A DNA stretch of 30,247 nucleotides. Source: a virus. The translations under genes were made by a program, and so were the position numbers. A model generated the notes under the pieces. It saw only the letters and a list, made by a program, of their open reading frames with translations, had not been told where the DNA came from and did not search any database. Below, in pieces: positions 1 to 30,247 of this stretch (position 1 is its first letter; each line of letters begins with the position of its first letter). The stretch lies in the IMG/VR virus record IMGVR_UViG_3300032249_001110, positions 1 through 30,247 of that record, one strand, 5' to 3'.

Positions 1-1
1 C

Positions 2-445
2 CGCCTTTTGGATGAGTCGAAGGGCCCCATCAAGGTCTTCGTCAGCAGCCCTGGCGGGGAAGAGGCGACTGGCTTTGCTATCTTCGACACCCTTCGCATG
101 TGTCGTAACCAGGTGGAGACGCATGGCTTTGGTGGCGTCTACAGCATCGCGGCTCTCATCTTCCAGGCAGGGAATGTCAGGTATCTGGCTCCCAACGCCG
201 ACTTGATGATGCACAACGGAAGCCTGGAGATCGGCACCGAAGGTTATATGGACACCGACAAGCTGGAGCGCCTTGGCCGCGAAGCCATCGTGAACAATGC
301 TCGGTACCACAACGCCATCGCCGACCGCTGCGAACTCGAAAAGAGTGTTGTTGCTGGATGGTGTCGAGAGGAAACTCACTTCTCAGCTCTACATGCTGTA
401 GACAACGGTCTTGCCGACCGCTTGATTGAACCAGAGGACATCTAA
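2..445 (+). CDS. ClpP/SDH-fold serine protease, 5'-truncated
   Basis: The reading frame is already open at the left edge and the gene starts upstream of the window; the first in-window initiator-like codon (TTG at 8) lies inside a typical ClpP strand, so it is not the start. Counting residues from that TTG, the ClpP signatures are visible: VSSPGG at 12-17, the nucleophile region GGVYSIAAL with Ser46, and LAPNADLMMHN with His69. The usual third residue, Asp in the 'RDxFxSAxEA' segment, aligns with Glu122 (REETHFSALHA), which is atypical. In phages this fold serves as a prohead maturation protease or as a ClpP-like protease. The neighbours are accessory genes rather than portal or capsid genes, so a processing protease outside head assembly is equally possible. 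The stop overlaps the next ATG (TAATG), suggesting translational coupling. The fold is confident; the role is not. Confidence 0.85.
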   Translation, partial: RLLDESKGPIKVFVSSPGGEEATGFAIFDTLRMCRNQVETHGFGGVYSIAALIFQAGNVRYLAPNADLMMHNGSLEIGTEGYMDTDKLERLGREAIVNNARYHNAIADRCELEKSVVAGWCREETHFSALHAVDNGLADRLIEPEDI

Positions 446-1257
446 TGGATTGGAACAAAGTCAAGCAATACGGGCTTCTTGGCGTCATTGTAGCTCTGCT
501 GGCGCTGGTTGTTTGGGGTGCAATCAGCAAGAGCCAGAGCGAGAAGGAGCTGGTGCGACTTCGAAATGAGGTAGCTCTTCGGGACCAGACCATCGAGGTT
601 CAGAGCGGAGTCTTCACACGCCTCACTCTTGAGTCCAACGACCTCAGAAAGCTCCTCGACACCAAGGATGAACAAATCAAGGGACTTGTCGAACAGGTCA
701 AGAAGAACAAGGAAGACCTTCTCACCGCCAACCAGCTTGTGGTCAAGTGGAAGAAGGCGTTTGAAGGCGCAGCGAACGCAAAGCAGGACCCCGTGAGACC
801 AGAGGACCCAAGTCAGCCTGGGCGAATCAGGGTTTCGTTCGAGAAGGACTGGGGCATGATTGCTGTGAAGGGCTACACAGTCACCGACCCTCCTGAGGCC
901 TGGGTGTCGGTTCGGCAGCTCAGACCCCTCCGCATCACGGTGGCGGTGTCGCAGGACAAGACCGGCGCCTGGCGCACTTACGCTACCTCCAGCGAAGAGG
1001 ACGTAGGCGTCGATGTAGCCCTGTCGGCCGTCAACCCCTACGTTCTGGAGCCCAAGTGGTACGAGAACATTCAGGTCGGCATGGCCGTTGCTGGTGGCTC
1101 TGGCGGCGGTCAGTTCGGACTCTTGGCTGGTGTCGATGCGACCTACAGGGTGGGGCAGTTTGACGTTGGCCCAGCAGCCTTCTTGACTTTCGGTGGTGGG
1201 AGTGGCATTACTCCATTCGTAGGAGCGAAGTTGAACTGGAGGCCTTTCCAAAAATGA
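445..1257 (+). CDS. Membrane-anchored coiled-coil protein with glycine-rich beta tail (spanin-like?)
   Basis: 270 aa. One hydrophobic segment at residues 9-27 follows a short charged N-terminus (N-in anchor or uncleaved signal). A charged heptad-like coiled coil covers about 29-115, and a beta-rich domain about 125-265 ends in alternating hydrophobic/glycine strands (e.g. AGVDATYRVGQFDVGPAAF, then GGGSGITPFVGAKL) that look like paired outer-membrane-type hairpins. Anchor plus periplasmic coiled coil is the layout of inner-membrane spanins, but 270 aa is long for a spanin and no lipoprotein partner is seen nearby. No enzyme motif is visible. The start overlaps the upstream stop (TAATG), and the 3' end overlaps the aminotransferase start by 4 bp. 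The topology is read from sequence; lysis function is only a possibility. Confidence 0.75.
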   Translation: MDWNKVKQYGLLGVIVALLALVVWGAISKSQSEKELVRLRNEVALRDQTIEVQSGVFTRLTLESNDLRKLLDTKDEQIKGLVEQVKKNKEDLLTANQLVVKWKKAFEGAANAKQDPVRPEDPSQPGRIRVSFEKDWGMIAVKGYTVTDPPEAWVSVRQLRPLRITVAVSQDKTGAWRTYATSSEEDVGVDVALSAVNPYVLEPKWYENIQVGMAVAGGSGGGQFGLLAGVDATYRVGQFDVGPAAFLTFGGGSGITPFVGAKLNWRPFQK

Positions 1258-2261
1258 GTGCCGCTGACATGGCGTTGGTTCGAGACAATGTGCCAGGTGG
1301 ATTCAACCTTGCTGTAGGAGAGCCCTACTTCTTGCAGAGCGTGTACGGGAAGTTCTATCCCCGTATGGTCTATGGGAAGATGACCTACCCGTTGATTAAC
1401 GGAGAGCCCGACCTCTTGAATCTGGTCAAGGCTCGTTTCTCTGGTCAGCATGTCGTCATCACCAACGGAGCCAAGCAGGCACTCCTGGCAGCACTCTACG
1501 CCCTCAAGAAGTCGGACGGACTGAGCCACGTTCTTCACCAGGCCCCCTACTGGCCCACGTACCCCACCCTCGCGGACCTCTCTGATATGAGGTTTTCGGC
1601 GGTTTCGAACCAGCCGGCAGTTGAGGCGAGGGGTGTGTTTGCCCGAATCATGACCGCCCCCAACAATCCTGATGGCTCAATGGAGTTCTACGGCCATGAA
1701 TGGGACATCTGGGATGCAGCCTACGCCAGCCCCATCTACGGCTGGGATGGAGTTGTCCCTTGGCACAGAATCAGCGTTTGGAGCGCTGCCAAGCTCTTTG
1801 GTCCCAGTGGCTACCGAATCGGCTGGTTGGCTACAGGCGACGCCAAGCTTGCGCAGCTGGCATCCGAGTACATCGAGAAGACTACCAGCGGCGTCAGCCT
1901 TCCTTCCCAGCGCCTCATGTACGGGCTCCTGTTCAACCTGAACACGTTGAGCCATGAAGACCGCCAAGAGTACGAGAGCCAGGCACACGCCCTGCTGCAG
2001 GATACCTCTCAGGTTTTCATGCGGCTCTCGCATCACTTCCATGAGGTGAAGGGGTTCCCCGCGACCAAGCGAGGGATGTTCGCCTGGGTCCGAGCACGGG
2101 ACCCGCTGAACTTCGCTCGGCGTCTTCACAACGCGAATGTCAAGGTGGTCAGCGGCCTTTTCTGTGGTGGTGACGAGGACTGGTTCCGTATCAGCCTCGG
2201 AGTACGTCCGGAGACGATGGAGGGGGCGGTGAACGCAATCCAGGAGGCTGAACGTGGATAG
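1254..2261 (+). CDS. PLP-dependent aminotransferase, fold type I (class I/II)
   Basis: 335 aa. It carries the class I/II aminotransferase motifs in the right order: TNGAKQALLAAL (phosphate-binding loop, 70-81), an aromatic APYWPTYP segment (97-104), APNNPDG (135-141, the usual NPNNPTG), DAAYA (154-158, Asp for the pyridine nitrogen), SAAKLFGPSGYRIGW with Schiff-base Lys180 and Arg188, and FRISLG with Arg312, the position that binds the substrate carboxylate. All catalytic residues are present, so the enzyme should be active. It is shorter than the usual ~390 aa, mainly at the N-terminal arm. The substrate cannot be told. Aminotransferases are rare in phages; amino-acid metabolism or synthesis of a modified nucleobase are candidate roles (inference). 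ATGA overlap with the upstream gene and 8-bp overlap with the downstream gene put it within the operon. Confidence 0.88.
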   Translation: MSAADMALVRDNVPGGFNLAVGEPYFLQSVYGKFYPRMVYGKMTYPLINGEPDLLNLVKARFSGQHVVITNGAKQALLAALYALKKSDGLSHVLHQAPYWPTYPTLADLSDMRFSAVSNQPAVEARGVFARIMTAPNNPDGSMEFYGHEWDIWDAAYASPIYGWDGVVPWHRISVWSAAKLFGPSGYRIGWLATGDAKLAQLASEYIEKTTSGVSLPSQRLMYGLLFNLNTLSHEDRQEYESQAHALLQDTSQVFMRLSHHFHEVKGFPATKRGMFAWVRARDPLNFARRLHNANVKVVSGLFCGGDEDWFRISLGVRPETMEGAVNAIQEAERG

Positions 2262-2889
2262 ACACAGTGAGGTTGAGGCAAAGTTCGACGCGGGGAAGGT
2301 GACCTTGAAGCAGTATCACGATTTCGTGGCAGGGCTCAGTGGAGAGAAGGTCACCACCAAAGCTGTCGTGATTGACTCCTACAAGGCCGTCGTCGGCAGG
2401 GATACCTACTACGACCTAAACGGCTCGAAGCTGCGGTATCGAGAAGGTGACATGCCGGGCGGCGAGCTGACCTACAAGCAGCGCAAGTCTGACAAGAGCA
2501 TCGCCGATCGAGTGGAAGTCAACCTGCCATTCAGCGGCAGAGTTGAGCCGAACGACGTCCATACGATGCTCGGCTTCCTGGGCGGCGTGGAGGTCTTCAG
2601 TATCGAGAAGATTTCCTACATTTACCACCTTCGTGGCCAGATGGGCGTTGAGGATGGAGCTAGCAAGCAGTACATCGCCGTCATCGCCCTGTACGACGTC
2701 ACCGATGAGGATGGCAAGACTCGGCGCTTCCTCGAAGTTGAAATCGAGTCCAGTAGCGAGTGCAGTGAGGAGACGGGTCGAAAAGCCCTTGACAGATGGA
2801 CCCGTATCATCAAGAATGGGCTGGAAGTTGAAGGACCTCTCAATGAGTCACTCTTTGAGATCTACTCGAAAGGCAAAAACCACAAATGA
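2254..2889 (+). CDS. CYTH-domain (triphosphate tunnel) enzyme
   Basis: 211 aa, GTG start overlapping the aminotransferase end by 8 bp. The N-terminus has the CYTH signature ExExK (Glu6, Glu8, Lys10). Basic strands that would line the tunnel follow: KLRYR (59-63) and YKQRK (74-78). A C-terminal acidic strand, LEVEIES (Glu161, Glu163, Glu165), would bind metal. Known family members hydrolyse or cyclise triphosphate substrates: thiamine triphosphatase, inorganic triphosphatase, class IV adenylate cyclase and RNA triphosphatases. The length fits a single CYTH domain. With two RNA ligases and a phosphoesterase close downstream, RNA 5'-triphosphate or nucleotide/polyphosphate hydrolysis is plausible, but the sequence does not decide the substrate. 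The gene continues by ATGA overlap into the next one. Confidence 0.78.
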   Translation: MDRHSEVEAKFDAGKVTLKQYHDFVAGLSGEKVTTKAVVIDSYKAVVGRDTYYDLNGSKLRYREGDMPGGELTYKQRKSDKSIADRVEVNLPFSGRVEPNDVHTMLGFLGGVEVFSIEKISYIYHLRGQMGVEDGASKQYIAVIALYDVTDEDGKTRRFLEVEIESSSECSEETGRKALDRWTRIIKNGLEVEGPLNESLFEIYSKGKNHK

Positions 2890-3077
2890 CACGATCTGAG
2901 TTCAGGACCATCGCTGCCGACGTTTTCGCAGAGCTTCTTCCCAAGGTGAAGGCATCGGAGGAAAGGTCCTTCATCTCCACCCTCATGGCCGAGCTGGAAG
3001 ACCAGGGGCTTGAGCTGGACAACGATGAGGCCGACGAAGACGAGTTCGAGTCGGACGACGACACCTACGAGGACTGA
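2886..3077 (+). CDS. Small acidic protein, unknown
   Basis: 63 aa, starting inside the upstream stop (ATGA) and ending in TGATG with the next start. The first half is mixed helical (MTRSEFRTIAADVFAELLP). The second half is very acidic, with about 18 Asp/Glu in the last 30 residues. No fold recognised. Acidic tails like this occur in DNA-mimic inhibitors and in small phage adaptor proteins, but nothing here proves either. The tight double overlap supports translation. Confidence 0.65.
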   Translation: MTRSEFRTIAADVFAELLPKVKASEERSFISTLMAELEDQGLELDNDEADEDEFESDDDTYED

Positions 3078-3319
3078 TGAATCGCAAGACCACAACGGTC
3101 AGTATTGGTGGCGGACAGTGCCGAGTTACGGTCTCCATCGCCTCTGCGCCATGTGAGCCCGGTAGTATGCAGGCCCGCATGGCGCAGGTGGCGCTACTTC
3201 GAAGTCTCACAGACAACGTTGAGCTTCTGAATTGCGGGTTTTCTCCCTTCCAGAAGCTCAGCATGCGGCACACCGGCGATGTATGGCTGATTGAGATGGA
3301 GGCCGTACAGCCTGAATGA
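3077..3319 (+). CDS. Hypothetical protein
   Basis: 80 aa. The start overlaps the preceding stop (TGATG). The N-terminus reads as two short beta strands (TTTVSIGG and CRVTVSIAS), followed by an amphipathic helix (MQARMAQVALLRSLTDNVELL) and a final strand (DVWLIEMEAV). No recognised family. It lies in a run of small co-oriented genes between the CYTH enzyme and the zinc-finger proteins. Confidence 0.65.
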   Translation: MNRKTTTVSIGGGQCRVTVSIASAPCEPGSMQARMAQVALLRSLTDNVELLNCGFSPFQKLSMRHTGDVWLIEMEAVQPE

Positions 3320-3325
3320 GGGAAC

Positions 3326-3664
3326 ATGTCCAAAAGCAGTAGGATGACCCAGCACAAGGCAAAGCGCGAAACTGCTTCTTCACAGAAGGAACTTCGGGAG
3401 GTTAAGCAAGAGAACAAATCTCTCCGAAGGCAACTCTCGAAGCTCAGGAAGCAGATGGGCAGGGCTTTGCAATACAAGGCCGAAGCCCAAGAGACCCCGG
3501 GCGACGAGCCAGAGACTCTCGCTGGAGAAGGTCCGGGTCCTGGGGCGTGCGTGGCGTGTGGGACTACCTCGGAGAATGTCGTTTCCTTTCAGATTCCAGG
3601 AGGAAACACTGTTCTTTCTGTCTGCAAAAAGTGCGGTCACAAGGAGAAGACGGTAAAGCCATGA
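3326..3664 (+). CDS. Coiled-coil protein with C-terminal zinc ribbon
   Basis: 112 aa. Residues 1-55 are highly basic and heptad-like (KELREVKQENKSLRRQLSKL), predicting a coiled coil. A flexible Pro/Glu/Gly linker spans about 56-72. The C-terminus holds CVAC (Cys75, Cys78) and CKKC (Cys100, Cys103), spaced as in a zinc ribbon, so it likely binds zinc and perhaps nucleic acid or protein. AGGGA six bases before ATG 3326 supports the start. It overlaps the next gene by ATGA; that gene also carries a CxxC pair. Confidence 0.72.
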   Translation: MSKSSRMTQHKAKRETASSQKELREVKQENKSLRRQLSKLRKQMGRALQYKAEAQETPGDEPETLAGEGPGPGACVACGTTSENVVSFQIPGGNTVLSVCKKCGHKEKTVKP

Positions 3665-4071
3665 GTGAGTTCACGGGCACAAGATGTGATGCTTGCACCA
3701 AGCTGGTAGATGTCCTGCCGATCCAGGCCGTTGAAGACCTCCACTGGGAAGAGGACGACTACGGTGGGCACACTTGTTCCGACTGCCTAGAGGTCAGGTC
3801 TCGACTTGAGGCCGAGGTCGCTACTGTAGACGACATATCTGTTTTCGGCGAGACCCTGACCGAGGCCGCCGATGCCATTCTGGAGTCCCCAGAAGTGCAG
3901 CGGGTGAAGGAGTTCGAGCGGTTCAAGGAACAGACACTTCAGGACCTCCGAAAAGACATGAAGCGTGTCGGAGCGACTGACGAGCAGATTGAAGAGATGG
4001 CTACAGAAGTTGAAGAGGAGCTTGACCTTCAGTTCAATCAGAAGTACAACCTCTTCAACAAGGAGAAGTGA
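3661..4071 (+). CDS. Small zinc-finger-like protein with acidic helical tail
   Basis: 136 aa from ATG 3661, chosen because it overlaps the previous stop (ATGA) and gives a clean N-terminus. The frame is open further upstream, but that part overlaps the coding end of the preceding gene. CDAC (Cys9, Cys12) and CSDC (Cys39, Cys42) make a plausible four-cysteine zinc site. Residues about 45-136 are acidic and helical, probably a coiled coil (EFERFKEQTLQDLRKDMKRV). No enzyme motif is seen; a binding or adaptor role is a guess. Its 3' end supplies the AGGAG that precedes the RNA ligase start. Confidence 0.72.
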   Translation: MSEFTGTRCDACTKLVDVLPIQAVEDLHWEEDDYGGHTCSDCLEVRSRLEAEVATVDDISVFGETLTEAADAILESPEVQRVKEFERFKEQTLQDLRKDMKRVGATDEQIEEMATEVEEELDLQFNQKYNLFNKEK

Positions 4072-4073
4072 CC

Positions 4074-5090
4074 ATGGGATACATGCACATCGACAACCTG
4101 TACAAGAACAAGGACCTTCTGATGTTCAAGAAGGTCTATGCTCTGGAGAAGATTCACGGGACCAGCGCCCACATCAGCTTCCGGCGTGTTCCAGGCCAGG
4201 TCAGCGATTTGACCGAGGACGAGGTCCGTGCGGCTGCGGAGACCGGCGAACTCCTCGTTGAGGTCGCTGCTCGGAAGGTCAAGGCTGACATCGGGTTCTT
4301 CTCGGGTGGCGAGAAGTACGACAACTTCGTCAAGCTCTTCGACCTGGAAGACCTCAAGAAGCGCTTCCTGGAGGCTGGCCCTGAGAAAATGACGGTCTTT
4401 GGCGAGGCCTACGGTGGCCGGCAGCAGGGAATGAAGGACACCTACGGTCCGGTGCTCAAGTTCGTCGCCTTCGACGTACTGATGAGCGACAACCGAGACC
4501 CGAATGCAGAGCCCGGCTCCAAGATTTGGCTGGGCGTGGAGTCGGCCACCCGGATGGTCGAACGTCTTGGTCTGGAGTTCGTCGCCTGGAATCTGGTCGA
4601 CACCGACCTCGCCAGCCTGGACCGTGAGCGAGACCTGCCCAGCCGGCAGGCCGTCCGAAACGGCATCACCGAGCCTCGGATTGCCGAGGGAGTCGTGCTT
4701 CGACCTCCAATCGAGGTTCGTACTAACAATGGCGGTCGCCTGATTGCCAAGCACAAGCGCCCAGAGTTCTCCGAGCGTTCTTCGAAGAAGGACACCCAGG
4801 TCACGCCCGAGAAGCTGGCTATCCTCTCGAAGGCCGAAGAGATTGCCACCGAATGGGTCACGACGACGCGACTGGAGCACGTCCTCGACAAGATTCAGGC
4901 CCAGAAGCAGCGACCTCCCATGATGGAGGACACCCGGGAGGTCATCGACGCCATGGTCGAGGACGTCACCCGGGAGGCGAAGGGCGAGATTGTCGAGTCG
5001 AAGGAGGCTATCAAGGCCATCAGCTCGACGACTGCCAAGCTCTTCGCCAAGGTTCAGCGGAAGCGCCTGGAAGAGGCTGCCGGCCACTAG
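4074..5090 (+). CDS. RNA ligase, Rnl2-type
   Basis: 338 aa from ATG 4074, which has AGGAG at 4061-4065; a GTG at 4068 is an alternative. The nucleotidyltransferase motifs are complete: motif I EKIHGTSAHI with adenylated Lys26 (T4 Rnl2 also has EKIHG), motif III VFGEAYGG, motif IIIa FVAFDV, motif IV EGVVLRP and motif V IAKHKRPEF. An insertion of about 55 residues after motif I and a helical C-terminal extension of about 90 residues after motif V frame the core. The family seals 3'-OH/5'-phosphate RNA ends, typically nicks in duplexed or structured RNA, through enzyme-AMP and RNA-adenylate intermediates. In T4-like phages RNA ligases repair tRNAs cut by host anticodon nucleases. A second RNA ligase lies 1.6 kb downstream. 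Confidence 0.88.
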   Translation: MGYMHIDNLYKNKDLLMFKKVYALEKIHGTSAHISFRRVPGQVSDLTEDEVRAAAETGELLVEVAARKVKADIGFFSGGEKYDNFVKLFDLEDLKKRFLEAGPEKMTVFGEAYGGRQQGMKDTYGPVLKFVAFDVLMSDNRDPNAEPGSKIWLGVESATRMVERLGLEFVAWNLVDTDLASLDRERDLPSRQAVRNGITEPRIAEGVVLRPPIEVRTNNGGRLIAKHKRPEFSERSSKKDTQVTPEKLAILSKAEEIATEWVTTTRLEHVLDKIQAQKQRPPMMEDTREVIDAMVEDVTREAKGEIVESKEAIKAISSTTAKLFAKVQRKRLEEAAGH

Positions 5091-5101
5091 GCAAAAGGCT
5101 C

Positions 5102-5130
5102 TTGACTTCTGTCCCTCTGTAATGCAGAAT
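5102..5130 (+). promoter_or_regulatory. Candidate sigma70-like promoter
   Basis: In the 62-bp gap after the RNA ligase, TTGACT (5102-5107, five of six to the -35 consensus) is followed after exactly 17 bp by CAGAAT (5125-5130, four of six to the -10 consensus). It would start transcription near 5137, just before the HD hydrolase, whose AAGGAGG lies at 5142-5148. This is one of the few real gaps in the plus-strand gene run. Sequence match only. Confidence 0.4.
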
Positions 5131-5152
5131 GAAAAGCGGTCAAGGAGGCCAC

Positions 5153-5611
5153 ATGTCGATGAAGAAGGGCGAGATGCTGAACAAGATGCTGGTCTTGGCG
5201 ACCACCCGGCACGCTGGACAGTTCGACAAAGCCGGGAACCCGTACATCCTTCATCCACTGAAGGTCATGTACTACCTGAAGACCGACGACGAAGAGCTTC
5301 AGTGCATCGCCCTTGCACACGACCTGGTGGAAGATACCGATACGACCTACACCGAGCTGTACGACATGGGCTTCACTGGTCGTGTCGTGGCCGGAATCCA
5401 GGCACTGACCAAGCTCCCAGGTGAGAGCTACGAGCAGTACAAGGAGAAGGTCAAGGCGAACAAAGACGCCATCAAGGTAAAGATGTGCGACCTACGTCAC
5501 AACACCGACATCCGCCGGCTCAAAGGTGTGAGCGAGAAGGACCTTGACCGAATGGCCCGCTACAACCGCTTCTACATGGAGTTAGCCCTGCTTGACAGGG
5601 GCGACCAGTGA
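5153..5611 (+). CDS. HD-domain hydrolase, MESH1/SpoT-type (possible (p)ppGpp hydrolase)
   Basis: 152 aa from ATG 5153, just after AAGGAGG (5142-5148); ATG 5129 and ATG 5159 are in frame but fit the ribosome site less well. It has the HD-phosphohydrolase metal ligands in the order seen in SpoT/RelA hydrolase domains: His20 (TTRHAGQ), His34 (YILHPLKV), HDLVED (His56, Asp57, Glu60, Asp61) and Asp113 (KMCDLRHN). The HDxxED motif is typical of enzymes that remove the 3'-pyrophosphate of (p)ppGpp using manganese. Length fits a stand-alone small alarmone hydrolase. No synthetase domain is present. In a phage it could lower host stringent response or remove alarmone-like defence nucleotides (inference). 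Its stop overlaps the next GTG. Confidence 0.82.
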   Translation: MSMKKGEMLNKMLVLATTRHAGQFDKAGNPYILHPLKVMYYLKTDDEELQCIALAHDLVEDTDTTYTELYDMGFTGRVVAGIQALTKLPGESYEQYKEKVKANKDAIKVKMCDLRHNTDIRRLKGVSEKDLDRMARYNRFYMELALLDRGDQ

Positions 5612-5928
5612 AGAGACACGACGTACTGGCCAGCTTGATTCGAACCCTGGTCATCCTGAACGTAATCGACAGCGTCTGCACTCTGTTCCTTGTGGGCCAT
5701 CGACTGACCACTGAGGACAACCCCCTGATGGACATCCTCCTGGAGAAGGGGTCGTTGACGTTCGGCCTGGCCAAGACGGCCATCGCCATCCTCTCAGCTG
5801 TGATGCTGTGGTTCTCAAGGAAGAGCAAGTGGGCGATTCCGGCTACCATCTCCTTGCTTCTGGTCATGTCGGTGGTAGTATTCGTGCAGGTGGTCATGCT
5901 GATGCAGATCGGCTGGAATTGGAGATAA
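5608..5928 (+). CDS. Small membrane protein, DUF5658-like
   Basis: 106 aa from GTG 5608, overlapping the HD gene by 4 bp. Three hydrophobic segments at about 8-28, 50-69 and 77-99. The pattern LNVIDSVCTLFLV, then an acidic residue before NPLMDILLEKG, then FGLAKTAIAIL matches my memory of the DUF5658 family, small integral membrane proteins of unknown function. It could be holin-like by size and topology, but no lysis cassette is next to it. It ends one base before the phosphoesterase start. Confidence 0.7.
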   Translation: MKRHDVLASLIRTLVILNVIDSVCTLFLVGHRLTTEDNPLMDILLEKGSLTFGLAKTAIAILSAVMLWFSRKSKWAIPATISLLLVMSVVVFVQVVMLMQIGWNWR

Positions 5929-5929
5929 G

Positions 5930-6697
5930 ATGCGAGCACACGTACTGAGCGATGTCCACTTCGAGCACATGTCTTCTGGCCTCTTCTTCTTCGAGAAGCT
6001 GGAGAAGGTCCAGAAGAACGACCCGGCCGATGTCGTTATCCTTGCCGGTGACATCTGTCAGATTGGCTCCAATGAGGCTCTCTGGAAGAGCCAGGTCGCA
6101 CGTCTCATCAGTGGCTACAAGAAGGCGTTCTACGTTCCAGGGAACCACGAGTTCTACAGGTCGTCGTTCCCTGATGCCGCTGTCTTCTTCGATTCCCTGG
6201 AATCCGACCCCAATTTTCACAACCTCGTGCAGCTGAGCCGTGGTCCCCACGAGTACGGCGGCATCCGGTTCATTGGCAACACGATGTGGTTCCCTGACCT
6301 TGGAACTTCCTACCGAACCAAGATGGGGATGTCCGACTTCCTGGCCATTGGCGACAGCGCCAATCCCTTCGAGCCGGCCGTCTACCGGGAGCACGAGAAG
6401 TTCCTCTTGAACGTCATGGGACGTGTTCAGCAGGGCGATGTCGTAGTGACGCATCATCTGCCCCTCAAGGCCTGCATCCATCCTCTGTACGAGCATTCAG
6501 CCCTGAATCCTTTCTTCATGGCGGATATGTCGGGACACCTCAATGAGGCCCAGATGCCTCGTGCGTGGATCCACGGCCACACCCACACGCCCGTCGACCT
6601 TCAGCACAAGGGGATGCGTGTGTACTGTAACCCACATGCGTATCCTGGTGAGCGGTCGAACCTGAAGTTTTGGGACCGAATCGGTATCGACCTGTGA
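5930..6697 (+). CDS. Calcineurin-like metallophosphoesterase
   Basis: 255 aa. All signature blocks are present in order: SDVHFEH (Asp8, His10), LAGDIC (Asp41), PGNHEFY (Asn72, His73), VVTHHLP and HGHTHTPVD. These bind two metal ions and catalyse phosphomonoester or phosphodiester hydrolysis. The substrate is not evident; known relatives act on proteins, nucleotides, cyclic nucleotides and nucleic-acid ends. The short domain with no extra region resembles small phage and bacterial phosphoesterases. It overlaps the HNH-RNA ligase start (GTG 6694) by 4 bp, so the two are likely co-translated. In bacterial Pnkp systems a phosphoesterase and a ligase act together in RNA end healing, making a joint role attractive but unproven. 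Confidence 0.85.
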   Translation: MRAHVLSDVHFEHMSSGLFFFEKLEKVQKNDPADVVILAGDICQIGSNEALWKSQVARLISGYKKAFYVPGNHEFYRSSFPDAAVFFDSLESDPNFHNLVQLSRGPHEYGGIRFIGNTMWFPDLGTSYRTKMGMSDFLAIGDSANPFEPAVYREHEKFLLNVMGRVQQGDVVVTHHLPLKACIHPLYEHSALNPFFMADMSGHLNEAQMPRAWIHGHTHTPVDLQHKGMRVYCNPHAYPGERSNLKFWDRIGIDL

Positions 6698-7728
6698 ACA
6701 AGTCCAAGCTTCTCAGTCGAGACGAGTTCCGAGAGGGCGTATTCGCTCGTGACGGGAATCTCTGTGTCGTCTGTGGAGCTGCCGCTGTCGACGCCCACCA
6801 CATTCTGGAGAGGCGGCTCTGGGGCGATGGCGGGTACTACCTGGAGAACGGAGCTTCTCTTTGTAGCCAGCACCACATTGAGGCCGAGCGTACAACGCTT
6901 TCTTGCGAGGAGGTACGTGCTGCAGCCGGCATCCAAACCGTCCTGCTTCCATCTCACCTGTACCGAGACCAGGTCTACGACAAGTGGGGGAATCCGGTCA
7001 TGCCCAACGGTACGCGGCTACGCGGTGACCTCTTCCTCGATGAATCCGTCCAGAAGATTCTCGGCGAAGGGAACGTTCTCGGCTTGTTCACGACCCACGT
7101 CAAGTTCCCTCGCACGTACCATCTGCCCTGGTCTCCCGGTCTCATAAAAGACGACAGGATGATGGCAGAACAGGACCCCTTCGCCTCAGAGCCTGTTGTC
7201 GTGACCGTGAAGATGGATGGCGAAAACACCACCATGTACTCGGACGGCATCCACGCTCGCTCCCTCACCTACGAGCCACATCCCTCCAGGAACTGGGTGA
7301 AGTCTCTCTGGGGTCGGATTGCGCATGACATTCCAGAGGGATGGCGTGTTTGCGGTGAGAACCTCTGGGCAGAACATAGCATTCCATACAAGAACCTGGA
7401 CGACTGGTTCTTGGTCTTCTCCGTCTGGAACGACAGGAATGTCTGCCTCTCTTGGGAGGAAACTAAAGAGTGGGCTTCTCTACTCGGGCTCAAGACTGTT
7501 CCAGTCATTTATGAGGGTGACGGCGATCGCTGTTTCATCGAGGGCTTGCATCGACAGAACTTCAATGGCGACCCTATGGAGGGGTACGTAGTTCGACGTG
7601 CGGGTGCTTTTCCGTACAGCAACTATCGCTACTTCGTGGGAAAATACGTCCGCGCAAACCACGTACAGACCCATGGGCACTGGATGAGGCAGCAGGTAAA
7701 GGCGAATTCACTGAAGGAGAAGGCGTGA
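6694..7728 (+). CDS. HNH domain fused to RNA ligase
   Basis: 344 aa from GTG 6694, which overlaps the previous stop; the frame is open a little upstream but inside the preceding gene. Residues 1-75 form an HNH zinc-finger nuclease-like domain: CVVC (Cys24, Cys27), DAHHI (His35, His36), LENG (Asn52), LCSQHH (Cys57, His60, His61). Residues about 125-330 form a nucleotidyltransferase ligase: motif I VKMDGE with Lys173, motif III CGENLWAEHS, IIIa FLVFSVW, motif IV EGYVVRR and motif V VGKYVR. Both halves keep their key residues. The ligase half looks like phage RNA ligases of the Rnl2/Rnl1-like 'RNA_ligase' group rather than DNA ligases. A cutting domain joined to a sealing domain suggests an edit-or-repair enzyme, or an HNH used only for nucleic-acid recognition. 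ATGA-type overlap with the next gene. Confidence 0.85.
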   Translation: MNKSKLLSRDEFREGVFARDGNLCVVCGAAAVDAHHILERRLWGDGGYYLENGASLCSQHHIEAERTTLSCEEVRAAAGIQTVLLPSHLYRDQVYDKWGNPVMPNGTRLRGDLFLDESVQKILGEGNVLGLFTTHVKFPRTYHLPWSPGLIKDDRMMAEQDPFASEPVVVTVKMDGENTTMYSDGIHARSLTYEPHPSRNWVKSLWGRIAHDIPEGWRVCGENLWAEHSIPYKNLDDWFLVFSVWNDRNVCLSWEETKEWASLLGLKTVPVIYEGDGDRCFIEGLHRQNFNGDPMEGYVVRRAGAFPYSNYRYFVGKYVRANHVQTHGHWMRQQVKANSLKEKA

Positions 7729-8012
7729 ACCGGCGAAGCTTTCTGATGGGCGGTGGTTTGATTGGAGCTGTGACCGCTCTTGTGGCAACAGCAAAAGAAG
7801 AGGCCCGCCCTCAGGAGGAGTTGGCGCCGTGCGATGGCCATGTTCCGGACGCCGGATACCTGAACGCCCCTGCATTCGCCATGATGCACGGTTCTAGCCC
7901 TGAAAAGAAGGCTATGGTCCCCTGCAAGAAGTGCGGTGCTCTTTTTGCCTTGACGATGGGACCTGATGCCGGTATGATTGGCATCGTAGCGATTGGAGTA
8001 CCGAAGAAGTAG
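7725..8012 (+). CDS. Small exported protein with twin-arginine signal
   Basis: 95 aa from GTG 7725 (4-bp overlap with the ligase). The N-terminus, MNRRSFLMGGGLIGAVTALV, has the Tat pattern: RRSFL, then a hydrophobic stretch to about residue 22, then AKEEA. Cleavage after ATA is plausible; there is no lipobox cysteine. The mature part has Cys36 and a CKKC pair with CGALF, suggesting a small metal-binding or disulfide protein. No family recognised. Tat signals mean export of a folded protein across the inner membrane, unusual for a phage product. Confidence 0.68.
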   Translation: MNRRSFLMGGGLIGAVTALVATAKEEARPQEELAPCDGHVPDAGYLNAPAFAMMHGSSPEKKAMVPCKKCGALFALTMGPDAGMIGIVAIGVPKK

Positions 8013-8038
8013 TTCAACCCAAACCCAGGAGACAAAAC

Positions 8039-8317
8039 ATGTCGAAGAATGGACCAGGAAGCCGTGCAGAGATTCGCCGATTGTCGGCAGAGAAGCGCAT
8101 CGCAGCAGCAGCGAAGCGAACGCCAGAGCAGCAGCTTCAGCTGCTCGATGCCGGCGGTTTTGCGGCGAAGAAGGAGCGTGCCAAGCTGGCGGCGCGCATC
8201 GCCGCCCAGCAGAAGAAGGCGGCAAAGGACCTGATGAAGGCGACCACGTCGGAGCTGGGCGCCGCAGCCGTGGCAGGCGCCAAGATGTCGAAGTTCGTGA
8301 AGAAGCAGGTTTGCTGA
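8039..8317 (+). CDS. Small basic Lys/Ala-rich protein
   Basis: 92 aa; CAGGAGAC (8025-8032) before ATG 8039 is a good ribosome site. Composition is strongly Ala, Lys, Arg and Gln with long helical runs (e.g. KKERAKLAARIAAQQKKAAK), as in small histone-like or nucleic-acid-binding proteins. No enzyme motif. It lies directly upstream of the inverted-repeat-rich stretch at 8324-8586, so RNA binding is a possible but untested role. Confidence 0.65.
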   Translation: MSKNGPGSRAEIRRLSAEKRIAAAAKRTPEQQLQLLDAGGFAAKKERAKLAARIAAQQKKAAKDLMKATTSELGAAAVAGAKMSKFVKKQVC

Positions 8318-8323
8318 ATCAAG

Positions 8324-8586
8324 GTTTGCCGTGACGGGGCCAGGGTAGCTCCCAACCCTTCGGGGAAATTCCGTCAAGCAAGAGCCGAAGGCTTTGAGGT
8401 GTCAGGCAGTAGCGCTAAAATGCCTGACATCAATCGACCCTGAGAAGGCGCGTGTGGGTTCCGAGCGTGGCAATTCGGAGCCGTCTTTTACTGGACCGGC
8501 GTACAAGCACGTGATACGTACGCCTCCAGCGGCGGCTGGCAAACGAGGTACCCGGGGTCCGCCGACCGCCGGGTTTAGTTCATCCC
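8324..8586 (+). ncRNA. Candidate structured RNA (hairpin-rich gene-free stretch)
   Basis: The 280 bases between two genes contain a dense set of inverted repeats. They are: TGACGG 8332-8337 with CCGTCA 8371-8376, enclosing CCC-TTCG-GGG (8356-8365); AAGAGCC-type stem 8381-8386 with 8390-8395; a perfect 9-bp stem TGTCAGGCA 8400-8408 with 8421-8429 (11 bp with a G-T pair); 8-bp stem 8457-8464 with 8475-8482; 12-bp stem 8491-8495 plus 8498-8504 with 8518-8524 plus 8525-8529, with a CC bulge; and CGGCGG 8530-8535 with CCGCCG 8559-8564. GTTTGCC 8324-8330 is fully complementary to GGCAAAC 8538-8544, which could close a multibranch structure or form a pseudoknot with the last hairpin. I could not match it to tRNA, tmRNA, RNase P or a riboswitch class I know. 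It could also be a leader controlling the next gene. Confidence 0.5.
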
Positions 8587-8597
8587 TGGAGATTACC

Positions 8598-8897
8598 GTG
8601 ACTACTCGAACTGTTGAGACCAAGTGGTATTTGTACCGCCAGAACAACAGCGGTGGCGTCTTCAGGGCCCCGGCCATTAACGTCTACGTTGAGGCACTGA
8701 ACGAAGATCACGCTGACACCCGAGCTGAAGAGCTGGGTATCTACTTCGGAGGTCTGCTCGACTGCAGCTGTTGCGGCGACCGCTGGTCGACTGCTGAAGA
8801 GTACGGGGGAAGGGAAGACTGCCCAGAGGCAATCAAGTACTCCATGGACGATGCCGAGCCCACCGTTTTGCCCGTGCGCAAGGTCGAACGAAAGTGA
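8598..8897 (+). CDS. Small phage protein, 'YRQNNSGG' family (DUF7296-like)
   Basis: 99 aa from GTG 8598, preceded by TGGAGA (8587-8592). The frame is open back to 8394, but that part overlaps the inverted-repeat stretch and reads as non-protein. The sequence WYLYRQNNSGGVF, then AEELGIYFGGLLDCSCCGDRW resembles a small protein family common in phage genomes, from memory DUF7296. Two clustered Cys (CSCC) may bind metal. Function unknown. Its stop overlaps the helicase start. Confidence 0.78.
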   Translation: MTTRTVETKWYLYRQNNSGGVFRAPAINVYVEALNEDHADTRAEELGIYFGGLLDCSCCGDRWSTAEEYGGREDCPEAIKYSMDDAEPTVLPVRKVERK

Positions 8898-10147
8898 GCG
8901 ACTTCATCCCCACAGCTGGGCAGGCAGAAGCCCTCACCGCTATCAAGAACATGCCCCATATGTTCCCTGGCGGAGGAGGGCTCTGTGTCATCAGTGGGTA
9001 CGCCGGCACCGGCAAGACGACACTCCTGAAGGTCCTGGCAAAGGAGTTCCCCACCCTCTTCGTGCTCACCCCCACTGGCAAGGCCGCCGTGCGGGTGAAG
9101 CAGGCAGCCGGCTGTGACGCTCTCACGATTCACCGATGGCAGTACAACCCGATGAAAGACGAGGAGTCGGGCGAGTACCAGTTCCTCATGAAGAAGGCCG
9201 AAGAGATTCGGCTTCCGCCCAACAAGACCCTCATCGTCGATGAGGCCTCCATGGTCACGGAGCAGGTGTTTCAGCACCTCTACTTCTTTGTCAAGACTCT
9301 TGGCATGAACCTGGTTCTCATTGGAGACGGTTTCCAGCTCCCACCAGTCGAGCGTGACCCGACCAAGAAGTCCTTCAGCGTGTTTTCGCCTGACTTCCAG
9401 GCGGACATCAAGGTCAATCTCACTGAGGTGCTGCGCCAGGCCCTTGAGAATCCCATCATCCGAATCGGAACCGACATTCGTACCAACATCAACATCATGT
9501 CGTCTGTACTAGCCCTTCCTGTGGTCGTGCCTTCTCAGCTGGAGACAGCTCTCCTGGAGAACCTGGCCAACAGTGGCGTCATCATCTGTCACAAGAACAA
9601 GACTCGACACGACCTGAATCTCAAGATTCGAGAGCTTCGGAAGCTGCCCAAGGGTGTGCTGTGGGAGAACGAGCCCATCCTCGTGACCAAGAACAACTAC
9701 GACCTTTCCGTTTTTAATGGAGAGGTCTTCACGGTGGCAGAACTTGGCAGACGCCATCAGAAGTTTGCAGTCACTGACCGGCGAAAGAACAAGACACTCT
9801 TCATGGAGTTCCAGTCCGTCAAATTCTCGGACACTGAAGCTGAAGGAGTTCTCTCTCCAGAGGAGGTCTTTGGTAAGGCCGAAGAGCTGGACCCCGATGC
9901 CATCAAGTACGGGAGTCAGCAGTGCATGAAGAGGGACTACCCCGAGCTTGAGAAGGACGATCGACCCAAGCACATCCACGCCAACCTCGGATACGCACTC
10001 ACCTGCCACAAGAGTCAGGGTTCCGAATGGCCTGAAGCTCTTGTTTTTGTTGAGGACAGCGTGAAGCTCAGTACGACTGAAGGGCGTCGTTGGCTGTACA
10101 CTGCTATCACCCGTAGCAAAGACAAAATCAGAGTCGTCTGGCCTTGA
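8894..10147 (+). CDS. SF1 DNA helicase, Dda/RecD-like
   Basis: 417 aa from GTG 8894 (4-bp overlap with the previous stop). Helicase motifs in order: Q-like region GQAEALTAI (9-17), Walker A GYAGTGKTT (35-43), LTPTGKAAVR (motif Ia), IVDEASM (motif II), LIGDGFQLPPVE (motif III), LTCHKSQGSEW (motif V region, UvrD_C_2-like) and LYTAITRSKD (motif VI). This is the layout of phage T4 Dda and RecD2-type 5'-3' helicases, with length close to Dda (439 aa). Likely roles are replication start, recombination or removal of bound protein from DNA. A DNA ligase gene follows after a 32-bp gap. Confidence 0.9.
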   Translation: MSDFIPTAGQAEALTAIKNMPHMFPGGGGLCVISGYAGTGKTTLLKVLAKEFPTLFVLTPTGKAAVRVKQAAGCDALTIHRWQYNPMKDEESGEYQFLMKKAEEIRLPPNKTLIVDEASMVTEQVFQHLYFFVKTLGMNLVLIGDGFQLPPVERDPTKKSFSVFSPDFQADIKVNLTEVLRQALENPIIRIGTDIRTNINIMSSVLALPVVVPSQLETALLENLANSGVIICHKNKTRHDLNLKIRELRKLPKGVLWENEPILVTKNNYDLSVFNGEVFTVAELGRRHQKFAVTDRRKNKTLFMEFQSVKFSDTEAEGVLSPEEVFGKAEELDPDAIKYGSQQCMKRDYPELEKDDRPKHIHANLGYALTCHKSQGSEWPEALVFVEDSVKLSTTEGRRWLYTAITRSKDKIRVVWP

Positions 10148-10173
10148 CTGCAACACACATGCCCTGGTAATCT
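10144..10173 (+). promoter_or_regulatory. Candidate promoter before DNA ligase
   Basis: TTGACT (10144-10149) overlaps the helicase stop. TAATCT (10168-10173) follows after 18 bp, and GGTAAT (10166-10171) after 16 bp is an alternative -10. The TAATCTACG piece also resembles the YAATCTT motif found in the minus-strand gaps. It sits in one of the few plus-strand gaps and only 7 bases before the ligase ATG, so transcription would start at or just after the start codon unless the start is further in. Weak evidence. Confidence 0.25.
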
Positions 10174-10179
10174 ACGCCC

Positions 10180-11475
10180 ATGAGCCTCATCAAAGACCTC
10201 GAAGCAATCGAAGCAGCGCCACGCGGGAACGCCCGCCTAGAGACGCTCCAGAAGCTGGACAGCCCGGCCCTTCGCCGGGTGCTGACGTGGGCCTTGAGCC
10301 CTCAAATCACCTTCGGGGTCAAGAAACTGCCCAAGTACGAAGATCGCCAGAATGAGTTTGGCCCTGGGCCCTCGTGGAGCTTCCGCCTGACCGGGCTGCT
10401 TCAGCGTCTTCAGGTCAGAGACCTGACCGGCAACGCGGCCCAGGAGGCCATCAAGAACTTCCTGGACCTCTGCAGCCCTCTCGAAGCCAAATGGACCGAG
10501 CGAATCATCAAGCAGGACCTTCGACTCGACCTGGGCGCCAAGGACGTGAACAATACACTTGGTGATGGAACCATCTTCCAGTTCTCTGTGGCCTTGGCTG
10601 AAGACTACTCAAAGCTCAAGCCCGAGGCTCTCGCCGGCAAGTGGTGCGTGGAGCCGAAGCTTGATGGAGCACGCTGCGTGGCATTCCTTGCTGCACACGG
10701 TGGCCCCGTTCAGCTGTTCAGTCGGACAGGCAAGGAGTGGGTGAACTTCGAGCCCATTCGCCTCAAGCTGGAAGAAATCAATAAGCTACGAGATGGCCGT
10801 ACCGACCTCGTTCTTGACGGTGAGGTAGTCGCAATCGTCAACGACCGTATCGACTTTCAGGCCCTCCAGCATGTTCTCTTCAAGAAGGACGGCAACCCAC
10901 AACACCTGAAGTACCTCCTGTTCGATACCACTACCAGGGCTGAGTGGGAGAAGCCCCAGCTGCCCTACCGTGAGCGGTATGAGATGGCACGGGAGTTCGT
11001 CAAGCAGGCCTTGGTCGATGTCCCTGGCTCCTTCTCCAGGCTCGGAGTGGTCGAGATGTTTGAGACCTCCGACCCCGACCACGCTCGAATGCTCAAGCAC
11101 AGCTCTGAGTTCGTTCATAAGGGCTACGAGGGTGCCATGTACCGTCGTAGCGACGAGCCCTGTCTTCTCAAGCGCTCAAAGGCACTTCTCAAGGTCAAGT
11201 CTTTCTCGGACGCAGAGGCGATGGTGGCAGGTGCTGTAGTCGGCAATGGCAAGTACGCCGGCATGCTCGGTGCCCTGGAGTGTCAGACCAAGGACGGACA
11301 GAAGTTCGAGATTGGCTCGGGTTTCTCTGATGAACAGAGGAAGCTGTTCTGGAAGCAGCACAAAGAAGGGAAGTTGCCAAACCAGGTGACGTACAAGTAC
11401 TTTGAAGTCACTGAAGACGGGAAGCCCAGGTTCCCAATCTTCAGGGGCTTTCGACACGGAGATGACATTGGATAA
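10180..11475 (+). CDS. ATP-dependent DNA ligase
   Basis: 431 aa. An N-terminal DNA-binding helical region (1-140) is followed by the adenylation domain: motif I EPKLDGARC with Lys160, motif III LDGEVV, motif IIIa YLLFD, motif IV EGAMYRR and motif V LLKVKSF. A C-terminal OB-fold (about 335-431) ends with FPIFRGFRHGDD, like the C-termini of T4/T7-type phage DNA ligases. It seals nicks in duplex DNA using ATP, e.g. joining Okazaki fragments. It is the third ligase in 7.5 kb and clearly a DNA ligase by its KLDGxR motif. It overlaps the next gene. Confidence 0.92.
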   Translation: MSLIKDLEAIEAAPRGNARLETLQKLDSPALRRVLTWALSPQITFGVKKLPKYEDRQNEFGPGPSWSFRLTGLLQRLQVRDLTGNAAQEAIKNFLDLCSPLEAKWTERIIKQDLRLDLGAKDVNNTLGDGTIFQFSVALAEDYSKLKPEALAGKWCVEPKLDGARCVAFLAAHGGPVQLFSRTGKEWVNFEPIRLKLEEINKLRDGRTDLVLDGEVVAIVNDRIDFQALQHVLFKKDGNPQHLKYLLFDTTTRAEWEKPQLPYRERYEMAREFVKQALVDVPGSFSRLGVVEMFETSDPDHARMLKHSSEFVHKGYEGAMYRRSDEPCLLKRSKALLKVKSFSDAEAMVAGAVVGNGKYAGMLGALECQTKDGQKFEIGSGFSDEQRKLFWKQHKEGKLPNQVTYKYFEVTEDGKPRFPIFRGFRHGDDIG

Positions 11476-12343
11476 CATCAAGCAGACCCCACAGACTGTG
11501 ATTGCAGTTCAGAAGGACGGAACCAGCTACTACACCCAGGCTCTTGGTCGGAGCACTCTTGGTTCTGGTCTTTACAGGATGAAAGCCATCGTCGCTGACG
11601 GCGAATACATTCCAGGATTCACACCGGTTGAGATTTCCAACGATCCTCCGGTGGAGATCGACAACAGTATTTCTGAAATCTCTCAGGAGTTACAGACCTT
11701 TCTGGGCCGACGCGAAATCTTCAAGAAAATGGGCTTCGCGCACAAGCGAGGCTACCTGTTTCATGGGCCCCCTGGGTGTGGGAAGTCTTCTACCCTCCGC
11801 CTTCTGGAGAGCCTTTTCGTCGAGAAGTTCGATGGCCTGGTTCTTTTCTGGGACAATGGAGGTTCGGTCCAGGACTACTACGAACACGTTCGACGGCACG
11901 AGCCCGAGCGCCCCGTTATGCTTGTTTGCGAGGACATCGACAATCAGGTCTCCTCCTTTGAGGAGTCTATCCTTGAGTTTCTGGATGGACACCAGGGTTT
12001 GAACAACTTCGTGCTTGTGAGCACTACGAATAATCTGGAGGCCATCCCAAGTCGCATCAAGGACCGCCCCAGCCGTATTGACCGTCTGGTTGCAATCAAC
12101 AAGCCCAGCCAGGAGATCCGGTACAACTACCTGCTTTCGGCGGGTATTTCCAAGTCCTCAGCCCTGGACCTGGCCAAGCGAACCGATGGACTTTCGATTG
12201 CTCAATTGAAAGAGATTCTGGTGGCTGTCGTCTGCCTGGAACAGCCCCTGAAGCCAGTCCTGGAGCGTCTCAAGGTAGCTGACATGTCTCCACTGGAAGG
12301 GAACCTGCTCAAGGACGACACGGACGAATACGATGACCTCTAA
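11462..12343 (+). CDS. AAA+ ATPase
   Basis: 293 aa from ATG 11462; TTG 11468, with GGAGA at 11458-11462, is a serious alternative start. Walker A is GPPGCGKSS (102-110), Walker B VMLVCEDID, sensor-1 region STTNN, and a probable arginine finger in KDRPSRIDR. The C-terminal helical lid follows, with a very acidic end (DDTDEYDDL). The first ~70 residues form a small beta-rich N-domain. The core is closest by eye to classical AAA proteins (BCS1/FtsH-like), i.e. protein or complex remodelling rather than DNA clamp loading. The target is unknown. It overlaps the DNA ligase 3' end and the deformylase start. Confidence 0.85.
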   Translation: MTLDNIKQTPQTVIAVQKDGTSYYTQALGRSTLGSGLYRMKAIVADGEYIPGFTPVEISNDPPVEIDNSISEISQELQTFLGRREIFKKMGFAHKRGYLFHGPPGCGKSSTLRLLESLFVEKFDGLVLFWDNGGSVQDYYEHVRRHEPERPVMLVCEDIDNQVSSFEESILEFLDGHQGLNNFVLVSTTNNLEAIPSRIKDRPSRIDRLVAINKPSQEIRYNYLLSAGISKSSALDLAKRTDGLSIAQLKEILVAVVCLEQPLKPVLERLKVADMSPLEGNLLKDDTDEYDDL

Positions 12344-12833
12344 GCTGGTGTATTGGCCGGCCGATGTGCTGAAGAAGGTCTCGTCACCCCTCATTGCAGC
12401 CCCGGAACTAGACTTGGTGTCTACGATGCAGAACACCATGAAGGCGCACCAAGGCGCCGGCCTCTCTGCTGTCCAGATTGGCGTCCCCGTGCGCCTCATC
12501 GTGGTCGATTCAGCGGCCCTGGGGCCCGGTGTCTTCGTCAATCCTGTTCTCTTGAGTGCGAGTCGTGAAGGAGGCCACAAGAACGAGGGATGTCTCTCTG
12601 TCCCAGGCTTCTTTGAGAGCATCTGGAGGCATGACAACATCAGGGTGACCTACAGGGACGAGAAGTTCGAGCTGCACGAGAACGTAGAGTTCCAGGGCTT
12701 CATTGCTCAGGTCCTCCAGCATGAAATGGAGCACCTCGACGGAAAGATGTATCTCGACCACTTGTCCAAGGCACGACGGTCTGCTATCCTCGGCAACATG
12801 CAGAAGCTCCGCAGGGCTGGGAAGCTTCGGTAG
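12333..12833 (+). CDS. def: Peptide deformylase
   Basis: 166 aa. The three deformylase motifs are present: GAGLSAVQIG (41-50), EGCLSVPG (85-92, Cys87 metal ligand) and QHEMEHLDG (129-137; His130, Glu131, His134). Length is close to bacterial PDF, and the C-terminus continues past the HExxH helix as in type 1 enzymes. It removes the formyl group from nascent N-formyl-methionine peptides, with Fe2+ as usual metal. Phage deformylases are known, best in cyanophages, where they may favour processing of particular proteins during infection. The start overlaps the AAA+ ATPase by 11 bp. Confidence 0.93.
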   Translation: MTSKLVYWPADVLKKVSSPLIAAPELDLVSTMQNTMKAHQGAGLSAVQIGVPVRLIVVDSAALGPGVFVNPVLLSASREGGHKNEGCLSVPGFFESIWRHDNIRVTYRDEKFELHENVEFQGFIAQVLQHEMEHLDGKMYLDHLSKARRSAILGNMQKLRRAGKLR

Positions 12834-12844
12834 AAAGGCCTGTT

Positions 12845-13414
12845 GTGGTCACGGTCATCGTGGTCGACCTGGAGTCGACCTGCTGGTTCCCTAGAAAGAA
12901 CAGCGGAAGTCAAGAACAAGAAGTCATCGCGGTTGGGACGGCTCGTCTGGAGCTTAAGGACCGTGACTACCAGGTGACACCCCTTGAGTGTGTCTATGTG
13001 CAGCCGCAAGAGTCGACCATCTCTGATTTCTGTACCCAGTTGACCGGCATCACTCAGGAGTTTCTAGACAAGAACGGGACGGACCTCATGGGCGCCATGG
13101 AGAGAACTCGCCAGCACCTCAAGGGCCCTGGCATGTCCTACAGTTGGGCCAGCTTCGGTCTCGATGACAAACTCTTCCTACAGAAGCAGTGCGCCCGCTT
13201 TGGGGTTCCGTTTCCATTCAGTCAGCACCACTACGACATCCAAGACCTTCTTCAGGTCATCCGAGGAGACAAGAAGACGGGCCTCAACAAGGCCCTCAGC
13301 AGCTTCGGACTCAACTTCGAGGGGACGCACCACAACGCGATGGACGATGCTGTCAATGCGGCGCGTGTCCTCGGCGAGCTAGTCAAGCGTTACAGGCGAA
13401 AGGACATCTCATGA
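12845..13414 (+). CDS. DEDDh 3'-5' exonuclease (RNase T/DnaQ-like)
   Basis: 189 aa from GTG 12845. Exonuclease motif I is VDLEST (Asp8, Glu10); motif II lies in SWASFGLDD; motif III is HHNAMDDAVNAARV, with the His and Asp four residues later that define the DEDDh group. It lacks a polymerase domain and is the size of stand-alone DnaQ-like enzymes (the KapD/ERI-1 type have the same HNAxDDA motif). The substrate may be RNA or DNA 3' ends; with ligases nearby, end trimming before ligation is possible. It overlaps the next gene by ATGA. Confidence 0.87.
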   Translation: MVTVIVVDLESTCWFPRKNSGSQEQEVIAVGTARLELKDRDYQVTPLECVYVQPQESTISDFCTQLTGITQEFLDKNGTDLMGAMERTRQHLKGPGMSYSWASFGLDDKLFLQKQCARFGVPFPFSQHHYDIQDLLQVIRGDKKTGLNKALSSFGLNFEGTHHNAMDDAVNAARVLGELVKRYRRKDIS

Positions 13415-13707
13415 ACTACTACGAGAAGCTTCAGAAGCTCAACGAGCAAATACAGGCCGACTTCTCTGATGAGGGCGACGAGGGGAATTCACCCGTGTAC
13501 GTCTACCACCCTCAGTACGTTGACGTGAACGCACCATGGGTGTACGTCCACTTCGAGTACTCAGGCCCCCTGAGTCTGGACGCTCTGAAGAAAATCGAGA
13601 AGAGGTTCATCGACTTCTGCGCTATGGAGGGTGGTTCCTACCAGAGTCTTCGAATGAGCCGGCAAGGACCAGGCTTCGTCGTCAAACTCGTCTATGTAGG
13701 GCCTTAG
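13411..13707 (+). CDS. Hypothetical protein
   Basis: 98 aa from ATG 13411 (ATGA overlap with the exonuclease stop). The frame extends upstream to 13189, but that part is a shadow of the exonuclease gene. The N-terminal helix (YYEKLQKLNEQIQADF) is followed by an acidic patch and beta strands (PWVYVHFEYSG, GFVVKLVYVG). No family recognised. It is the last plus-strand gene; its TAG overlaps the TAA of the converging minus-strand gene. Confidence 0.7.
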   Translation: MNYYEKLQKLNEQIQADFSDEGDEGNSPVYVYHPQYVDVNAPWVYVHFEYSGPLSLDALKKIEKRFIDFCAMEGGSYQSLRMSRQGPGFVVKLVYVGP

Positions 13708-14015
13708 ACGACCGGCTTGTCTTCCCTGTTGTAGACGAACTGCTCTTCCTGGTCGAGGAAACCACCGGCGTTGTAGCCGCTGATGTCCGACCGCCCGTAG
13801 TTGGGCCCACGTCCCTTAGCGGGGATGATCCGAAGGCCGATACTGGTCCCGGCGATACTGACGATCTCCACCTGGTCCTGGACTGTTCCTGCCGTGTTCG
13901 ACAGCCAGGCCCGCGCCCCCACATAGAGGTCGGTCGCCGAGCTGACGGTAGCGAAACCGGTGGCCGTAGCCGCCGTGACAGTTGCTCTGACTGCTCGTGT
14001 GATTTTGCCTGCCAT
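13704..14015 (-). CDS. Small virion-like protein
   Basis: 103 aa. TCTCCT at 14021-14026 (AGGAGA on the coding strand) lies five bases before the ATG. Beta-rich and Ala/Thr-rich at the N-terminus (RAVRATVTAATATGFATVSS), then a segment (VEIVSIAGTSIGLRIIP) with the look of the small repeated domain of phage tail proteins that reads 'L.vGd.v.i.sv.gt'. It is the last gene of the structural block, directly after the glycine-rich fibre. A fibre-associated or accessory structural role is inferred from position. Confidence 0.7.
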   Translation of the reverse strand: MAGKITRAVRATVTAATATGFATVSSATDLYVGARAWLSNTAGTVQDQVEIVSIAGTSIGLRIIPAKGRGPNYGRSDISGYNAGGFLDQEEQFVYNREDKPVV

Positions 14016-14031
14016 GTGTTTCTCCTAGCGC

Positions 14032-14040
14032 TAAGATTGC
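14032..14040 (-). promoter_or_regulatory. YAATCTT motif copy 1 (candidate late promoter element)
   Basis: Reads GCAATCTTA on the minus strand, in the 29-bp gap between the glycine-rich fibre stop and the small virion gene. A TTGAAC lies 17 bp upstream, a weak -35 match. One of four such copies. Confidence 0.4.
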
Positions 14041-14044
14041 TGCT

Positions 14045-17000
14045 TTAGCCGTTGGTGTTCAAGATGTCGAACATCGTGTAGGTGACTTCAATCCAGATGA
14101 CGTAGAAGCTGCCCGTCGTAGCTGGAACGCTTGAGTTGACGTCCAGAGCGAATACATCATCCAGACCTGTCACAGTCCTGTTGGATGGCGTTGCATTGAT
14201 GGTTGGCGTGAAGATTTCCGACGCCGAACTGGCCGCCAGAGCAAGGGCCGGATTCACTACACTGAAGACCGGAGTAGCCGTCCACCCGAACGGCGCACTA
14301 CCGATGGTATCTGACCGAACCATCTTCTGCATGGAAAAGTTGGCGGTACAGCCACCTGCAGCACCGCTATGGTTCACTGCAATGCGAACCTGGGTGATGA
14401 CAGCCCCTTGAGGGAGGTTGAATTGATGGTACAGCTGCAGATTGGTGGTGACAGCGGGGGCGCCCAAGCCAAGCCGGTTCTGGCTACTGGAGCTGCCGTC
14501 CAAGAAGACTCGGTCGTTGTTGTTGTCGGTGCTGATATTGTACTTGAGCGATGAACCGCCCACCACGTACTTCATCGTCCGACCTGCTGGGTAGGAGATG
14601 TTCGTGTTGGTCGTGATGGCGATAGCCTTCCCGGACGTCGAGGCTACCTCGATGCCATGGCCAGTGCCGTTGCCAACAAAGGAGGCACCCGCGCCGTTGG
14701 TGCCACCAGTTCCACTGACGCCAATGCCAGTCGTTCCTCCGCCCACGCCACGCACGCCGGTGCCGTTTGGAGTGCCACCAGTCCCAAGGACACCGACGCC
14801 AGCGACAGTAGAGCCATTGCCACCAAAGCCCCGGACACCAACGCCACCGTCGCCAGTGGTACCGTTACCACCCGTGCCCTGGATACCGATGCCGCCAGCG
14901 CCAGAGCCTGTGCCGTTGCCGCCTGAAGACTCAACACCAATACCACCAACACCAAATGAAACCCCGTCGCCACCGAAGGAACGGACGCCAACACCAGGCG
15001 TGCTTACGCCACCCGTGCCCTGAAAAATGCCACCCGCTGCACCGAGGCTGCCTCCGGTACCGAGATGGCCGCCACCCGTTGCAACGATGCCGGCTCCGTT
15101 CGGGTTTGAACCGGAGCTATTGCCACCAGCACCACCAGTGGCCACGACACCAGGCCCTCCTGTTCCAAACAGGATAGTGCTCTGAGACCCGCCCTGACCC
15201 CCCGTGAATGAAGCGCCTGCACCACCGGCACCAGCGTTGATGGGGCTTGTGGTATTGCCGCCTGAGCCACCAACAGCCACGATGCCTCGGCCGCCAGCAC
15301 CAGCGAACCCGCTGACGATAGCGGCACTTCCACCAGCACCAGCGAGAGCGCTGATTGCGTCGGCTCCTGCTCCACCGTCGTTCGTTGCGCTACCTGCACC
15401 GCCGATCGCCTGAATACCGAGACCACCGTTGCGTGCGGCGCTCATCGTGAAGGTGCTTCCTGGACCTCCAGCCGAGATGAGGCCAGTCCCGCCATTGGCA
15501 CTGATTCCAGCTCCACCCGGCTGCCACCCGACAAAGGAACCTGCCTCAGAGGCGCTGTTTGCAAGCCCTTGAACGCCGTGTGCTGCAGTTCCTGAGGCAC
15601 CGCCGATTCCAACGACACCACGCCCGTTGAGACCAGAGGCATTTCCCTGTACACCGATGCCAGTCGCAGCAAAGCCCTGGACACCAGTGCCAGCTCCACC
15701 GCTGACTACTTCGCCACGCACGCCCACAAATCCCTGGGTCGTGCCCCAGACACCCATGGCATCCGGCACAGCGTGAATACCCCGTACACCGGCAGCAGTT
15801 GAAGAGAAGGCTCCACCACCCGTTCCCTGGACACCAATACCGCTGGTGCCACCCACCACCGTCAAGCCGGCGTTCGAACCGACGACAGCGTATGGGGCCT
15901 GACCGATGGCTACTGCGTTGTTTGCGTCCAGAACAAGTACAGTCGGAACGCCCGCGCCAGCATGGGTCGGGTTAGCTGCCTGGTTCAGTCTGACAGCTCC
16001 AGCGACAGTGCTCGTGGCAGGCTGGAACGATACGTTCACGGCCAGGCTGGAGTCGCGAGTGTAGACGTTGCCCGCCAGACGCCAAGCGATGATGAACCGG
16101 GAACCGGGAATGACGGGGACAGACAGAGTCTGAAGAGCTGCCTTCTTGGCGGTCAGTGCTGAATTGGAAGTTCGGTCGATGTCGACGTAGATACACTCGC
16201 CATCTGCGATATCGGTCAGCCCGGCAAGGTTCGAAGTCTGGTCGACGATGGTGTTGAAGTACACCCCAGCACCATTGGCATTGTCAAAGGCAATCCTCAG
16301 GCTCTGCCAGCGGATGTTTCCGCCAACGAACTCGAAGTTGTCTCCAGTAGAGGCGAAGACAGGGCTGGGAACGCGGACCATCCGGACGTTTCGGTCTGCG
16401 GTCGTGCTGTACCAGTTCTCACCACCGCCCAGCTCCCAGAGCCTGGTCATGATTGCGTCCATCCAGCCCTTCTGGCTCTGGATGGACTTGTCGCCACCAG
16501 TAAAAACATTCAGTCCAGTCGTAGGCTCCACACGCCCCTGCCCCCACGAGAAGGTGCTGAGGCGGTCGGGAAAGTCGCCGCCACTGCCAAGCCGCCACAG
16601 AATGTTTCGGGCATCTTGAACGCTGCCAGCGGGCGCTGCAACGTTGTTTGAGCTGTCGGTGGTGATTTTGGCAATCGGAACCAAATTGGGGCTGGCACTG
16701 AATGGAGTCGTGCTGATGACGATGCGGTAGTCCAGAGTACGACCAAGCGGCACCGTCTTTGGGCTTTCCAGCAGTGTGTTTGGGTCCAGGAATTGAGCGA
16801 GGTCTGAAGTCGTGGGGTCCGAGCTTCGAGTGAGGTCGAGGCCGATGTAGTTCACCTGGCCAGCAGTGAAGCTCCCGTCCACTCGTGGGTTGGTAGCCGA
16901 GTTCAACGTTTCGACGTTGCGGTCTGCTGGCACCCAAAGGAAGGTCCCAGCCTCGCTTGCATTGACGTTGTAGAGAATGCCGTCGGCAGTGCTCAGTTGG

Positions 17001-17191
17001 ACGCTGTTGGCTGCAGTCCCTGAAGCGAAGTTGGCAAGGGCGAAGCCACGAATGACGACGGGGGCATCTCCAGCCTGGACTCGGCCAGCAACAACGTCGA
17101 AGTCGGCTGCGATAGAAGACTCCACGCTCCGAAGATGTGGAACGTCGAGGCGCATCTGGCCGAGAAGGTTGAGTTGGCGAAGAACGCTCAT
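14045..17191 (-). CDS. Glycine-rich repeat tail fibre protein
   Basis: 1048 aa; TGGAGAT lies seven bases before the ATG. Residues 1-about 430 are ordinary mixed sequence (MSVLRQLNLLGQMRLDVPHL...), probably the attachment part to the baseplate. About 435-850 is a low-complexity array of short glycine repeats such as GIGVQGTGG, GVRGFGGNG and GVGVLGTGG, roughly one Gly in two or three residues, like glycine-rich or collagen-like fibre shafts. The last ~200 residues are a non-repetitive beta-rich domain that could be the receptor-binding tip. Phage fibres often pair such a shaft with a C-terminal tip. No peptidase, chaperone or lyase motif seen. The DNA repeats make this gene prone to length change. 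Confidence 0.82.
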   Translation of the reverse strand: MSVLRQLNLLGQMRLDVPHLRSVESSIAADFDVVAGRVQAGDAPVVIRGFALANFASGTAANSVQLSTADGILYNVNASEAGTFLWVPADRNVETLNSATNPRVDGSFTAGQVNYIGLDLTRSSDPTTSDLAQFLDPNTLLESPKTVPLGRTLDYRIVISTTPFSASPNLVPIAKITTDSSNNVAAPAGSVQDARNILWRLGSGGDFPDRLSTFSWGQGRVEPTTGLNVFTGGDKSIQSQKGWMDAIMTRLWELGGGENWYSTTADRNVRMVRVPSPVFASTGDNFEFVGGNIRWQSLRIAFDNANGAGVYFNTIVDQTSNLAGLTDIADGECIYVDIDRTSNSALTAKKAALQTLSVPVIPGSRFIIAWRLAGNVYTRDSSLAVNVSFQPATSTVAGAVRLNQAANPTHAGAGVPTVLVLDANNAVAIGQAPYAVVGSNAGLTVVGGTSGIGVQGTGGGAFSSTAAGVRGIHAVPDAMGVWGTTQGFVGVRGEVVSGGAGTGVQGFAATGIGVQGNASGLNGRGVVGIGGASGTAAHGVQGLANSASEAGSFVGWQPGGAGISANGGTGLISAGGPGSTFTMSAARNGGLGIQAIGGAGSATNDGGAGADAISALAGAGGSAAIVSGFAGAGGRGIVAVGGSGGNTTSPINAGAGGAGASFTGGQGGSQSTILFGTGGPGVVATGGAGGNSSGSNPNGAGIVATGGGHLGTGGSLGAAGGIFQGTGGVSTPGVGVRSFGGDGVSFGVGGIGVESSGGNGTGSGAGGIGIQGTGGNGTTGDGGVGVRGFGGNGSTVAGVGVLGTGGTPNGTGVRGVGGGTTGIGVSGTGGTNGAGASFVGNGTGHGIEVASTSGKAIAITTNTNISYPAGRTMKYVVGGSSLKYNISTDNNNDRVFLDGSSSSQNRLGLGAPAVTTNLQLYHQFNLPQGAVITQVRIAVNHSGAAGGCTANFSMQKMVRSDTIGSAPFGWTATPVFSVVNPALALAASSASEIFTPTINATPSNRTVTGLDDVFALDVNSSVPATTGSFYVIWIEVTYTMFDILNTNG
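14640..15890 (-). repeat. In-frame glycine-repeat coding array
   Basis: Imperfect short repeats rich in GGxGGx codons encode fibre residues about 435-850. They appear on the plus strand as runs like CCACCAGTGCC. The repeat respects the reading frame of the fibre gene, so it is protein-level repetition rather than an intergenic element. Confidence 0.8.
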
Positions 17192-17241
17192 CGAAATCTC
17201 CAGGGAGGTTTAGGCCGGTTGACTAAGACCAGACCCAGGTG

Positions 17242-17250
17242 TAAGATTGC
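17242..17250 (-). promoter_or_regulatory. YAATCTT motif copy 2
   Basis: Reads GCAATCTTA on the minus strand, 51 bp before the fibre ATG (17191), in a 61-bp gap. The preceding bases TAGTA are similar to AGCA before copy 1 (shared AGYAGCAATCTTA). No clear -35 box. Confidence 0.4.
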
Positions 17251-17252
17251 TA

Positions 17253-17699
17253 CTACCCCGCGAAGTTGATTCCCAGGGGTTTGACGTCGTTAGACCACAT
17301 AAGCGCTTCAAATTCCAGGCTTCCGGTAATGATACCACGTGTCGGGATGGACCAGGCTTGGCTGACCAAGCTGCAGTTGTCCGCCTGGAAGAGTACGGTG
17401 TCCTGTGCGCCACGGTCGACAAGCATGACCGAGAAGTATCTTTCACGGACCACTTCCTCGAAAGTTGCAGTCATACCTGCACCTTCAGCACCGCCGTCGC
17501 CTACAGTCCGATACACCTTCATGCTGGCCGTTATCTTACCCTGAGTGGGTGCCAGCTCGTAGGGGTGCATCGAATCGAGCCCAAAAAGAGCCCGACGAGG
17601 AGACATTGAGCGAAAGCTGAACTCAGAGACCCGGCCGTACGGCCTCCCGTTGACGTACAGGATGACAGCTGCGGATGAGATTACACGAGCCCTTGCCAT
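17253..17699 (-). CDS. Tail-tube-like structural protein
   Basis: 148 aa. The alternating beta pattern (VNGRPYGRVSEFSFRS, ITASMKVYRTVGD, YFSVMLVDRG, TGSLEFEALM) resembles the beta-sandwich of contractile-tail tube proteins (gp19/XkdM type), which also have strands alternating with short loops. Length is near the usual 140-165 aa. Its closest neighbours are baseplate and fibre genes. Ring-forming tube, sheath-initiator or baseplate hub-cap roles are alternatives. The ATG overlaps the upstream stop (TAATG). Confidence 0.6.
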   Translation of the reverse strand: MARARVISSAAVILYVNGRPYGRVSEFSFRSMSPRRALFGLDSMHPYELAPTQGKITASMKVYRTVGDGGAEGAGMTATFEEVVRERYFSVMLVDRGAQDTVLFQADNCSLVSQAWSIPTRGIITGSLEFEALMWSNDVKPLGINFAG

Positions 17700-20600
17700 T
17701 ACTTCCCCCTGTTCTCTTGAACCTCTTCCGAGATGTCGTCACCAGCAAACACGGCCACCTTGTCACTGAGCTTCTGGGCTCCCGTTGCTGGTAGGCCTTC
17801 GCCGCCGAGGCCACGGTCGCCTGGGTACACCACCGTGATGTTCGGGGTGACACCAGACGCCAACGCCTCCTCGGTAGCAGCAGCTGCAGCCAGGCGACCG
17901 GTGCTGGACGAGGTGATGTACGAGCTTCCTTTGCTGGCCATTGGCGCGTACGGCTCCTTCTGAGAGAGCAAGGCGACCTTGCTCCCCACTGGGTGGTCGG
18001 AGATGAATCTGTAGCTGTAGTCGAGGGTGAGCTTGACGGTTGTAGGACTGGACTTGTAGCGGTTGAGGTACTTGACGGGTCTCGTCTGGACGTCTGTACC
18101 AAAGCTGAATACAACGTAGCCTTCAGCATCAGGGAAGACACTGCCGATGCCACCGGTGTCGTCCAACTCAACCTCTTCGTAGTTCTGGTTCGCGAACAGA
18201 GCCGTAGTGAGCGTCGATTCCGTAGCGGTGATTGCCGCGCCCGCCTTTGGGTCGAAGACGTACGGGCCTGGGTCGTTGACCGCTTGCGCAGTAGCCCCAA
18301 CCCTGGTCAGTCCGGCTTCAGTGCTCCAGTCCTGAGAAACGCTTCCGACGACCGTAATGCTCGCTTGGTCGCTCGCTGTTTCTGCATAACTGACCGTCGT
18401 GGGGGTCACGGAAGTCACGGTCTTGAGACCTCCACCGAAAGCACCAGTTCTAGAGTTCACGTAGATGTAGTCGCCGACCACGATGTCGTGAGCTACCAGG
18501 CCGACCGGGAAGGTGAGAGTGAGCGTGGTGACGTTCGAGGTGCGAACACCAGTGGCGATCCTCCAGGTTCCTCCCGTGCGAGCTTGTGTCCAGCTGCTGT
18601 CGTCACCCACAAAACGAGGGCCGAATGTAGAGCTGTATCCCACAGCCTCGGGCTTTGCCTTGGTCTCAATCTGGAGCACAGTGGGGCTGACGACTGCGGT
18701 CACTCTGTGCTGCTCGTTCAGACCCGTGCCGCTGACGATAGAGCTGCCACGGATGTAGGTGAGAGCCTTGGTGTTGGTTGCTCCGGTCCCATCGAAACCA
18801 CCATAGAGAACGATGTCTCGCTCGTCTGGATTGCGGGCGGACGAGACAGCCCCAGCAGAGGTCCTGAACTTGACAGGCTCGGTACGCCACGTCATGGTCT
18901 TCAGGTCTAGGATTTCGGGGTGAGCTGCGTCGTCCACGTTTGCGGTGTCGATGTAGTTGAAGGAAGAACCGCCAACCACGACCACCTTGCTAGCCAAAGG
19001 CAGATGGTGCATAGCGTGGCCATGCCGACGAACGCCGGCTGGCTTGACGGGGAACCATCGACGGACAGTTGGGTCGTACAGCTCTGCTTGGTTCAAGCTG
19101 TTGTTGGGCCAAAGACCGACTGTCGCTTGATTCGTGAGTGGTGGGACTTGAGTCGTCTCGTATCCCAGGCCGCCGGTCACGAGCACGTAATCGCCCGGCA
19201 GAACGACGGCCCGATGAAAGGCTCGACCGACAGTCATGCTTCCGGTCTTGGTCCAGGTGGTTCCGTTGTAGATTTCGCAGGTGTCCGTCACTGCACCAAT
19301 AGCTCGGTCCACGGTGGCAGTAGAGCGCTGGTGTCCCCAGCTACGCAGGAAACTGTCTCGAATCTCGTCTGCAGAACGAGCCTTAGCGCTGACCCTGAAG
19401 TCGTCCAGGAAGCCCTCACAGCCCGAGCTTGGAATTTCTGGGTTGTGGGCAATGTACCAGGCCAGGCCCGAGGTAGGCCCACCACTGGCGTTGGCCAGGT
19501 TGAGCCATTGGTCGGTTTGGAAGCCATTGACGAAGAGAGTCACGTTCATGTTCCGGCCTGCAGTACCGTTGACCCATCTGAATGGCAGGTCAGATGCCGT
19601 CTCAGCGTAGGTGATGCTGAGTGTGTCGGGAGTACTGATGATGGTCTTTGGGCCTGTACTGAAGTTCGAGTCATCGCTCGACAGGTAGATGACGTTCCCT
19701 GGACTGAAGCCATGGGCGTTGGCGAAACGAACAGTAGTGACGTTCGAGATTCTGGACGCGCTGCGGATGGAGACGGGAGAGTTGAAGCTCTTCCTGAGTG
19801 CGATGTGGTTGTAGAGGGTCGGTCTCCAAAGGGCTGCGTCGGTCGCCGGATCGGTCTGCTGGCTATTGGTAACAGAGGTCGCCGGCCAGGTGTAGGTCGA
19901 GCCCTGAGTCACAGCGACACCTGAGCCGTTTTCCCACCGCCAGAAGATGCGTCCAAGGTCGCTCATGCCAACGTGCAGAAGGACGTTGTCGGCAGAGGCG
20001 CCCGTGGCCCCGCCGTAGGTGATGAAGGTTCGTGGGTCAGTCGTGGTCCTCTTGAACCAAAACTCAACGGTCCACTCGCCAAGAAGGGCGTTCTGTGCGG
20101 TGGCGCTGCCGTTTCCGGACAGCCTGGTGCCAGCTGCACTGAAGTCGAGGGCACGGTCAATCTTGCCGTTCTCTGTGATGATAGGAGCTGTTGGCGAGCT
20201 AAAGGTGAGAGGGAAGGTTCCGGTAGCGTCGGAAGAGGTCGGACCTGCAGCTTCGTCCAATCGCCAGAGAGCCAGAGTCTTGGCATCTAGGATGTGCCCT
20301 TGGCCCATCAGACGCCCGCCGATAGCCATGAGGTCGCCGTTGCTGAGTCGGACCAGCTGGAAGTCGGACCTTGGGGTGCTCATGGAAGGACCAGCACTCC
20401 AGCTGGTGCCGTTGTAGATTTCGGTCGTAGCGACAGCAGTACCTTCGCTCTTGGCGCCGCCCACAACAATCACAGAACCGGAATCCAGAGTTGCCTGTTG
20501 ATGCCCACAGTGAGGCGATGACATTGGAGGCAGGTTGTTCCAGACGCCGTCCAGTTGGTACTGCTCAGCTGAATTGAGAACGGAGAAGGGTGTCTGAACC

Positions 20601-22609
20601 ATGCCGCCTGACACGATTGCTCCCGTCAGGAATGGACTACCGGCCGCTTGTTCCCGGGCGAAGTTCAGAGCCGACGTCGCCACCCAGGTGTGCGAGCTGC
20701 GAGTGGCTCCGTCGGCCTCGGTTGCGTCCGTGATGGTGGAGGTCGAGCCAAAGACGTAGCGATTGGTGTTTGCGACAGTGGTTCCTGCACCCGATGACTG
20801 AAACCCGTTCGAGGTGGTGATGATACCTGCGACTCTCGTGTTTCCTCCAGCGAACAGGACCTGCCCATTGCTCAGAGTAACGACAGCAGAGCCCTCGCTG
20901 ATTGCGACCGGAGGTGTCTGACTCTCAGCTACGATGCTCAGGGGACTGGCGGCGTAGCCAAATGACGACGGGAACACAGCGCCGGTGCTCGGCGTGATGA
21001 ACGGGATACCAGGGGCCAAGACGATGTCGTTCAGCTGGACTTGCATACCGACAGAGAGGCCGTGTGGTGCAGCCGTGGTGATGGTCGTCACGCCCGACGA
21101 ATTCCGAACGAGCCTCACAATGTCTTGCGTAGAGTTGAGCCGACCGTAGAAGGCCTGGTTTGGGCCCCGGCTGACGACTTGTGTGGTCGCTGGGATACTG
21201 ACATCGACCTGGCCATTCCTCGTCTGAGCCACAACCACCGTGCGTCCTCCAGACGCAGCGATGCTGTTCCGGATTGGTCGATAGAAGGTGTAGCCGCCGT
21301 TAGCTGTCTGAATCGCAGTTCCAGTGTACGCGATGCGCTGAATATCGAAGGTCTGCGTGACGTTGGTAGGTGTGTTCCAGGTGATGGAGACAGCCTTCAC
21401 GGAGAAGGAACCGGTGATGCCGATGTTGGCTGCAGCACCGATGACGACGTAGTCGCCTTCGCGCACTGGACTCAGGTCAATCAGCGGACTAGTTGCGGTC
21501 AGGCTGACCCTGGTGGTGTCTGGGGTTGGGTTGCTGTATACCCAGGAAGCACTACTGATGGAGCCGCTGTACGTGTTGATTGACGTCGGAAACTTGAGGA
21601 CGTTCTGGGCAGTTCCGCCCGTGACTCGAACGAACGAGCCAAGGCCCAAGGAGCCGCTGTAGATGCGGACTTTGTTCTTCCCTGTAGTTGGGTCCAGGTA
21701 CGCTGAGGCGAAGCCCTTGCTGCCTGCGTCCTTCATTACTTTGGTGAGAGCGAAGGCGACTTCGACGGCCTTGGCGTTGGTCGAAGAGCCGAACTCGTCG
21801 TTCGTGAAGACGTGAGAGAACTCTTCCTGCTCGTCCAGTGTCCAACTCAACGTCAGGATGTTGCCGCTGAGATTGAACTTCTCATCGACCTCTGTCTGAA
21901 TGAAAGCTCTCAGGCTGTCCTGGCCGTAGTAGACCTCCAGGAGTTCCCTGATGGCCTGATGAACGACCTTGTTGGAATTCGTCTTGACAGCCAGCTTGCG
22001 GAACAGCTCATCATCAATACCCACACCAATAGGCTTCATCAGGCCGTAGTTGGCAGCTCTCCTTTCCAAGTACGAGCCAGATGCAGAGGTAATGAAGAGC
22101 TGGTCGAAAGCAGCCCTGGCGTTCAGCCAGTTGATGTCGTCGCCAACGCTGAGGGCCTTGATGACGGCATCCCAGTTCGAGCCCTTCAGAGCCGTACCGA
22201 GGTGCTTGCGGATGATGCTCTCTGCATCGTCGCTCTCAGCGCCACCACTCAGAGGGGTGAGGCTTGCGGTGCTGGTGACCTGGAATTGAGCCGCGACCGG
22301 GAATGTGATGGGGTTGCTTGCGGGTGTCTGGACGTTGGAGACAGTGACGACCCAGGTGCCGACAGTCAGGGGGCCCGTGAAGGTGATGTCGAACAGGAGA
22401 GAGCTGCCACTGACAGGCTGGACATTCAGGATGGTGTAGGGTCCAGGACCGCTGAAAGCGTAGTTCGCTGGGTTCAGCGCATCGTTTGCGCCGGCAGGAT
22501 TACTGGCCCTGGGGGCAGAGCTGTACCTGACCCGCACGGTCACAGCGGAGACGGCTGAAGCACCCGCTACGTAGAAACCTGAGCCAACAAATGGTACTGA
22601 GCTAGGCAT
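17699..22609 (-). CDS. Giant baseplate/tail protein with Kelch propeller and LamG-like domain
   Basis: 1636 aa. Visible layout: Ig-like strand region about 20-125 (SbsA-like); a helical segment about 128-300 whose ASGSYLERRAANYGL resembles baseplate J/gp6-type wedge proteins; beta repeats with HGLSVGMQVQL and HGFSPGNVIYLSS phrases ending in SITYAETASD, common in phage tail proteins. Then Kelch-like repeats (e.g. LSNGQVLFAGG, SGSVIVVGGA, NGDLMAIGGR) about 575-770; a LamG/concanavalin-like domain about 773-1090 (ALWRLDEAAGP, WTVEFWFKR, GFLDDFRVSAKARSADEI); then more Kelch repeats (DYVLVTGGLG, KVVVVGGSSF, DIVLYGGFDG) to about 1285; and a C-terminal beta region. Kelch and LamG domains usually bind glycans or proteins, so this may be an adhesion module mounted on the baseplate. 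It starts by TAATG overlap with the homing endonuclease stop. Confidence 0.82.
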   Translation of the reverse strand: MPSSVPFVGSGFYVAGASAVSAVTVRVRYSSAPRASNPAGANDALNPANYAFSGPGPYTILNVQPVSGSSLLFDITFTGPLTVGTWVVTVSNVQTPASNPITFPVAAQFQVTSTASLTPLSGGAESDDAESIIRKHLGTALKGSNWDAVIKALSVGDDINWLNARAAFDQLFITSASGSYLERRAANYGLMKPIGVGIDDELFRKLAVKTNSNKVVHQAIRELLEVYYGQDSLRAFIQTEVDEKFNLSGNILTLSWTLDEQEEFSHVFTNDEFGSSTNAKAVEVAFALTKVMKDAGSKGFASAYLDPTTGKNKVRIYSGSLGLGSFVRVTGGTAQNVLKFPTSINTYSGSISSASWVYSNPTPDTTRVSLTATSPLIDLSPVREGDYVVIGAAANIGITGSFSVKAVSITWNTPTNVTQTFDIQRIAYTGTAIQTANGGYTFYRPIRNSIAASGGRTVVVAQTRNGQVDVSIPATTQVVSRGPNQAFYGRLNSTQDIVRLVRNSSGVTTITTAAPHGLSVGMQVQLNDIVLAPGIPFITPSTGAVFPSSFGYAASPLSIVAESQTPPVAISEGSAVVTLSNGQVLFAGGNTRVAGIITTSNGFQSSGAGTTVANTNRYVFGSTSTITDATEADGATRSSHTWVATSALNFAREQAAGSPFLTGAIVSGGMVQTPFSVLNSAEQYQLDGVWNNLPPMSSPHCGHQQATLDSGSVIVVGGAKSEGTAVATTEIYNGTSWSAGPSMSTPRSDFQLVRLSNGDLMAIGGRLMGQGHILDAKTLALWRLDEAAGPTSSDATGTFPLTFSSPTAPIITENGKIDRALDFSAAGTRLSGNGSATAQNALLGEWTVEFWFKRTTTDPRTFITYGGATGASADNVLLHVGMSDLGRIFWRWENGSGVAVTQGSTYTWPATSVTNSQQTDPATDAALWRPTLYNHIALRKSFNSPVSIRSASRISNVTTVRFANAHGFSPGNVIYLSSDDSNFSTGPKTIISTPDTLSITYAETASDLPFRWVNGTAGRNMNVTLFVNGFQTDQWLNLANASGGPTSGLAWYIAHNPEIPSSGCEGFLDDFRVSAKARSADEIRDSFLRSWGHQRSTATVDRAIGAVTDTCEIYNGTTWTKTGSMTVGRAFHRAVVLPGDYVLVTGGLGYETTQVPPLTNQATVGLWPNNSLNQAELYDPTVRRWFPVKPAGVRRHGHAMHHLPLASKVVVVGGSSFNYIDTANVDDAAHPEILDLKTMTWRTEPVKFRTSAGAVSSARNPDERDIVLYGGFDGTGATNTKALTYIRGSSIVSGTGLNEQHRVTAVVSPTVLQIETKAKPEAVGYSSTFGPRFVGDDSSWTQARTGGTWRIATGVRTSNVTTLTLTFPVGLVAHDIVVGDYIYVNSRTGAFGGGLKTVTSVTPTTVSYAETASDQASITVVGSVSQDWSTEAGLTRVGATAQAVNDPGPYVFDPKAGAAITATESTLTTALFANQNYEEVELDDTGGIGSVFPDAEGYVVFSFGTDVQTRPVKYLNRYKSSPTTVKLTLDYSYRFISDHPVGSKVALLSQKEPYAPMASKGSSYITSSSTGRLAAAAATEEALASGVTPNITVVYPGDRGLGGEGLPATGAQKLSDKVAVFAGDDISEEVQENRGK

Positions 22610-23334
22610 TACTGAATCCCTCGTCTGTTCAAGATAGACTTGATGCCGCTGGCGCTACGATTCATGGTCGCGGCTATGCTTCTAAGCGAATACCCTTTTG
22701 AGCGAAGCTCGACCGCCTGAACTTCAATATCTTCAGGAGGCCGTTTAGCGGCTGAAATTTTCTGTCCTATAGCTATTTTCTCGTCTGGAGTCCTGGAAGA
22801 CCATTTCGCTTTGTGGGACACCGACATCTTGTTTTTGACTTCCAGTCCAAGTCGCGTCCCTTTAAGAGCCAAAGAGAGTTTCAGCTTATGCTCCTCGCTT
22901 TTTGCTCGGCCCTTTTTGGCTGACGAAATCTTGCCACCTATAGCTAGCCTTTCTTCCGAGGTCATGGATTCCCATCGTGACTTGTTGGAAGCTGACATCT
23001 TGGTTCTTGTTCCTGGGCTGTGCTTCCCCGTGAATCCCTCTCCACCTCGACATTGGTTTGTCAGTGGGCAGCCCATGGCTCTGAAGTAAGTAATCCAGTG
23101 GATTTCGGCTTGACCCAAGATTTCTGGTTCCTGGAACTCCTGGATGATGACGATTTCGGGCTTCAGGCTCTCGCTCAGGAGCTGGCGGATCCAGTTGTTT
23201 TTGTAGGTGTTTGTCTTGAGAAAACGGGGCTTCATGTGCTCTCGCGGACGACGGAGACTCCTCCTGCTCATGCCAATGTATCGGAGCTGCCCGTTGCGTG
23301 GATCGACCAAGCCGTAGATGATGAATTGCGCCAT
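22609..23334 (-). CDS. GIY-YIG homing endonuclease with NUMOD3 repeats
   Basis: 241 aa. Residues 4-95 are the GIY-YIG nuclease (FIIYGLVD, RYIGMS, an Arg-rich REHMK helix, and Glu in GQAEIHW). Then come NUMOD3-type DNA-binding repeats (KHSPGTRTKMSASNKSRW; EVKNKMSVSHKAKW), two related IAIGxKISxAK segments, and a C-terminal helix-turn-helix (KGYSLRSIAATMNRS...IKSILNRRG). This is the build of free-standing phage homing endonucleases (the Seg type). It cuts an intronless allele to copy itself. It lies between two structural genes with no intron seen. The base composition looks more AT-rich than its flanks, consistent with recent arrival. It is a mobile gene, not a structural one. Confidence 0.92.
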   Translation of the reverse strand: MAQFIIYGLVDPRNGQLRYIGMSRRSLRRPREHMKPRFLKTNTYKNNWIRQLLSESLKPEIVIIQEFQEPEILGQAEIHWITYFRAMGCPLTNQCRGGEGFTGKHSPGTRTKMSASNKSRWESMTSEERLAIGGKISSAKKGRAKSEEHKLKLSLALKGTRLGLEVKNKMSVSHKAKWSSRTPDEKIAIGQKISAAKRPPEDIEVQAVELRSKGYSLRSIAATMNRSASGIKSILNRRGIQ

Positions 23335-23339
23335 GGTCG

Positions 23340-23348
23340 TAAGATTAG
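23340..23348 (-). promoter_or_regulatory. YAATCTT motif copy 3
   Basis: Reads CTAATCTTA on the minus strand, 5 bp before the homing endonuclease ATG (23334), in a 26-bp gap. A TATAGT (minus strand, 23361-23366 region) lies just upstream, so another -10 is possible. Confidence 0.35.
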
Positions 23349-23360
23349 GTCTGGAGCCTA

Positions 23361-24017
23361 CTATACAAAATTGCCCTGTAGGTCACGAACGTTGCTTACC
23401 GTCAAAGTGTAGGCAGCCCCTACTTGCTGCAGGCTGGTACGTAGATTGAAGATGGTAGCATTTTCTTGTGTGACCTCGAAAACAGTGAGGCCTCCACTTC
23501 CCGTGATGACGTAGTTGCCCGGAATGAGAGCGTCGGACGGCTCCACCGGCTCTGAGAAGATTACCTTTACGCTGAAGCCATCTCCAGCACCTGCAACGAC
23601 AACGAACGGAACAATGCCGACGCCGGTAAAATTCGAGGTGAAGGGGCCACCGTAGGGGTCGCTGAAGAGGTTCTGGATTCCCACAACAGGAAAAGCCAGC
23701 GTGTAGAGCACGCCAGTGCGAGCCTCGGTGTGATATAGCTTGACCCGAGGGCCCGCAACCACAACACTCGTCACTACCGGGATTGGAGCCCCACTGACGC
23801 CCGTGGTGACCGTCCACTGGGCCGGCACCAGGGCTGGGCCGGACAACGCCACGTTGGTCGAAAAGACCAACTCAAGACGGTCTGGATAGGCCTCGATGAG
23901 CAGGATGGTGAAGCCAGCACCAGTCCCGGCTGGGTCCCCGAACCCAGATGTCGAGGCGAGGCCTGACCCGCTGCCATCGCCCTGCGAACCATAGCCCTTG
24001 GTGACTGGAAACGGCAT
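23361..24017 (-). CDS. Ig-like (SbsA-type) structural protein
   Basis: 218 aa with TAAGGAGA eight bases before the ATG. After a Gly-rich start (GYGSQGDGSGSGLAST), two beta-sandwich modules are visible: about 30-130 (DRLELVFSTNVALSGPALVPAQW, ...VGIQNLFSDPYGG) and about 135-218 (FSVKVIFSEPVEPSDALIPGNY, ...LTVSNVRDLQGN). This 'potential-difference, then NYxIxGxxG, then VxNVxDLxGN' wording is the SbsA Ig-like domain often found in phage tail decoration. The same domain type begins the 1636-aa protein. No catalytic motif. Likely a tail-surface or fibre-attachment protein. Confidence 0.75.
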   Translation of the reverse strand: MPFPVTKGYGSQGDGSGSGLASTSGFGDPAGTGAGFTILLIEAYPDRLELVFSTNVALSGPALVPAQWTVTTGVSGAPIPVVTSVVVAGPRVKLYHTEARTGVLYTLAFPVVGIQNLFSDPYGGPFTSNFTGVGIVPFVVVAGAGDGFSVKVIFSEPVEPSDALIPGNYVITGSGGLTVFEVTQENATIFNLRTSLQQVGAAYTLTVSNVRDLQGNFV

Positions 24018-24028
24018 TGGGTCTCCTT

Positions 24029-24048
24029 AGACCGGGTCAGACCGGGTC
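24029..24048. repeat. 10-bp perfect tandem duplication
   Basis: AGACCGGGTC occurs twice back to back, overlapping the stop of the minus-strand gene at 24037. With one copy, that gene would end at the same residue with TAA instead of TGA, giving a tighter gap before the next gene. It looks like a recent duplication that did not change the protein. Confidence 0.85.
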
Positions 24049-24492
24049 TCTGCGGAAGGGGTTGATGCTCGTAGGCACGCCAGCCTGGTCGAAGAGGTTG
24101 AATTTCTTGAGAATCGTAGTGCCGTCAGGTCGGGTGAAGACCATCCTGTTGATGTCGGGCCCGCTGGTGTGAATTTGCCACTTGCCGAAGTCCATGTCGT
24201 ACATGTCTGGCAAGAGGTCTGGCGCGAAGTCCTCTGGCCGAACAAAGCGAGATACACGACGAGGGCTTGCTGAGACCCCGCCGTCCACGATGTACACGAT
24301 GCCTCGGTTGGGGTTCGTGGTGATGTCAGGAGTGAACTTGTAGGCACCACCGCCAATCTCAGTGATGGCCGGCGGAGTCAGCACCGTACCCAAGTCGTCT
24401 CGGTATGTGTCGAAAGTCGGAGTAGCGCCAGTCAGTGGTGCCTGGGTGGTGGCGTTGTACAAGAAGAACACTTCGATTTTGGGGCTAGGCAT
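24037..24492 (-). CDS. Virion protein sharing a C-terminal module with 26888-27520
   Basis: 151 aa. The N-terminal half is a beta-rich fold (KIEVFFLYNATTQAPLTGATPTF; GGGAYKFTPDI). The last ~50 residues (WQIHTSGPDINRMVF...LKKFNLFDQAG...INPFRRDP) closely match the end of the 210-aa protein to the right (WRIHISGPDANRMVL...LLKFDLKDSGG...INPFERTP). The module probably plugs into a common partner such as a fibre or baseplate ring. It has a 3-bp gap to the 776-aa fibre gene. No enzyme motif. Function inferred from location only. Confidence 0.75.
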   Translation of the reverse strand: MPSPKIEVFFLYNATTQAPLTGATPTFDTYRDDLGTVLTPPAITEIGGGAYKFTPDITTNPNRGIVYIVDGGVSASPRRVSRFVRPEDFAPDLLPDMYDMDFGKWQIHTSGPDINRMVFTRPDGTTILKKFNLFDQAGVPTSINPFRRDPV

Positions 24493-24495
24493 TGC

Positions 24496-26826
24496 TTACC
24501 TCGAATACCACTGGGTCGTGTTGATGGCGAAGAACGCTCGACCACCACCCGCACTCACGCTGAAGGAGTTGTTCACGCCCAGCGAGTCAATCTGTCCGCC
24601 GGTAGCAGGGAAGACGGCCAGGGCGTTGGCGCCATTGTTGAAGACGAGGATTTCCATACCAGCGATAGCTGTAGGGAGACGGACAGAGTCCGCTGCCGTG
24701 GCCACAGTGGTAACGTTGTTCACGTCGGTGGTCAGAGGTGTTGCGCTGGCTTGGCCACCACCAGCAAATGCTGCGATACCGGTCGTGGTGCTTCTCAGAA
24801 CGAAGCCGGTCACGACTGCGTTTCCGGTGACGTTCAGGCGTCCGGCCACGTCGAGCTTATTGCCTGCCCCAGGTGAGGTGCCGATACCGACACGGTCACT
24901 GGTCGAGTCAACAACAAGAGTGTTCGTGTCGACGATGAGGTCGCCGGTGAACTGCCCTGCACCGGCAACATCAAGGGCAACAGTAGGGGTCACGTTGTTG
25001 ATTCCCAGACGCCCAGTAGTCGTTACAGTGAGAATGCGAGACTCACTGGTGCCGTCATGGTACCAGGTCTCAAGACGATTGTTGTTTCCTGCGGTTGCGT
25101 GGTCGACAGTCCAGGTCCTGTTGTTCGTGCTGTCGTGGATACTGAGTCCCTTTCGGATTGTCCCGACGCCACGAATAAGCTGCGACCTCACGCCTGTCGT
25201 TCCAAGGTCGACAACGAACGGATGGGTGAAGCCGGCAACACCACCCATCGTACTTGTATTGATGCCGACTTGCCTGGTTGAGGTGTTCCCTGCAACGAAG
25301 AGAACGTTGTCTGTTGGGTTGCAGACAAAGGTCCCCCCGTTCCCAAAGGTGTAGTGGTTGGTGGTTCCGTTTCGGATGGTCAGTCCGGACGGAATGTCGA
25401 TGCTGAACTGGTTGACTCCGCCGCTGCCGACGGAGCTATTGCCCCAGCCAATCTCACCTGAGTAGCTATTGCTGCTGTTGTAGAACTCAATGCTGCTGTA
25501 CCCGTCAACTGCCGTGTTCCGAATCTTCAGGTTGTGTCCGGTTGGTACCGAGGTCGACATCTCGACCAGGAAGCCAGCCGCAGGAGAGGCAACACCCATT
25601 CCAATTCGGTTGTTCACGGCATCGATAGTCAACAGATTGTCTGCTTGGTCAAACCGGACGTTGCCCGTTGCCACGAACCGATGGAACTCTGTAGAGCCGT
25701 GGGCGACGATGCTGTCGGTAGAGCCGTCCGTCTGCCAGAAGTTAACGTTGGCTCCTGGTGCCGCAAAGCTTGGGTTGCCGTACCCGATACGGAGGCGCTC
25801 AGTACCGCCGTTGCTCAGGTACGCGATGCTCGATGCTCCGCCTACGTTTGTGTTCTGGATTTCCACCAGATGGTCTGCGGCGACAGACCTGCTGACGTCC
25901 AGAGTTCGACTGGGGCTTGCGGTGCCAATGCCCACTCTGCTGTTTGTTGAGTCAACGACCAGTGTGTCAGTGGCGATATTCATGCCGGCGCCAGTGATGG
26001 TCAGAGTGCCAGTCATCGTACCGCCAACGAGGGGCAGGGCCGAGGTCGTTTGGGTCGTGTTGTCTGGGAATCGGAAGCCGCCAGTAGTGCTGAAGACAAC
26101 CCCGCCTACTTCGAGTGACTGGGTTGGGGTGGCCGTCAACACGCCCACCCTATTGTTCACTGCATCTACAAACAGGACGTTGGTGTCGAAAGCGACGTTG
26201 CCGTTGGAAGCGACCAACATCCTTTCGGTGACAGACGAGCTGCCGGTACGAAGGCTGATTGCCTGTGCTTCCAGTCGCAGGTCTCGATACGCTGGACCAG
26301 TCCAGTTGACGCTGGAGATGGTCGTGATGCTTGAAGCGTGGCTCAGGAAGGCGCCGGCACCAGTTGCCAGGGTAGCGCCACGGACAGCCAAACCGCCGGT
26401 AGACACGTCCAAGCGGTCGGTTGGTGTAGCGGTGCCGATTCCGACCCTGTTGTTGGTTGCGTCGACAACCAATGTGTTGTCCGCACTGTCAATCACGATT
26501 CCCGCACCGGTGATAGTCAGGGTACCGGTCATCGTATCGCCGGTCTTGCTGACGAAGGAGCCCGAACTGACGTCCAGCGCTACCCAGGCAGCTCCATCAC
26601 TGAACATGACCTTGGCGGTTGTGGTGTTGTAAACCAGATGTCCAGTGAAGGACGACGCCGGAGACGGCAGAGTGCCAGTGGTGTACGACTGGAGACCGAG
26701 GGGGTTTGTGTTGATGACCCTTCCGGCAAAAGTCTTGTCACCACCAATGGTTTGGGCGACTGCAGACACCAGACCTGCTACGGTAGCGTTGGCAAACGGC
26801 GGCGGTCCTGGAATGGCTGCTGGCAT
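24496..26826 (-). CDS. Repeat-rich tail fibre protein
   Basis: 776 aa; CAGGAGAT lies six bases before the ATG. The N-terminus (PPPFANATVAGLVSAVAQ, then TIGGDKTFAGRV) and the 'GDTMTGTLTITGAG' phrase, seen twice, are typical of phage tail fibres. A repeat of the type 'LVVDxxNNRVGIGTxTPxxxLDVxG' occurs about seven times (e.g. NTLVVDATNNRVGIGTATPT and NTLVVDSTSDRVGIGTSPG), giving a triple-beta-helix-like shaft. The C-terminus (ANALAVFPATGGQIDSLGVN) is a short conserved-looking tip that resembles those of fibres used without a chaperone domain; no S74 peptidase motif was seen. It lies in the fibre group of the structural block. Confidence 0.85.
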   Translation of the reverse strand: MPAAIPGPPPFANATVAGLVSAVAQTIGGDKTFAGRVINTNPLGLQSYTTGTLPSPASSFTGHLVYNTTTAKVMFSDGAAWVALDVSSGSFVSKTGDTMTGTLTITGAGIVIDSADNTLVVDATNNRVGIGTATPTDRLDVSTGGLAVRGATLATGAGAFLSHASSITTISSVNWTGPAYRDLRLEAQAISLRTGSSSVTERMLVASNGNVAFDTNVLFVDAVNNRVGVLTATPTQSLEVGGVVFSTTGGFRFPDNTTQTTSALPLVGGTMTGTLTITGAGMNIATDTLVVDSTNSRVGIGTASPSRTLDVSRSVAADHLVEIQNTNVGGASSIAYLSNGGTERLRIGYGNPSFAAPGANVNFWQTDGSTDSIVAHGSTEFHRFVATGNVRFDQADNLLTIDAVNNRIGMGVASPAAGFLVEMSTSVPTGHNLKIRNTAVDGYSSIEFYNSSNSYSGEIGWGNSSVGSGGVNQFSIDIPSGLTIRNGTTNHYTFGNGGTFVCNPTDNVLFVAGNTSTRQVGINTSTMGGVAGFTHPFVVDLGTTGVRSQLIRGVGTIRKGLSIHDSTNNRTWTVDHATAGNNNRLETWYHDGTSESRILTVTTTGRLGINNVTPTVALDVAGAGQFTGDLIVDTNTLVVDSTSDRVGIGTSPGAGNKLDVAGRLNVTGNAVVTGFVLRSTTTGIAAFAGGGQASATPLTTDVNNVTTVATAADSVRLPTAIAGMEILVFNNGANALAVFPATGGQIDSLGVNNSFSVSAGGGRAFFAINTTQWYSR
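24840..26470 (-). repeat. Fibre shaft repeats (about seven copies)
   Basis: Degenerate in-frame repeats encoding 'LxVDxxNNRVGIGTxTPxxxLxV' within the 776-aa fibre. Copies are spaced irregularly by 60-130 residues. They are protein repeats; the nucleotide identity is moderate. Confidence 0.75.
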
Positions 26827-26864
26827 GAAAATCTCCTGAAGGGGTTACCCCTGCTTCCTAGCCA

Positions 26865-26873
26865 GAAGATTGC
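26865..26873 (-). promoter_or_regulatory. YAATCTT motif copy 4
   Basis: Reads GCAATCTTC on the minus strand, 38 bp before the 776-aa fibre ATG (26826), in a 61-bp gap that also holds a small AGGGGTAACCCCT inverted repeat at about 26838-26852. No clear -35 box. Confidence 0.4.
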
Positions 26874-26887
26874 CGGCCGACACTGGC

Positions 26888-27520
26888 TTACGGGAAGGGG
26901 GTTCGCTCGAATGGGTTGATGAAGGTGGCGGCTCCACCGGAGTCCTTGAGGTCGAACTTCAGTAGTGGCGTGACCTTGTCGGTGTCGTAGAGGACCATAC
27001 GGTTAGCGTCTGGGCCGCTGATGTGAATTCTCCAGCGGCCCTCCTCGTACTTCTTCAGCAGATTGACCACGTTGAGAATGCTGGTCTGTCCTGCGTTCAG
27101 GGCCAGGACGTTAGTGTTCACTGTTGAAACGTCGGTCTTGACGCCTGCGATGTCTGCTGAGATGGAACTGAGGACGGGTGCTCCGATCCGCGAAAAGGTG
27201 TCGACCTCTTCGTTGGAAACCACCTTGATAGCTCCAATGTAGGTCTTGTTTGAGGTGGTGGCCACGGCATAGGTCAAGAGACCCTGCTGGTCCAGATTAC
27301 CTGCGCTGAGTCTGAGGAGGTACATGCCAGCGCCAGAGAAGGCTCCAGTGGTTACCTCAGACCAATCCGACAGAGCGACTGTGACGGTTGAGGAGCTGCC
27401 ATCGGCCTTCTGAATAGCAGCCGCGACGCTACCAAATGCGATACCGCCGACGGGATTACCCCCCTGGTCGAAGATGCGAACGGGAACGAAGCGGGCAACG
27501 CCCTGTTTGTATTCAAGCAT
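26888..27520 (-). CDS. Virion protein, paralogous C-terminus to 24037-24492
   Basis: 210 aa. N-terminal beta domain (VRIFDQGGNPVGGIAFGSVAA...GMYLLRLSAGNLDQQGLLTYAV), followed by a helical stretch about 110-155 (SSISADIAGVKTDVSTVNTN) that could be a trimeric coiled coil, then the ~50-residue module shared with the 151-aa protein. This 'beta domain, coiled coil, module' layout suits a fibre-linker or baseplate-attachment protein. The start overlaps the upstream stop (TAATG-like). Confidence 0.75.
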   Translation of the reverse strand: MLEYKQGVARFVPVRIFDQGGNPVGGIAFGSVAAAIQKADGSSSTVTVALSDWSEVTTGAFSGAGMYLLRLSAGNLDQQGLLTYAVATTSNKTYIGAIKVVSNEEVDTFSRIGAPVLSSISADIAGVKTDVSTVNTNVLALNAGQTSILNVVNLLKKYEEGRWRIHISGPDANRMVLYDTDKVTPLLKFDLKDSGGAATFINPFERTPFP

Positions 27521-29208
27521 TAGTTCAGTCCTGTGTTGAATGCCGACCCGGAGCTGGCCGATTGGGCCACCGGGGAGTCGAACGGAAGAGGCTCTCCAGC
27601 CGAGAAGTCGTTGTACTGGTTCCTGCCCATTCGGTCGGCGCTCTGATGTACGATGTTGGGGAGATACACCGCCCAGGCGACCGCATTCCCATCGCTATCA
27701 ACCCCCATACCAATGTCCATGTCCAGGGTGCTGGCTTGGAATGGATCGCCCTGTCTGGCGATGAAGGGGTAGGCTGTTGTGGAATCGAAACCGCCAAGGA
27801 GTGCCATACCCGAGTCAGTTGCTGAAATGCTTGAGGCGATATCCGCTTCTACCCAGTGGTCAGGAATCAAAGCTGGGAAGTAGTCGATTACGTAGGTTGA
27901 GCCTCCTGAGACAGCAAAAGGACCAATCGTCTCTCGAAACTGACCTGATGGCGATGCGGTGTTGGCTGGGAAGGTGACGTAGTCGTAGTTGACTGCTTCC
28001 TTCTGGCTTCGTGCGATGCTCCAGAGGGCGTCTGTCAAACGAGGGTTCCAGAAGTACTTCGGGAAGATGCCAGCGACTTCTCTCGAACTCAAAAGGAAGA
28101 CGTACTGACCCATTCCCACCCTTTCGGTGCGTCGATTGGGGTCAAGCTCGGCAGAAGCAGTTCCACACACAGGCCTGGCCGTGACGGAGCTGCTCGCATT
28201 CGGGTATCCCTGTTCGAGTGTTCCTGCTGTGAAGAGATTCACAGAGGTCTGCTCCCATCGATAAGCACAGTACGCGACTGTGCCTGCGTTCAATGTCTGG
28301 TTCTGAAAGCTATCAAAATACCAAAGAGGCTGTGGATCCGCTCCAATGAGAGCGCCGGCTGAGGTGGTTTCCTGTGCGAAGTTGATGGTGATGCTGTTGG
28401 TGGTCAGCTGTGTAATAGTAGCTGCAAAGAGCGGAATCGTTACATTGAATGGACTGGCAGTGTTCGCTTGCTGACTCACCACAAACACACGGTCGCCACG
28501 CCTGTAGCCAGCAGCAATAGGATTGCCTGATGCGAAGCTGTAGGTTCTATTTGCTCCAGCAGTGACAGTAGCGTTTGAAACGAAGTGGGTTGCAGGCGAA
28601 TTCGGGTTCCTGATAAGCAGACCACCGCCAATGATTTGACGGCTATTCAGGTTGTCGTTGAAGAGGGCGACGAACGAGTCCTTATCTGCAACGATTGCGT
28701 AGTTGTGGGTGTTTCCAGCCGTGAAGGAGAATTGGGTGACCGTGTTACCCTCTGGACCAATTCGATTGAACCCAAAGGTTCCATCCCAGAATTGGTACAT
28801 GGTCATGTTCACGTTTGTTCCGGTGGCCGTCTGGACCCAAAGTCGTACAGCAAGAGATTCAGCTCCTGACTCTCCATTGCTGGTGAACAGGAAGTCGTTG
28901 TCCACCGTTCTAGACAGAAATCTCCAGACGACAGTGCCGTCGGTAATCGAGAGGGCAGTACCCGTCGGTCCTCCGCCAGTCGTGCTGGTACCAGTTTGCA
29001 TAGCCTGGTATCTATTTCCGGAGTTCGTGACTACCGCACCCATCGTGTATGGTGTGGACGGCGCCCAGGCAACGCCGGCAGGCATAGCGGTAGAAACCCA
29101 GCCGGCAGCCGTGAGGGTATCGCTGATGGCACCAAGGATGCCATTGAGGGTCGTTTGGGTGGCGTCGACACCGCCCGCCGCTGCTGTCCTTCGTCCAGCT
29201 AGAGGCAT
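27520..29208 (-). CDS. Large virion protein, unknown
   Basis: 562 aa. It begins PLAGRRTAAAGGVDATQTTLN and is rich in Ser, Thr, Asn, Gly and beta-strand patterns throughout, as in phage tail or baseplate proteins. The segment SFTAGNTHNYAIVADKDSFVAL and WAVYLPNIVHQSADRMGRNQ show no enzyme motif. It overlaps its downstream neighbour by 1 bp and follows the truncated gene by 9 bp. Sequence alone does not say which tail part it forms. Confidence 0.75.
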   Translation of the reverse strand: MPLAGRRTAAAGGVDATQTTLNGILGAISDTLTAAGWVSTAMPAGVAWAPSTPYTMGAVVTNSGNRYQAMQTGTSTTGGGPTGTALSITDGTVVWRFLSRTVDNDFLFTSNGESGAESLAVRLWVQTATGTNVNMTMYQFWDGTFGFNRIGPEGNTVTQFSFTAGNTHNYAIVADKDSFVALFNDNLNSRQIIGGGLLIRNPNSPATHFVSNATVTAGANRTYSFASGNPIAAGYRRGDRVFVVSQQANTASPFNVTIPLFAATITQLTTNSITINFAQETTSAGALIGADPQPLWYFDSFQNQTLNAGTVAYCAYRWEQTSVNLFTAGTLEQGYPNASSSVTARPVCGTASAELDPNRRTERVGMGQYVFLLSSREVAGIFPKYFWNPRLTDALWSIARSQKEAVNYDYVTFPANTASPSGQFRETIGPFAVSGGSTYVIDYFPALIPDHWVEADIASSISATDSGMALLGGFDSTTAYPFIARQGDPFQASTLDMDIGMGVDSDGNAVAWAVYLPNIVHQSADRMGRNQYNDFSAGEPLPFDSPVAQSASSGSAFNTGLN

Positions 29209-29217
29209 AGAGTCCTC

Positions 29218-30246
29218 TTAGGGGTAGATTCCAGCCATAGCCCTGGTCATCGGGCCGATGGCAGTCATGATTCCGCTCGTTTGACCTGGGTTTACGATGA
29301 CATAGGCGTCCGTCCCACCGACAACCACCTTGCTGCCTAGCGTCCACCTGTAGTCGGGAACTTCCCACCAGTACCGGAACCGGCCTCGGAATTCACCGTT
29401 CGCAACATTTCGCACACCCAGAGCCAGGATGCCGAACTTGCCAGTCTTGCGGTTGGGGTCAATCTCCAGGAACCCAGGGCTCCAAATCTGGAACAAGTTA
29501 CTTGAGCTGCCCAAGTTGGTTGCATCGTAGTCACGGCCCTGTGAACCAAGCAGAGTAGTCGTGTTGCCGAGCTTACCCAGGTTGTGCAGAAATGGGGTGA
29601 CCGTGCTGGTGGTGGTATGGGCAGCGACAACCGGGAAGGGGTCTTCTCCAACCTGAAGCTTGAGGGTGTCTGGGCCGTTACCGAAAGCCATGCTGATTGA
29701 GGCCACCCGAACAAGTCTGTTCAGCACATCAGTATTGTTGAAGGACACGATGGTGGTGGTCTCCACGTATTCTGCTGGAGAAGATGTCTTCCGGCCCACC
29801 AGGGTGATGCTGTCACCCACAGCATACGGTGGAGTGAGCGTGGCGATGTTGATTGACCCGGTATTGAGGTCTCGGTTGGTGCCGGCGGTCACGTTGTTGA
29901 TGACCGTCACAATGTTGGGGTTCGAACCCATCACCTTGAGATGACTCACGTGGAATCGCGCGAAGTTGATGGAGGTCTCTCCAAACTTGGAGACGTTGAC
30001 GGTCAGCTCGTCACGGTCACCAAACAGGGAGTAGTCGAAGAAAGAAAAAGCCTCTGGAAGTTCCGCACGACCACGTTCAAGCCATGAAACGCTGATTTGC
30101 CTGAATGGATTGTTGCTCCACGCGAATCCGCTGCCGGCAGCGTAATTGACTGCTGGATTAGCTGCGGCTTGGTCGTTGGTATTAGAGCTTGAACGACATC
30201 CACCAGAGCCACTTCCTGGAAGTGTGGCAGTGAGTGTCGTGTCCCA
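29218..30246 (-). CDS. Virion protein, 5'-truncated at right edge
   Basis: At least 343 aa; the frame is open to the window's right edge, so the true start lies outside. A GTG at 29949 could be read as a start, but the frame runs on upstream through TLTATLPGSGSGGC..., NPFRQISVSWLERG and FDYSLFGDRDELTVNVSKFG without a stop. The protein is beta-rich with phrases such as LTPPYAVGDSITLVGRK, MAFGNGPDTLKLQVGEDPFP and FGILALGVRNVANGEFRGRFRYWWEVPDY. No catalytic motif. It sits next to the 562-aa protein in the tail block; a large structural or baseplate role is inferred. Confidence 0.75.
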   Translation of the reverse strand, partial: WDTTLTATLPGSGSGGCRSSSNTNDQAAANPAVNYAAGSGFAWSNNPFRQISVSWLERGRAELPEAFSFFDYSLFGDRDELTVNVSKFGETSINFARFHVSHLKVMGSNPNIVTVINNVTAGTNRDLNTGSINIATLTPPYAVGDSITLVGRKTSSPAEYVETTTIVSFNNTDVLNRLVRVASISMAFGNGPDTLKLQVGEDPFPVVAAHTTTSTVTPFLHNLGKLGNTTTLLGSQGRDYDATNLGSSSNLFQIWSPGFLEIDPNRKTGKFGILALGVRNVANGEFRGRFRYWWEVPDYRWTLGSKVVVGGTDAYVIVNPGQTSGIMTAIGPMTRAMAGIYP

Positions 30247-30247
30247 G

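Follow-up and report, generated by a model that had tools for sequence, protein, structure and literature searches.

The question raised by this locus is what occupies a 280-bp gap (8318–8597) in the plus-strand gene run of a 30.2-kb phage contig (30,247 nucleotides, analyzed at full length and referred to here as the window). An earlier note on this DNA had called the gap unusual, and both its extent and its rarity were borne out: the upstream open reading frame stops at 8317, the downstream gene starts with GTG at 8598, and other visible gaps in the run are shorter than 60 bp. The note had further proposed that most of the gap is an undescribed structured RNA. Comparison with related phages upholds this proposal for 8327–8482 (~155 nt) but not for the full 263-nt span. 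The features of the locus are as follows.

8039–8317, plus strand: small upstream gene of 92 amino acids, used as a synteny anchor
8327–8482, plus strand: conserved structured RNA core of ~155 nt, as judged by comparison
8486–8586, plus strand: hairpin-rich spacer private to the window phage, outside the conserved RNA
8598–8897, plus strand: DUF7296 gene (phrog_4867; PF23969, E 9.5e-20)
8894–10147, plus strand: Dda-like helicase gene (phrog_325, E 2.6e-72)

Relatives of the locus were gathered by means of the neighboring proteins and a loop pattern, and copies from three other phages of a narrow clade were compared with the window. Two of these phages are ~169 kb in length (L083, 168,933 bp; L002/L146, 168,622 bp), and the third, L147, is a 6,173-bp fragment. 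L002 and L146 are one genome, with the element present at both contig ends and differing there by one base. The gene order consists of a metallophosphoesterase gene, an RNA ligase gene (in the window), a TAT-type gene, the small gene, the RNA, a variable slot, and the helicase gene, which lies downstream of the RNA in all four phages; the TAT-type gene was not found in the L147 fragment. The variable slot holds the DUF7296 gene in the window and L083, in the latter directly after the RNA; this gene is missing from the slot in L002, which has tRNA-Asn (L002:178–251), and in L147, which has a degenerate tRNA-like gene (L147:3470–3535). In both of the latter, the acceptor end leads directly into the start codon of the helicase gene, which would place the ribosome-binding site within the tRNA. 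No tRNA or tmRNA was found in the window. Two RNA ligase genes lie nearby in the window (4068–5090 and 6670–7728); the N-terminal part of the second also matches HNH profiles, and many large phages have relatives of this gene, at up to 68% identity.

Each genome has a single copy of the core, always located after the small gene and before the helicase gene. It is 84–90% identical to L083:4825–4990, L147:3305–3472, and L002:13–176, and this range holds for all pairs, versus mostly 58–75% for the flanking genes when compared with those of the window. Individual values are 65–70% for the metallophosphoesterase (with one recent pair, L083–L002, at 90%), 59–62% for the TAT-type gene, 70% for the DUF7296 gene, and 69–75% for the helicase (70–78% to the relatives in separate comparisons). 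The small upstream gene, for which a Pfam search gave no match, is 64–70% identical to its counterparts in L083, L147, and L146 by tblastn (residues 1–61); in the comparison of flanking genes the values are 64–68% to the window and 83–85% among the other three phages. Its 3′ end in the relatives overlaps the 5′ end of the RNA and runs to a TAG inside it. The window differs from the relatives at this point, where a short direct repeat, GTTTGC TGAATCAAG GTTTGC (8309–8329), spans the 3′ end of the small gene. Protein coding through the region, which the note had named as grounds for refutation, is ruled out by indels of 1 and 3 nt within the core alignment. A covariance model of the core retrieves exactly the L083, L147, and L002 copies.

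The predicted fold of the core comprises the following elements.

8332–8376, plus strand: P1 domain, UGACGG (8332–8337) paired with CCGUCA (8371–8376), enclosing two small hairpins
8343–8353 and 8356–8365, plus strand: P1 inner hairpins, GGG(UAGCU)CCC and CCC(UUCG)GGG, respectively
8384–8387, plus strand: 5′ strand of a putative pseudoknot, GCCG, pairing with 8468–8471
8398–8431, plus strand: P2 hairpin, with a variable stem of which 8402–8408/8421–8427 is shared and which is longer in the window
8439–8448, plus strand: likely GNRA tetraloop hairpin, CCU-GAGA-AGG, with GAGA in three phages and GGAA in L147, both GNRA
8457–8482, plus strand: P4 hairpin, GGUUCCGA/UCGGAGCC, with a conserved loop start, GCGUG
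8468–8471, plus strand: 3′ strand of the putative pseudoknot, UGGC, within the P4 loop

Covariation shows that the predicted fold includes at least P2 and P4, the two helices in which the compensatory changes that the note had suggested looking for were found. The perfect 9-bp stem that it had reported at 8400–8408/8421–8429 belongs to P2; pairing there is kept in the relatives through two-sided changes, which affect five of the seven shared pairs. The P2 loop, GUAGCGCUAAAA (8409–8420), is by contrast invariant and contains the palindrome UAGCGCUA (8410–8417), and a 16-nt stretch of P2, CAGTAGCGCTAAAATG, is invariant in all relatives. The reported 8-bp stem at 8457–8464/8475–8482, which includes one U·G pair, is the stem of P4; two of its pairs are changed on both sides (GC/AU/CG and UA/AU/CG), with every pair kept. 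In a model-guided alignment, which was itself fitted to the structure, all 170 pair cells are standard and nine of 34 pairs are changed on both sides; none of 500 shuffles attained the covariation score, and sliding one strand by 1–3 columns reduced pairing to 34–58%. The same helices were found by a separate column search on a hand-corrected alignment. Three helices with at least two two-sided changes were observed, a number never reached in 300 column shuffles.

Other parts of the fold receive less support of this kind. The P1 domain is nearly invariant, with a single A-U to G-U change, and one inner C/G hairpin is longer on both sides in L147 (CCCCC/GGGGG), which fits the pairing; P1 and its inner hairpins are thus plausible elements whose pairing is hardly probed by variation, and the same near invariance applies to the likely GNRA hairpin. 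The pseudoknot that would join the P4 loop to the junction includes two pairs with two-sided changes (AU/UA in L083 and L002, GC/CG in the window and L147), and is considered tentative because 6% of column-shuffled alignments contain a helix of equal quality by chance.

Wobble pairs in these helices are all G·U on the plus strand, with no A·C, which points to a plus-strand RNA rather than to DNA or the opposite strand. This pattern bears on the idea that the conserved sequence is a DNA element, such as a promoter, an operator, or a replication origin. TTGAGG-N16-TAAAAT at 8394–8421, inside P2, resembles a sigma-70 promoter; its TTGAG-, spacing, and TAAAAT are identical in all four phages, and replication genes are close by. 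Nevertheless, a DNA element is improbable in view of the compensatory changes in P2 and P4 and the form of the wobbles, and the highly conserved segment 8327–8376 lies upstream of the promoter-like match. The match may represent an overlap, i.e., a promoter within an RNA gene, or chance. Taken with the compensatory changes and with conservation above that of the flanking genes, the sequence comparisons indicate that 8327–8482 is a conserved noncoding structured RNA that fits the plus strand.

Thermodynamic stability gives a different impression. The note had named a fold energy no better than that of shuffled sequence as grounds for refutation, and the energies found do not set the region clearly apart: z is −1.82 for the 280-nt gap on the plus strand and −1.09 on the minus strand, −1.20 for the core, −0.33 for the L083 copy, and −0.74 for 8486–8586. 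By the energy test alone, the RNA would have been discarded; support for it comes from comparison. Energies of this order (z only −0.3 to −1.9) are what functionless relics or chance hairpins might give, but identity above that of the neighboring genes and structured covariation largely refute such a reading, which retains hardly any credence.

The outer parts of the proposed span fared less well than the core. A 12-bp stem with a 2-nt bulge (8491–8504/8518–8529) is present in the window but absent from the relatives, and was rejected as part of the conserved RNA. It lies in the private spacer (8486–8586), which has no counterpart in L083, where the next gene comes right after P4, and whose place is taken by the tRNA or tRNA-like gene in L002 and L147. 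GTTTGCC and GGCAAAC, suggested as closing the whole fold, match perfectly in the sequence, but 38% of shuffles contain a perfect 7-mer pair separated by at least 150 nt and the relatives lack this closure, so the outer helix was likewise set aside.

The absence of a recognizable RNA class agrees with database searches, in which Rfam 15 gave no match at the gathering threshold in the window or the L083 copy (L316). A permissive search brought up IMES-2 (RF02035) at 17.3 bits (E 0.024) in the window and 11.8 bits, for the hairpin only, in L083; both scores fall below the gathering threshold of 54.7 and do not support membership. The likeness lies in the hairpin loop AGUAGCGCUAAAA, in which 13 nt are identical with the same closure and which does not vary among the four phages. 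However, the remainder of the IMES-2 model gives a poor alignment, and the overall architecture differs: the second hairpin of IMES-2 has a related loop, GGUAGCGCAUACAAC, whereas no adjacent GGUAGCGCAUACAAC-type hairpin was found in this RNA, in which the AGUAGCGCUAAAA hairpin is followed by hairpins with a GNRA loop and then a GCGUG loop. With two of three features failing, the shared loop is a weak and unproven lead, not a basis for membership.

Other structured phage RNAs offer partial parallels. GOLLD and ROOL are phage noncoding RNAs without assigned function that are often found near tRNA genes, and they assemble via kissing loops, some of them symmetric, as also seen in OLE (PMC12286853). 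Similarly, a tRNA or tRNA-like gene lies directly beside two of the four copies described here, and the RNA has a palindromic loop. GOLLD and ROOL, however, are several hundred nucleotides long and form large cages (PMC12286853), whereas this RNA is ~155 nt; their Rfam models had no match in the window, in addition to the disparity in length. The wcaG and manA cyanophage leader motifs are likewise conserved structured RNAs in T4-like phages, but are tied to particular kinds of metabolic genes (PMC2864571), unlike this RNA, for which the adjacent downstream gene is inconstant. A description of the RNA was not found in Rfam or in the open-access papers searched, and it may have been listed elsewhere. 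It apparently represents an undescribed family of narrow known distribution, which belongs with the orphan structured phage RNAs and in no named family.

Searches for further copies are consistent with this narrow distribution. Named phages gave no match to the RNA or to the IMES-2 consensus, and a wider helicase scan yielded no further copy among the matches listed. Among the phage records searched, the nearest named relative of the window is Myxococcus phage Mx1 (helicase 37%), which also has the sole match to a 1048-aa window protein; this likeness suggests that the host may be myxobacterial. No credible copy of the RNA was found in Mx1 or in the L003 genome, a relative at middle distance (helicase 48%). 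A bacterial genome collection contained 41 exact 16-mer matches, none with a stem of at least five pairs, as chance predicts, and 189 genomes of the phylum of L301 gave no copy under strict filters and with no positive control. A Rhizobium plasmid match upstream of nifB (23 nt, E 6) was attributed to chance, and weak full-length model matches (L320–L323) were rejected for poor pairing. The Polyangiaceae genome L301 has at 6800–6860 an inverted repeat, TTAGCGCTACTGCCGGG...CCCGGCAGTAGCGCTAA, in which the loop sequence forms one arm of the stem.

The loop by itself was also sought in viral contigs, where two other six-pair stems were found in noncoding stretches. These occur in unrelated phage contigs (L145:5920–6110, minus strand; L260:540–690, plus strand), each with a 6-bp stem that carries the AGUAGCGCUAAAA loop and has terminator-like hairpins after it; upstream in L145, CGGAGGCUU resembles CGAAGGCUU of the core. 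Across other viral contigs, stems that enclose the loop are only marginally enriched, with four observed versus 1.3 expected for stems of at least four pairs (p 0.04) and two versus 0.6 for at least five (p 0.12). The AGUAGCGCUAAAA hairpin might be a portable module for RNA–RNA or RNA–protein docking in otherwise unrelated RNAs (this one, IMES-2, L145, and L260), of which the present RNA would be a small self-dimerizing member, a proposal that we regard as unlikely. Two further stretches, L266:4994–5553 (plus strand, inside a tRNA array) and L188:5390–5949 (minus strand), are rich in hairpins and lack long open frames, and in each of them a short stem bears AGTAGCGCTAAAAT. They resemble larger noncoding RNAs, for which Rfam gave no match.

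How might such an RNA act? Our preferred reading, held tentatively and with a little less than even confidence, is that it is a ~155-nt noncoding RNA of a phage operon with replication genes that acts in trans, possibly as a dimer. The RNA would be co-transcribed with the neighboring genes and then either released or retained as a stably folded element. Since a tRNA or tRNA-like gene begins a few bases after it in two phages, cutting by RNase P there would set its 3′ end. The RNA would then act in trans; independent action is favored over a single-gene leader because the immediate downstream partner is inconstant. Less securely, the invariant 12-nt loop with the palindrome UAGCGCUA may be a contact site, most simply through a speculative kissing interaction between two copies, or else as a protein-binding loop. 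The palindromic loop has a self-duplex energy of −12.5 kcal/mol, which 1.25% of shuffles reach and which is strong given the composition of the loop; because the loop is invariant, dimerization draws no support from covariation. Antisense pairing of the loop with a phage mRNA was rejected, as the two 169-kb phage records and the window contain no site for its complement, TTTAGCGCTAC, other than the locus of the RNA itself.

The main rival is a cis-acting leader or attenuator, which would respond to a ligand or protein and regulate the DUF7296/helicase portion of the operon, with P4 serving as a terminator, for instance, or through occlusion of the ribosome-binding site. The RNA is on the same strand and upstream of the helicase gene in every phage, an arrangement that leaves room for a cis role on the operon. 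In L083, P4 ends ~16 nt ahead of the next ATG; in the window, GUCUUUUACU comes after P4, and P4 is rated terminator-like; and the GNRA loop, possible pseudoknot, and invariant junctions recall aptamers. However, the U-tract is not conserved in the relatives, the next feature is a DUF7296 gene in two phages and a tRNA or tRNA-like gene in the other two, and the distance from P4 to the next start codon ranges from ~16 to ~115 nt. We regard cis control as possible but doubtful. The long invariant unpaired stretches and possible pseudoknot are also reminiscent of ribozyme cores, but no ribozyme family matched at threshold in Rfam 15 and no recognized core was found, making a self-cleaving or other catalytic RNA in the operon transcript very improbable.

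This apparently new family, with its clear covariation, joins the few conserved phage RNAs that lack an assigned function, and its size makes it easily probed. The clade that carries it is made up of large phages, to which Mx1 is the closest named phage in the records searched. Its loop offers a concrete hypothesis of self-kissing and a possible tie to the orphan marine RNA IMES-2.
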